Shown here in pieces: positions 1 through 64,000 of a stretch of DNA of 64,000 nt (the stretch's first letter is position 1; every line of letters begins with the position of its first letter). This DNA comes from Thermoplasmata archaeon. Its GTDB lineage: Archaea; Thermoplasmatota; Thermoplasmata; Lutacidiplasmatales; UBA184. The notes beneath the pieces were generated by a model. It worked only from the letters and a program-made list of their open reading frames with translations. It made no database searches and was not told the origin of the DNA. Made by a program: the position numbers and the translations under genes. The stretch is from the NCBI GenBank assembly GCA_021817605.1, contig JAKAUN010000015.1, positions 1-64,000 of the forward strand, written 5' to 3'.

Positions 1-127
1 TTATCCCCGTCTCGAGGGCAGATTGTCCGCGTGTTACTGAGCAGTGCGCCGAGGGCTTACCCCTCTCGACTCGCATGGCTTAAGCGAACTCCAATAGCGG
101 TGCCCGCCGGCAGGATCAACCGGATTG
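1..127 (-). rRNA. 16S ribosomal RNA, 5' end (gene truncated by window start)
   Basis: Reverse complement reads AATCCGGTTGATCCTGCCGGCGGGCACCGCTATTGGAGTTCGCTTAAGCCATGCGAGTCGAGAGGGG..., matching the conserved archaeal 16S 5' end. Confidence 0.96.
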
Positions 128-252
128 ATGAACACACTTTCGCGTGCTCGGGAATACATTTTGGATCGTGACCGATCTCGCTGACTGGCGGAAATGCTCT
201 TCGCTCTCATCGAGCTGAATGCGTACGCTTCTTTGCATCTCTCCTCCGTCAG

Positions 253-300
253 TCCCGAGAGGTCTCTCCCCGCGTGGGGGAGGGGTTCTCGGGGCTCCAC
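253..300 (-). other. Pre-16S leader hairpin (possible rRNA processing structure)
   Basis: Minus strand CCCGAGAACCCCTCCCCCACGCGGGGAGAGACCTCTCGGG: outer CCCGAGA/TCTCGGG and inner CTCCCC/GGGGAG pairings, about 130-170 nt upstream of the 16S 5' end. Confidence 0.45.
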
Positions 301-430
301 GCCCCTCAGGGCCATCTGTGGCGTCGCCCTGGAAGAGACCGGGTCATGGGGTCGCCGGCTCGCCGTGGCGGCGTCGCCTTGACCGCAGCCGCGAAGGCCA
401 CGGGGAAGGCAGGGGCTCTAGCAGTCGCAG

Positions 431-440
431 GTATTTAAGC
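431..440 (-). promoter_or_regulatory. Candidate TATA box of the 16S rRNA transcription unit
   Basis: Minus-strand GCTTAAATAC in GC-rich context about 300 nt upstream of the 16S 5' end. Confidence 0.5.
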
Positions 441-1241
441 GTGCGAGAGCCCCGCGGGCCGTCCGGCCGCCCCCGAGAGCTCGAGCTGGTGGACGACCAG
501 GGGCACTTCGAGCAGCGAGGTGATCTCCGGGGTCCCGTCGTCCAGCCCGGTCCCGTCGCGGTTCAACCAGAGTCCGTGGAGGCCCGCGGCCCGGGCCCCG
601 AGGGCGTCCGTGTGCTCGAGGTTGCCCACGTAGAGCGCTCGCTCCGGTGCGATCCCCAGGCGGCCGACCGCGCGGCGGAAGATCTCCGGGTCCGGCTTCT
701 CCACGCCCTCCGTCCCGGAGGAGAGAACCTGCTCGAAGTAGCCGACGATCCCGGCGCGCTCGAGCAGACCACGCACGCTCGCCTCGCTGCGGGAGTTGGA
801 GATGACCCCGAGACGACGGCGGCTGGCCGCGAGCGCATCCAGGCAGCGGCGCACGTCGCTGTAGAGCGCCGCCGGCCTCTCCGGTGCGTGGGGGGCCGAG
901 GCGACGAACCGCTCGGCCACGGAGCGATCGAGCTCGCGACCGGTCGCCCGGGAGAGCACGCGACGCCAGAACTCGGGCAGCCGACCCGGATCGGGGCCGG
1001 AGCCGATCGGCGAACGGTCGACCTCCCGTTCGACCTCGGAAAAGGAGTGGCGTAGCTCGTCCGGCTCGACGTCCAGAGCGACCTCGCGCGCGAGGGAGCA
1101 CCAGCCGAGATAGTCGCGCCCGTCGACCAAGGTGCCGCCGACATCGAAGAGCACCGCCTCGATCCGCGGCGCGTCGCCCCCCATCGGAGCTCGATCGAGC
1201 CCGGAGGGAGGATTACGTTGGCGCGGGCGATGCCGCCGCAC
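435..1241 (-). CDS. HAD-superfamily hydrolase (start may be the internal ATG, MGGDAPRIEAVLFDVGGTLVDG)
   Basis: VLFDVGGTLVDG motif I, ISNSR motif II, EKPDPEIF and YVGN late motifs. Confidence 0.85.
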   Translation of the reverse strand: MRRHRPRQRNPPSGLDRAPMGGDAPRIEAVLFDVGGTLVDGRDYLGWCSLAREVALDVEPDELRHSFSEVEREVDRSPIGSGPDPGRLPEFWRRVLSRATGRELDRSVAERFVASAPHAPERPAALYSDVRRCLDALAASRRRLGVISNSRSEASVRGLLERAGIVGYFEQVLSSGTEGVEKPDPEIFRRAVGRLGIAPERALYVGNLEHTDALGARAAGLHGLWLNRDGTGLDDGTPEITSLLEVPLVVHQLELSGAAGRPAGLSHA

Positions 1242-1247
1242 GAGAGG

Positions 1248-1673
1248 CTAGGCGACCGAGACGCTCACGATGTCGGTGTGACGGGCCAGGATCGCCCGCG
1301 CGATCTTGAGGTTCTTTCCCTGCTTGCCGATCGCCCGCGCCTTCCACGCCGGATCGACCGTCACGGTGACGTGGCGGCCCCGGCCCTTGGGAGCGAAGTC
1401 GACCTGACGGGGCGAGTACCAGTAGAAGATGTTGCGCACGAGCGCCTCGGGCTCGTCCGCCCACTCGACGACCTGGATCTCCTTCTTCATCATCCCCTTG
1501 AGCCGGTCGACCAGGACGCCCCCCGGACCGACCGCCTTGTGGATGTCGCCGGGAACGACCAGGTAGACGAGCTTCTCCTCGGCCTCGAGGCAATCCTTGA
1601 CCCGCGCGCCGGTCCGCTCCTCGAACAGCCGGATGTAGCCGAGCGTCTCGTTGTCGAAGGCAATCTCGGCCAT
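1248..1673 (-). CDS. nusA: NusA-like transcription termination/antitermination KH protein
   Basis: 141 aa with two KH-like segments (VVPGDIHKAVGPGGVLVDRLK; AIGKQGKNLKIARAI), downstream of rpoA2-L30e as in archaeal rpo operons. Confidence 0.9.
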   Translation of the reverse strand: MAEIAFDNETLGYIRLFEERTGARVKDCLEAEEKLVYLVVPGDIHKAVGPGGVLVDRLKGMMKKEIQVVEWADEPEALVRNIFYWYSPRQVDFAPKGRGRHVTVTVDPAWKARAIGKQGKNLKIARAILARHTDIVSVSVA

Positions 1674-1698
1674 CGGAAAGGGTTCGTCCGCAGACCGC

Positions 1699-1986
1699 TC
1701 AGGTCTGGAGGGTCAGGATCGCGCTCGACCCCGGGTCCAGGATCGCGAGCGCGCTGATCGGGAACGGCTTGCCGCACGCCTGGCCGAGGTCGACGGCGGT
1801 GCCGTCGAAGTGGTAGACCGGCACCTTCCCGAGCGAGCGCTCGGTCGTGAGCGCCCGGTCCGGACAGCTCGACGCGACGATGAGCAGCCGGGCCTTCTTC
1901 GCCTCGGCGGCCGCGCGGCTCTCGGCGAGTCCGATCTTCACCGTGCCGGTCTCGAGCGCCACCTTGAGGGCGTGGTTGAGGTCCAT
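1699..1986 (-). CDS. rpl30e: Ribosomal protein L30e
   Basis: 95 aa, ALKVALETGTVKIGLAESRAAAEAKKARLLIVASSCPD; operon position between rpoA2 and nusA. Confidence 0.88.
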   Translation of the reverse strand: MDLNHALKVALETGTVKIGLAESRAAAEAKKARLLIVASSCPDRALTTERSLGKVPVYHFDGTAVDLGQACGKPFPISALAILDPGSSAILTLQT

Positions 1987-1988
1987 CG

Positions 1989-3293
1989 CTAGTTCGCCTC
2001 CTGGGTCCCCGCCGCCTCGGTCGAGGCAGCGCGGGCCTCGGGCAACGGACGGTAGACGAGGTTGACCGCCCCGGTGCCGAGCGTTATCGGCTGGCCGACG
2101 ATGATGTTCTCCGCAACGCCGCGGAGCTCATCGACCTCGCCGGTGATCGCCGCGCGGAGCAGGTGCGCGGCCGTGATCTCGAAGGCGGCACGCGCGAGGA
2201 CGCTCGTCTTCTTCCCCGAGATGCCGTGGCGGCCGATCGCGCGGATGTCCCCCTCGTTGGTCATCACGTCGGCGACCAGCATGAGGTGGCGGATGTCGAC
2301 GCCGAGCCCCTGCTCGGCGAGCGTGCGGTTCGCCTCGAGGATGAGCGCGGCCCGCGCCGCCTCGACACCGTAGACGCGGTAGACCTCGAAGATCGAGTTG
2401 GTCGTCGTGTGCACCGGGTCGACCCCCTCGATCTCGATGACCCCCTCGAGATTGGAGCCCTCCGTGTAGATCACGTAGCCTTCCTTCTCCTTGCGGATGA
2501 GCGCGCGCCGGATCGAGCTCACGCCCTTGATCTGGATCGCCTTGGCCTCCTCGCTCGCGATGAGGAGCTTCTTGAACGGCATCTCCTCGACCGACTCCTC
2601 CCTCTTGGACTTCGTGGCTCCCGCACGGCTCTCCTTGAGGTGGATCTCGAAGGGACGCGTCTCCCCGCTGCCCGAGCCCGGCTTGATCTCGAAGAGCCTC
2701 GGGTCGAGCCCCTCGGCGAGCGTGCGCTCGAGGTCGGCACGCTTGACCCCGCGCGCCTCGAGCAGCGCCGCCTGGGGGGTCAGAACGACCTTGAGCTCCT
2801 CGACGACGGTGCCGATGGAGGCGACGTCGGGGATCGTCGTCACCTCGATCTGGAGAGCGATGCGCTGGACCGCGTCGCGGTCGTTGCGGAGCTTCTTGTC
2901 GACGTGGACCGTCATCATCGGCGTCGACGGCACCCGTCGCGCGTCGACGAGCTCGATGAGCCGGGGAAGGCCGAGCGTGACGTTCATCTCGGCGACCCCC
3001 GCGTAGTGGAACGTTCGCAGCGTCATCTGCGTGCCGGGCTCTCCTATCGACTGGGCGGCGATGATGCCGACCGACTCGTGCGGGTCGACCTCCGCCCGGC
3101 GGAACCGACGGGCCACCTCCCGGACGACCTTGGTCTGCTCGGCGGGCGGCAGCCTTAGGCCCTGGAGCTTCTCTTTAAGCTCCCTCAGGAGCGCGGGCGG
3201 AAGCGAGGCGCCGGTCGTCTCGACGGCGATCTCCTGGATCCGCTGGGAGAGCTCCCGCGGAGCCGGCTTCTTCTCCTCGGACATGGGGTTCAC
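1989..3293 (-). CDS. rpoA2: DNA-directed RNA polymerase subunit A''
   Basis: [45 protein letters not shown] and C-terminal GAVNLVY. Confidence 0.97.
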
Positions 3294-6082
3294 TCGCCTC
3301 CGAACTCGGGGCCCTCTTCCGGGGCTCCGACCTCCTCGGCCTCCTCCTCTTCGGCCTCCTCCTCGAGCTGCGCCTCCGCCTGGAGGTCCATCTCCTCCTC
3401 GGCGACCGGTGGGGCACCCCCGGAGCCTTCGCCCTTTCGCTCGCCGGCGGGGCGGACGCGCCGTCCGAGGACCTGGCTCAGGACCTCGTCCAGCGGGACC
3501 GGCTGGCCCTGGAACGAGCGCGCCGGGTCGATGCCGTCCTCGCCGTAGCGGTACTCGATAACGGTGCCGGCGGTGTTGCGGACGGTCCCGTCCTCGGCGA
3601 CCTTGAGGTCCTCGAGGGCGTTGATGAGCCTCCGCTGCATGTAGCCCGAGCGGCTCGTGCGCACCGCGGTGTCGACCAGCGACTCGCGGCCCCCCATCGA
3701 GTGGAAGAAGTACTCCGTCGGGAGGAGACCGCGCTTGTAGCTCGAGCTGACGAACCCGCGCGAGTCCGCGCCCAGGTCTCCCCGCTGGAAGTGCGGGAGG
3801 GTCCGCGCGACGTAGCCCCTGAGGAGCCGCTCGCCGCGGACCGACTGCTGGCCGACCGCCCCGGCCATCTGGGTGAGGTTGAGCATCGAGCCCCGGGCGC
3901 CGGACTTCGCCAGGATCACCGCGGGATTCTCCATCCCGAGGTAGCGGCCCGCGATGTCCCCGGCCGAGTCGCGTGCCTGGCCGAGCTCGCGTCGGACCAT
4001 CACCTCGAGCGTCTCCTCGAGCGAGCGGCCCGGCATCTGCTCGAGCTCGCCCTTGCGGTACTGCTCGACCAGCTCGTTCACCGTGAGCCGGGCGCCCGAG
4101 AGCGCCTGGTCGATCTCCTTCTGCGCCCCTTCGGGGACGTCCTCGTCATCGATGCCCGTGGAGAGCCCCTTGAGGGCGATCGCGGTGATCGCAAGGCGGC
4201 TCATCTCGTCCAGGAACTGGCGGGCCCGCGACATGCCGTTGTTGCGGGCGATCGCGTCCAGTACGGCTCCCTTCTCGTAGGCGATCGCCTTCTTGTCGAT
4301 CGCCCCGGCCTTGAGCACGCCGCGCTCGATGACGACCCAGGCGTCGTGCTTGCAGGCGAGCGGAGAGCAGTCGCATCGGGCCCAGATGTTCGAGCGGAAC
4401 TCGAGGGTGAGGTCGCTCGGAAGGGTGAGCGAGAAGAGCTGCTTTCCGCTCCACGCCGCCTCGCCGGCCTTGTCCTTGCCGGACGGCGGGGGGATGGGGT
4501 AGTTGAGCTTGGAAAGGAGGTAGGTGACCTCGCTGCGCGAGAACGACGGGTTCTGGTAGGTGAGCAGGAAGGCGGCGGTGATGTGGTCGTGGAGCATCCC
4601 GATGATGGGGCCGCCGTAGCGGGGCGAGAGGATGTGCTCCTCGACCTTCATCAGGACCTTCGCCTCGGCCCGTGCCTCCTGGCTCTGGAGGACGTGGAGG
4701 TTCATCTCGTCGCCATCGAAGTCCGCGTTGTAGGGCGGGCAGTCGCACAGGTTGAACCGGAAGGTCTTGTGCGGCAGGATGCGCACGAAGTGCGCCATCA
4801 TGCTCATCCGGTGGAGGCTCGGCTGCCGGTTGAACAGCACGATGTCGCCGTCGACGAGCTGACGCTCGACGATCGAGCCCGGCGTCACGAGCTCGGCGCA
4901 CGCCTCGGCGTTCTTGTCCATCACCTTGATCCGCTGGCCGTCCTCGCGGACGATGTAGTTGACCCCGCAGCGGTAGCCGCCCTCCGGCCCGGTGGCGGCG
5001 GGGGACGGGCCGCGCTTCACGAGCTCCTTGGCGATCTCCTGGTTGTGGAGGGTCACCTCGAGCGGCACCGTGAGGCCACGCGCGATCTCGACCGGAACGC
5101 CGACCTCGTTGATGGAGAGAAGCGGGTCGGGGCTGATGACCGTGCGGGCGGAGAAGTTCACACGCTTTCCCGAGAGGTTCGAGCGGAACCGGCCGTCCTT
5201 GCCCTTGAGCCTCTGGGCGAGGGTCTTGAGCGGCCTCCCCGAGCGGTGACGGGCCGGGGGGATCCCGCTCGTCTGGTTGTCGAAGTAGGTCGTGACGTGG
5301 TACTGCAAGAGCTCCCAGAGGTCCTCGACGACCAGCTGGGGGGCGCCCATGTCGCGGTTCTCGCGCAGCCGCTGGTTGATCCTCAGCACATCCACGAGCT
5401 TGTGGGTGAGGTCGTCCTCGCTGCGTTCGCCGCTCTCCAAGGTGATGGAAGGGCGGACCTGGACGGGCGGGACGGGCAGCACGGTGAGGACCATCCACTC
5501 CGGCCGGCCGAAGCGCGGGTTGAGGTCGAGGGCCACCACGTCCTCGTCAGGGATCCGTTCCAAGCGCGCGCGGACCTCCTTCGGGGTGATCTTGTGCTGG
5601 TCCTCGCGGAAGGTCGTCGGCTTGTCGAGGACGATCTTGTGCTGGATCTCGTGGCAGAACGGGCAGGCGCGCTCTTCCTTTCCCTCGCGCGAGCGGGGAG
5701 CGGGGGCCGCCCCCTCCCCGTCGGAAGAGCTCTCGCTTCGGGAGCTCGGGGCATCGGGGAGGATGCGACCGCACGCGCGGCAGGTCGACTGGAGCAGCCG
5801 CTTGATCTCCTTGGCGTAGCCTACGTGGATCACCGGCATGGCGAGCTCGATGATGCCGAAGTGGCCCGGGCACTCGTTGACCCGGCCGCCGCAGGTGCGG
5901 CAGCGCAGGTTCGGCTCGATGACGCCGAGGTGGAGGTCCATGAGCCCCATCTCGATCGGATAGCCGTCGTCGTCGTAGGTGTCGGCGGTGATGATCTTGA
6001 CCGCGCTCATCCGCCGGATCTCGTCCGGCGAGAGGAAGGCGAACTGCAGCCCGCGGATCTTCTTGGAGAGTCCCTGCGCCAT
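3290..6082 (-). CDS. rpoA1: DNA-directed RNA polymerase subunit A'
   Basis: [14 protein letters not shown] catalytic motif and zinc-binding N terminus; ATGA overlap with rpoA2. Confidence 0.98.
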
Positions 6083-6093
6083 CGTGCTTCCCC

Positions 6094-9000
6094 CTAACGC
6101 ATCTCCTCGAGCTGGAGGCGCATGATCACGCCGAGGCTGATCAGCTCCTCAAGGAGGAGCTTGAACGAGTAGCTCATCTCGACCGGATAGATCGACGAGG
6201 TGTTGCCGCAGCTCGGGCAACGCAGCGAGTTCGCCCGCGAGTCGGGGATGGCGATGTGCCCGCACTCGGTGTTGCCGCAGACGTACTGGATCGTCCCGTC
6301 CGACTCGTCGAGCAAGCGGTCCTTGATCACCATCGCGACGCCGTGGCCGATGAGGCAGTCGCGCTCCATCTCTCCGAACCGGAGCCCGCCCTGGCGCGAG
6401 CGACCCTCGGTCGGCTGGCGCGTGAGGATCTGCACCGGCCCGCGCGAGCGCATATGCATCTTGCCCGCGACCATGTGGTGGAGCTTCTGGTAGTAGATGA
6501 CGCCGACAAAGATCTCCGCCTCGAACCGCCGCCCGGTGAGGCCGTCGTAGAGCGTCTCGCGCCCGGACGGGTGGAAGCCGAGCGACTTGAGCTCCTCGCG
6601 AAGCGCCTCCTCGCGCGTCCCGGAGAACGCCGTCCCGTCGATCGTGCGGCCTTCGAGAGCTCCCACCTTGCCGCCGAGCATCTCGAGCACGTGGGCGACC
6701 GTCATCCGCGACGGGATCGCGTGCGGGTTGATCAGAAGGTCCGGGGTGAGCCCGCTGCGGGTGAACGGGAGGTTCTCCTGCGGGACCGTGAGCCCGATGA
6801 CCCCCTTCTGGCCGTGCCGGCTCGCGAACTTGTCGCCGAGCTCGGGGACCCGCTGGTTGCGGACCTTCACCTTGACGAGCTTGGAGATGTTCTCCCCTTC
6901 GGTGAGGATGACGTTGTCGACCCAGCCGGACTCGCCGAAGCGCACGGTGACGCTCGTCTCCCGGCGCTTCTGCGGGGTCAACAGGTCGGTCTTCTCCTCG
7001 AGGAACCTCGGCGGGCTCGTCTTGCCGACGAGCACGTCGCCCTCCGAGACCTCGAGCTCGGGGAAGATGAGGCCGTCCTCGCCGAGGTTGCGATAGGAGG
7101 TGTCGACGCGGGCTCCCGCGACGTCCGGCCGCGGGATCTCGAAGCGGTCCTCCTGGCCCCCCGGGTACTTGCGCTCCTCCCCGCGGTAGGTCCGGAAGAA
7201 GGACGAGCGGCCAAGTCCGCGATCGATCGCCCCCTTGGAGAAGACGAGGGCGTCCTGCATGTTGTAGCCCTCGTAGGAGAGCACGGCGACCACAAAGTTC
7301 TGGCCGGCGGGCCGCTCGGTGAAGTGGACGTAGCGCATCGTCTGCGTCTGGAGGATCGGCGCCTCGGGGTAGTGCAGGAGGTGGCCCCGGGTGTCCGGGC
7401 GGCGCCGGTAGTTCACCGACTCGACGCCGAGGGCCTGCTTGGCCATCCCCGAGCCCATCGTGTTGCGGGGCGCGGCGTTGTGCTCGGGGTAGGGAATGAG
7501 CCCGGTGCAGACACCGAGCATGAGGTTGGGATCGATCTCGAGATGGGTGTGGCGCTCGTTGATGAGGGCCCCGACGGGGAACTCCGCGTGGCAGAGGCCG
7601 CAGGCGACCAGGGGCTTGTCGCGCTTCTCGCCCATCGAGACCCAGCGGACGTCCGAGCGGGAGAGCGCCCGCTCGCACTTCGGACAGCGGTCGGGCGAGG
7701 AGAACGGGTCGATGGCGATGAGGGCATCCTCCTCCTCCTCGGCATCGGCCCACTCGACCTTCCCCTGGCGGATGAGGTCGCTGTACGCGAGCGTCCCCCG
7801 CCCGAGGTCGTCGAGGTCCGAGCGCGAGACGCGCGGCACTCCGCCCTTCACCACCACGAGCGGGCGGCGCAGGCGGCCCGAGTCGGAATGGACGATGACC
7901 TCGTTCATCACCTCGTCGTAGCGGACGTTGATCTCGTAGGTCCTGTCGCCGAGCGACGGGGAGAGCGTGCCGGTGCGGCGGCGCTCGCGGATCTCCTTGA
8001 CGAGCTCGAGTGGCTGGGAGTGGAGCCCGACCAGATTGCCGTTGACATAGACGCGCGCGGCGCGTCGTCCCTTGGCGCCGGTCGCCTCCTGGAAGACCTC
8101 CGGTCCGATCTCGCGGGTGTTGAGGTCGCGCAGGATGAGGGTGACCTCCTCCTCGTCCGCCCCTTCCGAGACATCGACGCAGAGAGCGTAGTTCTTCACG
8201 AGGCCGCAGTTCTGGCCCTCGGGCGTCTCGTTCGGGCAGAGCCGCCCCCACTGCGTCGGGTGGAGATCGCGCGCCTCGAAGTGCGGTTGGCTGCGCGTGA
8301 GAGGGCTCGTGACGCGGCGCAGGTGGCTGATCGTGGACATGTGGCTGGTCCGGTCGAGCACCTGGCTCACCCCCGCGCGGCCGCCGACCCAGTTGCCGGT
8401 CGCCAGCGCGTGGACGAGCCGCTGGGTGAGGAGGTCCGGCCGGATCGCGCTGGCGATCCGAAGGTCCTTCTTGCGGGCGAAGGAACGCTCCAGCTGGTAC
8501 TTGAGGTCCTTGAGCAGCAGCGAGAAGGCGACCCGGAAGAGGTCCTCCATGAGGTCGCCGGCGAGCTTGAGCCGCTTGTTGGCGTAGTGGTCCTTGTCGT
8601 CCTCCCCACGCACCTTGAGATGGAGCTCGAGGACCGTCCGCGCCATGCGCGCGAGGTAGAGCGCCTTCTTGAGGCGGTCGGCGCGCGTGTCGCCGAGGTG
8701 GGGGAGGAGCGAGCGGTCGAGGATGCCATCCACCTTCCGCTGGCGGTACTCCTTCGCCTGGCCCGTGGCGAACTTCTTCTCGAGGAAGAGGAGGGCGTCC
8801 TCCGTCGTCTGGATCCCCTCCGGCGGGTAGAGCTTCTTGGAGAGGCACTCCTCGAGGTTGACGTTGAGCAGATGCTTCATCGTCTGAACGAACGGCTCGT
8901 CCAGCGGGAGGAGCTCGCCGAGGACCGCCTGGAAGATCTCCTCGTCGTTCTTCATCCCGAGAGCTTTCATCAGGATCGCGAGCGGGATCTGGCCGCTCGC

Positions 9001-9765
9001 CGTCGGGACGGAGACCTGAAGGATCCCGTCCTTCTTCTTCTCCACGACCGTGAGGGAGCGGTAGCCGCCGCGCTGGCTGAACACCTTGGCGCTCTCGATC
9101 GGCGTGCCGTAGCGCTCGTTGAACTCGGCGAAGATGCGGTTGGGGGCGAGGTCCTCGAGGCTGATGATCACCCTCTCGGTCCCGCCGATGATGAAGTAGC
9201 CTCCCGGGTCGAGGGGGTCCTCGCCGTACTCGACCAGCTTGGCGCGGTACTCCTCGTCGGAGAGCCAGATCTGGTCGTCCTCGGTGATCTTGTAGCGGTT
9301 GAGGTTGCACGGACGGCTCTTGACCATGATCGGCAGGTCGCCGATGTGCACGTCCTCGGGGGCGCGCTCGACCCCGTTCTCCACGACGGTGACCTTGAGG
9401 TAGATGGGCGCCTGGTAGGTGAGGTTCCTCAGGCGCGCCTCCATCGGCGTGAGGGTCGGCTTCGAGCCGACGGGCTCCTTGACGAACGGGGCGCCGATGA
9501 AGATCGTCGGCTCGGCGGAGGGGTGGACGGCCCCCCGCGAGTCGCGCCGTCGGCCGACGCGCACGTAGATCGAGCTCTTCGTCTTCTGGACGTCGAGCCG
9601 GATGACCCCGCGCTCGCCGGAGTCCTCGCTGACGCGGGCCTCGTCGACGATCCGCTGCATCCGCGAGTTGGGATTGTCGCGGGTGGGCAGGAAGTCGTTG
9701 AAGCTGGCCAGGTGATGGTTGACGATCGACCTCTCGCGGAAGAAGGCATCCACTATCTCTCGCAT
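6094..9765 (-). CDS. rpoB: DNA-directed RNA polymerase subunit B (unsplit B''+B')
   Basis: 1223 aa continuous ORF with [44 protein letters not shown] and [13 protein letters not shown]. Confidence 0.98.
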
Positions 9766-9772
9766 CGTTCGG

Positions 9773-10111
9773 TTACTCCTCCCCCGCTGGGGCGACGATC
9801 ACCCGATAGGCGATCGCCTCGCCCGCGGTGGCGCTCGGCCGGCGGATCCGCACGAGGCGGCCGACCAGGCGCTCGCCGGACTCCTTGAGCGCCGTGTACT
9901 TCGGGTCGGTTTTTAGCCCCGGGTCGGCGACGAAGATCTTCGGCAGCCGTTCCGGGCTCGTCTTGAGTTCCGCGAGCACCTTGCGGGATTCCTCCTCGGT
10001 CAGGATCTCGTGGGGGGGAGCGAGATGGTGGGCGACGAACGGTCGCGTCGGAACGACGTGCTTGGCGGCGGTGCTCGTCTTGCGGCTGCGACGCGCGGGG
10101 CTGGGGGTCAC
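9773..10111 (-). CDS. rpoH: DNA-directed RNA polymerase subunit H (proposed GTG start after the tRNA)
   Basis: [45 protein letters not shown]; the 160-aa ORF in the track runs into the tRNA-Lys gene, so the in-frame GTG at 10111 is preferred. Confidence 0.85.
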
Positions 10112-10132
10112 TGGTTCCTCCGGGGAGCGGGC

Positions 10133-10275
10133 CGGGCCCGGGGGGAGCTTCGGCGCGACCGTGCGGACCACGCACAGAGGCTCGTTCGAACCCCCGACCA
10201 CCTGGTTAAAAGCCAGATGCTCTGTGCCGGGCCTCCGGCGTCCCCGGACGGCCAACCGGACTGAGCTACGGGCCC
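10133..10275 (-). tRNA. tRNA-Lys(UUU) with two putative non-canonical introns (D-loop about 10225..10253; T-loop 10147..10184)
   Basis: Spliced model GGGCCCG TA GCTC AGTCCGGTTCA GAGC A TCTGG CTTTTAA CCAGG TGGTC GGGGG TTCGAAT CCCCC CGGGCCC G folds as a full cloverleaf. T-loop intron flanked by h GGGGG/CCCCC, H UUCG/CGAA, bulges AAC and GCU. Confidence 0.88.
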
Positions 10276-10334
10276 TTCCCGTCTCCGGCCGGCGTTCACC
10301 GACACGGCGTATTTCAGGCTATCCCCGGGAGGGC

Positions 10335-10637
10335 TCACTGCAGGCTCTCCAAGCTTGAGATGATCGACCAGATGGCCGTCCGCCCGTGCGTCGGCAGGTT
10401 GGGGTCATTGGCCAGGTCGTCCAGGACGTAGACGGCGCTGGCGATCCGCACGTCCAGGGCGACCCGGGCCTTGACGAGCTGCTCGCGCGCCGACTGCGCC
10501 CCGCGTCGGACGTTCCGGGGGACCGAGGTGTCGTCCGCGAGCTCCCCGAGCGTCTGGAAGACCTTCTGGACCGCCGGCGGCTCGCCCGTAAGCTCGTTCG
10601 GGGCTCCGCGTTCGGAGGTGGGGGACGGGCCGGTCAT
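10335..10637 (-). CDS. UPF0147 family protein
   Basis: VQKVFQTLGELADDTSVPRNVRRGAQSAREQL...DLANDPNLPTHGRTAIWSIISSLE. Confidence 0.85.
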   Translation of the reverse strand: MTGPSPTSERGAPNELTGEPPAVQKVFQTLGELADDTSVPRNVRRGAQSAREQLVKARVALDVRIASAVYVLDDLANDPNLPTHGRTAIWSIISSLESLQ

Positions 10638-10975
10638 GCCGGACGATTCTCCCCTCCCTCCTTGTACGCCGTCACGACCAGGAGGGTCTTGGTCTCGCGG
10701 ATCCCCTTGACGGCGGGAAGTCGGCGCAGGACGAACTCCTTGAGCTCGTCGTAATGCGGGAAGCGTACCTTGAGGAAGATGTCCGTGTCCCCGGTGACGA
10801 GGAAGACGTCGTCGACCTCGGCGAACCGTGCGACCTCGGTCGCGACCGCGTCGGCCTCGGAGGTCTCGACCTTGAGCGCGATCAGCGCGACGACGTGCTC
10901 CTCGCCCCAGACCTTGGTGAAGGCGCTTTCGACCGCGCGGCTTACCGGCGGCTTCGGCCCTGTGGGTTTCTCCAT
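10634..10975 (-). CDS. Stand-alone Lrp/AsnC ligand-binding (RAM-type) domain protein
   Basis: VVALIALKVETSEADAVATEVARFAEVDDVFLVTGDTDIFLKVRF...LPAVKGIRETKTLLVV, with no HTH. Confidence 0.8.
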   Translation of the reverse strand: MEKPTGPKPPVSRAVESAFTKVWGEEHVVALIALKVETSEADAVATEVARFAEVDDVFLVTGDTDIFLKVRFPHYDELKEFVLRRLPAVKGIRETKTLLVVTAYKEGGENRPA

Positions 10976-11035
10976 AACGACCCTAGCCCGATGCGAGCTG
11001 TCCCCGTGACGCTGCGGATGCCCGAGAGAGCCGGC

Positions 11036-11209
11036 CTACGAGGCCGGGGCGGACTCGAACTCCTCTTGCAGGTCGTTGATGACCTGATCGATCACGCCAC
11101 CGGCCGACGGGCCGCGGTACTCGCGGACCCCTCCGGCCTCGCTCGAGACCCGCGCCAGAAGATCGGTCGGACCCCGCAGGAACTCTACACTGCAGATGAA
11201 CTCCTCCAT
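11036..11209 (-). CDS. Small protein (57 aa) of unknown function, absent from the ORF track
   Basis: ATG...TAG encodes MEEFICSVEFLRGPTDLLARVSSEAGGVREYRGPSAGGVIDQVINDLQEEFESAPAS; TATA-like CTAAATAGGA about 45 nt upstream; same strand as the following Lrp-like gene. Confidence 0.6.
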   Translation of the reverse strand: MEEFICSVEFLRGPTDLLARVSSEAGGVREYRGPSAGGVIDQVINDLQEEFESAPAS

Positions 11210-11250
11210 GACGCCCGGCCCCCCACCAAGCCGGGGGCCCGACCTAGGCC

Positions 11251-11260
11251 TCCTATTTAG
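11251..11260 (-). promoter_or_regulatory. Candidate TATA box for the 57-aa ORF / Lrp-like / UPF0147 unit
   Basis: Minus-strand CTAAATAGGA upstream of the ATG at 11209. Confidence 0.5.
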
Positions 11261-11366
11261 CCTTTAGCGCGCCCCGGAACGCCGGGGCGCTCCCCGGAGG
11301 CGCTAGCGCCACGACGCACGGGCCTCCGGGCCAGTGGGCAGGTCGGCCGCGGGCCAGCGTTATCTT

Positions 11367-11386
11367 GCCGGCTTCGTAAAGCCGGC
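11367..11386 (+). promoter_or_regulatory. Perfect 8-bp hairpin/inverted repeat abutting the purS start codon
   Basis: GCCGGCTT CGTA AAGCCGGC immediately followed by GTG at 11387. Confidence 0.6.
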
Positions 11387-11665
11387 GTGGCGGACCCCGG
11401 TGCAGGAGAGCCGGCCCCGGTCAGGATCGAGGTCCGTGTCGAGCTCAAGCCCAACGTCGCCGACGCCGAGGGGGAGAGCGTGGAGCGCTCGCTCGGCCTG
11501 CTGGGGATCGGCGGCGTCCGCTCGGTGCGCACGGCCCGCGTCTACGAGCTCACGTTCGAGGGCATCTCCGCCGAGGAAGCGCGTCGTCGCGCGAACGAGG
11601 CGGTCGAGAGGCTCCTCGCGAACCCGGTGATCCACAGGGTGGATGTCCGCCCGGCCCCGGCGTAG
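11387..11665 (+). CDS. purS: Phosphoribosylformylglycinamidine synthase subunit PurS
   Basis: IEVRVELKPNVADAEGESVERSLGLLGIGGVRSVRTARVYELTFEG; adjacent to purL. Confidence 0.9.
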   Translation: MADPGAGEPAPVRIEVRVELKPNVADAEGESVERSLGLLGIGGVRSVRTARVYELTFEGISAEEARRRANEAVERLLANPVIHRVDVRPAPA

Positions 11666-11669
11666 CCCG

Positions 11670-13976
11670 ATGGAGCGGTGGTCCCCCCGGGTCGAGCTCG
11701 TCCCGTTCCGACGCCGCCGGCTCGCCGAGCTTCTTGCCCTCTCCGACGCCCGCGGCCTCGGCTTCGACCGCGGCGAGCTCTCCCGCCTGCGCGGCTACTT
11801 CGCGCACGAGGGCCGCGATCCCACCGATGTCGAGCTCGCCGGCCTCGCCCAGAGCTGGAGCGAGCACTGCAGCTACAAGAGCTCGCGAGCGTTCCTCGCG
11901 CCGGCGTTCCGCGACCTTCGTCCCCGCTCGCGCGTCCTCGGCACCGGCGACGCCGGGGTCCTTCGGTTCCCGGGGGGCGGAGCCTACGCGCTCCGCATCG
12001 AGTCGCACAACCACCCGTCGGCGGTGGAGCCGTACGGAGGGGCCGCGACCGGTATCGGAGGCATCCTGCGGGACGTTCTCGCTGTCGGAGCCGAGCCTAT
12101 AGCGCTCACCGATCCTCTCTTCTTCGGCCCTCTCGACCTTCCCGCCTCCGAGGTGCCGCCGGGAGTGAAGTCCCCCCGCTATCTCGCCGAAGGGGTCATC
12201 GCCGGCATCCGCGACTACGGCAACCGCGTCGGGGTGCCGACCGTCTCGGGAGGGATCTACTTCGACCCCTCGTTCGTCGTCAACCCCCTCGTCAACGTCG
12301 GGTGCGTCGGCTGGCTCCCCAACGGCCGGCCCGTCCCCAACCGGGCCCGCCGGAGCGGCGACCGGCTCGTGCTCGCCGGGGGACGGACCGGCCGCGACGG
12401 CATCGGCGGCGTGGCCTTCGCGTCCAAGGAGCTCACCGACGAGAGCGGCTCGGCCTCCCGAGGGGCCGTCCAGCTCGGCAACCCGATCCTCAAGGAGCCT
12501 CTCATCCGCGCCTCCCTGGAGGCGTACGCCGAAGGGCTGGTCGCGGGAGTAAAGGACCTCGGTGGCGGGGGTCTCGCGACCGCTTCCGGCGAGCTCGTCC
12601 ACGCCGGAGGTTTCGGCCTGACGGTCGACCTGGCCCGGGTCCCCCTCCGCGAGGCGGGGCTTCGGCCGTGGGAGGTCTGGATCTCCGAATCGCAGGAACG
12701 GATGCTCTACGATGTCGCGCCGGCGTCGGTCCCGAGGTTCCTCGAGATCTTCCGGGCGCACGACGTGCCGGCGACCGACATCGGCGAGGTGAGCCGCGGC
12801 CCCTACGAGACGATCCTCTGGGAGGGCGAGCCGGCGGCTCGGCTCCGTCTCGCCTTTAGGGTCGAGCCGCCGTTGCTGCGCCGGCGGCGTGCCGCGCGCC
12901 CTCGTCGCCTCCGGCCCACGCCGAAGGTCCCCGACGACCGGCTCGAGGCGACCTTCGAGGAGCTCGTCCTCGCCGCCGACAACGTCTCGCGCGAGGGAGT
13001 GGTGCGCGTCTACGACCACGAGGTCCAGGGACGCACCGTGGTGAAGCCGCTCCATGGGGTCGTGACCTCGCCGTCGCACGGCGACGCCGCGGTGCTCGCC
13101 CCCGTCGAGGGCGGACGCCGCGGTCTTGCCATCACGACGGCGGCCCAGCCATGGGCCTGCCAGGAGGACCCCTACACCGGGGCGCTCCTCGTCGTCGAGG
13201 AGGCCGCCCGCAACCTCTTCTCCGTCGGGGCCCGGCCGGACGCGTTCTCCGACTGCCTCAACTTCGGCAACCCGACCGACCCGCACGTCGTCCACGACTT
13301 CGCCGAGGCGGCGCGAGGCCTCGCCGACGGCGCGCGGGCCCTCGGCTTCGCGGTCCCCTCCGGCAACGTGAGCCTCTACAACGGGGGGCTCGGCCACGAG
13401 ATCCCTCCGACCCCGGTGCTGCTCGCGACGGGGATCGTCGACGACCTCGCCCGCGCCACGACCAGCGATTTCAAGCGCGCGGGGGATCCGATCTATCTCC
13501 TCGGGAGCTCGCGTGCCGAGCTCGGGGGCTCTCTCTGGGCCCGCCGGCGCGGCCTTCGCGGCCTCCGCCTCCCGTCGGCGGCGCCGGTGCCGCTACGTCG
13601 CCTCGGCCGAGCGCTCGTCCGGGCGATGGAGCAGGGGCTCGTCCGCGCCGCGCACGACGTCGCCGACGGCGGGCTCGCGTCGACCCTGAGCGAGATGGCG
13701 TTCGGCGGGAGGCTCGGCTTCGAGGTCGACCTCGCGGCGACAGGGCTGGGCGGAGCCGGCGTCGCTCTGGTCGCGGAGGGAGGCTCGCGTCTCGTGCTCG
13801 AGGTCCCCCTCCGCGCGGCCCGCCGGTTCGAAGCGACGATGAGGGGAGTCCCGTGCCTGCGGCTCGGGACCGTCACGGACGATGGCGGCGTGCTCCGCTG
13901 GGAAGAAAAGACCCTCGCCGGGGTTGACCTGGTCGGCCTCTACGACCGTTGGCGCGGCGCGCTGGGCCTACCGTAG
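11670..13976 (+). CDS. purL: Phosphoribosylformylglycinamidine synthase subunit PurL
   Basis: LAQSWSEHCSYKSSRAFL, ESHNHPSAVEPYGGAATGIGGILRD, KDLGGGGLATASGELVHAGGFG. Start at MERWSP preferred over 11643 because the latter overlaps purS. Confidence 0.96.
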   Translation: MERWSPRVELVPFRRRRLAELLALSDARGLGFDRGELSRLRGYFAHEGRDPTDVELAGLAQSWSEHCSYKSSRAFLAPAFRDLRPRSRVLGTGDAGVLRFPGGGAYALRIESHNHPSAVEPYGGAATGIGGILRDVLAVGAEPIALTDPLFFGPLDLPASEVPPGVKSPRYLAEGVIAGIRDYGNRVGVPTVSGGIYFDPSFVVNPLVNVGCVGWLPNGRPVPNRARRSGDRLVLAGGRTGRDGIGGVAFASKELTDESGSASRGAVQLGNPILKEPLIRASLEAYAEGLVAGVKDLGGGGLATASGELVHAGGFGLTVDLARVPLREAGLRPWEVWISESQERMLYDVAPASVPRFLEIFRAHDVPATDIGEVSRGPYETILWEGEPAARLRLAFRVEPPLLRRRRAARPRRLRPTPKVPDDRLEATFEELVLAADNVSREGVVRVYDHEVQGRTVVKPLHGVVTSPSHGDAAVLAPVEGGRRGLAITTAAQPWACQEDPYTGALLVVEEAARNLFSVGARPDAFSDCLNFGNPTDPHVVHDFAEAARGLADGARALGFAVPSGNVSLYNGGLGHEIPPTPVLLATGIVDDLARATTSDFKRAGDPIYLLGSSRAELGGSLWARRRGLRGLRLPSAAPVPLRRLGRALVRAMEQGLVRAAHDVADGGLASTLSEMAFGGRLGFEVDLAATGLGGAGVALVAEGGSRLVLEVPLRAARRFEATMRGVPCLRLGTVTDDGGVLRWEEKTLAGVDLVGLYDRWRGALGLP

Positions 13977-13981
13977 CGGGC

Positions 13982-14686
13982 ATGACCGTCACGGCCCTGG
14001 TCTCCGGCGGCAAGGACTCGATCTACGCCGCCTACCTCTCCGAGACCCAGGGCTGGCCGGTGGACGAGCTGCTCACGCTGCGCCCGACCGAGGAGGACTC
14101 CCTCCTGTTCCATACGCCGAACCTCGACCTGGTCGCGCTCCAGGCCAAGGCGTGGGGGAAGCGCCACCGCCTCGTGCGCGTCGCCGCTGCGGACGAGGCC
14201 GCCGAGCTCGCCGCCCTCGAGGCCGCCGTGGCGTCGGCGAGCGGTCCGATCGTCTGCGGGGCGATCGAGTCCTCCTATCAGTGGTCGCGTCTCGTGCGCA
14301 TCGCCTCCCGCGTCGGCCGACGGCTCTACGCCCCGCTCTGGCGACGGGATCCGGCGAGGGTCGTGCGCGAGGAGATCGCCTGCGGCCTCGACATCCGGCT
14401 CGTCCACCTCTCCGCCGAAGGGCTCCCCGCGGACCTCCTCGGCGCGCGGCTCACCGCCGCCACCCTCGCCCAGTTCGAGCGGATCCGCGCCACGGTCCGC
14501 CCGATCCACCTTGCCGGGGAGGGAGGCGAGTACGAGACGCTGGTCGTCGACGCCCCCTTCTTCTGTGGGTCCATCGAGTTCGACCGCGCGGAGCGCACGG
14601 TCCGTTCCCAGACGGCCCGTCTCGACATCTGGAGCGCACATCTCAAGAGACGAGACGGGCTCGAACCGGTCCGTAACCCTCCATGA
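13982..14686 (+). CDS. dph6: Diphthine-ammonia ligase-like ATP-pyrophosphatase
   Basis: MTVTALVSGGKDSIYAAYLSE P-loop-like motif and GEGGEYETLVVDAPFF. Confidence 0.9.
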   Translation: MTVTALVSGGKDSIYAAYLSETQGWPVDELLTLRPTEEDSLLFHTPNLDLVALQAKAWGKRHRLVRVAAADEAAELAALEAAVASASGPIVCGAIESSYQWSRLVRIASRVGRRLYAPLWRRDPARVVREEIACGLDIRLVHLSAEGLPADLLGARLTAATLAQFERIRATVRPIHLAGEGGEYETLVVDAPFFCGSIEFDRAERTVRSQTARLDIWSAHLKRRDGLEPVRNPP

Positions 14687-15474
14687 AGCGCCGCTCTCCT
14701 GCCCCAGGGCTCGCCTCGCTCTCACCGGCGGCTCGGGAGGCCGTCGCCCGGGCGCGTCGCGCCCTCGGTGACCGGCGGGCGACGCCCAACGTCGCCTGGA
14801 TCGCGGCGCTCACGGGGGCCAACCGCCGCAAGATCTCCGAGGCGCTCGAGGAGCTCGAGGACCTGCTCCCGATGGAGGAGGAGATCCGGCACCGCCACGT
14901 GGCCGCGGGCCGCCCGAGCTACGCGCAGATCCGGGCTCCCTTCGAGCTCTACGCCCTCGTCCGGCTGCTCGGCCCCGAGCACCTGGTGGAGACCGGCGTG
15001 AGCAGCGGCGTCTCCTCCGCGCACCTTCTCGCCGCGCTCAAGCGCAACCGGCACGGCCGTCTCCACTCGATCGACCTGCCGACGCGCCAGAAGGGCCCGG
15101 CCCTCGGCCCGGGGGAGTCGATCGTCGCGCTGCCTCCCGGCCGCGACACCGGCTGGGCGGTCCCCGACACGCTCCGCCCGCGCTGGGACCTTCGGATCGG
15201 TCCGGCGCAAGAGCTCCTTCCCCGACTCGTCGGCGAGCTCCCCCGCGTCGGCCTCTTCCTCCACGACGACCTCCACACCCCCGAGCATCTCGCCTTCGAG
15301 CTGAGGACGGTCCGTCCACGCCTCGCGCCGAGGGCGGTCGTCCTCGCCGACAACACCCAGTGGACGGGGGAGGCGTTCCCGCGCTTCTGCGAGGAGCTCG
15401 GGGTAAGGCTCCTGCGGCGCGGACGGGGCGACCTCGTGGGGCTCTCCGTCCCGAACGGGCCTACGGAGTTATAG
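14683..15474 (+). CDS. Winged-helix-like N terminus fused to a class I SAM-dependent methyltransferase domain
   Basis: LLGPEHLVETGVSSGVSSAHLLAALKRNRHGRLHSIDLPT; ATGA overlap with the upstream dph6 gene. Confidence 0.7.
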   Translation: MKRRSPAPGLASLSPAAREAVARARRALGDRRATPNVAWIAALTGANRRKISEALEELEDLLPMEEEIRHRHVAAGRPSYAQIRAPFELYALVRLLGPEHLVETGVSSGVSSAHLLAALKRNRHGRLHSIDLPTRQKGPALGPGESIVALPPGRDTGWAVPDTLRPRWDLRIGPAQELLPRLVGELPRVGLFLHDDLHTPEHLAFELRTVRPRLAPRAVVLADNTQWTGEAFPRFCEELGVRLLRRGRGDLVGLSVPNGPTEL

Positions 15475-15497
15475 TCCGCTTCGCTCCTCTCCGCCCG

Positions 15498-17216
<1,719 letters not shown>

Positions 17217-17240
17217 CCGCCTCGGCGGCCGGACGGAAGG

Positions 17241-18686
17241 ATGAGCGAGGGACCCCGCCGGGCGTCGGCCGCCCCAATCGGCGTTCGGGAGCGCTACCGG
17301 GCCGCGCTCGAGTCGCTCTACCGTCGCCGACGCTTCGGGCTCAAGCCGGGGCTCGAGGTCGAGGAGGCCCTCCTCCGCGCCCTCGGCGAGCCGCAGCGCA
17401 GCTTTCCTTCGCTTCACGTCACCGGCTCCAAGGGAAAAGGGTCGGTCGCGACCCTCTCGGCGGCGATCCTCGCCGGCCACGGGCTGCGCACCGCGCTGTT
17501 CACCTCGCCGCACCTCACCAGCTACCGCGAGCGTCTCAAGATCGACGATCGCGAGGCGAGCCGGCAGGAGGTCGTCGACGGACTCGCCCGGGTCGAGGCG
17601 CTCGCCGAGCAGCTCCTTGCCGAAGGACAGATCGACCGCCCCCCGACCTTCTTCGAGGTGACGACGGCCCTCGCCTTCGACTGGTTCGCGCGGCGTGGGA
17701 CCCAGGCGGCGGTCGTCGAGGTCGGGCTCGGGGGGCGTCTGGACGCGACCAACCTCTTGGACGCCCGCGTCGGCGTCCTCACGACCATCGAGCTCGAGCA
17801 CACCGAGATCCTGGGGCCAACGCTCGAGGCGATCGCGCTCGAGAAGGCGGGGATCCTCCACCCGGGGATGCTCGGGGTCGTCGGAAAGCTCCCCGGCCCC
17901 GCGGCCACGGCCGTGCTCAGGGTCGCCGACCGGCTCGGGGTTCCGCTCTGGCGCCTCGGCGTGGAGCTCGGGGCCAGCGACCGTCGGCTGGACGCCGACG
18001 GCCAGTCGCTCACCCTTAGGTTTCCGGGCCTCACGCTCAAAGGGGTGCGGCTCCCGCTCCTCGGGACCTTCCAGGCCGACAACGCCGTGCTCGCCGTCGC
18101 CGCGGCGGCGAGGTTCCTCGAGGGGATCGGCCGTCGGCTCGATCCTGCGGCGACCCTCGAAGCGCTCGCCACCGTCCGCATTCCCGGCCGGATGCAAAGG
18201 CTCGCCCGGGCTCCCGAGCTCCTCTACGACGTGGCCCACACCCCGGAGAGCGCACGCGCCGTGGCCATGAGCGTCGCCGAGATCGCCCCGCTCTCCGACC
18301 CGGCCGGCAGCACCGTCGTCTTCGGATGCCTCCAGGGCAAACGGGTGGAGACGATCCTGGATGCCCTGTCCCCGCTCGCACGGACCCTTGTCATCGTCCC
18401 GGTCCGCTCGGAGCGGGCGATGGATACCGGTCTCATCCGTGTCGCGGCGGTCGGCAGGTTCCCGCGGGTCGTCCTCGCCCGCAGCGCCGGCGAGGGGCTC
18501 GCGCTCGCCCGCGCGGCGACCGCACCGGACGGCGTCACGCTGGTGACCGGGAGCGACTACCTGGTGGGAGAGCTCCTCCGCGGGAACGCGTCCGAGGACG
18601 AGCCCGACCTCTCCGACCCCGGCACCTCCGTCGCGTCGGTCGCCGCGGCGCCCGGCCCCTCCGGCCCCGGTCGGAGGGGCCCGTGA
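17241..18686 (+). CDS. folC: Folylpolyglutamate synthase / dihydrofolate synthase family protein
   Basis: LHVTGSKGKGSVATLSAAIL, LFTSPHLTSYRERLKI, EVGLGGRLDATN. Confidence 0.9.
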   Translation: MSEGPRRASAAPIGVRERYRAALESLYRRRRFGLKPGLEVEEALLRALGEPQRSFPSLHVTGSKGKGSVATLSAAILAGHGLRTALFTSPHLTSYRERLKIDDREASRQEVVDGLARVEALAEQLLAEGQIDRPPTFFEVTTALAFDWFARRGTQAAVVEVGLGGRLDATNLLDARVGVLTTIELEHTEILGPTLEAIALEKAGILHPGMLGVVGKLPGPAATAVLRVADRLGVPLWRLGVELGASDRRLDADGQSLTLRFPGLTLKGVRLPLLGTFQADNAVLAVAAAARFLEGIGRRLDPAATLEALATVRIPGRMQRLARAPELLYDVAHTPESARAVAMSVAEIAPLSDPAGSTVVFGCLQGKRVETILDALSPLARTLVIVPVRSERAMDTGLIRVAAVGRFPRVVLARSAGEGLALARAATAPDGVTLVTGSDYLVGELLRGNASEDEPDLSDPGTSVASVAAAPGPSGPGRRGP

Positions 18687-19531
18687 GCAAGGGGAGTCGC
18701 TCCCCTCCGTTCGACTGGGAAGGGCTCCTGGACGGCCTCGCCCGCTTCTACCACACCGGCGACTGGAGGCGGCCGTACCTTCGCGACCACGCCGAGGACC
18801 CGTTCCAGGTGCTCATCGGCACGATCCTCTCGCAGAGGACCCGGGACGAGGCGACCGACGTCGCCTCAGCGCGCCTGTTCGCCCGCTTTCCCGACCCGGT
18901 CGCGCTCGCCGACGCGCCCCCGAAAGAGGTTCTCGCGCTCATCCGGCCGGTCGGCTTCTACCGGACGAAGACGCGGGCGATCCGGGCGTGCGCTCGGGCG
19001 CTCGTCGAAGAGTTCGGCGGCAAGGTCCCTCGCTCGCTCGAGGAGCTGCGCCGCCTTCCGTGGGTCGGGGCGAAGACGGCCAACTGCGTCCTGGTCTTCG
19101 GTTTCGGCATCCCGGCCGTGCCCGTGGACACCCATGTCCACCGTATCGCCAACCGGCTCGGCGTGGTGAGCACCCGCACTCCCGAGGAGACCGAGCAGCG
19201 CCTGCGTGAGGTCCTCGACCCGAGGTTCTGGATCCCGCTCAACCCGCTCCTGGTCCAGCACGGACAGAACCTCTGCCGCCCCCGCGGGCCGAAGTGCGAC
19301 ATCTGTCCGGTCCGGGCCCTCTGCGCGACCGGCCGCGCGCTCAGCGAGGGGCGGCCGCCTCCGAGGGCGGACGACCGGCCGCGTCCAAGGCGGGCAGCGC
19401 GAGGAGCGCGGCGAGAAGCGCGACCTGGACCGCCGCGACGAGCGGCCAGGCGAGCGCGTAGGAGTGCAGGGCCACCACGTAGCCGAACCCGAGCGAGACC
19501 AGCGCGCCACCGCCGAGCTGGATCGCGTTGA
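18683..19531 (+). CDS. nth: Endonuclease III-like DNA glycosylase/AP lyase, with an Arg-rich C-terminal extension
   Basis: LIGTILSQRTRDEAT, LPWVGAKTANCVLVFGFGIPAVPVDTHVHRIANRLG, CRPRGPKCDICPVRALC (4Fe-4S loop). GTG start at 18683 overlaps the folC stop. Confidence 0.9.
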   Translation: MSKGSRSPPFDWEGLLDGLARFYHTGDWRRPYLRDHAEDPFQVLIGTILSQRTRDEATDVASARLFARFPDPVALADAPPKEVLALIRPVGFYRTKTRAIRACARALVEEFGGKVPRSLEELRRLPWVGAKTANCVLVFGFGIPAVPVDTHVHRIANRLGVVSTRTPEETEQRLREVLDPRFWIPLNPLLVQHGQNLCRPRGPKCDICPVRALCATGRALSEGRPPPRADDRPRPRRAARGARREARPGPPRRAARRARRSAGPPRSRTRARPARHRRAGSR

Positions 19532-20609
19532 ACAGCCCGATCGCGAGGGGGATCTCCTCGCTCGGAAGCCCCGCCCAGCGGTGCGGCAGCACGTACATCA
19601 CGGCGTAGACGAAGCCGTAGGCGAAGGAGAACAGGCAGCCGATCGCCACGGTCGCCGCGAGGCCCGCGAAGGGCATCGCCACGAGGGCCCCCGCGCCGAG
19701 GGCCGTCGCCACGACGAGCGCGAGACGGGGGCGGCTGCCGCGCTCGGCAATGACGCCGCCGAACGGGCCTCCGACGACGCTCGGGAGGACGAACGACGTG
19801 CCGACCGCCCCCGCGACCGCCGCCGACCAGCCGTGGATGCTCTCCCCGAAGGGAACGACGAACTGCCCGGTGGCGAACGTCGCCCCTTCGAGTCCGACGA
19901 AGGCGAGCCCGATCGCCCAGACGCCGCGCAGGCGCAGCGCGACCGGGACCGAAGGCGGCACACGCGCCGGACGGGGTGCCGCGGCTCCGACCGACGCCGG
20001 GATCGCCGCGGTGGCGGCCACGGTCAGCACGCCGAGGCCGACCGCGCCGAGCGTGAGCGCCATCCGCCAGCCGACGAGGGGGACCGCCACCGCGGTGGCG
20101 AACACTCCGGCGGCGGCGCCGCCGCTGAACGCCGAGGAGAAGACCCCGACGGGAAGGCCGCGCTCGCCCGGAGGGAAGAGCGAGCCGACCAGGCCGATCG
20201 CCGGCGAGAAGAACAGCCCGGCCCCCGCGCCGGCGAGGAGACGGGAGAGCAGCAGGGCGGCGAAGGAGGGAGCGAGAGCGCTCGCGATCCCCCCGACGGC
20301 GAGCAGACCGGCGCCCGCGAGGGCGACCGGGCGGGCCCCGAGACGTCGGGCGAGAAGCCCCGCGGGGACCTGGAGCAGTCCGGCGCCGAGGAGGAACGAG
20401 GCGACCAGGAGCCCCCAGTCGCCCGGGCCCACCGAGAACTCCCGGCCGATCCCCGGGAGCGCCGGGCCGATGTCGAACCAGTTGTAGGCGTAGGCGGTCC
20501 GCAGCGCGACGAGCAGCCAGGTGGACCGCGACCTCACGGCCGGCGCGAGGGGCGGCGGCGCCGCGTCGGCCGGGGTTCGGGCGATCGCGGTCCGACCGGC
20601 CTCCCACAC
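19341..20609 (-). CDS. Major facilitator superfamily transporter
   Basis: 422 aa with about 12 hydrophobic segments; LLAGAGAGLFFSPAIGLVGSLFPPGERG. Confidence 0.88.
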   Translation of the reverse strand: MWEAGRTAIARTPADAAPPPLAPAVRSRSTWLLVALRTAYAYNWFDIGPALPGIGREFSVGPGDWGLLVASFLLGAGLLQVPAGLLARRLGARPVALAGAGLLAVGGIASALAPSFAALLLSRLLAGAGAGLFFSPAIGLVGSLFPPGERGLPVGVFSSAFSGGAAAGVFATAVAVPLVGWRMALTLGAVGLGVLTVAATAAIPASVGAAAPRPARVPPSVPVALRLRGVWAIGLAFVGLEGATFATGQFVVPFGESIHGWSAAVAGAVGTSFVLPSVVGGPFGGVIAERGSRPRLALVVATALGAGALVAMPFAGLAATVAIGCLFSFAYGFVYAVMYVLPHRWAGLPSEEIPLAIGLFNAIQLGGGALVSLGFGYVVALHSYALAWPLVAAVQVALLAALLALPALDAAGRPPSEAAAPR

Positions 20610-20649
20610 CGTCGGCTACCCCTCCGACCCGGAGCTACCGCGGGATGGG

Positions 20650-20660
20650 TTTAATTTAAG
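20650..20660 (+). promoter_or_regulatory. Candidate TATA box of alaS
   Basis: TTTAATTTAAG about 25-35 nt upstream of the GTG at 20685 (leaderless-like spacing). Confidence 0.55.
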
Positions 20661-20684
20661 TCGCGACGGCGTTGGACGCGCGAC

Positions 20685-23252
20685 GTGGACCTCTCCGAGT
20701 ACGACCTGCCGTTCTTCCACCGGGCGGGATTCCGCCGGCAGAGCTGCACCGTGTGCGGCGCGGCGTTCTGGTCGCTCGGGGAGCACGACCGCTGTCAGGA
20801 GGCCCCCTGCCGCGACTACGGCTTCCTCGGAAAGCCGCTGTTCCGCCGCCCGTACGCGCTCCGCGAGATGCGGGAGAGCTATCTCTCGTTCTTCGAAAAG
20901 CGTGGCCACACCCGCCTGCGCCGCTACCCTACCGTCGCCCGCTGGCGCAACGACGTGTTCTTCACCCAGGCGTCCATCTACGACTTCCAGCCGTGGGTGA
21001 CGAGCGGGGCGATCCCGCCGCCGGCGAACCCCCTCACGATCTCCCAGCCGGTCCTACGGTTCATCGACCTCGAAGAGGTCGGACGGAGCGGGCGGCACCT
21101 CACGCTGTTCGAGATGCTCGCCCACCACGCGTTCAACCGCCCCGACCACGAGGTCTACTTCAAGGACCGCACGGCCGCGCTCTGTCACGAGCTGCTCACC
21201 GAGGAGCTCGGCGCCGACCCCTCGTCGATCACCTACAAGGAAGAGGTCTGGGAAGGCGGAGGGAACCTCGGCCCCTCGCTGAGCGTGGGCGCCCAGGGCC
21301 TCGAGCTCGCGACGCTCGTCTTCATGGAGTACCTGCGCGACGGGGAGAGCCTGCGGCCGATGCCGCTCACCGTCGTCGACACCGGCTACGGCCTCGAGCG
21401 GCTCACCTGGGCGAGCCAGGGAACTCGGACGGCCTACGAGGCGGTCTTCGGAGAGGAGTACGACGAGCTGCGGCGCACTTTCCCGCCGCGGGAGGCCGCG
21501 ATCCTCATCGACCACGCCCGCGCGCTCAACTTCCTGCTCACCGACGGGGTCGTCCCGTCCAACAGCAAGGCGGGCTACTTCGCCCGCCTCCTCCTGCGGC
21601 GCTCGCTGCGTCTCCTCTCGAAAGTGCCCGAGGCCCCCGACCTCGTGGCTATCCTCGAGCGCACCGGCCGCGAGATCGCCCGGGACTTCCCCGAGATCGG
21701 GGAGCATCGGGACGACCTCCGCAAGGTCGTCGAGGCCGAGAGGGAGCGCTACGGCGAGGCGCTCGAGCGCGCGCGCCAGACCATCCGCCGCCAGGAGGAG
21801 CGGTTCCGCGCGGAGGGGCTGCGCGCGAGCTCCGAGGACCTCCTGACGTGGTACGACTCCCTCGGCGTCCCGCCGGACGTGGCCGTCGAGGAGCTCTCGC
21901 AGCCACCGGCGATCCCGGAGGACTTCTACGCCCAGGTCGCCCTCCGCCACGAGTCCGAGCAGCCGACCACCGACTACGTCGAGCCCAAGGTCGAGCTGGT
22001 GCCGATCCCGGCCAGTGTCCCGGCGACCGAGGTGCTCTACTACCTCGACCCGTACACCGTCTCCTTCGAGGCGAAGGTCCTCCACGCCGAGGGCCCGGTG
22101 GTCGTGCTCGACCGGACCTACTTCTACCCGACCGGCGGGGGCCAGGTCGCCGACCGCGGCCACGTGGGCGAGCTTGCCGTGGTGGACGTGGCACGGACCG
22201 GCCCGTGGGTCGTCCACCGCCTGGAGCGCCCCGCCCCGTTCCACGCCGGCGAGCGCGTCCGGGGCCGGATCGATCCGGTCCGCCGCACGCAGCTCATGCA
22301 GCACCACACGGCGACGCACCTGGTCAACGGCGCCCTCCGCGAGATCCTCGGGCCGCACGTCTGGCAGGCCGGGGCCTACAAGTCTCCCGAGCTCGCCCGT
22401 ATCGACGTGACGCACTACCGCTCGCTCGCCCCGGAGGAGCTGCGGCGGGTGGAGCGGCGGATCAACGAGATCGTCCGCGAGGACCGCCCGGTGAAAAGCT
22501 ACTTCGAGAGCCGCAACGAGGCCGAGCGCCGCTTCGGCTTCGGGCTCTACCAGGGCGGCGCGGTCCCCGGCAAGGAGCTTCGGATCGTCGAGGTCGAGGG
22601 GTTCGACGTCGAGGCGTGCGGCGGCACCCACTGCACCCACACGAGCGAGGTCGGCGCGGTCTCCGTGCTTGACGTCGAGCGCATCCAGGACGGGGTCCTG
22701 CGCCTTACCTTCGCCAGCGGCGAGCGGGCGCTCGACCTGCGGGAGGAGCACGAGGCGATCCTCAAGGAGGCCTCCCGCCGGCTCGGCGTGCCGGTCGACC
22801 GCCTCCCGGACGGGATCGACCGTCTCCTTTCCGAGGTGAGCGAGAGCCGCAAGGCCGCGCGCTCGCGGGAGCGCACCGACCTCTCCTCGGTCGCGGAGCG
22901 GCTCCTTGCCGAGGCGTCGGCGACCGAGAAGGTCGGCTCGGTCACGGTCGTGGCAGCGCGCCTGGAGCTCGACCGCGCGGGGCTCTCCGAGCTCTCCAAG
23001 ATCCTCTGTCGGGAGGAGGGCCGGGTCGCGATCCTCGCCGGCGAGAAGGAAGGCAGGGGCACCCTGTTCGTGGGCTCTACCGCCCCCGGGGTCTCCGCCC
23101 AGGCCCTCCTCGAGGCGGCGAAGGGCCGGTTCCAAGGGAAGGGGGGAGGCAGCCCGGCCGCCGCGACGGCTCTCGGCGAGCCCGGTGCCCCTCTTGCCGC
23201 GGCGCTCGAGGCGGCACGCGAGGCGGCGCGGGCGGCGGCCCGTGCCGGCTAG
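20685..23252 (+). CDS. alaS: Alanyl-tRNA synthetase (archaeal type)
   Basis: RKSFFEKRGH-like motif, HHTATHLVNGALREILG, ACGGTHCTHTSEVG. Confidence 0.97.
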   Translation: MDLSEYDLPFFHRAGFRRQSCTVCGAAFWSLGEHDRCQEAPCRDYGFLGKPLFRRPYALREMRESYLSFFEKRGHTRLRRYPTVARWRNDVFFTQASIYDFQPWVTSGAIPPPANPLTISQPVLRFIDLEEVGRSGRHLTLFEMLAHHAFNRPDHEVYFKDRTAALCHELLTEELGADPSSITYKEEVWEGGGNLGPSLSVGAQGLELATLVFMEYLRDGESLRPMPLTVVDTGYGLERLTWASQGTRTAYEAVFGEEYDELRRTFPPREAAILIDHARALNFLLTDGVVPSNSKAGYFARLLLRRSLRLLSKVPEAPDLVAILERTGREIARDFPEIGEHRDDLRKVVEAERERYGEALERARQTIRRQEERFRAEGLRASSEDLLTWYDSLGVPPDVAVEELSQPPAIPEDFYAQVALRHESEQPTTDYVEPKVELVPIPASVPATEVLYYLDPYTVSFEAKVLHAEGPVVVLDRTYFYPTGGGQVADRGHVGELAVVDVARTGPWVVHRLERPAPFHAGERVRGRIDPVRRTQLMQHHTATHLVNGALREILGPHVWQAGAYKSPELARIDVTHYRSLAPEELRRVERRINEIVREDRPVKSYFESRNEAERRFGFGLYQGGAVPGKELRIVEVEGFDVEACGGTHCTHTSEVGAVSVLDVERIQDGVLRLTFASGERALDLREEHEAILKEASRRLGVPVDRLPDGIDRLLSEVSESRKAARSRERTDLSSVAERLLAEASATEKVGSVTVVAARLELDRAGLSELSKILCREEGRVAILAGEKEGRGTLFVGSTAPGVSAQALLEAAKGRFQGKGGGSPAAATALGEPGAPLAAALEAAREAARAAARAG

Positions 23253-23369
23253 CGTCTCCGATTGTTCGAAAGCTTTACCTTCTGAGCTTTCCCATTTTCC
23301 CTGCGGGTCACCCAGGATGGTTCGGTCGCTGCCGGCAGCGTCGCTCGGGCCCCGGGGCCCTCACGGTCC

Positions 23370-24917
23370 ATGAGTCGCAACAACGGCGGTGCGGTGGGCG
23401 GAGTGCCCCCTGAGGTGGTCTCGTTCCTAAGCGGAAAGGGCGGACGCTCGCTCATCGTGAAGGGCGGGGCGGGTACCGGCAAGACGACCTTCGGCCTCGA
23501 GCTCCTCGAGAGGATCGGCGAGCCCGAGAGGTCGTTCTACCTGTCGACCCGCGTCGGCGACGAGGCGCTCTACCGACAGTTCCCCTGGCTCAAGACCAGC
23601 GAGATGCGCTCGCGCATCCTGGACGCCGCCAAGCTCTTCCTCGACACGATCCAGGCCGGGGCCAAGGGGCAGCCGGCCGAGGTCCCCGAGACCGAGCAGA
23701 AGAAGATCCGAGCGGGCCGCGAGGTCCTCGGGAGCTTCGGCCAGGAGCACGGACCTCCGAACCGCGTCGACCGCACGCATCTGAGCTCGCTGCTCAAGCG
23801 CTCCCCGATGCCCGAGGTCGAGAACCTCTACAACCGCATCGAGCACGCCCTGCCGGCGAAGTCGCTTCTCGTCATCGATTCCCTCGAGGGTGTGACCCAC
23901 AAGTACGGTCTCGAGATGGAGGAGTTCGTCATGGCCCTCCAGAAGGACCTCGTGGAGGGCTCGAGCGCCGATGTCGTCATGATCCTCGAGAAACCCGAGG
24001 CCGGGGGGATCGAGTACCTGGTCGACGGTCTCATCTCGATCCAGCGCGAGGAGCTGGACGAGCGGCGGGTCCGCCACCTGCGGCTCGAGAAGCTCCGCGC
24101 GACCAACATCGGGCGTCCGCGCTACGCCGTGACGCTCAACGACGGTCGCTTCGAGGCCCTTGGGATCGCCAACGGCGCCGCGGCGCGGGCGAGCGGGCCG
24201 AGCTCCTGGACGCCGTTCCCCGACCCCGAGCGGTTCTACTCGACGGGGATCCCCGACTTCGACCGGCTCCTCGGCGGAGGGCTTCGCCGGGGGAGCTTCA
24301 ACGCCTTCGAGGTCGACGTGAACGTCGGGATCGACGACTACTACATGCTCTTCACGCCGACCTTCCTCAACTTCCTCGCGCAGGGACGCGGGATGATCGG
24401 CGTGCTGGCGGCCGGCGAGTCGCCCGAGAAGCTTCGCGAGTCGCTCATCCGCTACGTTCAGCCGAACCACTTCGACACGCGGGTGCGGATCCCCGACTAT
24501 ACGATCGCGGAGACCGAGGACCCGTACATCCTGCCGATGGCTCGCTACGGTCGGGACGAGGCGCTGCGGGCGATGGTCACGGCCGAGAAGGCCGCGGCGG
24601 GCCCGGACCGCAAGCCGTTCATCGAGTACATGGCTTTCGACACCTTCGAGAGCCTGATGGGCGACCAGGTGGCGATACGGATGTACTTCTCCGGGGTCTC
24701 GCGCACCAAGCACGTCGGCAACCTCGGGATCGGCCTGCTGAAGCCGGGCCTCCTGGTCTCGAGCGAGATCCTCAACATGATGGACACCTACTTCCGCATC
24801 GTCAACATCGACAACGCCCCGTGCATCTACGGGATCCGGCCGCGCACGACGATCTACGCGATCAGCCCCGACCCGGAGAAGGGCGCCCCGCATGCGGTGC
24901 TGACGCCGGTGGTGTAG
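23370..24917 (+). CDS. KaiC/RadA-GvpD-like ATPase; intact N-terminal P-loop domain plus a second KaiC-like domain without Walker A
   Basis: GRSLIVKGGAGTGKTTFGLELL Walker A; second half STGIPDFDRLLGGGLRRGSFNAFEVDVNVGIDDYYMLF resembles a KaiC domain start but has no GxxxxGK[T/S]. Confidence 0.8.
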   Translation: MSRNNGGAVGGVPPEVVSFLSGKGGRSLIVKGGAGTGKTTFGLELLERIGEPERSFYLSTRVGDEALYRQFPWLKTSEMRSRILDAAKLFLDTIQAGAKGQPAEVPETEQKKIRAGREVLGSFGQEHGPPNRVDRTHLSSLLKRSPMPEVENLYNRIEHALPAKSLLVIDSLEGVTHKYGLEMEEFVMALQKDLVEGSSADVVMILEKPEAGGIEYLVDGLISIQREELDERRVRHLRLEKLRATNIGRPRYAVTLNDGRFEALGIANGAAARASGPSSWTPFPDPERFYSTGIPDFDRLLGGGLRRGSFNAFEVDVNVGIDDYYMLFTPTFLNFLAQGRGMIGVLAAGESPEKLRESLIRYVQPNHFDTRVRIPDYTIAETEDPYILPMARYGRDEALRAMVTAEKAAAGPDRKPFIEYMAFDTFESLMGDQVAIRMYFSGVSRTKHVGNLGIGLLKPGLLVSSEILNMMDTYFRIVNIDNAPCIYGIRPRTTIYAISPDPEKGAPHAVLTPVV

Positions 24918-24939
24918 TCCCACCCGCGGACCGGGCGCC

Positions 24940-25596
24940 TCAACCGGGGAGGCCCAAGACGGCCACTCCGCAGGCGTAGAGGACGATCGCCGGGGCGAAC
25001 GTCATCGCGAGGTCGTCGTCCATCCAGCGCAGCTTGGGCGCCTCGACCGCGATCGCCACGGCCCCGGCGAGGGCGGCGAGACCCGCTGACGGGAGGAGCG
25101 GCCAGCCCCCGAGCGGGGAGAGCCCGGCCGTCGCGAGGAGGACCCAGGCGGCGTAGGGTGCCCACGGGTAGGCCCGCCGGGTCGCGGGCGAGGCCCGCAG
25201 CTCGCCGGCGAGCGGGTCGACCAGCGAGGTGCCGAGGACCACCGCCACGGCGATGGGCATGGGCAGCAGCACGACCGCTCCCGTGAGAGCGAGGGCGTAG
25301 AAGACGAAGCTCGCGGGACGGTCCTGCTCGTAGGCCCGCAGCGCGGGCAGCTCGACGCCGGCGCGCAGCCGCAACAGCTCGAGCACCAGGACCGCGACGA
25401 GCGCCCCGAGCAGCAGGTAGAGCTTCGGCAGGACGCCGAAGAGGACCGCCGGCAGCGGGTAATACAGGAGGACCGCCGCCCCCACCCCGTGGAGCATCCG
25501 GCGCCAGAGCCGGTCACCGAAGGCCTCGTCGCCTCCGAACTTGGCGCCGAGCCAGCGGCGGAACCTTCCGTGGCGATGGAGGCGGAGCGCCGTCAC
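24940..25596 (-). CDS. Dolichol kinase / CTP-dependent lipid kinase-like integral membrane protein
   Basis: Multi-pass hydrophobic protein with LLYYPLPAVLFG and LGTSLVDPLAGELRASPATRRAYPWAPYAAW. Confidence 0.6.
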   Translation of the reverse strand: MTALRLHRHGRFRRWLGAKFGGDEAFGDRLWRRMLHGVGAAVLLYYPLPAVLFGVLPKLYLLLGALVAVLVLELLRLRAGVELPALRAYEQDRPASFVFYALALTGAVVLLPMPIAVAVVLGTSLVDPLAGELRASPATRRAYPWAPYAAWVLLATAGLSPLGGWPLLPSAGLAALAGAVAIAVEAPKLRWMDDDLAMTFAPAIVLYACGVAVLGLPG

Positions 25597-25606
25597 CGTC
25601 TCCCTA

Positions 25607-25823
25607 CGACCGATCCGCGCGCCGCAGCACGGCGACGGCCGGGGTCCTGACCCACGGGCTGGGACGCCCGGCCAGCTCGAGGCCGAACGGGGAGAACGGG
25701 GCCCGGACAGGGTAGGCCGGCTCGTCCGCCCGGCCCAAGAACTCGTGGGGCGCGGTAGCGGACGCTCGGGTCGGAGTCCCGCGGCGGCCCGCGGGCAACG
25801 GAGGGGAGCTCAGACCCGGACAT
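25607..25823 (-). pseudogene. Possible small gene interrupted by a one-nucleotide shift in a C4 run
   Basis: ATG at 25823 has a TATA-like element (GTATAATC) 25-35 nt upstream. High-GC3 coding character switches frame at GCGCCCCACGAG, continuing as HEFLGRADEPAYPVRAPFSPFGLELAGRPSPWVRTPAVAVLRRADRS just before the next CDS. Confidence 0.35.
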
Positions 25824-25939
25824 CGGCGCGCCTTGGTCGTCGTCCCGGGATTATACGGTTGCGTCGTCCTAGGGCGGGCCGACGGCCGGCCCCCCTCCCG
25901 AGCGGAAAGCCTCTTTTCCGTAGCCGTCTCAGCGCGGCC

Positions 25940-26398
25940 ATGAAGGTCACCGTCCTGGTGGGGAGCCGCTCGGACCTCGAGCAGGCCGAGAAGGTCCGCA
26001 CGCGCCTCGCGGAGTTCGAGGTCCCGTGCGAGGTCCACGTCGCCTCGGCGCACCGCACCCCCGAGAAGGTCGACCGGCTCGCCGCCGACCCCGAGACGGA
26101 GGTCTTCGTAGCGATGGCAGGGCTCTCCGCGGCCCTGCCGGGCGCGGTCGCAGCGCGCACCCTCCGGCCGGTGATCGGGGTACCTCTCCACCGCGGCCTC
26201 GGGCTCGACAGCCTGCTCTCGGTGGTCCAGATGCCCCCGGGGATTCCCGTCGCATCGGTGGGGCTGGACGCCGCGGAGAACGCCGCGCTCCTTGCGGTCG
26301 AGATACTCGCCGTCGCGCATCCCGAGCTCGTCGGCCGCCTAAACGCCTACCGCGCGCGCTGGCACGAGGAGCCCGCCGCCCCCGGGAGCCGCGCGTGA
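25940..26398 (+). CDS. purE: 5-(carboxyamino)imidazole ribonucleotide mutase / AIR carboxylase PurE
   Basis: VLVGSRSDLEQAEK, VHVASAHRTPEKV, AMAGLSAALPGAVAARTLRPVIGVPL. Confidence 0.94.
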   Translation: MKVTVLVGSRSDLEQAEKVRTRLAEFEVPCEVHVASAHRTPEKVDRLAADPETEVFVAMAGLSAALPGAVAARTLRPVIGVPLHRGLGLDSLLSVVQMPPGIPVASVGLDAAENAALLAVEILAVAHPELVGRLNAYRARWHEEPAAPGSRA

Positions 26399-27342
26399 AC
26401 GACCCTGCCGCGTTCGTCCGCGAGGCGGTCGACAAGCTGCGCGCCGAGATTCCCGAGCGGGCGATCGTCGCCGCGTCCGGAGGGATCGATTCGACCGCCG
26501 CAGCCCTCCTCGCCGAGCGGGCCGTCGGGGAGCGGGCCGAGGCGGTCTTCGTCGACACCGGGCTGCTGCGCGCCGGCGAGGTGGAAAGGGTCGAGGGGCT
26601 CTTCCGGGCGAGCGGGCTTCGCTTTCGGACGGTGCCCGCCGAGGCGAGGTTCCTCGCCGCGCTCAAGGGGGTCTCGAGCCCCGAGCTCAAGCGCCGAAGG
26701 ATCGGCCGGGAGTTCATCTCCGTCTTCGAGGAGGAGGCCGAACGGATCGGGGCGGACCGGCTGGTCCAGGGGACGATCGCCCCGGATTGGATCGAGAGCG
26801 GGGGCGCGGGGCGCGACACGATCAAGACCCATCACAACGTGGGAGGCGTGCCGCGCACGACGCGCCTCAGGCTGGTCGAACCGCTCCGCGACCTCTACAA
26901 GGACGAGGTGCGCGCCGTCGCGCGCGAGCTCAAGGTCCCGGACTCCGACCGACAGCCGTTCCCCGGGCCGGGACTGGCCGTCCGCGTCCAGGGAGCGCTT
27001 ACCGCCGAGAGGGTGCGCCGCGCCCGCGTCGCGAACCGGATCGTCGAGGAGGAGGTCGACCGTGCGGTCGCCGCCGGCACGATCCGACGGCCGTGGCAGT
27101 ACTTCGCCGTTCTCCTCGAGGGGCGGACCGTCGGGGTGACGGGCGACAACCGCGTCTTCGGCGAGGCGGTCTCGGTCCGCGCGGTCGAGTCGGTGGACGC
27201 CATGACGGCCACCGCGATGATCCTCCCTGCGGAGCTGCTCGCCACGATCTCCCGCCGCGTCACCCGCGAGCTCTCCGGCGAGGTCGTCCGGGTCCTCCTG
27301 GACGTGACCGACAAGCCTCCGGCGACCATCGAGTGGGAGTAG
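26395..27342 (+). CDS. guaA: GMP synthase ATP-pyrophosphatase subunit
   Basis: IVAASGGIDSTAAALLAERAVG, LVQGTIAPDWIESGG, TIKTHHNVGGVP, RQPFPGPGLAVRV. No glutaminase domain in this ORF. Confidence 0.95.
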   Translation: MNDPAAFVREAVDKLRAEIPERAIVAASGGIDSTAAALLAERAVGERAEAVFVDTGLLRAGEVERVEGLFRASGLRFRTVPAEARFLAALKGVSSPELKRRRIGREFISVFEEEAERIGADRLVQGTIAPDWIESGGAGRDTIKTHHNVGGVPRTTRLRLVEPLRDLYKDEVRAVARELKVPDSDRQPFPGPGLAVRVQGALTAERVRRARVANRIVEEEVDRAVAAGTIRRPWQYFAVLLEGRTVGVTGDNRVFGEAVSVRAVESVDAMTATAMILPAELLATISRRVTRELSGEVVRVLLDVTDKPPATIEWE

Positions 27343-27393
27343 CCCGGTCCCCGGAGCAGGATTATCTACCTCTCCCCTCGTGGGAGCTGGTCG

Positions 27394-27621
27394 ATGAAGG
27401 GGAGTCGTGCGCCCGAGGCCGGCGTCCGCACGCTCCGCATCCCCGAGGAGACGGCCCGGCAGATCGAGGCCCGCCTCAAGGGCTCGGCGTTCGACTCGGT
27501 GGACGGCTTCGTCGCCTTCGTCCTCGCGCGGCTCCTCGAGGAGCCCGGCGGCCCGGGCCTCAGCGAGGAGGAGGAGCGCACGCTCAAGGAGCGGCTGCGC
27601 TCGCTCGGCTACATCGACTGA
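27394..27621 (+). CDS. Small ribbon-helix-helix-like protein
   Basis: VRTLRIPEETARQIEARLKGSAFDSVDGFVAFVLARLLEE...LSEEEERTLKERLRSLGYID. Confidence 0.65.
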   Translation: MKGSRAPEAGVRTLRIPEETARQIEARLKGSAFDSVDGFVAFVLARLLEEPGGPGLSEEEERTLKERLRSLGYID

Positions 27622-27668
27622 GCTCGGCGGCCCGCCAACGCTTTTTTCCGACCCGACCTTCCCTCGGC

Positions 27669-27974
27669 GTGCTCAGCTGCCCGTTCTGCGGCGCCTCCGA
27701 GACCGACCGGTTCGACCTCGAGGGGCGGCGGTTCCTCGTCTTCGCCTGCATGTTCACCCCGGCGGTCGACCCGTCGACGCCGGAGGCGGAGCTTCCCGCG
27801 CTCTTGCGGCGCGAGTTCTCCGCCGGCGACGCTCCGGGCTACTTTCGGAGCATGTGCGACCGGCTGCACCTCTACGTCGCGGACGGAGAGGGAGCTCGCC
27901 ATCTCCGGGGCGAGAGCACGCCCCCGGCAGGACCGGACGGAGAGAAGCGGGTCCGGCCGCGACCCCCCGGGTGA
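27669..27974 (+). CDS. Zinc-ribbon-containing hypothetical protein (GTG start)
   Basis: VLSCPFCGASETDRFDLEGRRFLVFACMFTPAVDPS; codon usage consistent with coding. Confidence 0.6.
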   Translation: MLSCPFCGASETDRFDLEGRRFLVFACMFTPAVDPSTPEAELPALLRREFSAGDAPGYFRSMCDRLHLYVADGEGARHLRGESTPPAGPDGEKRVRPRPPG

Positions 27975-27989
27975 CACCCGCCCGTCGGT

Positions 27990-28874
27990 TCAGGCCGGGG
28001 GGGCGGGGGGGATCTGGGCGACCGCGGGCCCGGTCGGCACCAGGTGCCGCGGAAGACCGAGCTCCTCGGGACTCGCGCCGAAGGCGAGTCCGACCAGCTG
28101 AGGAAGGTGGAAGATCGGCATGTCGAGCCGGCGGCCGACCGCATGCTCGGCTTTGTTCTGGTAGCCGTCCAGCGAGATGTGGCAGAGCGGGCAAGGCGTG
28201 GCCATCGCGTCGGCGCCGTGGTCCTTCGCGTCGGCGATCTGGCGGCCCGCGATGGTGTTGGCCGTCTGCGGCCGGACGAACAGGACCGGGAACCCGCAGC
28301 ACATCACCCGGCCCCGGTAGAGCACCGGGTCGGCGCCGAGCGCGGCCAGGAGGTCCTCGAAGGCGTGCGGCTCCTCGCCGGACTCCCACGCCATCTCGTC
28401 CGACGGACGAAGGATGTGGCAGCCGTAGAAGGCGCCGACCTTGAGGCCGCCCAGAGGCCGTCGGACACGGGCCCGGATCGCGTCGAGGCCGATGTCCTCG
28501 ACCAGGACGCGGAGAAGGTGCTTGACCTTCACCGACCCGCGGTAGCTGATCCCGAGGGGAACGAGCGCCCCGTCGACCTTCGTCCGGACCTTGGGGTCCT
28601 TGAGGCGGAGGTTGGCGAGCTGGAGCATCCCCTGGCAGGTCGAACAGACCGTCATGAGGTCGAGGCCGGCGCCTTCGGCGAGGGCGAGGTTGCGTGCGTT
28701 GATCGCGACGTTGAGCACCTCGTTCGCCTCGTCGACGAACCCCGAGCCGCAGCAGGAGAACTTCGGGAACCCCACGAGCTCGATGCCGAGCGCCTGACAG
28801 ACCCAGCGGGTCGCGAGGTCGAGCTCGCGGCCGCTCTCCTGGGCGACGCAGCCGGGATAGTAGGCGATCTTCAC
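27990..28874 (-). CDS. HdrB/SdhE-like protein with two CCG cysteine-rich domains
   Basis: YYPGCVAQ...FSCCGSGF...CSTCQGM and YGCHILRPS...MCCGFPVLF...CPLCHISLDGYQ; downstream of sdhB. Confidence 0.88.
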   Translation of the reverse strand: MKIAYYPGCVAQESGRELDLATRWVCQALGIELVGFPKFSCCGSGFVDEANEVLNVAINARNLALAEGAGLDLMTVCSTCQGMLQLANLRLKDPKVRTKVDGALVPLGISYRGSVKVKHLLRVLVEDIGLDAIRARVRRPLGGLKVGAFYGCHILRPSDEMAWESGEEPHAFEDLLAALGADPVLYRGRVMCCGFPVLFVRPQTANTIAGRQIADAKDHGADAMATPCPLCHISLDGYQNKAEHAVGRRLDMPIFHLPQLVGLAFGASPEELGLPRHLVPTGPAVAQIPPAPPA

Positions 28875-29839
28875 TTCTCGTCTCCCTTGTCGAGCGCGGC
28901 GTAGATCTGGTCGAGCTCCGCCATCCCCTCGATCGGGTGCGGCCGTCGGGCGACCTCGGGCTTCTTCCGCCAGAGACGGATCCCCTGGCCGAGCTGACCG
29001 GCGAAGCCGCCGAGCCCCAGGGTGGCGCGCGCGAGCCGCATCTCGTTGAGGAGGCCCGCTCCCTTGAGGTTCTCCTTGAAGCCGACCGCGTGACGCGAGC
29101 CGGCCTCGGTCGCTCCCTGGACGGCGATCGCCATCTCCTTGAGGTCGCGTATCCGCTCGGAGGGCCGTACGTTCTTCGGGCAGGAGTCGGTGCACAGGTG
29201 GCATCGCAGGCAGAGCCAGAGCCCGGAAGCCTGGATGCGGACCAGGCGGTCCTGGTGCCCCCCGTCCCTAGGGTCGACCACGAACCGGTAGAGCTTGGCG
29301 AGCGCCATCGGGCCGGGGAACTCGGGGTCGGCTCCGACGGCGGGACAGGCCGAGTAGCAGGAGGCGCAGGCGATGCAGCGGGGAGTGTCGTGGAACCTCT
29401 CGACCTCTTGGGGGCTCATCGACGTGGGCCGGCCCACGGGCATCGGGTGGTCCGGGTCGGGCTTGAGGTGCGGCTCGATCGACTCGTAGCGGTCCCAGAA
29501 CGGCTTCTGGTTGACCACGAGGTCGCGGACGACCGGCTGATTGGCCATCGGTTCGACCACGATGCGGCCGTGCCTCTCGATCTCGGGACCCACCGGCGTC
29601 TCGCAGGCGAGCCGGCTCTTCGAGTTGATCTGCATCGCGCACGATCCGCAGATCGCGCTGCGGCAGCTGTAGCGCAGGCTGAGCGTGGGATCGATCTCGG
29701 CGCGCACCCGGAGCAGCGCCGAGAGGACCGGCGTGTGGGGCGTGAGCTCGACCGTGTAGCGCTGGTAGCGTGGCACGCGGTCGCGACCGGGCTGGAAACG
29801 GTAGACCTCTAGCGGAACGGAGACCGTGGCTTCGGCCAT
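28871..29839 (-). CDS. sdhB: Succinate dehydrogenase/fumarate reductase iron-sulfur subunit
   Basis: SCRSAICGSCAMQINSKSRLAC (2Fe-2S), CIACASCYSACPA, CLRCHLCTDSCPKN. Confidence 0.95.
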   Translation of the reverse strand: MAEATVSVPLEVYRFQPGRDRVPRYQRYTVELTPHTPVLSALLRVRAEIDPTLSLRYSCRSAICGSCAMQINSKSRLACETPVGPEIERHGRIVVEPMANQPVVRDLVVNQKPFWDRYESIEPHLKPDPDHPMPVGRPTSMSPQEVERFHDTPRCIACASCYSACPAVGADPEFPGPMALAKLYRFVVDPRDGGHQDRLVRIQASGLWLCLRCHLCTDSCPKNVRPSERIRDLKEMAIAVQGATEAGSRHAVGFKENLKGAGLLNEMRLARATLGLGGFAGQLGQGIRLWRKKPEVARRPHPIEGMAELDQIYAALDKGDEK

Positions 29840-29841
29840 CG

Positions 29842-31524
29842 TCAGTAGACCCTCTCGGTGGGCTGATAGCTCGTGACCGCCACGGGCGTGTAGGAGAGCT
29901 TGGGACCGTCCGGCGAGCGCTCGGCGATCGTGTGGCGCATCCAGCGCGCGTCGTCCCGCTTCGGGTAGTCGGTGCGGGCATGCGCCCCCCGGCTCTCGGT
30001 CCGGGCGTAGGCTCCGACCAGGATCACTTCGGCGAGCTCGAGCATGTGGCCGGTTTCGAGCGCGTCGGTGAGGTTGAGGTTGTAGACGCCGGATTGGTCG
30101 ACGACCCGGACGTTCTCGAACCGCTGCTTGAGCGCGCGGACCTTCCGTAGCCCCTCGAGCATGTCGGCCTCGTTGCGGTAGATCCCCGCGTGCACCGCCA
30201 TCGCCTGCTGCATCTCCGCGCGCAGGAGGCTCGGGTCCTCGCCGTCCTTGCGGCTCGACCAGGCCCGGAGCGGCGCGGTCGCCTCCTCGAGATCGCTCGC
30301 GCGGAGCGACGGAGCCGATGCGCGCTCGGCGTGGGCGGCGGCGGCGAGGCCGGCCTGCTTGCCGAAGACCAGCGTCTCGAGCAGCGAGTTGCCGCCGAGG
30401 CGGTTGGCGCCGTGGATGGAAACGCACGCCGCCTCCCCCGCAGCAAAGAGCCCGGGAACGCTCGTCGCCCCGTGGATGTCCGTGCCGATCCCGCCCATCA
30501 TGTAGTGCTGCGCCGGGTAGACCGGGATCGGCTCCTTGACCGGGTCGATCCCCGCGAAGCGGCGGGCGTAATCGCAGATCTCGGTGAGGCGGGACTCGAT
30601 CCGCTCCTCGCCCAGGTGCATGAGCTCGAGGTTAACGTAGCCGCCGTAGGGGCCGCTGAAGCCGCGGCCCTCGGCGACCTCGGTGACGATCGCGCGCGAA
30701 ACGACGTCGCGGGAGGCGAGCTCGAGGACGTGGGGCGCGTAGCGGGACATGAACCGCTCCCCCGACCGGTTCTTGAGCAGGCCACCCTCGCCGCGGGCCC
30801 CCTCGGTGATGAGGATGCTCGACTCGAGGAGCGCGGTGGGGTGGAACTGGACGAACTCGAGGTCCTTGAGGGCGGCGCCGGCGTCGTAGGCGGCGGCGAT
30901 CCCATCGCCGGTGCAGCTGTGCGCGTTGGTCGTCTTGGCGTAGATCCGTCCCGCCGGGCCGGTCGCGAGGACGACCGACTTGGCGGCGATCTCGGCGAAC
31001 TCGCCGCCCTTCCGGTCGAAGGCGACGATCCCCTGGACGGCTCCCTCGCGGACGACGACCCGCGTGAGGTCCCACTCGTCGTAGAGCGTGAACCGCTCGC
31101 TTCCGAGGCGCTCCCAGAGCGCCTGGAGCAACGCGAGCCCGGTGCGGTCCGCCGCGTAGACCGTCCGCGGGAAGTGCGCCCCCCCGAACGGGCGGCGGGC
31201 GAGGGCGCCGTCCTCGGAGCGGCTGAAGATCGTCCCGAAGTGCTCCATCTCGACGACCGTCGGGCCGGCCTCGCGACAGAAGAACTCGATCGCGTCCTGG
31301 TCGCCGAGGTAGTCGGACCCCTTCACCGTGTCGAAGATGTGGGCGTCCACCGAGTCCTCGGCCCCGACCGCGGCGTTGATCCCTCCCTGCGCGGCGCCCG
31401 AGTGCGAGCGCAGCGGGTGGAGCTTGGAGACGAGCGCCACGTCGCGACCCGCCTCGACAGCCGCCAAGGCGGCTCGCTGACCGGCGAGCCCGGCTCCGAC
31501 GACCACCACTTCGTGGGAAGGCAT
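29842..31524 (-). CDS. sdhA: Succinate dehydrogenase/fumarate reductase flavoprotein subunit
   Basis: [65 protein letters not shown]. Confidence 0.96.
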
Positions 31525-31644
31525 CGTCGGACTAGTCCCAACGGCGCGAGCGTAAAAGCCGTGCCGTCCGTCGGGCCGTCGGAGCGGCGGGACGTGCCGG
31601 CCCCGCGGGGGGTCGGTGGTCCCGGCGTAAGCGTGCCGTGAGCT

Positions 31645-31653
31645 CTTATATAG
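31645..31653 (+). promoter_or_regulatory. Candidate TATA box of psmB
   Basis: CTTATATAG about 35 nt upstream of the start codon at 31687. Confidence 0.6.
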
Positions 31654-31686
31654 CGAGCCATAGTCGGTGCCTCGCTCAAAGGGGAA

Positions 31687-32376
31687 GTGCAATCCGTGGA
31701 GATGCAAGGCTCGTTCGGGCTGTCGCCAGCGGAGCGGTTTCGCACGGGCACCACGACCATCGGCATGGTCGCGCGCGACGGGGTCATCCTCGCGACGGAG
31801 CGGCGTGCCACGGTCGGCACGATGATCTCGAACAAGACCGCCCAGAAGCTGTTCAAGATCGACCAGAACCTGGCGATCACCATCGCCGGCTACGTCGGCG
31901 ACGGCCAGGTCCTCGCGCGGTACCTCAAGGCCGAGGTCTCGCTCTACCGGCTGCGGCGCAACGCGCTCATCAACACGGAGGGCGCGGCGACGCTTCTCGC
32001 CAACATCCTGAGCGGCAACCGCTACTATCCCTACCTCGCCTGGATGATCGTGGGCGGCGTGGACGGCAAGGGAGGCCACCTCTACTCGGTCGACCCGGCG
32101 GGCGGCGCGATCGAGGACCGCTTTGTCTCCGTCGGCTCCGGCTCGACGTTCGCCTACGGCCTCCTTGAGGAGGGCTATTCGCGCGACATGACCGTCTCGG
32201 ACGGGGTCGACCTTGCGCTGCGCGGCCTTTCGGCGGCGATGAAGCGCGACAGCGCGAGCGGCGACGGCTACACGGTCCACACGATCACGTCCAAGGAATA
32301 CCACGAGCTCACGGACGACGAAATCGCTAAACGCCTCAAGGCGCTCAAGATTCCGCTGCCCCCGCCCCTGCCGTAG
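31687..32376 (+). CDS. psmB: Proteasome beta subunit
   Basis: [28 protein letters not shown] with catalytic Thr after a propeptide; [13 protein letters not shown]. Confidence 0.95.
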
Positions 32377-32439
32377 CGTTCCCCGGCCGGCGGCAGCCCT
32401 GCCCGCCGAACCCTTTCGCGTCCCCCCCTTGGAGAACGG

Positions 32440-34344
32440 ATGAGTTACGACTCGCTGCTAGAAAGGACCCGGGAGGCCCTGAACGAGGTGCTGCCCGAAA
32501 CGGTCGAGGTCACCGACATCGAGCTCGAGGGCCCGCACATCGTCCTTTACACCAAGCAGCTCGACGCGTTCCTCTCCGGCGGCGATCTCCTTCGCCAGGT
32601 CGCCCAGCGGCTCCATCGGCGCGTGGTCGTCCGTTCCGACCCGGCGACCTTGGTCGATCCGAAGGAGGCCGAGAAAGTGATCCGGGAGGTGATCCCTCCC
32701 GAGGCGGAGCTCAACCAGCTGTTCTTCGAGCCGGAGACCGGCGAGGTGACGATCGAGGCCGCGAACCCCGGGGCCGCGATCGGTCGGGGCGGCTCGGTCC
32801 TCAACGACCTCAAGCGCAAGATCGGCTGGGTGCCGACCGTCGTACGGACCCCACCCATCCCGTCGAAGACGGTCGAGGAGGTCCGCATCCACCTGCGCAA
32901 CTCCTTCGACGACCGGCACTCCTTCCTCAAGAAGGTCGGCATCCGCATCGCCCGCGACCCGCTGCCCGAGAAGCTCTGGGCCCGCAGCACCGCGCTCGGA
33001 GGCTACCGCGAGGTCGGCCGCAGCGCGCACCTCCTCACGACCCAGAACTCGAAGGTCCTCATCGACTGCGGGATCGATCCCGGGTCGGACCGGACCCCCT
33101 TCTTCAACGCGCCCGAGCTGCTTCCCCTCGACTCGCTGGACGCCGTCGTCGTCACGCACGCCCACCTCGACCACTGCGGGCTCGTGCCGGTCCTTCTCAA
33201 GTACGGCTACAAGGGGCCGGTCTACTGCACGGCGCCGACTCGGGACCTCATGACCCTCATGCTCCTGGACGCGATCAAGGTCGTCAACCAGGAGGCGCGC
33301 CGGAGCCTCTACGACTCCTCCCACGTGCGGGACCTCGTCAACCGCACCGTCCCCCTGCGCTGGGGCGAGACGACCGACATCGCCCCGGACATCCGGCTCA
33401 CCCTGCACAACGCCGGCCACATCCTGGGCTCGTCGATCTGCCACTTCCACCTCGGCGAGGGAGACCACAACCTCGCCTACTCCGGCGACATCAAGTTCGA
33501 GCGCAGCTGGCTGTTCGACCCGGCGACGAACCGCTTCCCGAGGCTCGAGACGCTCGTCCTCGAGTCGACCTACGGCGGCTACCGCGATCTGCAGCCGGGA
33601 CGCCTGCAGGCGACCGAGCAGTTCACCCACCTTGCGACGAAGGTCCTCGCGCGCGGAGGCAAGCTCATCGTGCCGGTCTTCGCCGTCGGCCGTTCCCAGG
33701 AGGTCATGCTCGTCCTCGAGGAGAGGATGCGTGCCGGCCAGATCCCGAAGGTCCCCGTCTACCTGGACGGGATGATCTTCGAGGCGACGGCGATCCACAC
33801 CGCCTACCCCGAGTTCCTCAACAGCCAGCTCCGCACGCAGATCTTCCAGCAGGGCGACAACCCGTTCCTCTCCGACATCTTCCGTCGGGTCGACTCCGGG
33901 CAGATGCGCAGCGGGATCCTCGACTCGAAGGAGCCGTGCATCGTCCTCGCCACGTCGGGGATGATGAGCGGCGGCCCCGTGATGGAGTACTTCCGGGCGT
34001 GGGCGCCGGACGAGAAGAACGGCCTTCTCTTCGTCGGCTACCAGGCGGACGGGACCTTCGGAAAGAGGCTGCAGCGCGGGCTCTCCGAGGCGACGTTCCT
34101 GGACGGGCCGCGGCAGGCCTCCGTGCCCGTCCGGCTCGACCTCGCGACGATCGAGGGATTCAGCGGCCACTCCGACCGCATGCAGCTGATGAACTTCGTC
34201 GCCTCCCTCGACCCGCGGCCGCAGCGCGTCATCCTCAACCACGGCGAGGAGTCCAAGGCGCTCGACCTCTCCTCGAGCCTCCACAAGCGCTTCGGGCTCG
34301 AGTCGAGGGTCCCGTACAACCTCGAGGCGATCCGCCTCCTCTGA
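32440..34344 (+). CDS. aCPSF1-type KH-beta-CASP ribonuclease (transcription termination/RNA processing)
   Basis: N-terminal KH segment ([22 protein letters not shown]) plus MBL motif [15 protein letters not shown] and beta-CASP motifs; 634 aa. Confidence 0.95.
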
Positions 34345-34372
34345 CGGAGCCTGGCCCCCGTGGGACGAAATC

Positions 34373-34380
34373 CTTTATAG
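34373..34380 (+). promoter_or_regulatory. Candidate TATA box of the 34418 gene
   Basis: CTTTATAG about 40 nt upstream of the start. Confidence 0.5.
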
Positions 34381-34417
34381 GGCGCTCTCCTCAAATCGTA
34401 GGTCTGCCGCTGGGTGC

Positions 34418-35920
34418 TTGATGGACGGGCGCCTCCGACGCTTCCTCGTGCTGGGGTTGGACGGCGGCACGTTCGACCTCCTCGACCCGCTTCTCGAGGC
34501 CGGCGAGCTTCCGTTCCTCCGCTCGCTCGTGCGACGCGGCGTGCGGGCGCCGCTGCGCTCGGTCTATCCGGCGAAGACGATCCCGGCCTGGTACTCCTTC
34601 GCGACGGGCCGCGACCCGGGCGAGCTCGGCATCTTCGGCTTCGCCGAACCCGGAGAGGCCCCCGGGGACTCGAGGCTGGTCGAGTCGTTCCGCCCGACCG
34701 AGGCGTTCTGGGACCGGCTGAGCCGACGGGGCGTGAAGGTCGGGGTCCTTAACTTTCCCGTGGCCACCGCCTACCCGCTCCACGGGTTCATCCTCCCGGG
34801 GATGCTCTCCGCGAGCTCCCCCACGTTCCCCCGGGGCCTCCGCAACGAGGTCGAGGCCGAGCTCGGGACGAGCTATCCCGGCGAGCTTCGCCCGTTCCGC
34901 GAGGAGGACCGCGACGCCTGGGTCGCCGAGGCGACCGCGGCGGTCGAGCGCCGGGCCCAAGCCGCCGCGGCGCTCGCGAGCCGCCACGCCCCCGGGTTCC
35001 TCTTCGCTCTGTTCCGCGAGACCGACCGCGTCCAGCACCAGCTCTGGAGGGAGCTCGACCGACCCGTCGCGCAGGTCCCGGCCGACCTCCGCGCCTTCTG
35101 GCGCGCCATCGACACGTCCTGCCGGAAGGTCGACGAGGCGTTCCGCTCGGGCGGCGAGCCGGCGGTGACCCTCGTCATCTCCGACCACGGCCACGGGGCG
35201 ATCCGCTCGGACTTCCTCACCAACCGCTGGCTCGCGCAGGAGAAGCTCCTCTTCTTCGATCGACCGAGGGAGCTCTCCGTCCGCAACGCGCTCTCCCGGC
35301 TCTTCCTCGCGGTACAGCGGCTGCCTCTCGGCGAGCGCGTGAGCCGTCGGATCGCCGACAAGCTGCGCGACCGCCGCTACGAGCCTCTCGCCCGGTTGAT
35401 GGGGGGAGCCTCCTTCGAGGCGACGACACCGAGGATCGACTGGAAGCGGACGGTCGCCTACTCCTACCCGGTCCCCGAGGGGATCTACCTCAACCCGTTC
35501 AATCCGGAGCTCACCGGCGCGCGGCGCGACGCGATCCTTTCCGAGATCCGCGAGCGGCTCGAGCGCTATCCCGAGGCCCACATCGAGGTGCTCCCGCCGC
35601 GCGAGATCTACCGCGGCCACAAGCTCGAGCGCGCGCCGTCGCTGCTCATCCGGGTCGACCGGATGGCGACCGAGCCGAGGATGGATTTCTCCTACCAGGA
35701 GCCGCTCATCCGGGACAGGCCGACCTTCTTCTACGGCACCGGCACCCACCGCATGAACGGCATCTTCATCGGCGCCGGGGGCGGCATCACTCCCGGGGCC
35801 CAGCTGGGCGACCTCAACCTCCTCGACGTCGGGCCGACGATCCTTCGGGCGATGGGCTTCGAGCCGTCGACGGCGATCGGCGGCACGTCGTTCGCCGACC
35901 GGCTCGGGCTGGTCGCCTAG
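34418..35920 (+). CDS. Alkaline phosphatase-superfamily / type I phosphodiesterase-nucleotide pyrophosphatase family protein
   Basis: LVLGLDGGTFDLLDPLLEAGELPFLRSLVRRG...SVYPAKTIPAWYSFATGRDPGELGIFGF; VISDHGHG; GTHRMNGIFIGAG. Confidence 0.85.
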   Translation: MMDGRLRRFLVLGLDGGTFDLLDPLLEAGELPFLRSLVRRGVRAPLRSVYPAKTIPAWYSFATGRDPGELGIFGFAEPGEAPGDSRLVESFRPTEAFWDRLSRRGVKVGVLNFPVATAYPLHGFILPGMLSASSPTFPRGLRNEVEAELGTSYPGELRPFREEDRDAWVAEATAAVERRAQAAAALASRHAPGFLFALFRETDRVQHQLWRELDRPVAQVPADLRAFWRAIDTSCRKVDEAFRSGGEPAVTLVISDHGHGAIRSDFLTNRWLAQEKLLFFDRPRELSVRNALSRLFLAVQRLPLGERVSRRIADKLRDRRYEPLARLMGGASFEATTPRIDWKRTVAYSYPVPEGIYLNPFNPELTGARRDAILSEIRERLERYPEAHIEVLPPREIYRGHKLERAPSLLIRVDRMATEPRMDFSYQEPLIRDRPTFFYGTGTHRMNGIFIGAGGGITPGAQLGDLNLLDVGPTILRAMGFEPSTAIGGTSFADRLGLVA

Positions 35921-35964
35921 GGCGGCGGAGGGAGCGCCCCGCCGAGCGATCTCGCGAGGCAACC

Positions 35965-37101
35965 ATGACCCGGCGCATCGTCGACCTCATCGCCCCCGGC
36001 CCCCCGACGGCGGACCCGTACGCCCCGGCGGCGCCGGCGTGGGCGCTTGCGGCCGGTTTCGCGCGGCTCGGCGACGCGGTCCAGGTCGTCCACCCCGCGG
36101 GCGACGGCGGCCCTCCTCCGCCGCCGGGGGTGGCGACCGTGGCGTTCCCGTCGATCCCCCGTCACGTCGGCTCGGCGCGCGGGGATGCCGAGCTCGCCCA
36201 CGCCGCGCGCCAGAGGCTTCGGCCGACCGCCGAGCTGGTCGTCCGCGACCCGTTGAGGCCCGGGGCCCTCGGCCTTCCCCACGGCACGCACGGCCCGAGG
36301 CTTCTCGCGCTCGTGCGGGCCGCCGAGCTCGACGCGGGGAACGACGACCCAAGCACGAAAGCTCCCGTCGGCTTGAGGGGGCGCATCGACCGCTGGAGGG
36401 AGCGCACCGTGCTCTACCGCCTCGAGCGCGAGGCCCTCGAGGAGGCCGAGACCCTCTACTGCGAGGGACCCGAGCTGCTCCGCTCGCTCGCCGAACGCTT
36501 CGGGCTGCCCGCCTCGCGTCTTCGGGAGCTCCCCCGCGCCGTCGCGCTTCCCGATCCCGCGCCGACCCGCGAGGGCTCGCGCGACCGCATCGGCATCCCG
36601 CACGACGACCCGCTCGTCGTCGCGCTGGCCGCCGCCGACGACCCGAACGACCCCGGCCTCGCCCGCACGCGCGAGGCGTTCGTCCGCATCCGCCCGCTCT
36701 TCGCCGGGGCGCACCTGGTCCTCGCGGGGGCGAGCGCCGCCTCGGGCAACGCCATCACCGTGGTGCCGTCGCGGGACCTCGAGAGCCTCGCGACGGCGAT
36801 CGCCGCAGCCGACGTCGCGGTCTTCCCGACAGGGACCGCGGGCCCCGAGCCCGGAGTGCTCCTCGCCCTGCGCTCGGCCGTCGCCTGCGTGGTCGCCGCG
36901 GACTCGGGCTTACCGGCGGGGGCCGACGGCGCCGTGCGACGGCTCGCCGGCGGGGACGCCGGCGACCTCGCGAGCGTTCTCGCCGAGCTCCTCGCCGACC
37001 CCGCCGGCCGCCGGGAGCTCGCCTCCCGGGCCCGGAACTACGGGGAGCGCTTCGCCCCGGAGCGCGTCGCCTCGGGCGTCGCGGCTGCCTCCGCCGCCTG
37101 A
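35965..37101 (+). CDS. Glycosyltransferase family 4-like protein
   Basis: GT-B-like layout: ALAAGFARLGDAVQVVHPAG N-terminal; DRIGIPHDDPLVVALAA...ADVAVFPTGTAGPEPGVLLALRSAVACVVA C-terminal. Confidence 0.65.
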   Translation: MTRRIVDLIAPGPPTADPYAPAAPAWALAAGFARLGDAVQVVHPAGDGGPPPPPGVATVAFPSIPRHVGSARGDAELAHAARQRLRPTAELVVRDPLRPGALGLPHGTHGPRLLALVRAAELDAGNDDPSTKAPVGLRGRIDRWRERTVLYRLEREALEEAETLYCEGPELLRSLAERFGLPASRLRELPRAVALPDPAPTREGSRDRIGIPHDDPLVVALAAADDPNDPGLARTREAFVRIRPLFAGAHLVLAGASAASGNAITVVPSRDLESLATAIAAADVAVFPTGTAGPEPGVLLALRSAVACVVAADSGLPAGADGAVRRLAGGDAGDLASVLAELLADPAGRRELASRARNYGERFAPERVASGVAAASAA

Positions 37102-37658
37102 GCCCCGGGCTCGAAGGCTTCGTCCAGCCGCCACTCGGCAAAGGCTCGCCCGCCGGAGGCCCGTCGGACCTCGCGGGGGACGCCGGACCAGCTGACCCCC
37201 TGGGGCATCGTTCCGCGGTCGATCGCCTCGAGGGCCTCGCGAAGGCGCGCCCGATGCCGAGCGAACGGGTCGGACCCCGCCTCGCCGGAGCGGGGCGTGG
37301 GCGCCCGCACCTCGGTGAACTGCCCGTCGACCACGACCGAGACGCCGACCACCGCGGCGCGCGAGGAGGCCGTCCTCTCAACGAGCGCTTGGGCGGCCTT
37401 CGCCGAGTCGACGACGACCCCGACCCAGTCGGCCCACGCCCGTCGGCGGAGCGCCTGAGCGAATACGAGGCGGGGGCGTCCGATCTTGCCCTCGAGGAGG
37501 CCGACCTCCGCTCCCCGACGCACCGCGAGGTCGAAGTAGCTCTTCCCGTCCGGGTCGAGGTAGGTGCGGTAGCCGCGGGCGGCCATCGCGCGGGCGGCGA
37601 TCTCGAGGAGCTCGCGCTCCGAGCCCCTCGGCCGCGAGCGGGGTTGGGCCGAGCTCAT
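37038..37658 (-). CDS. Conserved-looking protein with possible PD-(D/E)XK nuclease-like fold, third gene of the mutSL operon
   Basis: ATGA overlap with mutL; core ERELLEIAARAMAARGYRTYLDPDGKSYFDLAVRRGAEVGLLEGKIGRPRLVFAQALRRRAWADWVGVVVD shows D-x12-ExK in an apparent alpha-beta-beta-beta-alpha-beta order. Confidence 0.6.
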   Translation of the reverse strand: MSSAQPRSRPRGSERELLEIAARAMAARGYRTYLDPDGKSYFDLAVRRGAEVGLLEGKIGRPRLVFAQALRRRAWADWVGVVVDSAKAAQALVERTASSRAAVVGVSVVVDGQFTEVRAPTPRSGEAGSDPFARHRARLREALEAIDRGTMPQGVSWSGVPREVRRASGGRAFAEWRLDEAFEPGAQAAEAAATPEATRSGAKRSP

Positions 37659-39448
37659 GCACCCTGCCTCAGGAACCATCGGTCGAGCCGCGAGCGAGAG
37701 AGGCGTACCATGATCGGTCGGCCGTGCGGGCAGGAGCTCGCGGGGCTCGCAAGCCGGTCGAGCGAGCGCAGCAGCCCGGCAAAGAGCTGGGGGTCGACCG
37801 CCTCGCCGGCGCGGACGGCCGCGTGGCAGGCGATCGTCGCCGTCACCCGGTCCCTGAGCGCGTCCGGCACCGTGGGCCTTCCACCCTGGGAGAGCTCGCG
37901 CAAGAGCTCGCGCAGCATCTCGGCCGAGGCCCGTCGGCCCCGGAACGTCGGCACAGCTAGGAGGCGATGCGTGGTCGGACCGAACCGCTCGACCTCAAAG
38001 CCTGCCGAGCGCACCTCCTCTTCGTGGGCGTCGAGAGCGGCGCGCTCCGAGGGCGAAAGCTCGAAGACGAGCGGGTCGACCAGCTGCTGGCGGGAGAGGG
38101 TTTCGCGGGAGCGCAGCGACTCGAACAGCAGCCTCTCGCTCGCGGCGTGCTGGTCGATGAGGACCAGGCCGTCGTCGCTCGAGGCGACCCAGTAGAGCGC
38201 GTCAATCGTCCCGAGGAGCTCGAGGGCGGGCCGTCGCTCGCTCCCCTCGAGCCGGGAGAGCGGGCCGACCCCGGCTGCGCGGTCCAGCCGCCGCTGCCCT
38301 GCCGGACGGAGGGAGCTGCCGGGGAGAGCGAGAGGGGAGGGGCGCGCCGCGGGAGGCGGCGCGGTGCCCGCCGACGGTCTGCCGAGCGAGGCGGCGGAAA
38401 GCGGGCGCACCGACCGCCCCGGCTCGGAGGCCTTCGGGGAGCCGAGGAGGGCCTCCCGAACGAGGCGTCGGAGGGTGTCGGAGAGCTCCCGCTCGCGGGC
38501 GAAGCGGACCTCGCGCTTGGTCGGATGCACGTTGACGTCCAACCGGTCGGGAGCGAGGTCGAGGTGGACCACTCCGACCGGGAAGCGAACGCGGGGGATC
38601 GTGTCGCCGTAGCCGAGCCGCACGGCCTGGACGAGGGGCCGCGAGGCGATCGGACGGCCGTTGACCGAAAGGTAGAGCCCGCCCGAGGTCGGCCCCGCGA
38701 GGACGGGATGACCGAGCGCGCCGGCAACGCTCCCTCCCGGGATCTCGCCTCGGAGGGGGAACGAGCCCGTGACGAACTCCGGCCCGAGGACGAAGGCGGC
38801 GGCCTCGGTAAGGTGCGAGGCGGCGGGGAGGAGCGCCACCTCCCTTCCCTCGGAGAGGACCCGGATCGTCACCGACGGACGCGCGAGGTAGAGCCGCTCG
38901 AGCGTGCGAACGATCTCGACCTGCTCGGCGGCCGGCGACCTCAGGAACTTGCGTCGCGCCGGGGTGTTGAAGAAGAGCTCCCGCACCTCCACCGTCGTCC
39001 CGACGCCCCGGGGAGCCGCGAAGGGCGTCGGGGAGCTCCCGCCGGCCGTGGAGAGCCCCTCCGCGACCTCGGAGCCCTCGGGTCGCGAGAGGAGCGTGAG
39101 ATGCGCCACCGCGGCGACCGAGGCGAGCGCCTCGCCCCGGAAGCCGAGCGTGTCGATCCTGTCAATCGGTCCGTCCGGCGGGAGCTTGCTGGTCGCGTGG
39201 CGCTCGAGCGCCCGTGCGAGTTCCTCGCCCGGGATCCCCCAGCCGTTGTCGGCGACCTCGAGCAGCTCGGTCCCCCCGCCCATGAGCCTGACCGTCACCT
39301 GGGTCGCCGACGCGTCCAGGGAGTTCTCGACCAGCTCCTTGACGACGGAGGCCGGCCGCTCGATGACCTCGCCGGCGGCGATCCGCTCCACGACCGACGG
39401 AGCAAGGGGACGGATCGGCTGACGCATCGGGAGGGCGGGAGCGCTCAT
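37655..39448 (-). CDS. mutL: DNA mismatch repair protein MutL, endonuclease-motif type
   Basis: IAAGEVIERPASVVKELVENSLDASAT, GFRGEALASVAAV; C-terminal DQHAASERLLFE matches DQHA(X)2E(X)4E; CPHGRP. Confidence 0.96.
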   Translation of the reverse strand: MSAPALPMRQPIRPLAPSVVERIAAGEVIERPASVVKELVENSLDASATQVTVRLMGGGTELLEVADNGWGIPGEELARALERHATSKLPPDGPIDRIDTLGFRGEALASVAAVAHLTLLSRPEGSEVAEGLSTAGGSSPTPFAAPRGVGTTVEVRELFFNTPARRKFLRSPAAEQVEIVRTLERLYLARPSVTIRVLSEGREVALLPAASHLTEAAAFVLGPEFVTGSFPLRGEIPGGSVAGALGHPVLAGPTSGGLYLSVNGRPIASRPLVQAVRLGYGDTIPRVRFPVGVVHLDLAPDRLDVNVHPTKREVRFARERELSDTLRRLVREALLGSPKASEPGRSVRPLSAASLGRPSAGTAPPPAARPSPLALPGSSLRPAGQRRLDRAAGVGPLSRLEGSERRPALELLGTIDALYWVASSDDGLVLIDQHAASERLLFESLRSRETLSRQQLVDPLVFELSPSERAALDAHEEEVRSAGFEVERFGPTTHRLLAVPTFRGRRASAEMLRELLRELSQGGRPTVPDALRDRVTATIACHAAVRAGEAVDPQLFAGLLRSLDRLASPASSCPHGRPIMVRLSRSRLDRWFLRQGA

Positions 39449-42063
39449 GGCGGCGGCTCCTCGAGCCCGAGCCGACGCTGGATCTCGGAGAGACGCGCCC
39501 TAAGCTCCGCGTCGGAGAGCTCGTCGAGCGCCAGCCGGGCGATCTCCTCCGCCACGGGCTCCGGGGACTCCGGCGGGGAGGCATCCAGGAGCACGGCCTG
39601 CGTGTAGTGGGGGCCGACACGCTTGCGGGACGGCCCGCGTCGGGCGGCTCCGAACTCCCCGGCCTCGAGCTCCGCGAGGAGCGACTCGGCCTCCCGGAGC
39701 ACCGACGGCGGTACCCCGGCAAGGCGGGCGACGTGCACCCCGTAGCTCTTCTCGGTCGCTCCGGGGACCAGGCGGTGCAAAAAGACGATCCCCTGCGGCC
39801 GGTCCTGGACGGCGAAGTGGCCGTTGGTCGCCCCGTCCAGCCCGGCGACCAGGTAGGTGAGCTGGTGATAGTGCGTGGCGAGCACGGTGCGCGAGCGGCT
39901 CACGTCGTGGAGGTGGCGCAGGATCGCCCAGGCGATCGCGAGGCCGTCGAAGGTGCTTGTGCCGCGCCCGACCTCGTCGAGCAGGACGAGCGAGCGCGCG
40001 TCCGCCCGGTGGAGGATCTCGGCGACCTCGAGCATCTCGACCATGAAGCTCGACTTGCCGCGCCCGATCTCGTCCGTGAACCCCATCCGGGTGAACAGCC
40101 GGCCGACCACCCCGACGCGCGCGAACCGTGCCGGGAGGAACGCGCCGGCCTGCGCGAGGAGGACGAGCAGCCCGATCGTCCGCATGTAGGTCGACTTCCC
40201 CGACATGTTGGGGCCGGTGAGGACCAGGACCCGCCGGGTCCCGGCGTCCAGCTCCACGTCGTTCGGGACGAACTTCTCGCCGAGCAGCCTATCGAGCACC
40301 GGGTGGCGGCCGTCCCGCACGACGAGCTCGGAGGAGCTGTCGACGGTCGGGCGGACGTAGCCGCGCCCGACGGCGAGATGGGCGAAGTCGGCGAGGGCGT
40401 CCAGCTCGCCGACCGCGCGCGAGAGCCGGTGGACCTCGGCGACGAAGGCCTCCACCTCGCCGAGGAACGACTCCCAACGTCGCTCGGCGGCCTCCTGGGC
40501 GGCCTCGCTGGCGGCGAGGATGCGCTCGGCGAGACGGTCGAGCTCCTCGCTCACGAACCGCTCGGCCTGGGCGACCGTCTGACGCCGACGGAAGTGCGGC
40601 GGCACACGGGCCAGGTTCGCTCGCGTGACCTCGAAGTAGTAGCCGAAGACCTGGTTGTAGCCGACCTTGAGCCCCTTGATGCCCGTCGTCGCCTGCTCCC
40701 GACGCTCGAGCTCGGAGAGCTCCGCGAGAGCCCGGGAGTGCTCCCCGCGAGGCCCGTCGACCTCGGGGGCGTGGCCGGGGCGGAAGAACTCCGCCGCGGG
40801 GGCGGCGTGCGGGATCTCCTCGGGAAGCGTCTCGCGGAGCAGCCGAACGAGCCCCTCGGGCGGCTCGAGCCGCTCGGCCATCGCCCCGAGCGCCGCGGCG
40901 AGTCCGCTCGTCCTCAGCTCCTCGGCGACCGAACGCGTCCCCTCGAGGCTCTTGCGGAGCACGACGAGCTCCTCCGGCCTCGCCCGTCGGCCCGCGACGC
41001 GCGAGGCGATGCGGCTGATGTCGGCCACGCCGCGCAGAAGGCCACGAAGCCTCTCGAGGGTCGCCGGGTGGTCGACGAGGGCCTGGACCGCCGACTGCCT
41101 CGCGGCGATCCGCCCCGGGTCCGCGAGGGGGTTCGTGAGCCAGAAGGCGAGGGTCCGGCGGCCCACCGCCGTGACCGTCTCGTCCCACGCTTCGAGGAGG
41201 GTCGGCCCCGCGGGGTCGTCCGGGTTCATCGGCCGGTGGACCTCGAGGTGCCGCAGGGTCTTCGCGTCGAGGACCAGACGGGGCCCCCCTCCGCCGCGGT
41301 CGATGCGTCCGACGTGGGAGAGGAGCCGCGGCTGCGTCGTGGCAAGGTAGCTCGCGAGCCGCAGCTCGCCCTCGCGGGCCAACGGGTCGTCGAAAGGGGC
41401 CTCGGAGAGGGCGGGCGGGATCGCGTCCGTCGTCGGGGGAGGGGACGGCTCGAGGCGGGCCCGGGGGAACTCGTGGCGGAGGTGCCGCTCGAGCTCGGTT
41501 TCGGCCTCCCCGTCCGCATGGTAGAGGATCTCGCGGGGCCGCAGGGCGGCGAGGGCCGAGACGATCCCCTCCGGCCCGGGGCCATCGGCGGGCCCGGCGA
41601 GCCACTCTCCGGTAGTGACGTCGACGGCGGCGTACGCCCCGCGTCCGTCGCTCCCGAGCTGGCCGAGGGCGAGGAAGCTGCTCTCCGGGCCGCCGAGGAT
41701 GCTCTCCTCGACGACGGTGCCGGGGGTGACGACGCGGGTGACCTCCCGCTTCACTAGGCCCCGGGCGGCGCGAGGGTCCTCGACCTGGTCGCAGAGGGCG
41801 ACCTTGAACCCCTTGCGCACGAGGCGGCCGAGGTAGGTGTCGATCGCGTGGTGCGGGACGCCGGCCATCGGCGTCCGCTCCCCGCGCGTGTCGGGCGCCC
41901 GAGCGGTGAGGACGACGTCCAGCTCCCGGGACAAGAGACGGGCGTCGTCGCCGAAGGTCTCGTAGAAGTCCCCGACGCGGAAGAGGATCAGGTGGCCGGG
42001 GAACTTCGCCTTCACCCCCTCGTACTGCTCAAGGAGAGGGGTGGTCGCCAGCGCTCCGGCCAT
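39445..42063 (-). CDS. mutS: DNA mismatch repair protein MutS
   Basis: N-terminal GDFYETFGDDA (F-x-E), LTGPNMSGKSTYMRTIGLLVLLAQ Walker A, LLDEVGRGTSTFDGLAIAWAIL. Confidence 0.97.
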   Translation of the reverse strand: MAGALATTPLLEQYEGVKAKFPGHLILFRVGDFYETFGDDARLLSRELDVVLTARAPDTRGERTPMAGVPHHAIDTYLGRLVRKGFKVALCDQVEDPRAARGLVKREVTRVVTPGTVVEESILGGPESSFLALGQLGSDGRGAYAAVDVTTGEWLAGPADGPGPEGIVSALAALRPREILYHADGEAETELERHLRHEFPRARLEPSPPPTTDAIPPALSEAPFDDPLAREGELRLASYLATTQPRLLSHVGRIDRGGGGPRLVLDAKTLRHLEVHRPMNPDDPAGPTLLEAWDETVTAVGRRTLAFWLTNPLADPGRIAARQSAVQALVDHPATLERLRGLLRGVADISRIASRVAGRRARPEELVVLRKSLEGTRSVAEELRTSGLAAALGAMAERLEPPEGLVRLLRETLPEEIPHAAPAAEFFRPGHAPEVDGPRGEHSRALAELSELERREQATTGIKGLKVGYNQVFGYYFEVTRANLARVPPHFRRRQTVAQAERFVSEELDRLAERILAASEAAQEAAERRWESFLGEVEAFVAEVHRLSRAVGELDALADFAHLAVGRGYVRPTVDSSSELVVRDGRHPVLDRLLGEKFVPNDVELDAGTRRVLVLTGPNMSGKSTYMRTIGLLVLLAQAGAFLPARFARVGVVGRLFTRMGFTDEIGRGKSSFMVEMLEVAEILHRADARSLVLLDEVGRGTSTFDGLAIAWAILRHLHDVSRSRTVLATHYHQLTYLVAGLDGATNGHFAVQDRPQGIVFLHRLVPGATEKSYGVHVARLAGVPPSVLREAESLLAELEAGEFGAARRGPSRKRVGPHYTQAVLLDASPPESPEPVAEEIARLALDELSDAELRARLSEIQRRLGLEEPPP

Positions 42064-42086
42064 CGATGCGGCGTCGAGCGGTGGGT

Positions 42087-42096
42087 CGTTAATAAC
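42087..42096 (-). promoter_or_regulatory. Candidate TATA box of the mutSL operon
   Basis: Minus-strand GTTATTAACG about 25-33 nt upstream of the mutS start. Confidence 0.5.
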
Positions 42097-42158
42097 CCGG
42101 GCGACCCCGCGCGGGGAACCCCCCGGGGCGACGTGGCTCCTTGCGGCCGGCGCCGGAG

Positions 42159-42242
42159 CGCTGAGGGGGAGATTTGAACTCCCGTGGCGAGACCGCCACC
42201 AGCTTTCAAGGCTGGCGCCTTACCGGGCTAGGCTACCTCAGC
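42159..42242 (-). tRNA. tRNA-Ser(UGA)
   Basis: GCTGAGG...CCAGC CTTGAAA GCTGG, long variable arm GGCGGTCTCGCC, GGGAG TTCAAAT CTCCC, CCTCAGC G; no intron. Confidence 0.95.
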
Positions 42243-42303
42243 GTGCGACGGACAGCCCCTCGGTAGGAATTAATCCCTCGCCGAAGGGGTCCGCGGGGTC
42301 CGA

Positions 42304-42404
42304 TGCAGGTGCCGGGAGGCTCGCGACGGGCGGAAGGCGCCCGTCGTTTCGAACCCGGGTGGTCAGCTTGGAGGGCTGACATCCTACCACTAGATTACAC
42401 CTGC
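42304..42404 (-). tRNA. tRNA-Gly(UCC) with a T-loop intron (42318..42347)
   Basis: GCAGGTG TA ATC TAGTGGTAG GAT G TCAGC CCTCCAA GCTGA ... CCGGG TTCGAA [30-nt intron] T CCCGG CACCTGC A. hBHBh' present: h CCGGG/CCCGG, H UUCG/CGAG, bulges AAA and CCU, h' CGACGGGCG/CGCCCGUCG. Confidence 0.93.
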
Positions 42405-42529
42405 ATGGCGGCGGCCCGCGGACAGGCCGCGACCACGCGGGGCGGGTTAATCGTTTGGGGTCTCTTCCGCCGGCCCCTACCTCGGGGCTGGGGGTCGGCC
42501 GGGGCCGGCGGCTTGCGAGCGACGATGGC

Positions 42530-43078
42530 CTAGCTCACGGTCATCGTGCCGGCCATCCAGCCCGGCACGCCCATCGGCGCGCCGCTGTAGCCGTTGGCCC
42601 CGCACGGGGCAAGACACACCCAGTGGTAGGTGCCCGGGCTCAGTTGCAGGGTGAAGGTGGTGGTGCTCGATCCCGGGCTCACGACATTGACGTTGAGGGA
42701 CGTGATCGTGAAGGTGTGGGCGGCGTTCGTGTTCGGGACGGCCGTGAGGCTCGTTCCGTTCACCGTTTCGGTCCCGCCGACGGTTCCCGAGACGTTGCAC
42801 GGGCAGGCGGACCAGGCCATGGGGGAGTCGTAGTCAATGATGGTGAAGATGACCTCCCCGGCGGGGACGGTGAAGTTCGCGGGGGAGTACTGGGGCGTTC
42901 CCGTCACCGGGTTGATCTGAACCGTGAGGTACATGTGGGCCGGAGCGGGAGGGCTGGACGAGCCGCTCGCCGTCCCGGTCCCCGCTCCCACGGTCAGTCC
43001 TGTCCACACGACCAGCAAGACCACCACGCCCAGAGCCAGCCCACCTGCGACCAGATTGTAGTACGTTTGATCCTTCAT
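42530..43078 (-). CDS. Membrane-anchored cupredoxin / COX II CuA-like protein
   Basis: N-terminal TM (LVAGGLALGVVVLLVVWTGL); FTVPAGEVIFTIIDYDSPMAW; NAAHTFTI; YHWVCLAPCGANGYSGAPMGVPGWMAGTMTVS. Confidence 0.75.
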   Translation of the reverse strand: MKDQTYYNLVAGGLALGVVVLLVVWTGLTVGAGTGTASGSSSPPAPAHMYLTVQINPVTGTPQYSPANFTVPAGEVIFTIIDYDSPMAWSACPCNVSGTVGGTETVNGTSLTAVPNTNAAHTFTITSLNVNVVSPGSSTTTFTLQLSPGTYHWVCLAPCGANGYSGAPMGVPGWMAGTMTVS

Positions 43079-43227
43079 TGTCGATGCCCCGCCTCGGTTT
43101 GCCCCCTCAGCGGTGTGCTCATCCTGGGTGAAGCAGTTAAACGGCCCGTCAAGTCCTCTTGACCTGACCGGTGAGGGGCCGAGCGGCTCTTTCTCCGAAG
43201 GGGGCCACCCGGAGCGCCCCCGGATCC

Positions 43228-43776
43228 CTAGCGGGAGGGGGCCAGCGACAGGTCGACCAGCGCCACGCGCTCGAGGACGAGCCCTTCCCACGCGGAGGAG
43301 GGGAGAGCGTCGCGCTCGGCGGGGGAGACCCCCAGCCGCTCGAGGAGCTGAGGCGTGACCGGGCGCGGATAGGCCGTCGGGTCGGGCTCGAGGCCGAACC
43401 GCGCGAGCAGCTCGGCCGGGTCGTGGGGACGCTCGGCGACGAGGACGAAGCGCTCGGTGCGCTCGGTCACCCCGACCTTGGCGAGCGCGCGGGGGAGCTG
43501 ATCGTCCCCGGCGAGGTAGAGCACGAACTCGGCCCCGCGGTCGCGCAGGCGGGCCGTTCCTCGGGCGCGGGCGCGTCCCAGATGCGCCCACGCCGAGAGG
43601 ACGTGGCGCTCCCCGGCGACGGCGTCGGCGTCGACCAGCGCGACCAGCGCCCCGGAGGAGGCGGCGAGCTCCCTGAGGCCCTGGACGACCTCCGCCGTGG
43701 TCGGGTGGCCGGGCCGCCGGCGGCGCCCGCCGGCGGCGCGCACGGTCCGTTCCTCGGCAGGAGGTAGGGGCGACAC
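43228..43776 (-). CDS. KEOPS complex Cgi121-like protein (GTG start proposed)
   Basis: AEVVQGLRELAASSGALVALVDADAVAGERHVLSAWAHLGRARARGTARLRDRGAEFVLYLAGDDQLPRALAKVGV. Confidence 0.7.
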   Translation of the reverse strand: MSPLPPAEERTVRAAGGRRRRPGHPTTAEVVQGLRELAASSGALVALVDADAVAGERHVLSAWAHLGRARARGTARLRDRGAEFVLYLAGDDQLPRALAKVGVTERTERFVLVAERPHDPAELLARFGLEPDPTAYPRPVTPQLLERLGVSPAERDALPSSAWEGLVLERVALVDLSLAPSR

Positions 43777-43787
43777 CGCTCGCTCCC

Positions 43788-44399
43788 TCACTCGGAGAGG
43801 AACCGGACGAACTCTTCGCGGGTCCTCGGCCGAAGCGTGTGGTTCTCGGCCTTCTCGCGGCCGATGGTCGAGGTGGGTGTCACCCCGTAGTCGTGCCCGG
43901 GGAGCACGACGAGCCCGTCGTCCAGTTTGACGAGGCGGCCGAGCAGGCTGTCGTACATCGCCGACGGGTCGCCGCCGGGAAGGTCGGTGCGCCCGCACTC
44001 GCCGACGAAGAGGGTGTCTCCTGTCGCCACCTGGCCCTCGAAGAGGTAGAGGACGCTGTCTCTGCTGTGTCCTGGTGTGTGGAGCACCTTGTACTTGAGA
44101 CGCCCCGCCTCGACCTCGTCCCCCTCGTCCACGCGGAGGTCGGGCTCGAACGGGACGAGACGGTGCGCGACGATCTTCGCCCCGGTGCGGGCCTTCACGT
44201 CGGCGTTGCCGGCCGTGTGGTCCTGGTGGCTGTGGGTGTTGAGCACGTAGCGAACGCGGACCCCTCGCCGGTCGACAGCGTTGAGCACCGCGTCGATCCC
44301 GTAGGACGGGTCGATGATCACGGCGTCGCCGCCCTCGCCGTCGGCGACGAGGTAGGTGAAGTTGAGCAGCCCGCCGAGCCGGAACTGATCGAGGAGCAT
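43788..44399 (-). CDS. Metallo-beta-lactamase-fold hydrolase (glyoxalase II/persulfide dioxygenase-like)
   Basis: THSHQDHTAGNAD, LHTPGHSRDSVLY, GDTLFVGECGRTDLPGG, LPGHDYG. Confidence 0.9.
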   Translation of the reverse strand: MLLDQFRLGGLLNFTYLVADGEGGDAVIIDPSYGIDAVLNAVDRRGVRVRYVLNTHSHQDHTAGNADVKARTGAKIVAHRLVPFEPDLRVDEGDEVEAGRLKYKVLHTPGHSRDSVLYLFEGQVATGDTLFVGECGRTDLPGGDPSAMYDSLLGRLVKLDDGLVVLPGHDYGVTPTSTIGREKAENHTLRPRTREEFVRFLSE

Positions 44400-44420
44400 C
44401 CCCGGAGAGACCGGGCCGGC

Positions 44421-44430
44421 GTATTTTACC
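44421..44430 (-). promoter_or_regulatory. Candidate TATA box of the MBL-fold/Cgi121 unit
   Basis: Minus-strand GGTAAAATAC about 25-30 nt upstream of the ATG at 44399. Confidence 0.5.
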
Positions 44431-44444
44431 CTGGGGCCGGCGCC

Positions 44445-45371
44445 CTACTCCGGGACCGCGCGGCCGTCGCCGGCGTCTCCCGGCTCGACGAGACGGCCGC
44501 TGACCGCGTCGAGGACGACCCTGCCGGCCGAGCCCTCGGCGTACCAGAACGGCACGTAGAGCAGCGCCAGGGGTCCCATGCGGACGTTGCGCAGGGAAGG
44601 GAGAACGCGGCGGCTCTCGATCACGAGGGCGCCGGAATGCTGCTCGGTGTGGTCGATCCGCCCGGCATGGTGCCGTCGGACCACCTCCACGGCGAGCGAC
44701 GCCGCCGCCGCCTCTCCCACGAGCGGAGAGAGCCGCGGGACAGCCGCGTCGGGCTCGCCGGCCAGCTCGCGCTCGCCTTCCTCCCAGATCTCCACGGCGC
44801 GTGTCACGGCGTTCACCGCGACCAGACGATGCGCGATCGGCCCCGGGCTCCCGTCCGGTCCGCCGGTACGGACCCGGTAGGCCGCCACGTAGTACGGCAC
44901 GAGGCGGAGAAGGTAGCGCGCTTCCCTGAGTCCGGCCAGGGCCTCGGCCTCGGCGCGGTCGATGCGGGCGCGCACCACGCGCGCCTCCGCCGGGAGCACG
45001 GGGAACGGTGCGTCCAGCGCGTCCTCGGCACCCTCACTTCCCATCGGGGCCGGTGGCTCCCGTGGAGCCGGAAGGAGCATCTCCCCGAGCGCCGGGCCGA
45101 GGGCAGAGCTCTCCAGGACCTCGATCCCCCGACCGGCGGCCTCGGAACGGACGGACGCCCCCGGCTCCTCCTCGTAGAGGAGGGTGCGTCGAACCGAATC
45201 GTCCGGGAAGAGCGGCTCGAGGGAGGAGGGGGTCCTGCGTCCGCGGTCGACCACGACCGCCCGGTGGTCCTCGGAACGGACCGCGAGGAGCGCCTCAGCC
45301 CGCAGCTCGACATGGTATCCCGCCGCCTCGAACAGCCGCTTGAGCAGCGGGAGCGGGACGGCAGCTGCCAT
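44445..45371 (-). CDS. Hypothetical protein (308 aa), function not recognised
   Basis: Long ORF with coding-like composition between well-supported neighbours. Confidence 0.6.
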   Translation of the reverse strand: MAAAVPLPLLKRLFEAAGYHVELRAEALLAVRSEDHRAVVVDRGRRTPSSLEPLFPDDSVRRTLLYEEEPGASVRSEAAGRGIEVLESSALGPALGEMLLPAPREPPAPMGSEGAEDALDAPFPVLPAEARVVRARIDRAEAEALAGLREARYLLRLVPYYVAAYRVRTGGPDGSPGPIAHRLVAVNAVTRAVEIWEEGERELAGEPDAAVPRLSPLVGEAAAASLAVEVVRRHHAGRIDHTEQHSGALVIESRRVLPSLRNVRMGPLALLYVPFWYAEGSAGRVVLDAVSGRLVEPGDAGDGRAVPE

Positions 45372-45500
45372 CGCAGTTCGAGGCGGAGGCCCGCCTTATC
45401 ACCGTTCCGTTGCTCTGGAGAGCCGCGGACTCGGGCTGCCTTTCCGGGGCCTCGGGTCGTGGGGCTGCGCGACGGAGGCGGCCCGCCCTTCCGGGGACAA

Positions 45501-45510
45501 GCTATTTAGG
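45501..45510 (+). promoter_or_regulatory. Candidate TATA box of CDC48
   Basis: GCTATTTAGG about 27-36 nt upstream of the start at 45537. Confidence 0.55.
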
Positions 45511-45536
45511 TCGAACTTGGGTCCAAACGACCGTCG

Positions 45537-47762
45537 ATGGGGGAGGCGGTCACCCTCCGCGTCGCCGAAGCGTTCCAGCAGGACATCGGCCTCGGGACGG
45601 CGCGTCTGGACGTTCCGACCCGCCAGCGTCTCAAGGTCGGCCTAGGGGACATCGTCGAGATACGCGGCCGCAAGGTTACCCCCGCGATCGTGAGCCGGGC
45701 ACAACCCGATGACGAGGGCAAGGGGGTCGTCCGCATCGAGGCGGTCGTCCGCCGCAACGCGGGAGTGAGCATCGGGGAGCGTATCAGCGTCCAGAGGGTC
45801 GAAGCGCCCAACGCCGACGCGATCACCATCGCCCCGATCTACGCCGGTTCGGCGAGGATGGATCTCGGCCCCGGGCTCGAGAGCTTCGTCTCCAAGGCGC
45901 TCTCGCGACGGCCGTTCGTCCGCGGCGACGTCTTCGTGATCCCGGGGGTCTTCCTGATGGGCGGCTCGCTGCCGTTCATGGTCGTCGCGACCCAGCCCAA
46001 GGGGATCGTCCAGGTCGCCCCCGGCACCGAGGTCACCATCCGCGAGGACACCGTCAGCGAGGCCGAGGTCGCCGCTCCGCGTGTCGCGTACGAGGACATC
46101 GGGGGACTCAAGGAGAAGCTCGGGCGCGTCCGCGAGATGATCGAGCTGCCCCTCAAACATCCGGAGCTGTTCGACCGGCTCGCCATCACCCCTCCGAAGG
46201 GGGTCCTCCTCTACGGGCCCCCCGGGACGGGCAAGACGCTCATCGCCAAGGCCGTCGCCAACGAAGCCGGCGCGCACTTCATCGGCATCCAGGGCCCGGA
46301 GATCATCTCGAAGTACTACGGGGAGAGCGAGAAGGAGCTCCGCGAGAAGTTCGAGGAGGCGGAGAAGAACGCCCCGAGCGTGATCTTCATCGACGAGCTC
46401 GACTCCATCGCCCCCCGCCGGGACGAGGTGGTCGGCGAGGTCGAGCGACGGGTCGTTGCCCAGCTGCTCACCCTCATGGACGGCCTCTCCGGCCGCGGCA
46501 ACGTCATCGTGATCGCCGCGACCAACCGGGAGGAGGCGATCGACCCCGCGCTCCGCCGCCCGGGCCGCTTCGACCGGGAGATCGAAATCGGCGTGCCGAC
46601 CCAGGAGGGGCGGCTGGAGATCCTGCAGATCCACACGCGGGGGATGCCTATCGAGGGCTCGGAGCGCGACCGAGAGCGGGTCCTCAAGGAGCTCTCGGCG
46701 CAGTCGCACGGGTTCGTCGGCGCGGACCTCTCCTCCCTCGCGCGCGAGGCGGCGATGCGGGCCCTGAGGCGCTACCTTCCCGAGATCGACTTCGACCAGC
46801 CGATCCCCATCTCGCTTCTCGAGCGGATGAAGGTGACCGAGGGCGACTTCCGCGAGGCGCTCAAGCAGATCGAGCCGTCGAGCCTTCGGGACGTCGCCGT
46901 CGAGGTCCCGACGACCCGCTGGGAGGAGGTCGGCGGCGTCGAGCGGGTCCGTCGGGTGCTCGAGGAATCGGTTGAGCTGCCGTTCAAGAACCCGCAGGTC
47001 TACCGCCACATCGGCATCGAGCCTCCACGAGGGATCCTCCTCTACGGACCTCCCGGGGTGGGAAAGACGCTCCTCGCGAAGGCGGTCGCGACCGAGAGCC
47101 AGGCGAACTTCATCTCGGTGAAGGGCCCCGAGGTGATGAGCAAGTGGGTCGGCGAGAGCGAGAAGGCGATCCGCATGATCTTCAAGAAGGCCCGTCAGGC
47201 CTCCCCCTCGATCGTCTTCATCGACGAGATCGACTCGATCGCCCCGCGACGGGGATTCCAGACCTCGAGCGGGGTTACGGAAAGGATCGTCAACCAGCTG
47301 CTCACCTCCATCGACGGGCTCGAGACCCTCGAGCGCGTCCTGGTCATCGCCGCGACCAACCGCCCCGACATCGTCGACGAGGCGCTCCTTAGGACCGGGA
47401 GGTTCGACCGCCTGCTCTACGTCGAGCCCCCTGACGCCGCCGGGCGGCTCGAGATCCTCACGGTCCATACCGCGAAAATGCCTCTGGCCGACGACGTCGA
47501 CCTCGCGCAGCTCGCTTCCCGGACGGAGGGATTCGTCGGCAGCGACCTCGCCGCCCTCTGCCGCGAGGCAGGGCTCACCGCGATCCGCGAGAACCTCAAG
47601 GCCGCGAAGGTGACCCGGGCGCACTTCGAGGCGGCGCTCAAGCAGGTGCGCAGCTCCTGTGAGCCCGAGAACCTCCGGTTCTACGAGGAGTTCGAGAAGC
47701 ACCTCCAGCGGGACCGCTCCGCTCGGCGACGCGAGGAGCCGGTCCAGGCGATCTACCGCTAG
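45537..47762 (+). CDS. CDC48/VCP-type AAA+ ATPase with two AAA modules
   Basis: [22 protein letters not shown] and [22 protein letters not shown] Walker A motifs; N-terminal double-psi barrel region. Confidence 0.97.
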
Positions 47763-47805
47763 CGTTCTTCGCCGCCGGCGAGAACCGCCGTGCTCGCCCG
47801 AGCAA

Positions 47806-47815
47806 TCTATAAGTA
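47806..47815 (+). promoter_or_regulatory. Candidate TATA box of the surface-protein gene
   Basis: TCTATAAGTA about 55 nt upstream of the GTG at 47871. Confidence 0.55.
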
Positions 47816-47870
47816 AGGGGGCTAAGTTCGGCGCGCCGCCCTCGGTAACGAGGGTAAGAATGCGGGAGAA

Positions 47871-50800
47871 GTGAATCCGTTGCTACGACACGCGTACCGC
47901 GCCGCGACGTGGGTGCTCGTGGTCGTCGTGCTGGCGAGCTCGCTGGCCGCCCTCACGGGCGCCGCCCGGGCCGCCTCCACGACGAACTACGTGTTGACCG
48001 GTTATGTCGACCAGCCTGGAAAATCGGCACCTCCGGTGCCTGCCGGCGTCACCGTCGACCTGGTCTCCCGCGCCACGGGGGCGGTGTACACTGCGGCCGT
48101 CACCGGCAGCGGTGGACAATTCAGCTTCACGAGCAAGAGCACCGCGGGTGCCCTCGCTCCGGGCTACTGGTCGGTCTTCGTTCCGCCCGTCGCGAACGTG
48201 ACCCTGACCGGCTGCAAGCCGTGCGCGGTCCTCCCGGCGGACCAGAACCCGACCTACGCGTACTACAACACTACCCAGCTCACGAGCTCGAGCTACTCGA
48301 CCTCGATCAGTGGGGTCTCGGTCCTGCCCTACAACGCCACCCTCAAGGGGACCGTCACCCAGGCCTCAAGCAGCGTTCAGGGCGCCTCGGTGCACCTGCT
48401 CGCCCCGAAGTACGCCGGTCTCGTGCTCGCCAACAACACCACGAACTCGACGGGCACCTTCACGCTCAACGTGCCGTTCAGCACCAAGATCACCGGTGGG
48501 CCGTGGGTGCTCCAGGTGACGCATGTTTCCGGCGCGGACGTCTTCTCCAACACGAGCTCCCTCGCCATCACGTCCCGCACCCCGCCGGCGGTCACGCCGG
48601 TGCTGAAGTCGTTCCAGATCTCCGGCCATATCGTCTCGAAGGCGACCGGCCAGCCGGTCCCCACCAGCGGCAACGCGACGATGTTCGACCCCACCAACGG
48701 GTTCCTCTACACGGTCCCGACGGCCGCGGGGGGCTACTACAGCTTCTCGAGCTATCTGGCGAACTTCAAGACCGGAGCGCAGAGCTTCGACGTGATCGGG
48801 TCGGCCCGAGGCTACCAGACCGGAGGGTTCGTCCAGACGGTCGCCTCGCCGTCCGTGGTCGCGCACAACGTCACCGTACTGCCTCTCACCTCCGCGGAGA
48901 TGGGGGCGTGGCGCACGACCCTCAACCTCTCCGCCATCAACATCACCACCGGCAAGGGCAACCTCCTCGTCTCGACGGTCGCCTCGCTGGGCAACAACAC
49001 GGTTCTCCCCGGCCTGCCGAACGGCACGGTGGGGCAGCTCTGGGCGCAGCTCGGACTTGACTTCAACCACACCCTGAGCTTCCCGGCGTCCAAGTTCCCG
49101 GCCTTCGAGTCGTGGGTCAGCTCCTCGGGTCCGTTCTTCCCGGCGGTCCAGGCGCTCGCCACGATTAACGGTACGGGGTTCGTGCTGCCGTCCAAGCTCC
49201 CGCTGCCGACGTTCACCGTGCCGGCCTGCTCGCCGTCCTGCGGGCCCACGAGCTCCGCGGCGCTCGCCTACAACTGGAGCACGAGCTACGCGCTCAACGG
49301 CACGATCCCGAAGAGCGGGCACAGCTACACCCTCTCGTTCCGCTTCGCGCACCCGTCGTACAGCTCGGACGTGTACAACTACACGGTCGTCCTGCCGGCG
49401 GGCTACGCCCTCTCCGCGGGGACCACCGCCCCGGCCCACGCCAAGCTCGTGGGCTCTGGCCCGGGCGGAACGTGGACGAGCTTCACGCTCGTGTCGCTGC
49501 CCAGCGCTACGAGCTCCGCGACCGCGACCTTCAACATCGTCAAGACCGCGGGTCTGAGCGCGATCGTCAACATCTCGGCCAAGGAGTTCTACTTCTCCCA
49601 CCTCAACGTCAACAACTCGACCCGGGGCTCCTACACGGTCGTCCTCGCCGCCGGGGAGAATGCCACGTTCAGCGCCGCGAACTCGATCTTCCCGACAGGG
49701 ACCAACGGGACGTCGTTCACCTGGAACTTCGGCGACAGCACCCAGAAGACCGTCACGACGCTGACCACCAACCACACCTACACCGCGGCGAACGGAACGA
49801 ACCCGTGGGTCGGCTCGCTCACGATCATCGGCTCGGGGGGCCACACCAGCACGACCGCCTTCAAGGTCTGGATCCTCTCGACGGCGCCGGTGGCGAAGAT
49901 CTCCACGAACGCGAGCAGCGCGTGGAAGAAGCCGGGCTACCTGTTCGTCCCGTGGGGGACCTCGCTACGCATCAACGCCGCGCAGTCGACCGTCACGGCA
50001 CCGAACGTCCTCGCGATCGCCTCGTTCAAGCTCACCGCGAAGAACTTCACCCAGACCCGCAACAACTCGGTGGCCCAGGGAGCCAAGTTCGACGCGAACT
50101 GGGCGGTCTCCTTCGGCGGCGGGACCAAGGCAGGAGCAGGTCGCTACGTCGAGTTCTCCACGCTCCTCATCAACGGCACCCACCCGACCGTCAGCGGCTG
50201 GGGCTGGGTCTACTACCTCAACCTCACCGTCTGGTCGGGGGTCGGCACCTCGTCCACGGCCACCGCGGTCATCCTCGTGAACGACACGCAGAAACCGGTG
50301 GCGTCCATCGAGCTCGACAACGCGGCGGGCGTCGTGATCCCCTCGAGCGGCCTGGTCGAGCAGAAGAACGGCTCGGCGCTCGTGCAGCTCAACGGGGGAG
50401 GGTCGAGCGACGGCGGCAACGGCTCGATCGTCGCCTACAACTGGATGATCACCCTCAAGGGCAACACCTCGTTCCCGACCAAGTACGCGAACGAGACCAA
50501 GGTGAAGCCGAACGGCAAGTACCCGAGCTTCTGGCTCACCTCTCAGACCAAGCCGTACAACGTCACCCTCACCGTGATGGACGAGAACGGCAACAAGGCG
50601 AAGACCTCGAAGACCCTCGCCGTCTCGAAGAACGCGACCCTCCGCCCGATCATGGAGGCGGCGAACCTCACCGGCCCGGCGTCGGTGAGCGAGGGATCGA
50701 GCTACACCTACTGGGTGAACATCACCAACGGCGGCGGAGCGAAGGCGATCGCCGACAACGTCACGGTCACCTTCTACGTGCGGGCGCCCAGCGGGACCGG

Positions 50801-51257
50801 GCCCAAGACGACCATCGCGGGCAGTCCTGCTTCCGTGGTCTACTACGGCTACTCCAACAACTCGAGCAACGCCACGGTCAACGCGACCCCCCTGACCAGC
50901 ACCAACGGCGTGCTCCCCACGCTCCACACGGGTCTCACCGTTCGGGCCCAGATCACCTGGAACCCGTCCAAGTCCGGCTCCTACGTGCTCTACGCGAACG
51001 TCACCGCAACCAACGAGTTCGCCGGGGACTACGGGACGACCAACGTCGCCAGCACCCCGGTGTCGGTGAAGGCGAACCCGACCACCCAGTACATCGAGTA
51101 CGGGGCGGTAGCCGGCGGGGCGATCGTCGTGATCGCGGTCCTGGTCCTCTACTGGCGCCGGCGCACCCGCCGGGCCACCGCGCCCAAGACGACGACGGGG
51201 CGGGGCGGCCTCGAGCGCGGCGGTAAGCGCGACGAGGACGAAGAAGAAGGGGCCTAA
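47871..51257 (+). CDS. Large secreted/cell-surface protein: signal peptide, N-terminal prealbumin-like domain, PKD-like region, many N-glycosylation sequons, C-terminal TM anchor
   Basis: N-terminal hydrophobic segment; VVNGT/NNTT-type sequons throughout; FTWNFGDSTQKTVTTLTTNHTYT (PKD-like); YIEYGAVAGGAIVVIAVLVLYWRRRTRR C terminus. Confidence 0.85.
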   Translation: MNPLLRHAYRAATWVLVVVVLASSLAALTGAARAASTTNYVLTGYVDQPGKSAPPVPAGVTVDLVSRATGAVYTAAVTGSGGQFSFTSKSTAGALAPGYWSVFVPPVANVTLTGCKPCAVLPADQNPTYAYYNTTQLTSSSYSTSISGVSVLPYNATLKGTVTQASSSVQGASVHLLAPKYAGLVLANNTTNSTGTFTLNVPFSTKITGGPWVLQVTHVSGADVFSNTSSLAITSRTPPAVTPVLKSFQISGHIVSKATGQPVPTSGNATMFDPTNGFLYTVPTAAGGYYSFSSYLANFKTGAQSFDVIGSARGYQTGGFVQTVASPSVVAHNVTVLPLTSAEMGAWRTTLNLSAINITTGKGNLLVSTVASLGNNTVLPGLPNGTVGQLWAQLGLDFNHTLSFPASKFPAFESWVSSSGPFFPAVQALATINGTGFVLPSKLPLPTFTVPACSPSCGPTSSAALAYNWSTSYALNGTIPKSGHSYTLSFRFAHPSYSSDVYNYTVVLPAGYALSAGTTAPAHAKLVGSGPGGTWTSFTLVSLPSATSSATATFNIVKTAGLSAIVNISAKEFYFSHLNVNNSTRGSYTVVLAAGENATFSAANSIFPTGTNGTSFTWNFGDSTQKTVTTLTTNHTYTAANGTNPWVGSLTIIGSGGHTSTTAFKVWILSTAPVAKISTNASSAWKKPGYLFVPWGTSLRINAAQSTVTAPNVLAIASFKLTAKNFTQTRNNSVAQGAKFDANWAVSFGGGTKAGAGRYVEFSTLLINGTHPTVSGWGWVYYLNLTVWSGVGTSSTATAVILVNDTQKPVASIELDNAAGVVIPSSGLVEQKNGSALVQLNGGGSSDGGNGSIVAYNWMITLKGNTSFPTKYANETKVKPNGKYPSFWLTSQTKPYNVTLTVMDENGNKAKTSKTLAVSKNATLRPIMEAANLTGPASVSEGSSYTYWVNITNGGGAKAIADNVTVTFYVRAPSGTGPKTTIAGSPASVVYYGYSNNSSNATVNATPLTSTNGVLPTLHTGLTVRAQITWNPSKSGSYVLYANVTATNEFAGDYGTTNVASTPVSVKANPTTQYIEYGAVAGGAIVVIAVLVLYWRRRTRRATAPKTTTGRGGLERGGKRDEDEEEGA

Positions 51258-51483
51258 CGGGGCGACCCGCGCCTTCTCGCCGTCTCCTCCGAGGGAGGGG
51301 AAGGCGACCGTCCTCCGCCCGCCGAGCGGGCGGGGGATGGCAACCTTTTCCGGGGGTCCCGGGAGGACAAACGACGGACTCGGAGCCGTACGCCCAAGAG
51401 GGCCACGGTCCCGTACCACGTGGATCGGGACGCAGCGATCCTGCTCTCAGCCCCGCCGGGCGAAGGGAACGGAGGACCCGGGC

Positions 51484-51681
51484 TCAGCCGTAGGGGCCGA
51501 CCTCGTCCAGGAGGTCGACATGGGAGAGGAGCATCCTTCGGCAGCAGTAGCGCTGGAGCCCGAGGGCATCAAAGACCGCCCCGGCGGGCTCGCCGCGCAT
51601 CGTCCGCTCGCGGTACTCGTCCCAGTGCTGGCCGATGACCGCCCCGCAGGTGAAGCAGCGGACAGGCACCATCATCGTCAC
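51484..51681 (-). CDS. rpoN: DNA-directed RNA polymerase subunit N
   Basis: MMVPVRCFTCGAVIGQHWDEY...LGLQRYCCRRMLLSHVDLLDEV. Confidence 0.96.
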   Translation of the reverse strand: MTMMVPVRCFTCGAVIGQHWDEYRERTMRGEPAGAVFDALGLQRYCCRRMLLSHVDLLDEVGPYG

Positions 51682-51697
51682 GGTCGTTCCCCTCCAC

Positions 51698-52105
51698 CTA
51701 ACGGTAGGACTTCTGTCGGCGGCTTCGGGCGCCGCGCCCGCCGGGCCGCTTGGGAAGCTTGCGCCGCGGGTCGCTCACGAGCAGCGTACGATCGTAGTGC
51801 TTGAAGGTTTCGCGCAGGCGGTCGTCCTTGAGGTAGGCGATGAGGCCCCGCGCGACGGCGGTCCGGGCCGCAGAGGCCTGCCCGACGACCCCCCCGCCGC
51901 TGGTCCGCACGGTGATGTCGACCGACGAGGCGCGATCGCCGATCATGAGGAGAGGCTCCTGGATCTTGCGCCGGAGCAGGTCCGGCTCGACGAAGTCGAG
52001 CGGCAGCCCGTTGTAGCGGAAGAGGCCCTGGCCCTTGCGGAAGGTCGCGCGGGCGATCGCGGTCTTGCGCTTGCCCGTGGCCAGGACCACCGCGGGGGCC
52101 TTCAC
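51698..52105 (-). CDS. rps9: Ribosomal protein S9 (uS9)
   Basis: VLATGKRKTAIARATFRKGQGLFRYNG...VRTSGGGVVGQASAARTAVARGLIAY...RSRRQKSYR. Confidence 0.96.
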   Translation of the reverse strand: MKAPAVVLATGKRKTAIARATFRKGQGLFRYNGLPLDFVEPDLLRRKIQEPLLMIGDRASSVDITVRTSGGGVVGQASAARTAVARGLIAYLKDDRLRETFKHYDRTLLVSDPRRKLPKRPGGRGARSRRQKSYR

Positions 52106-52554
52106 AGGCGGGCCCCCAGCAGGCGCGTGATCTCTTCGAGCGTGAGGGGAGGCTCCAGGGTGGGCCCCACCTTGGCAACCGCGATCGTCTCGGCGGTCGC
52201 GCCGGTGAGCTCGGGAGGGACCCCGATGTGCACCTCGAGCCGGGAGAGGGCGATCTTCCCCCGCGTCTTGAGGTGCGGGAGCATCCCCCGGACCGTCCGG
52301 CGGAAGATGCGGTCCGGGTAGCGGGGAAAATGCGGGCCGGAGCGGACCGAGCCGCGCGCGCGGGCCGCCGTGTAGGTGCTGATGACATCGTGGCGGGAAC
52401 CGGTGACGACACTGCGCTCGGCGTGCACGACCACGATCGACTCCCCGTTGAGAAGGCGCTTGGCGATGACGCTCGCCGCGCGTCCGAGGACGAGCCCGCT
52501 CGCATCGACCACGGTCGCCGCGGGACCGGTGGGCTCTTTGGGCGTTTCAGGCAA
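52102..52554 (-). CDS. rpl13: Ribosomal protein L13 (uL13)
   Basis: VVDASGLVLGRAASVIAKRLLNGESIVVVHAERSVVTG...RTVRGMLPHLKTRGK. Confidence 0.95.
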   Translation of the reverse strand: MPETPKEPTGPAATVVDASGLVLGRAASVIAKRLLNGESIVVVHAERSVVTGSRHDVISTYTAARARGSVRSGPHFPRYPDRIFRRTVRGMLPHLKTRGKIALSRLEVHIGVPPELTGATAETIAVAKVGPTLEPPLTLEEITRLLGARL

Positions 52555-52912
52555 GGAGCCGCACCCCCGTCCCGTCCGGATGGGCCTTCACCAGTTCGGC
52601 CAGCGTAAGCGCGCTCCCGCCGGCCGCGTGGATCTTGGCACGGGCCTCCGCCGAGTAGGCGAACGCCCCGACCGTGAGATTCTTGGAGAGCGGTCCGTCC
52701 GCGAGAAGCTTGCCCGGGACCGCGATCGTCTCGCCGGCCTCGGCGATCCGCTCGAGCTGGCCCACGTTGAGCGGGGCGGCTCCGTGCCGCGCGCGGGCGA
52801 GCCGATCGGCGACCGCCCGCCAGATCGGCGCCTGGCCCTGCCGTGCGGCCCGCCGGAGCTCGAGCATCAAGTGACTGAGATGGGGGTTACCCTTACGCCG
52901 GCGGCTCGCCAT
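52547..52912 (-). CDS. rpl18e: Ribosomal protein L18e (eL18)
   Basis: NPHLSHLMLELRRAARQGQAPIWRAVADRLARARHGAAPLNVGQLERIA...VPGKLLADGPLSKNLTVGAFAYS. Confidence 0.94.
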   Translation of the reverse strand: MASRRRKGNPHLSHLMLELRRAARQGQAPIWRAVADRLARARHGAAPLNVGQLERIAEAGETIAVPGKLLADGPLSKNLTVGAFAYSAEARAKIHAAGGSALTLAELVKAHPDGTGVRLLA

Positions 52913-52940
52913 TCGCGGGAGGTGCACGACCCGGGCTCGC

Positions 52941-52950
52941 GATATAAGCG
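52941..52950 (-). promoter_or_regulatory. Candidate TATA box of the L18e-L13-S9-RpoN operon
   Basis: Minus-strand CGCTTATATC about 30-38 nt upstream of the L18e ATG. Confidence 0.6.
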
Positions 52951-53060
52951 TTGCCGCGCTCCTCCAAGGACGAAGGGCGCGTCCCCGGGATCCCCGTCGC
53001 GCCACGGCGTCCGCGGTGACCCCTTCTTCCGGCGTGCCGGGACGTTCCTGTTGCCGCCAA

Positions 53061-53070
53061 CGATTAAATA
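53061..53070 (+). promoter_or_regulatory. Candidate TATA box of the PRC-barrel gene
   Basis: CGATTAAATA about 35-43 nt upstream of the ATG at 53104. Confidence 0.5.
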
Positions 53071-53103
53071 CGCGCCCCCGCCAAAGGCGCTCGAGGCGCC
53101 GCG

Positions 53104-53346
53104 ATGCGCAAGTTCCTTACCGAGCTCCGGGGAAAGACGGTGATGACCAACGATGGCCAGATCCTGGGGATGATCGACAACTTCGTCGTCGACACCCTGA
53201 GCGGTGGCATCGCGCACGTCCTCGTCACGCCGAGCGAGGACGTCGAGCAGCGCCTGTTCCAGAGCGACGCGTCGGGCCGGCTGGTGCTCCCCTTCAAGAG
53301 CATGCGCGCGGTCAAGGACGTTGTCGTGATGGACATTGGGAAGTGA
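53104..53346 (+). CDS. PRC-barrel domain protein
   Basis: LTELRGKTVMTNDGQILGMIDNFVVDTLSGGIAHVLV...FKSMRAVKDVVVMDIGK. Confidence 0.88.
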   Translation: MRKFLTELRGKTVMTNDGQILGMIDNFVVDTLSGGIAHVLVTPSEDVEQRLFQSDASGRLVLPFKSMRAVKDVVVMDIGK

Positions 53347-54181
53347 CGGTTCGGGACGGCCGTTCGTCTCCATTGTAATCACCGTCCGCAACGAGGAGCA
53401 GCACATCGCCCAGCTCCTCGAGAGCCTCGCTCTCCAGGAGCCGCCGTTCGAGATCGTCCTGGTAGACGCGAACAGCCGCGACGCGACGGTGCCCCTCGCG
53501 GAGGCGTTCGCCGCCAAGCACCCGGGGCTGCTGCGCATCGTTGCACGGCCGAGCTCCCGCGGCGGCGGCCGCAACATCGGGGTCCGGGAGGCGCGAGGCG
53601 ACTTCGTGGCGTTCATCGACGGCGACTGCTTCGCCGATTCGGCCTGGCTCGCCGCCCTCCGCGACCACGCGGGCTCCCGCGCCGTGGTCGCCGGACAGAC
53701 CGTGACCGTCGGCAAGCCGCGCTACGGGGCGCTCGAGCGCGTCGAGCTCTTCCAGGGGGGCTACGACGTCACCTACCCGTCCTGCAACCTGCTCTACCCG
53801 CGCTCGCTCTTCGCGGAGCTCGACGGGTTCGACACTCGCTTCATCACCGCCGAGGACATCGACCTCAACCTGCGGGCCGTCCAGCACGGCGCCTCGATCG
53901 TCTACGACGAGCGCGCCGTCGTCTTCCACCACATGCGAGGCAACTTCGTCCGGTTCCTCTACCAGGCGTTCTGGAACGGCTACGGACGCAAGCAGCTCAC
54001 CGAGAAGCACGGCAACCTCTGGGTGCGCTATCGGCTCCGCCGCCTACTCGCCGGCCAGAAGGGGTTCATCTCCTGGGCGCGCCTGGTCGCCGCCCTCGGC
54101 GGCTACGCCTTCCGCGTAATCAAGGGCCGATCGAGCCCGATGCAACCGGTCGCCTCGCCCGGAGCCCCTTCCGAGGGCTAG
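53336..54181 (+). CDS. Glycosyltransferase family 2 protein
   Basis: VSIVITVRNEEQHIAQLLESL...VDANSRDAT...RNIGVREARGDFVAFIDGDC...TAEDIDLNLRAV. Confidence 0.9.
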   Translation: MGSDGSGRPFVSIVITVRNEEQHIAQLLESLALQEPPFEIVLVDANSRDATVPLAEAFAAKHPGLLRIVARPSSRGGGRNIGVREARGDFVAFIDGDCFADSAWLAALRDHAGSRAVVAGQTVTVGKPRYGALERVELFQGGYDVTYPSCNLLYPRSLFAELDGFDTRFITAEDIDLNLRAVQHGASIVYDERAVVFHHMRGNFVRFLYQAFWNGYGRKQLTEKHGNLWVRYRLRRLLAGQKGFISWARLVAALGGYAFRVIKGRSSPMQPVASPGAPSEG

Positions 54182-54196
54182 CTGCGGGTGGGCCCG

Positions 54197-54556
54197 CTAG
54201 TTCGCGCGGAGGAGCTCGGCGACCTTCGCGACCTCGTCCAGGACGCGGTCGACCTCTGCCGACTGGTCGACGACGGCGACGAGGAGCGCTTTCTTGCCGC
54301 TGCCCACGATGATCGTCTTGGAGTCCGGACCGTCCACCACGATGCGCTCGGGCGGAGAGCGGTTGAGCTCGGTGTTGGCGGTCGCCGCCGCTCCGAGGAT
54401 CGTCGCGCACATGATGGCGAAGGTCTCCGTGTAGACCCCGGTCGGCACGTCCGCGTAGAGCACGAGGCCGTCCCGCGAGACGAGGGCAGTGGCGATCCCT
54501 GCGATGCGGCTCTTGAGCTCCTTGATCACGGCGCCGACGTTGCCCGAGGCCATCAC
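54197..54556 (-). CDS. Roadblock/LC7-domain protein
   Basis: VGAVIKELKSRIAGIATALVSRDGLVLYADVP...IIVGSGKKALLVAVVDQSAEVDRVLDEV. Confidence 0.85.
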   Translation of the reverse strand: MMASGNVGAVIKELKSRIAGIATALVSRDGLVLYADVPTGVYTETFAIMCATILGAAATANTELNRSPPERIVVDGPDSKTIIVGSGKKALLVAVVDQSAEVDRVLDEVAKVAELLRAN

Positions 54557-54569
54557 GGCAGTTCTCCCC

Positions 54570-54977
54570 TCACAGGTCCTCGACTCGGAAGCGGCATTCC
54601 TTCTGTCCGGTGCTGGCGCACGCCTCCTCGGTGCATTTGACGCGCTCCCCCTTAAAGCGTTCGTAGAACTCGCGCAGGATCCCCCGCAGGCGGTGGCAGG
54701 TCGCGATGTCGCTCGGGGTGACCTCGATCGACCCGCGCGCGACGACCTCGTGGTCGGAGAACGCGATCTCCTCGACCCATCCGCGCTCGACCAGGATCTT
54801 GCCGGCGCGCTCGAAGAAGTGCGCCCGATCCTTGAGGGCCTCCTCGGCCATGTTGCCGCCGATCACCGAGCCTTCCTTGAAGAACAGGCCGTGGCAGGCG
54901 TGCGACATCACTCCCTCGTAGAGCTCCTTGATCTGGCGGAGCTCGGTCTGGTCGATCTTGAGCTGGCGTAGCGGCAT
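54570..54977 (-). CDS. V4R (4-vinyl-reductase-like) small-molecule-binding domain protein
   Basis: LYEGVMSHACHGLFFKEGSVIGGNMAEEALK...LREFYERFKGERVKCTEEACASTGQKECRFRVEDL. Confidence 0.7.
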   Translation of the reverse strand: MPLRQLKIDQTELRQIKELYEGVMSHACHGLFFKEGSVIGGNMAEEALKDRAHFFERAGKILVERGWVEEIAFSDHEVVARGSIEVTPSDIATCHRLRGILREFYERFKGERVKCTEEACASTGQKECRFRVEDL

Positions 54978-55044
54978 CGACGCGGCCCGCACCGTGACCT
55001 CCCCTATAAAAAGTCCCCCGCCTCGGAAGCGCCCGACGCCCCGG

Positions 55045-55803
55045 CTAGGCCGGCGCGGGGCCCTCCTTCTCCTCGGCGGTCTTCGGCCCGGCGAGCAGCG
55101 TCGCTTCGAGCGAGCCGAGGGCCGCCGTGCGGTCGGTGAGCACGTGCGGCCAAGCGTCGTGGCGGTCGAGAAGGATCCCAAGAAGGCCGGCCCGGTGGGC
55201 GGCGCGCACGTCGCTCCAGAGAAGATCGCCGACAAAGACGCTGCGGGAGGCCGCAGCGCCGAGCCGCTCGACGGCCGCGCGGAACGCCTTGGCCTCGGGC
55301 ACCACCGGTCCGGAAGGCTCGCCCGTGCCGAGGAGGAGCTCCTCGGGGATCCCGGCGCGGTGGAGGAGCCAGCGCGCCGTCTCCGGCGGGAGGTGGGTGA
55401 GGATGCCGACCCGGACGTCCCGGGCACGGAGCATCTCGAGCGCGCCCGCCGCGTCCGAGTAGCGCTCGATCTCGCCGGCGGGATGGAGGAACCTGCGGAC
55501 CACCGCCTGGCTCTCCTCCGCGGGCAGAGGATGGCCGGCGATGGCGTGGAGAGTCGCGGTGAGGTGCTCGTACAGCGCGGCAAGGTCCGCGGGAGGCGCC
55601 TGCCCCGTCAGTCCCTGCCAGCGCCGTCGGTCCCAGGCCCGCAGCCGCGAGCGCAGCGCCGCGGCGACCCGACGCTCGCCGAGCAGCGGGCCCTGCGGCC
55701 TCCAGGCCCACTGCCAGGCGCGCACCGTGTGGAAAGGGACCAGCACGTCGTCCAGGTCGAAGAGGACGGCTTCGACGGGGCGGTCCCCGAAAGTGAGCGT
55801 CAC
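55045..55803 (-). CDS. HAD-superfamily hydrolase
   Basis: VEAVLFDLDDVLVPFHTV; VGILTHLPPETA; FVGDLLWSDVRAAHRAG. Confidence 0.85.
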   Translation of the reverse strand: MTLTFGDRPVEAVLFDLDDVLVPFHTVRAWQWAWRPQGPLLGERRVAAALRSRLRAWDRRRWQGLTGQAPPADLAALYEHLTATLHAIAGHPLPAEESQAVVRRFLHPAGEIERYSDAAGALEMLRARDVRVGILTHLPPETARWLLHRAGIPEELLLGTGEPSGPVVPEAKAFRAAVERLGAAASRSVFVGDLLWSDVRAAHRAGLLGILLDRHDAWPHVLTDRTAALGSLEATLLAGPKTAEEKEGPAPA

Positions 55804-55814
55804 GCTGCTGGGCC

Positions 55815-56675
55815 CTACGCCCGACCGCTCTTCTGCAGCTCGAGGAGGTCCTCGGTCGAGACCTTCTCGCCCTTCTTGAGGCGGGCCAAGAAGTCCTCCT
55901 CGCGCGGCGGCTCGGCAGCCCACGTCGCCGGCGCCCGGCCGCCCCGGGCCGCGTAGAGGAGCTTCTCGATGTCACGGACCTCCTCGATCGCCGCGATGTG
56001 CTGGCGGTGCGCCTCGTCGGCCTCCGCCTTCACCTCGATGAGGCGCGCCTGGACCTCGTCGGCCTGGCGGCGGAGCTCGTCGCAGCTCTCGTAGAGCGTG
56101 ACCATCGCCTCGTGCTCGAGCTGGGCGTCCTCGGCGAGGTGCCCGACCGCCGCGTGGTGCTTCTCCGCCTCCTCGCGCGCCTGCACGAGGTCGGAGAGGG
56201 CCTTCTCGACCTCCGGGTTGCTGCGCAGCTGCTGGTCGTTCTCGCGGATCGCCGCCTCGAGCCGCTTCATCTCCTCGATGAGCCGCTTCTCCTGCTCGCC
56301 CGTGAGCGCGGTGGTCATGTGGCGGAACTCGAGCTCCTTGAGCTCCTTCTTGAGCCGCCAGACCGGCACGGCCCCCGGCCGCGGGCTCTGCGCCCGGCGC
56401 ATCGCCAGGGTCTTCTCGGTGAGCTCCTCGAGCCGACGGTTCCACTCCTCGCGGAGCTTCTTCTCCTCCCGCACCTCGGTGTTGAGGCTGTCGCGGCGAC
56501 GACGGTGCTCCTGGGCCTCGGAACTTCGTGCCCTCAGCTCGTCCAGGATGCGTCCCCGCTCGTCCGCGGCCTCGCGGGCCTGCGCGTTGAGGCGGTCCCG
56601 TGTCCCCCGCCACTGGTCGGCGCGGACGTTGGATTCCTCGCGCTTTCGTTCGAGCTCTTCGCTCGGGTCGGTCAA
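55815..56675 (-). CDS. Coiled-coil protein
   Basis: Long heptad-rich E/R/K segments (e.g. LNTEVREEKKLREEWNRRLEELTEKTLAMRRAQ). Confidence 0.75.
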   Translation of the reverse strand: MTDPSEELERKREESNVRADQWRGTRDRLNAQAREAADERGRILDELRARSSEAQEHRRRRDSLNTEVREEKKLREEWNRRLEELTEKTLAMRRAQSPRPGAVPVWRLKKELKELEFRHMTTALTGEQEKRLIEEMKRLEAAIRENDQQLRSNPEVEKALSDLVQAREEAEKHHAAVGHLAEDAQLEHEAMVTLYESCDELRRQADEVQARLIEVKAEADEAHRQHIAAIEEVRDIEKLLYAARGGRAPATWAAEPPREEDFLARLKKGEKVSTEDLLELQKSGRA

Positions 56676-56730
56676 ACGGCCACCGATCCGTTCCCCCTCG
56701 GGGGGAGCGGGACGCGTTGAGCAGAGCCTT

Positions 56731-56740
56731 GCGATATAAA
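56731..56740 (-). promoter_or_regulatory. Candidate TATA box of the coiled-coil gene
   Basis: Minus-strand TTTATATCGC upstream of the ATG at 56675. Confidence 0.5.
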
Positions 56741-56836
56741 GGCTACGAGCCGGCCGCAGCGAGGGGGCCGGCCCCGAGGGTCCAACGGGTTCCCCTGCCG
56801 CATCACCCTAATATTCGGGGTCCCGGATGAAACGCC

Positions 56837-58285
56837 GTGGAGGAGGTCGGCCGCATCTACGGGGACGTCGGTCTGGGCCAGTTCCACCTCCTGCTCGCCC
56901 GCCCGGTGGAACGGGGCGACTACGTCGCCGTCGAGGACGAGCTCCACGGCAAGGTCCTCTGCCAGCTCGACGACCTTCGTCGGAAGAGCGACCTCGACCT
57001 CGAGCGCGCCGGGGCGCTCGGCAACGGCGAGGCCGGGGCGATCCACGAGAGCCTCCTCGGCGTAGCGCGGATCATCGGCTACCGGGACGCCCAAGGCGTC
57101 GTGAAGTGCCCGACGATCCCGTTCCGGTCGGGGGCCCACGTTTTCCTCGCCGAGGAGGAACTCATCGCCGAGGTCCTCGGCCTCAAGCACCACTCGGCGA
57201 CCGGAGCCTACGTGGGGCTGCTCCGCAACCATTCGCTCAAGGTCGAGCTGGACATCAACCAGCTCGTCCAGCGGCACGTGAGCGTCCTCGCCAAGACCGG
57301 CGGCGGCAAGAGCTACCTCCTCGGCGTCCTCATCGAGGAGCTCCTCCGGCACAAGGTCACCTGCGTCATCATCGACCCGCACGGCGAGTACGGCTCGCTG
57401 CGCTCGCCCGCGGAGAAGTCTCCCGCGCAGGGCCGCTTCGGCGTCGAGCCGCAGGGCTTCGCCCGCCAGATCCACGAGTTCTCGCCCGACCCGTCGCTCA
57501 ACCCGGGAGCGAAGCCGCTCACCTTCTCGCTACGCAACACCGACCCGAGGGAGCTCCTCGTCTTCATGGGCCTCACGAACGTGAAGAACTACCTCGGGCC
57601 GCTCAAGCAGATGCTCGAGGCCGTCGCCGTGGCGAACCCGGAGTACACCGTCCACGACCTCGTCCGCGCGGCCGAGGCGGCCGAAGGGGCCGTCGCCGAG
57701 ACGCTGCGCGAGCGGCTCGAGTACGTCGAGCAGACCCGCCTGCTGGGCCCGGTCGGCACGAGCCTTCACGAGCTGGTCGAGGAGGGCGTCGCGACCCTCG
57801 TGAACCTGCGGGGGGTCGCGCCCGACGTCCAGGAGCTCGTCGTCGCCCGCATCGCCTCGACCCTCTTCGACAACCGCAAGAAGGGCAAGGTCCCACCCCT
57901 CTTCCTCGTCATCGAGGAGGCGCACAACTTCGCCCCTCAGCAGGGGACAGCGACCTGCTCGCGGATCCTCAAGAACATCGCGAGCGAGGGACGCAAGTTC
58001 GGCCTCGGGCTCTGCGCCGTCACGCAGCGGGCAGCCCGCATCGACAAGAGCGTGCTCTCGCAGTGCACGACGCAGCTCATCCTCCAGGTCACCAATCCTC
58101 TCGACCTCAAGGCGATCGCCCAGTCGATCGAGGGGCTCACCGACGGCATGACCCAGATGATCCAGTCGCTTCCCGTCGGCGTCGCCCTCGTCACCGGGGG
58201 CGGCTACCACACCCCGCTGTTCTGCGAGGTCCGCCCCCGCGCGAGCCGCCACGGCGGGGAGAGCGTCCAGATCGTCGCGGCGTAG
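56837..58285 (+). CDS. herA: HerA-like ATPase/DNA translocase
   Basis: VSVLAKTGGGKSYLLGVLIEELL Walker A, LFLVIEEAHNFAP Walker B, CAVTQRAARIDKSVLSQC. Confidence 0.93.
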   Translation: MEEVGRIYGDVGLGQFHLLLARPVERGDYVAVEDELHGKVLCQLDDLRRKSDLDLERAGALGNGEAGAIHESLLGVARIIGYRDAQGVVKCPTIPFRSGAHVFLAEEELIAEVLGLKHHSATGAYVGLLRNHSLKVELDINQLVQRHVSVLAKTGGGKSYLLGVLIEELLRHKVTCVIIDPHGEYGSLRSPAEKSPAQGRFGVEPQGFARQIHEFSPDPSLNPGAKPLTFSLRNTDPRELLVFMGLTNVKNYLGPLKQMLEAVAVANPEYTVHDLVRAAEAAEGAVAETLRERLEYVEQTRLLGPVGTSLHELVEEGVATLVNLRGVAPDVQELVVARIASTLFDNRKKGKVPPLFLVIEEAHNFAPQQGTATCSRILKNIASEGRKFGLGLCAVTQRAARIDKSVLSQCTTQLILQVTNPLDLKAIAQSIEGLTDGMTQMIQSLPVGVALVTGGGYHTPLFCEVRPRASRHGGESVQIVAA

Positions 58286-58334
58286 CGACCGAGCGCGAGG
58301 GCGGCGCCGGCGGTCCCGGCCCCTTAGGGCCGGT

Positions 58335-59861
58335 CTACGCGGTGCCGAGGCTCTGGAGGTAGCGCGTCAGGAGCCGCACGCCGAAGGCGGTGGCGCCGGG
58401 GTTCATGTACGCCGGCTGGAACTTGCGCGTCGTCACCGTCGTGTAGGCCGGCCCGGCGATGTCGAGGTGGGCCCACGGCACGGGGGTGACGAACGTCTCG
58501 AGGAACGCGGCGGCGGTGAGCATGCCTGCGACACGGATCTCGGTCGAGTTGCGCACGTCGGCGACCTCGCTCTTCACGAGCTCGCGATGGTAGTCGGTGA
58601 GCGGCATCCGCCAGACCGGCTCGCCGGTCTGGGCCGACGCCGCCAGGAGCCCCTCGGCCAGGGCGTCGTCGGTGCTCACGAGGCCGGCCGTGTCGTCACC
58701 GAGCGCGATGACTTCGGCTCCCGTCAGGGTGGCGAGGTCGATGACGGCATCCGGGCGGTACTTCTGCACGACGTAGCCGAGCCCGTCGGAGAGGACGACC
58801 CGGCCTTCGGCATCGGTGTTGAGGATCTCGATGGTCTTGCCGTTGAACGTCCGCACGACGTCCCCCGGACGGTAGGCGTGGCCGCTCGGAAGGTTCTCCG
58901 CACAGCAGAGAACCCCCACCACCCGCGTCGCCACCTTGAGGAGAGCGGCGGCCCGGAGGATGCCGAGGACCGCCACCGCCCCGGACTTGTCGAACTTCAT
59001 GTTCGCCATCTCGGCGGCGGGCTTGATCGAGATGCCTCCCGAGTCGAAGGTGATCCCCTTGCCGACCACCGCGACGGTCCGGCCCCGGCGGCCGTCCCCG
59101 GGATACTCGATCGTGATCATCCGTGGCGGGTGGACGGAGCCGCCGCCGACGGCGAGGATCCCCCCGCAGTGCATTTGCGCGAGGGCCTTCTCGTCGAAGA
59201 CCGTCACCTTGAGGCCGAACTCCTTGCCCAGAGCCCGTGCCTCCTCGGCGAGCCGCTCGGGGGTCGCGGTGTCGGCGGGAAGGTTGGCGATCTCCCGCGT
59301 CCAGAGGACGTTCTCGCAGAGGAGGGCCTCGGTCTCGACCTCCCGCTTGAGCGTGCGCTCCTCGCGCGAGAGCTCCTCGCCGAGGTGGAGGGCGACCTCC
59401 TCCACGTTGCCTTCCCCGGAGGTCTTGTACTTGACGAACTGGTAGGCGCCGAGCACGGCCCCGTCGACGAGGGCTCGGCCCGCTACGGCGGCGTCGATCG
59501 ACCCGGCGACGAACGTGGGAAGGCGGAAAGAGAGCGTGCGCGCGGCCTTGCCGCGAAGGGCCCGCACGACCTCCGCCGAGGCGCGGCGGAGCCTCTCGGC
59601 GGTCAGCGCCCCCCGGGGGCCCAGCCCCACGATCGCGAGGCGGCCGGCGCTTCCCCCACGGTGGAAGACGGTGAGCTCCTTGGCCTTTCCCTTGATCTCG
59701 TGACGGTTCCAGGCGGCGCTGAGCGCCCCGTCCAGCGCCTTGTCCTCGCGGGCGAGCGACTCCGGGAGCGCCTGCTCCGAGCCTTCGCGTTCGAACAGGC
59801 CGCTCGCGACGACGTCGACGTGCGTGTCGACCGCGTCGCGCCGCTCGACCCCGACCTTCAT
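58335..59861 (-). CDS. Leucyl aminopeptidase (M17 family)
   Basis: VGKGITFDSGGISIKPA, NTDAEGRVVLSDGLGY, LATLTGAEVIALG. Confidence 0.93.
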   Translation of the reverse strand: MKVGVERRDAVDTHVDVVASGLFEREGSEQALPESLAREDKALDGALSAAWNRHEIKGKAKELTVFHRGGSAGRLAIVGLGPRGALTAERLRRASAEVVRALRGKAARTLSFRLPTFVAGSIDAAVAGRALVDGAVLGAYQFVKYKTSGEGNVEEVALHLGEELSREERTLKREVETEALLCENVLWTREIANLPADTATPERLAEEARALGKEFGLKVTVFDEKALAQMHCGGILAVGGGSVHPPRMITIEYPGDGRRGRTVAVVGKGITFDSGGISIKPAAEMANMKFDKSGAVAVLGILRAAALLKVATRVVGVLCCAENLPSGHAYRPGDVVRTFNGKTIEILNTDAEGRVVLSDGLGYVVQKYRPDAVIDLATLTGAEVIALGDDTAGLVSTDDALAEGLLAASAQTGEPVWRMPLTDYHRELVKSEVADVRNSTEIRVAGMLTAAAFLETFVTPVPWAHLDIAGPAYTTVTTRKFQPAYMNPGATAFGVRLLTRYLQSLGTA

Positions 59862-59874
59862 CGGGTCCGCCGGA

Positions 59875-60255
59875 CTAGAACGAGGGCCGGACTTTCTGTC
59901 GGTCGATGCGGATCCCCGCCGGGGTGACGGCGAGGAGGTTCTTCGCGATGCCGGCAACGTCGCCTCCCGTATCCTTCGCGACGTTCTTGAGGTCGACGCT
60001 CATACGCTTGACCGCCATCTGATCGTTCGCGATCGACGTGTAGTCGAGAAGCACGATGTCTCCCTGGTAGGCGTACTTGGAGACGGTGTGGAGGTCCTCG
60101 AACCTCAGGATCTCGGCCAGCCGGACGGTGCCGCGCGCGCCCGCGAGCGCCCCGGCCTCGTCCTCGAACTGCATGGCGCCGAGGTCGAGGAACGACCCCT
60201 CTTCGAGCGTGTCCGAACCGTGGTGCCGCCTGAGGATCCCGCCTTTCTTCATCAT
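59875..60255 (-). CDS. sepF: Archaeal SepF-like cell division protein
   Basis: VRLAEILRFEDLHTVSKYAYQGDIVLLDYTSIANDQMAVKRMSVDLKNVAKDTGGDVAGIAKNLLAVTPAGIRIDRQKVR. Confidence 0.85.
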   Translation of the reverse strand: MMKKGGILRRHHGSDTLEEGSFLDLGAMQFEDEAGALAGARGTVRLAEILRFEDLHTVSKYAYQGDIVLLDYTSIANDQMAVKRMSVDLKNVAKDTGGDVAGIAKNLLAVTPAGIRIDRQKVRPSF

Positions 60256-60305
60256 GGAGGAGTGCCCCCGTTCGCACCGCTCGACGGCGGGGTCGCTTCT
60301 TAAGC

Positions 60306-61094
60306 CTATGGCTCGAGAGGACCGGCGTCTCCCCTCGGAGCCGGCGACCGCCGTCCCGCCGGTGTGAGGCCGGGGAACCTGAGGCAGAAGGTCACGCGGT
60401 AGACATCCTGGCCGTTCTTCCGGCCGAAGAGGCTCGCCGATTCGGTGACCTCCGCCTCGAAGCGCGAGCGCGCGAGGCGGGCGAGCCCGCGTGCGGCCAG
60501 CGTGTCGCTGCAGTAGACGTCAAAGCCCTCGGGCAGCTCTTCGCTCCAGGAGACGGCGCGGCGCACGTCGGCGCGCGCCTCGCCGAGGAGCGTCTCCCAG
60601 CGCTGGGCGAGTCGCTCCTTGAGCTCGCGGGGCCGCTTGGTCCGCGGCCCGGCCGCCCCCCTCAGCTGGAGGATGGCGGTGTAGTAGTGGCCGCTCTTGC
60701 GTCCGCACGTGGTGCAGGTCTGCGCCGTCAGACGGACCGAGAGCGGCACCTCCACGGTCCGCTCGACGCCGCGGAAGACGATCCTCGCCCGGCCGACCAT
60801 CTCGCGGACGGTCGGACCGGCCAGGCGCTCCTCCCAACGGACCTCGCGCAAGCCGACCTCCGGATGGATGCGGAGGAACGGGGCCAGGTCCTCGGCCGAG
60901 AGAGCTGTCGGGGCGCCGAACCGCTCCCATCGCGCTCCCACGCGTCGGGCCCCGCACTGGGGGCAGAGGACGACCTCCCCGCGCTGGGGGGCGTCCACGA
61001 GCACGGTCCGGTCCGCCGCGCACTCCGCGCAGACCCCGTCGACGAGCTCGCGGCCGGTGCGGCCGCAGACGACGCAGAACTCCTCCGATCCCAC
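60306..61094 (-). CDS. NMD3-family zinc-binding ribosome-associated protein
   Basis: FCVVCGRTGRELVDGVCAECAADR...VVLCPQCGARR...QTCTTCGRKSGHYYTAILQLRG. Confidence 0.85.
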   Translation of the reverse strand: MGSEEFCVVCGRTGRELVDGVCAECAADRTVLVDAPQRGEVVLCPQCGARRVGARWERFGAPTALSAEDLAPFLRIHPEVGLREVRWEERLAGPTVREMVGRARIVFRGVERTVEVPLSVRLTAQTCTTCGRKSGHYYTAILQLRGAAGPRTKRPRELKERLAQRWETLLGEARADVRRAVSWSEELPEGFDVYCSDTLAARGLARLARSRFEAEVTESASLFGRKNGQDVYRVTFCLRFPGLTPAGRRSPAPRGDAGPLEP

Positions 61095-61112
61095 CCTACG
61101 CTCCTCGGGAGG

Positions 61113-61409
61113 TCATCCCGGCATGGCGAAGATCTCGGCGTGGGGGACCCCCCCGAGGGTCGTCGTTCCTCCGCGCTGGATGTGACCGCCCTCCTCGGCG
61201 ATCTTGAGGACGCGGGGCCCGAGGAGGTTGGCGACCGTCGCGCGCTCGAGGGCCCAGAGAAGCTCCTCCTTCGAGACCCGACGCTCGCCGTAGAAATGGC
61301 TCGATACCGTCACGGTGCCTCCCTGGGAGCCCACGGGGAGCTTGCGGCCGAGCAGCTCGGCGTCGCACGCGGCCACGACGAACTCGGCGCGGACCTTGTG
61401 GATCCGCAT
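61113..61409 (-). CDS. DUF424 family protein
   Basis: MRIHKVRAEFVVAACDAELLGRKLPVGSQGGTVTVSSHFYGERRVSKEELLWALERATVANLLGPRVLKIAEEGGHI; an upstream in-frame GTG is possible. Confidence 0.78.
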   Translation of the reverse strand: MRIHKVRAEFVVAACDAELLGRKLPVGSQGGTVTVSSHFYGERRVSKEELLWALERATVANLLGPRVLKIAEEGGHIQRGGTTTLGGVPHAEIFAMPG

Positions 61410-61484
61410 CACGACGCCGTCGTTCGTCCCCCCGTTCCCCTCGTCGGCCACCAAGGCGGTCCCGGTTTCCGAAGGCGGCGACGG

Positions 61485-61494
61485 GCATATATGG
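61485..61494 (-). promoter_or_regulatory. Candidate TATA box of the DUF424-NMD3-sepF unit
   Basis: Minus-strand CCATATATGC upstream of the DUF424 gene. Confidence 0.55.
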
Positions 61495-61516
61495 GCGTCC
61501 GAGGGGGGCCGGCGGC

Positions 61517-63619
61517 TCAGAATCGGGTCAGCTGGAACTGGTCGGTCCTCGCCTCGTAGACCTCGCCCTGGTTGATGAGCGAGGAGAGGAGCGCCTCGGC
61601 GCGGTTGCGCGCGATCCCCTTCTTCTCCACGGCGGTCACGAACTCCTCCCGCGAGAAGTGCCCGCCGGGACCGGCCTGGAGCTCGTGCATGGTGGCGCGG
61701 GCGGTCTCGAACTGCTCCCGCTGGTGGTGGCTCGTGCCGGTCTGGGTGATGTCGATGTCGATCCGGCCGTCGGAGGTCATCGCGACGCGGGTGAGGTAGT
61801 TCTCCATGATGCGTACGGCACGCTGCGCGTCCTCGGGGCGGACGACCTCCGAGAGGCGGGCACGGGCCGCCGCCTCGCTCATCCGGACGAGCGCCTCGAG
61901 CTGTCGGGCAGTGATCGGTACCGGAGCGTTCGGGTCCTCTCCCTGGCGACGGACCCTCACGTAGAAGTCCTCCATGACACTGAGCGACTCCTCCGAGAGC
62001 CGGGGGCGGACCCGCCGGCGCGCGTAGGCGATGTACTTCTTGAGCAGGTCCGGCGCGAACGGCGGGTGCACTTCCTCCGGGGAGTAGCCGCCGTCCTCGC
62101 GATGGGAGGCGAGGATCCTGCCCGCAAGGTGCCGGTCGCGGTTCTGGTCGGGCTGGTCGCGGATGGAGAAGATGACGTCGAACCGCGAGAGCAGCGTGGG
62201 AGGAAGGTCGATCTGCTCGGAGATCGACCGGTCGTTGGTGAAGCGGCCGAGCTTCGGGTTCGCCGCGGCGAGGACCGGGCAGCGGGCGTTCAGCGTCGAG
62301 GTGATGCCCGCCTTGGCGATCGAGACGGTCTGCTGCTCGAGGGCCTCGTGCATCGCCGAGCGGTCCTCGCTCGTCATCTTGTCGAGCTCGTCGATGACCG
62401 CCATCCCGCCGTCGGCGAGCACGAGCATGCCGGCCTCGAGCGCCCAGCGCCCTCCGGCGAAATCGTCCTTGACCGCGGCGGCGGTGAGGCCCGCGGCGGT
62501 CGCCCCCTTGCCGCTCGTGTAGATCCCCCGCGGCGCCACGCCCGCCACGTAGCGCAACAGCTGGCTCTTCGCCACCCCCGGGTCGCCGACCAGGAGGACA
62601 TGGATGTCGCCGCGGACCCGGATGCCGTCGGCATGCGTCTTCATGACGCCGCCGAAGAGCTGCAGCGCGATCGCCTCCTTCTCCTGCTCCATCCCCTTGA
62701 TGGTCGGGGCGAGGGAGAGCACGATCTTGTCGACGACGGTGGGGTCGTCGCGGAACGTCTCGAACAGCGCGGCCTCTTCCGGAGCGACCTCGATCTCGCT
62801 GTACTCGAGGCTCTTCGACTCGAAGGAGAGACCCACCAGCATCACGTCGAAGGTGGTGTTGCGCACCACCCCGCCCCGCGACGCCGTCGCCCGCTGGAAG
62901 CTCTTGAGGACCCCGTTGAGGACGACACGGTTGCCCGGCAGCACCCGGCCCGTGAGGTCCTCGGTCAGGAGGACGGAGAGGCCCTGCGGGTGGGCGCCGT
63001 GCTTGAGCGACTCGGGATGCTCCTGCACCTCGATCCGCTGGGCGTCGACATAGGTCGACTCCTCGGCAACCAGGCGAAAGCGCGTCCGTCCGAGGGTCTT
63101 GCCGCAGCCTCCCTGCGCCTCGGGGCACTCGAGCGGCTCGCGAAAGACGAGAGAGGACTCGTCCTGCGGCTCGTGGAACTTCACGCGGCAGGCGACGCAC
63201 TCGAAGACGGCGTCGCGGATCTGCGGACGGACCTCGGTCACGCGGCGGACGATCCCGTCCACGGCGACCAGCCGGTTGAGGTCGGTCTCGCGGATCGCCC
63301 GGACGAGACGGTGCGAGGTTGGGGGAAGGTCGATCACACGCAGGCGGAGCCCTTCGGCCTCCGGCCCGGCGACCGGCAGGAGGTCACGCATCGCGCGGAC
63401 CCCCGCGTCGACGAGCTCCTCGGGACGGTCGAGAAGGAGGTCGGCGAGGTGGGTGTCGCTCCCGTCGATGGTCGTGAACGATATCTCGAGCGAGCGCTCC
63501 TCGGGGAACCGGTCGAAGATCTGCAGGATCCTCGGACGGAGACCGGCCTCCTCGAGGACGGCGCTCCAGCGGCTCTGCAGCTCGGGCGGGGCGGGGAGCG
63601 ACCTGCGTGCCGCGACCAT
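61517..63619 (-). CDS. mcm: MCM replicative helicase
   Basis: ICVSLAPTIKGMEQEKEAIALQLFGG-type MCM motif, LLVGDPGVAKSQLLRYVAGVAPRGIYTSGKGATAAGLTAAAVKD, AANPKLGRF, LLSRFDVIF. Confidence 0.97.
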   Translation of the reverse strand: MVAARRSLPAPPELQSRWSAVLEEAGLRPRILQIFDRFPEERSLEISFTTIDGSDTHLADLLLDRPEELVDAGVRAMRDLLPVAGPEAEGLRLRVIDLPPTSHRLVRAIRETDLNRLVAVDGIVRRVTEVRPQIRDAVFECVACRVKFHEPQDESSLVFREPLECPEAQGGCGKTLGRTRFRLVAEESTYVDAQRIEVQEHPESLKHGAHPQGLSVLLTEDLTGRVLPGNRVVLNGVLKSFQRATASRGGVVRNTTFDVMLVGLSFESKSLEYSEIEVAPEEAALFETFRDDPTVVDKIVLSLAPTIKGMEQEKEAIALQLFGGVMKTHADGIRVRGDIHVLLVGDPGVAKSQLLRYVAGVAPRGIYTSGKGATAAGLTAAAVKDDFAGGRWALEAGMLVLADGGMAVIDELDKMTSEDRSAMHEALEQQTVSIAKAGITSTLNARCPVLAAANPKLGRFTNDRSISEQIDLPPTLLSRFDVIFSIRDQPDQNRDRHLAGRILASHREDGGYSPEEVHPPFAPDLLKKYIAYARRRVRPRLSEESLSVMEDFYVRVRRQGEDPNAPVPITARQLEALVRMSEAAARARLSEVVRPEDAQRAVRIMENYLTRVAMTSDGRIDIDITQTGTSHHQREQFETARATMHELQAGPGGHFSREEFVTAVEKKGIARNRAEALLSSLINQGEVYEARTDQFQLTRF

Positions 63620-63627
63620 CCGTCCCC

Positions 63628-64000
63628 CTACGGCTCCAGCCGGTAGCGGTCGCGCGGGAACAGGCGGCTCTCCCGGATGTTGGCGAGCCCGGCAAGTGCC
63701 TGGACCAGTCGGTCGATCCCCAGCCCCCATCCGCCGTGCGGGGGCATCCCGAAGCGGAACGCCTCGAGATAGCCGGCGAACTTCGAAGGGTCGAGCCCTG
63801 CGGAGAGGAGGTTCGCCTGGAGGCGGTCGGGGCGGTGCTCCCGGGGCCCTCCGCTCGCGATCTCAAGGCCCTTGTAGCCGAGGTCGAAGTAGCCGGTCTT
63901 CGTGGGGTCGTCGTCCCGGCGCCACGCGTAGAACGTCTGGGCCTTGACGACGGTCGGATAGTCGGTGATGAAGTAGAACGACGCCCCGAGCTCCTTGCCT
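63628..64000 (-). CDS. aspS: Aspartyl/asparaginyl-tRNA synthetase C-terminal part (truncated by window end)
   Basis: Minus-strand translation ...FYFITDYPTVVKAQTFYAWRRDDDPTKTGYFDLGYKGLEIASGG...GMPPHGGWGLGIDRLVQALAGLANIRESRLFPRDRYRLEP. Confidence 0.92.
   Translation of the reverse strand, partial: GKELGASFYFITDYPTVVKAQTFYAWRRDDDPTKTGYFDLGYKGLEIASGGPREHRPDRLQANLLSAGLDPSKFAGYLEAFRFGMPPHGGWGLGIDRLVQALAGLANIRESRLFPRDRYRLEP

Follow-up and report, generated by a model that had tools for sequence, protein, structure and literature searches.

How a euryarchaeal genome could obtain a standard lysine tRNA from a gene interrupted in both its D-loop and its T-loop is the question raised by tRNA-Lys(UUU) in the stretch of DNA analysed here (64,000 nucleotides, hereafter the window), which is the beginning of contig 11 of its assembly. 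An earlier note, made from the letters of the window, had read the gene as carrying two non-canonical introns, one in each of these loops, in a lineage resembling the Euryarchaeota. The genome is that of a member of the Thermoplasmata, and both introns were borne out by bulge-helix-bulge (BHB) pairing, by covariation and by the loops of intron-less orthologues. We consider it very probable that both inserts of this gene, the sole AAA-reading tRNA-Lys gene found, are removed through their BHB motifs by the splicing endonuclease EndA and that the exons are joined by RtcB.

Read directly on the minus strand, the gene runs GGGCCCG-UA-GCUC-(D-loop + insert)-GAGC-A-UCUGG-CUUUUAA-CCAGG-UGGUC-GGGGG-(T-loop + insert)-CCCCC-CGGGCCC-G. 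The acceptor, D-, anticodon and T-stems are unbroken, and the inserts are confined to the D- and T-loops. The acceptor strand at 10275-10269 pairs with 10140-10134, the discriminator is the G at 10133, and the anticodon loop CUUUUAA occupies 10212-10206 with the anticodon at 10210-10208. This loop is continuous, and there is no intron at position 37/38, as the earlier note had said. When both introns were excised, all arms paired in a high-scoring cloverleaf. Splicing of a single intron was considered and rejected, since removing any one BHB yielded no good cloverleaf. ARAGORN made no call at this gene in the window, and the Rfam tRNA model scored below its cut-off in the window and gave only a 14.7-bit fragment in the whole-genome search. 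The Lys(UUU) query found one matching place in the 1.75-Mb assembly, which was scored 100% complete. An uninterrupted second tRNA-Lys(UUU), a prospect that the earlier note had raised against its own reading, was sought in the assembly and none was found; the sole other Lys gene found is an intact, uninterrupted Lys(CUU).

The features of the window are listed in the table. The rpoH gene lies 21 nt downstream of tRNA-Lys(UUU), and 28 of the 40 orthologues whose flanking sequence is long enough, uninterrupted ones among them, have an Rpb5-like reading frame that starts just downstream of the tRNA gene. Because this frame adjoins intron-bearing and intron-less copies alike, it supports the orthology of the Lys(UUU) genes. 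A promoter and terminator scan, with a pattern set not designed for archaea, gave no match. The 5' end of an archaeal 16S rRNA gene was observed at the contig edge (window positions 1-126, minus strand), likely an assembly break at the rRNA operon.

Table. Positions of the interrupted tRNA-Lys(UUU) gene, its introns, its neighbours and two further tRNA genes in the window.
Feature	Position	Strand	Remarks
tRNA-Lys(UUU) precursor gene, two introns	10133..10275	-	143 nt; 74 nt once spliced in the preferred D-loop register
T-loop intron of tRNA-Lys(UUU), site 59/60	10147..10184	-	38 nt; h GGGGG:CCCCC, H UUCG:CGAA; covariation; R1 match
D-loop intron of tRNA-Lys(UUU)	10224..10254	-	31 nt in the preferred register (29 nt, 10225-10253, in the register of the earlier note)
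rpoH (RNA polymerase subunit H/Rpb5)	9773..10111	-	GTG start; Pfam RNA_pol_Rpb5_C, E=6.8e-17
rpoB	6094..9765	-	seven Rpb2 domains; next after rpoH, same direction
tRNA-Ser(UGA), uninterrupted	42158..42242	-	control inside the window
tRNA-Gly(UCC)	42304..42404	-	T-loop 59/60 intron 42347-42318 (30 nt); strongest R1 match of the genome, E=1.6e-6

Both Lys introns have the 4-bp central helix and the two 3-nt bulges at the splice sites by which an archaeal BHB is recognised. In the T-loop motif, helix h has 5 bp and the central helix H has 4 bp, the bulges are AAC and GCU, and the product loop is UUCGAAU; the boundaries and the spliced loop given in the earlier note were exact. A covariance model of T-arm introns, R1, matched the gene at 10141-10195 (E=2.8e-5). 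In the T-loop alignment (A4), which comprised 21 sequences (eleven tRNA genes of the window's genome and ten Lys orthologues), 94% of the BHB cells were paired and 56 cells were altered on both sides. Neither the pairing score nor the covariation score was matched by any of 500 shuffles, and the signal vanished when the partner was shifted by 1-3 columns. The T-stem contributes part of this covariation; the intron-internal helix h' also covaries, at all four pairs. Measured against the strict hBHBh' criterion, h is always 5 bp and h' reaches 4-5 bp in many orthologues, with one mismatch in the window's copy, where one h' pair is A.G. The minimum-energy state of the isolated T-arm from the window differs from the ideal BHB motif. 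Judged by their pairing, the T-loop introns appear to be nearly strict BHBs (hBHBh').

The D-loop junction is less certain than that of the T-loop, as the earlier note had cautioned, and two BHB registers fit. In the register proposed there, H is CCGG:CCGG, the intron is 10253-10225 and the spliced loop is AGUCCGGUUCA; pairing is perfect in the window and holds in almost all orthologues. One base outward on each side, H becomes UCCG:CGGC with one mismatch, the intron is 10254-10224 and the spliced loop is AGUCCGGUA, which matches, in form and in length, the intact D-loops of orthologues that have no intron there (L181, L186-L188, L192 and L194). The intact loops of intron-less orthologues, AGCCAGGUA and AGCUAGGUA, are of this same form. 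The outer pair of the 10254-10224 register covaries (CG 14, GC 2, AU 1, GU 1, UA 1, unpaired 4). In the window's own copy this pair is U.C, so the register of the earlier note pairs better locally. Going by the orthologue loops and the covarying outer pair, we judge that the intron is probably 10254-10224; the intron first proposed thus stands, with its junction probably displaced by one base on each side. Among 23 diverse orthologues, 96% of the cells of the D-loop BHB were paired and 52 were altered on both sides, and here too no shuffle in 500 reached the observed pairing or covariation score and shifts of the partner by 1-3 columns abolished the signal. Helix h' is good, and the outer side, between the D-stem and H, forms a 2x3 internal loop with no clean outer helix; on this pairing the intron would clearly be classed as a relaxed (HBh') motif.

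Of 101 relatives, 81 gave a match to Lys(UUU); among the genomes of the same genus, 52 of 60 did. Both introns were present in all 51 fully read same-genus copies (the window's included), and the length of the D-loop intron was constant. The 18 copies from other families comprised 11 with both introns, one with the D-loop intron only, two with the T-loop intron only and four with neither; double-intron genes were found in eight families among these copies and in a ninth (G065), that is, in at least nine other families. In orthologues missing one or both introns the loops are exactly the predicted spliced products, and hardly any variation is seen in the acceptor and anticodon arms over dozens of genomes. 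These results bear on two readings of the locus that dispense with splicing. A decaying pseudogene, with AAA read by another tRNA, would agree with the two inserts and with the lack of a call by generic tRNA tools, but it would have to be reconciled with a sole UUU-anticodon gene in which all arms are paired, the acceptor and anticodon arms hardly vary and compensatory changes lie inside the inserts; this reading was rejected on the orthologue evidence and is very improbable. As splicing is predicted from sequence, the inserts might instead be permanent D- and T-loop expansions kept in the mature tRNA. The canonical loops of the intron-less orthologues, identical to the predicted product, and the conservation of the BHB bulges and H argue against such expansions, and giant T-loops would then be required in every other tRNA of the genome that has this 59/60 insert. 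The orthologues led us to reject this reading as well, as scarcely credible.

Judged by sequence, the non-canonical introns would not be peculiar to Lys(UUU) but genome-wide and class-wide. We identified 45 tRNA genes in the genome, a count that rests on the stretches around search matches, and 21 of them carry 23 introns, 19 of which are non-canonical (14 T-loop, 5 D-loop). This falls slightly short of a full set, because tRNA-Ile(GAU) was not found in the genome search. T-loop introns at 59/60 interrupt Ser(GCU), Ser(GGA), Ser(CGA), Gln(CUG), Ala(GGC), Gly(UCC), Arg(UCG), Arg(UCU), Asp, His, Asn, Glu(CUC), Lys(UUU) and Leu(UAG), and H has only three pairs in several of them (Ser(GCU), Ser(GGA), Ser(CGA) and His). 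D-loop introns occur in Lys(UUU), Leu(UAG), initiator Met, Arg(GCG) and Pro(UGG), the exact junction positions being less sure in the last two, and canonical 37/38 introns in Trp, elongator Met, Tyr and Leu(UAA). Two introns each are carried by Lys(UUU) and Leu(UAG).

Several of these genes have features of their own. In tRNA-Leu(UAG) (contig 12, about 4850-4995; L035 430-600), the same double arrangement of D-loop and T-loop introns is seen in G018 and G191. The 37/38 intron of tRNA-Trp(CCA) (contig 8, 104850-105500; L041) is 87 nt long and, to judge by that length, may be the usual C/D-box guide RNA intron. In Arg(GCG) and Pro(UGG) (L033, L242) the D-loop introns share the initial letters GUAGCUACGG, possibly a trace of intron copying between tRNA genes. 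The anticodon loop of tRNA-Gly(UCC) in the window is CCUCCAA, with C33 against the near-universal U33, and is CUUCCAA in two relatives of the same family; Glu(UUC) of the same genome (contig 14:41137-41211; L018) has CCUUCGA, likewise with C33.

The R1 model gave 12 matches at E <= 2e-4 in the window's genome and a 13th at 0.01, all in tRNA genes, with the next at E=2.0; R1 counts are lower bounds, because the model misses Ala(GGC). Of 151 Thermoplasmata genomes, 98 gave matches; every genome of the window's family (30/30) had 5-13, those of other families mostly had 1-4, and some families had none. Outside the Thermoplasmata, matches were fewer and mostly weaker. A same-genus genome and a genome from another genus of the family (G191) have introns in largely the same isotypes, which would be expected if the introns are stably maintained and spliced. 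A genome of a different Thermoplasmata family (G096) has two-intron candidates in Lys(UUU), Lys(CUU), Arg(CCG) and Arg(UCU) (L250, L253, L257 and L260).

EndA is represented in the genome by one reading frame of 353 aa (GTG start) with two PF01974 and two PF02778 stretches, and the catalytic-type motifs GFKYG, HARYLVH and VRKEF occur in the C-half only. A second EndA subunit gene was sought in the genome and none was found. By its domain order the enzyme is predicted to be alpha'2-type: a single gene encodes two endonuclease repeats in tandem, of which only the second has the catalytic motifs. The loops tied to broad specificity, the Crenarchaea-specific (CSL) and the ARMAN-specific (ASL), were sought in the catalytic half as an insertion that has a conserved Lys and lies just before the LxLSLxE stretch, and are absent; aligned with A. 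pernix 3p1z and with 3p1y (PLDVEKPRGADFEG), the A. fulgidus chain bearing a grafted CSL, EndA (YGSRVGHRLELSL) has no insertion. An epsilon2-type EndA, the three-unit chain of about 390 aa known from ARMAN, was rejected given the 353 aa, the two repeats and a TM of 0.62 to 4fz2; the ARMAN loop sits at a position analogous to the Crenarchaea-specific loop (PMC12397907). The monomer model of a 73%-identical EndA (mean pLDDT 93) was closest to the EndA of Methanopyrus kandleri (TM 0.86), compared with 0.76 for A. fulgidus and 0.63 for T. acidophilum. The nearest named relatives are Thermoplasmata MAGs including UBA184 and AcS/SubAcS genomes, up to 77% identical over the best segment. The Lutacidiplasmatales paper (PMC9287336) uses the AcS names, and it is by these isolate names, rather than by a tree, that the genome is placed in that order or near it. 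One RtcB gene is present.

With these enzymes, the Lys(UUU) transcript would fold so that each insert lies in a BHB motif, the resident two-domain EndA, expected to act as a homodimer, would cleave both bulges of each motif, and RtcB would ligate the exons into a standard tRNA-Lys with the D-loop AGUCCGGUA and the T-loop UUCGAAU. The Lys introns would be old, conserved inserts common to many Thermoplasmata families, and would belong to a wider complement of introns in the T- and D-loops of tRNAs of this lineage. Transcription, cleavage and ligation, like the exact D-loop junction and the acceptance of the relaxed D-loop motif by EndA, are what we infer. Since reviews hold that alpha2-type euryarchaeal enzymes cleave canonical BHB introns only (PMC4090602, PMC4033280), the D-loop intron in particular would be hard to remove.

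The earlier note had attributed the introns to a broadened splicing endonuclease. That is not established: the genome has a single alpha'2-type EndA without CSL or ASL, the T-loop motifs are nearly strict, and only the D-loop motif is clearly relaxed. Because their motifs are close to strict BHBs, the T-loop introns alone demand no broadened enzyme; the D-loop introns would demand one more strongly. The chance that EndA is an ordinary strict alpha'2 enzyme, and that the introns persist because near-strict BHBs can be cleaved wherever they are located, falls a little short of even. Its lack of a CSL or ASL insertion is in keeping with this, as are the T-loop introns (h 5 bp, H mostly 4, h' often 4-5 bp, 3-nt bulges) and the homodimeric Ferroplasma enzyme, which cuts minimal BHB substrates (PMC8707768). 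The D-loop introns, HBh' with a 2x3 internal loop in place of a clean outer helix, are harder to fit, and so is the three-pair H of the T-loop introns in Ser(GCU), Ser(GGA), Ser(CGA) and His. Nearly an even prospect, too, is that the EndA of the clade has been moderately broadened through its full-length, catalytic-like N-terminal half, without CSL or ASL. Intron-rich lineages have an EndA of about 350-363 aa, in which the N-half scores as PF01974 and contains a nearly invariant PRG..KTP..W...ER stretch, whereas three sampled intron-less lineages have a short EndA (284-289 aa) without that stretch; the model, moreover, is closest to the M. kandleri enzyme, termed 'constrained broad' in PMC6379350. 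This suggests that EndA length tracks intron presence. However, the correlation spans few, phylogenetically clustered lineages, and it is a lead rather than a rule because two genomes, G068 and G080, have a long EndA and no T-loop intron match. A wider proposal, which we offer tentatively and hold to be rather doubtful, is that most uncultured Thermoplasmata have a further functional kind of EndA, a natural full-length chain that joins a catalytic-like half to a catalytic one and, without CSL or ASL, accepts relaxed BHBs in D- and T-loops. Such an enzyme would have allowed long-lived non-canonical introns throughout the class, the Lys(UUU) double intron being an ancestral marker of them, and the introns would have been lost in lineages whose N-half was shortened.

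By the accepted rule, non-canonical tRNA introns go with an (alpha beta)2 or epsilon2 EndA carrying an extra loop, and in euryarchaea whose enzymes are alpha4 or alpha2 the introns are single and canonical. A class that breaks this rule would make it possible to test directly what determines the substrate range of EndA: the loop, the subunit layout or how strict the motif is. Generic tRNA callers can miss many tRNAs in such genomes, as ARAGORN missed Lys(UUU), which bears on claims of tRNA absence. As a kind, BHB introns of the D-loop and of site 59/60 are already known, since they are found in other archaea, including the multi-intron genes of Asgard archaea. Their abundance in a euryarchaeal class with an alpha'2, loop-less EndA appears to be unreported in the literature searched; our searches gave no earlier report of non-canonical introns in Thermoplasmata, and single-case mentions in older surveys are possible.

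Euryarchaeota with alpha4 or alpha2 enzymes have fewer than 10% of their tRNA genes interrupted, each by one intron at the canonical place (PMC4090602), and two euryarchaea, M. kandleri and Methanothermobacter, have multi-intron genes (PMC4033280). Efficient cleavage of relaxed motifs has been tied to (alpha beta)2 and epsilon2 enzymes (PMC6379350), and homodimers have also been credited with it (PMC8707768). The Thermoproteales, as Sugahara 2008 and Fujishima 2010 are cited in PMC4090602, PMC4033280 and PMC8450103, resemble the present genome in non-canonical BHB introns, including those at 59/60 and in the D-arm, in more than one intron per gene and in a large interrupted share; by these accounts their endonucleases are (alpha beta)2, whereas a single alpha'2-type gene without CSL is found here, in a euryarchaeal class. 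The statement in the earlier note that multi-intron tRNAs of the 59/60 type are known mainly from Thermoproteales is out of date, for multi-intron genes occur in Asgard archaea, with 92-95% of tRNA genes interrupted (PMC11291895). Those genomes (Atabeyarchaeia, Freyarchaeia) are likewise metagenome-derived and have multiple introns at non-canonical positions, but they belong to a different phylum and most of their tRNA genes are interrupted, compared with 21 of the 45 identified here. Korarchaeum cryptofilum, the only alpha2 archaeon listed with non-canonical introns, shares with this genome a homodimeric alpha2-type EndA (the homodimer being expected here), but its EndA has an extra loop, of the (alpha beta)2-specific type, that is absent from ours (PMC4033280). 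The EndA of M. kandleri, the best structural match, also lacks CSL and ASL; according to Kaneta 2018, as reported in PMC6379350, it cleaves the relaxed motif weakly, and it consists of two separate subunits, fused only for crystal 5x89, whereas the two halves are one natural chain here. D-arm and T-arm introns in one gene, as in Lys(UUU), are also described for tRNA-Ile(UAU) of Cyanidioschyzon merolae, which, as far as PMC9602550 sets it out, is a eukaryotic gene with a third intron in the anticodon arm, where Lys(UUU) has none.

Follow-up and report, generated by a model that had tools for sequence, protein, structure and literature searches.

The tRNA-Gly(UCC) gene found on the minus strand at 42304..42404 of the window (the whole analyzed stretch of 64,000 nucleotides) is very probably a working gene, whose T-loop is interrupted by an intron of a copyable, T-loop-specific class, predicted to be spliced by EndA and RtcB. 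The gene was recognized by a covariance model and by ARAGORN on its spliced form. Exon 1 (tRNA positions 1-59, 42348..42404), which is nearly identical in 30 orthologs, is separated from exon 2 (positions 60-73, 42304..42317) by a 30-nt intron (42318..42347), as indicated by the sequence, the spliced form and, for the intron, the orthologs. On the minus strand, the precursor reads GCAGGTGTAATCTAGTGGTAGGATGTCAGCCCTCCAAGCTGACCACCCGGGTTCGAA (exon 1), acgacgggcgccttccgcccgtcgcgagcc (intron) and TCCCGGCACCTGCA (exon 2). An earlier sequence-only reading had placed a 30-nt intron at 59/60 of this tRNA, and both the coordinates and the complete spliced tRNA agree with it.

The sequence and the predicted fold of the T-arm displayed two 3-nt bulges with a 4-bp helix between them, flanked by an exon helix (CCGGG:CCCGG) and an intron helix. 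In the central helix, UUCG:CGAG, which includes one U.G pair, the exon strand UUCG (positions 54-57, 42350..42353, minus strand as for all features of this gene) faces the intron strand CGAG (42320..42323). The intron helix, to which covariation also testifies, comprises 9 bp between CGACGGGCG (42338..42346) and CGCCCGUCG (42324..42332) and is closed by a 5-nt loop. The 5' bulge AA/A (42347..42349) and the 3' bulge CC/U (42317..42319) contain the respective splice sites, marked here by the stroke. When folded, the 47-nt T-arm gave exactly this motif (-27.6 kcal/mol, z -3.1), so that every helix and bulge of the hBHBh' structure proposed in the sequence-only reading was recovered; the whole precursor folded with a z of -5.1. 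Upon excision of the intron, the normal T-loop UUCGAAU is obtained, the acceptor, D, anticodon and T stems are all intact and ARAGORN reports a complete tRNA-Gly(UCC). The unspliced gene scored 22.7 bits against the Rfam tRNA model (cut-off 29) and received no ARAGORN call. With R1, a covariance model built from nine T-loop-intron tRNAs of the source genome, it scored 77 bits (E 6e-17 in its own genome), a value far from chance; the Gly gene is among these nine sequences, which R1 matches by construction since it was built from them. Position 33 (window 42373) is C where U is usual, and the orthologs have C in some cases and U in others. An intronless tRNA-Ser(UGA) gene is its neighbour (42159..42242, minus strand), and ORFs resembling MutL and MutS, read by eye, adjoin this tRNA pair (37655-42063, minus strand); the window edge (1-126, minus strand) holds the 5' end of an archaeal 16S rRNA gene.

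In order to follow the intron among relatives, the exon-1 pattern was searched with up to 3 mismatches and was found in 64 of the 103 family genomes, the reversed control pattern giving 0 matches. Thirty of the matched places, the window's own included, were fetched, and in 30/30 an intron of 29-34 nt occupied the identical site; the exons vary at few positions and the intron bodies strongly. An alignment of 27 distinct rows was prepared from the first 9 and last 14 intron nucleotides, the middle being left out. In these rows, 91.3% of the cells were paired in the named structure, versus a mean of 76.8% in a shuffle control, which ignores the relatedness of the rows, and 28-61% in slid versions, which retain it. 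Double-change cells numbered 62 versus 25 in the control, and all eight intron-helix pairs examined in the 27 rows show double changes. The intron helix is thus preserved through compensatory change in the orthologs; in the central helix, variation is confined to one side.

The source genome is that of a soil archaeon, a MAG of class Thermoplasmata in 16 contigs (1.75 Mb, listed as 100% complete). Its tRNA genes were inventoried with the Rfam tRNA model at a permissive threshold and with R1, and the counts rest on such searches; ARAGORN with introns allowed made many false calls. Forty-five tRNA genes were detected, every anticodon occurring singly except CAU (three genes). T-loop introns interrupt 14 of the 45: Asn-GUU, Gly-UCC, Arg-UCU, Arg-UCG, Glu-CUC, Gln-CUG, Ala-GGC, Asp-GUC, His-GUG, Ser-GCU, Ser-GGA, Ser-CGA, Lys-UUU and Leu-UAG. 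The genome-wide pattern at which two such introns in the window had hinted was therefore borne out by the survey. Introns at 37/38 are present in four tRNAs (Tyr, Trp, an elongator Met and Leu-UAA), and D-loop introns, with exact ends inferred, in five (initiator Met, Arg-GCG, Pro-UGG, Lys-UUU and Leu-UAG). Altogether, introns interrupt 21 of the 45 detected genes, and of the 23 introns 19 lie outside 37/38. The D-loop introns mostly misfit the strict BHB motif in the form tried; of those in the initiator Met, Arg-GCG, Leu-UAG and Pro-UGG tRNAs (L051, L061, L063 and L276), the majority resemble relaxed motifs. tRNA-Ile(GAU) was not found in this genome by the Rfam tRNA or R1 searches; it may be interrupted in a form invisible to both models or fall in a gap.

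The window also contains a tRNA-Lys(UUU) gene with two introns (10133..10275, minus strand), located by the genome searches and its spliced form. As the sequence-only reading had held, its T-loop intron is at 59/60 and has a different body: 38 nt (10147..10184, minus strand, from the motif scan and the spliced form) versus 30 nt in Gly. A second intron of about 31 nt in the D-loop (10224..10254, minus strand, exact ends inferred), absent from that reading, was recognized as the spliced form is a complete tRNA-Lys. A similar double D-loop and T-loop arrangement occurs in two loci of other families (L225 and L218).

A link between exon and intron was observed in 82 T-loop introns of the family, namely those that passed the scan. 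Exon base 57 is tied to intron base -6: G57 occurs with C in 30/30 cases, and A57 with G in 48/52 and with U in 4/52, A with C and G with G being found zero times among the 82. In the 31 introns sampled from other families, the combinations were G-C (23), A-U (6) and A-G (2); G57 stands opposite A in two introns of genome G334. Since A57.G makes up 48/82 of the family introns and 2/31 of those elsewhere, the A.G partner is frequent in the window's family. The word textbook, applied earlier to the Gly intron, hence holds for the Gly gene but not for about 60% of the sampled T-loop introns of the family, in which the central helix ends on its intron side with one non-standard A.G. For Arg-UCU, an A57.G case, the full motif fold was absent in isolation. 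Alternative registers for the A57 class (58/59, or the central helix moved onto G53) were worked out by hand and rejected, as they misfit the 3' intron ends.

The endonuclease of the source genome is encoded by a single 353-aa ORF in which PF01974 and PF02778 are each matched twice, both PF01974 domains being in one frame; no second EndA-like gene or separate subunit gene was found in this genome. In sequence searches against solved structures, the EndA proteins of M. kandleri and A. fulgidus were best, and the same two were the best full-length fold matches of an AlphaFold2 model (mean pLDDT 93). By these features, EndA is of the alpha'2 type, with two units fused in one chain and a predicted dimeric state. 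At the place of the Crenarchaeal loop, the stretch before LSLIE is equal in length to that of M. jannaschii and A. fulgidus, and no CSL/ASL-type insertion was present there in the source EndA or in 22 relatives. The source genome also has a gene for RtcB, the archaeal tRNA-splicing ligase. A PRGG segment was noticed in the first half of EndA (L022:718-1776; own residues about 104-112). Among 18 EndA proteins, it is present in T-loop-intron families f1, f8, f22, f30, f32, f33 and f35. It is shortened in f15 and f19, whose searched genomes gave tRNA matches of intact length only; it is missing or shortened in f47, which has introns, so the segment as an enabler of T-loop introns remains a lead only.

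The alpha4 and alpha'2 enzymes are reported to accompany canonical 37/38 introns (PMC4090602, PMC4033280) and broad specificity to accompany a CSL or ASL (PMC12397907, PMC6379350). On the other hand, archaeal EndA recognizes its motif irrespective of the tRNA mature domain, and a homodimeric endonuclease can cut bulge-helix-loop motifs too (PMC8707768); position alone therefore need not be a barrier. The surprise lies mostly in the abundance of these introns.

To estimate how widely such introns occur, R1 was applied to sampled genomes. At E <= 1e-12, matches were obtained in 129 of 250 genomes of the class and 46 of 196 genomes of the phylum; these counts are inexact because some near-threshold matches elsewhere are intact tRNAs of 73-75 nt, the gap in the source genome lying between intact tRNAs (<=58 bits) and the nine model tRNAs (>=71). 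The window's family has at least 5-10 R1 matches per genome, a lower bound because the number of scored candidates was small. T-loop introns were confirmed in many other families by reading the fetched loci directly, and once the intron was excised, ARAGORN called a complete tRNA in almost every fetched case; L223, a candidate with a second insertion, gave no ARAGORN call. In the genomes searched of families f19 and f15, the only matches were tRNAs of intact length, with no T-loop intron. In the open-licence literature, no paper was found on T-loop introns in Thermoplasmata or Methanomassiliicoccales. UBA184, which is among the named genomes matched by EndA, has been assigned to Lutacidiplasmatales (PMC9287336), an order near which the source genome probably belongs; the word intron is absent from the main text of that paper.

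These results can be combined in the following scheme. In the Gly(UCC) transcript, the T-arm and the 30-nt intron between 59 and 60 would form the bulge-helix-bulge, both bulges would be cut in the cell by the single two-domain EndA, and RtcB would join the exons to give the normal T-loop. The intron would supply the strand of the central helix opposite U54-R57, a stretch that is near-uniform across tRNAs. The T-loop intron should therefore be portable from one tRNA to another, whereas the central helix at 37/38 includes the anticodon region; once copied, one intron could splice from many tRNAs. Such copying may have filled the tRNAs of the source genome, a step suggested by its relatives only, because its own introns are not clearly above shuffled similarity (best pair of the 14 at 81%, inside a shuffled range with a maximum of 82%).

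Two other readings of the Gly locus deny it splicing or function. That it is a degenerate tRNA copy, a pseudogene with an insertion, would explain why the unspliced score is under the Rfam cut-off and why ARAGORN misses the gene, but all stems are intact after splicing and the exons are almost unchanged in the 30 orthologs while the introns diverge. Furthermore, GGA codons are in use (8 in the ORF read as MutS, 5 in that read as MutL and 6 in that read as Cdc48), and the genome searches (Rfam tRNA and R1) found no intact spare copy for UCC or for any other anticodon with a T-loop intron, each of which occurs once only; the sequence-only reading had named intact isoacceptors elsewhere as the observation that would overturn it. 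Exon conservation and single-copy status led us to reject the pseudogene as very improbable. The insertion could instead be retained in the mature tRNA as an expanded, unspliced T-loop, given that splicing is predicted from sequence only. This proposal was rejected as having hardly any chance of being correct: the intron bodies diverge freely and yet the BHB geometry and the helix are kept, including the 57/-6 link, and excision restores the T-loop of an ARAGORN-complete tRNA with the near-regularity described above, L223 being the exception.

For a spliced intron, its origin and its enzyme have still to be considered. The T-loop introns might be ancient relics, passed on vertically at a fixed ancestral site, rather than a copyable class; Glu-CUC, Arg-UCU, Gly-UCC and Lys are indeed recurrent carriers across many genomes, and no two introns of the source genome are clearly related. 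However, two other genomes of the phylum show sharing between tRNAs: in G334 the Arg-CCU and Gly-UCC genes have identical 45-nt introns and the Arg-UCU and Gln-CUG genes identical 16-nt introns (L334, L349, L338 and L342), and in G312 the Asp, Arg-CCU, Glu, Ala-UGC and Leu-CAA genes (L315-L319, L374) share variants of one intron although their T-stems differ, the listed pairs of bodies being 78-97% identical versus a shuffled maximum of 73%. As identical or near-identical introns occur in different tRNAs of these genomes, the intron has been copied, and purely vertical descent is considered unlikely, though with a real share of the probability. The removal of the T-loop introns by a nuclease other than EndA, which would then serve 37/38 only, appears highly unlikely. 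At the CSL/ASL place, EndA is without the known broad-specificity loop, and according to reviews alpha'2 enzymes act on the canonical BHB only, but the Gly motif is itself a canonical 3-4-3 bulge-helix-bulge, of the kind cut by alpha'2 enzymes, EndA reads its motif regardless of the mature domain (PMC8707768) and no second EndA-like gene was found.

We thus retain a working tRNA-Gly(UCC) with a copyable T-loop intron removed, as predicted, by EndA and RtcB. Against this reading stands the fact that 48/82 family introns have A57.G, while reviews call alpha'2 enzymes strict. A wider proposal, to which we give even chances, is that Thermoplasmatota possess a phylum-wide, still active class of T-loop-specific introns, spread via the UUCR complement and removed by a loop-less alpha'2 enzyme tolerating A.G or G.A as the last central-helix pair. 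In the reviews consulted, non-canonical tRNA introns go together with (alpha-beta)2 or epsilon2 endonucleases bearing an extra loop, and the tRNA introns reported for this archaeal branch sit almost exclusively in the anticodon loop. In the present lineage, which has one loop-less enzyme of the alpha'2 type, non-canonical introns outnumber canonical ones; if this is confirmed, the rule that relates enzyme type to intron position will need revision, and a copyable intron confined to a single site would offer a clean system in which to study how tRNA introns move. In addition, essential tRNA genes of this phylum fall under standard detection cut-offs.

Among known systems, the Crenarchaeota (Thermoproteales) have non-canonical BHB introns that are described as transposable (Fujishima et al. 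2010, cited in PMC4033280, PMC4390854). The likeness resides in BHB introns outside 37/38, in similar introns common to different tRNAs and in the interruption of over half of the tRNA genes in extreme cases; near-identical introns across tRNAs of one genome were seen here in G312 and G334 but not in the source genome. The Thermoproteales differ by an (alpha-beta)2 endonuclease with a CSL loop and by many intron positions, whereas the source genome has one two-domain, loop-less enzyme and most of its non-canonical introns at 59/60. Korarchaeum and Methanopyrus kandleri likewise have non-canonical introns outside Crenarchaeota (PMC4033280, PMC6379350). The M. kandleri EndA is also without CSL/ASL and is a best full-length fold match, but is of (alpha-beta)2 type; the homodimeric Korarchaeum enzyme has a specific loop, and the source EndA has no loop at that place. 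With the 37/38 introns of Euryarchaeota and their alpha4/alpha'2 EndA (PMC4090602), the enzyme class and the hBHBh' geometry are shared, but there fewer than 10% of tRNA genes have introns, only at 37/38, a rule from which the source genome departs with its 21/45 interrupted genes and 19/23 introns elsewhere. The junction of the permuted tRNAs of Thermofilum pendens and Cyanidioschyzon merolae is also at 59/60 in the T-loop (PMC3218864); here, in contrast, the halves are in normal order and the intron is internal. Finally, the Asgard Atabeyarchaeia and Freyarchaeia, of another phylum than the source genome, are likewise soil archaea in which most tRNA genes are interrupted, often at non-canonical positions (PMC11291895).
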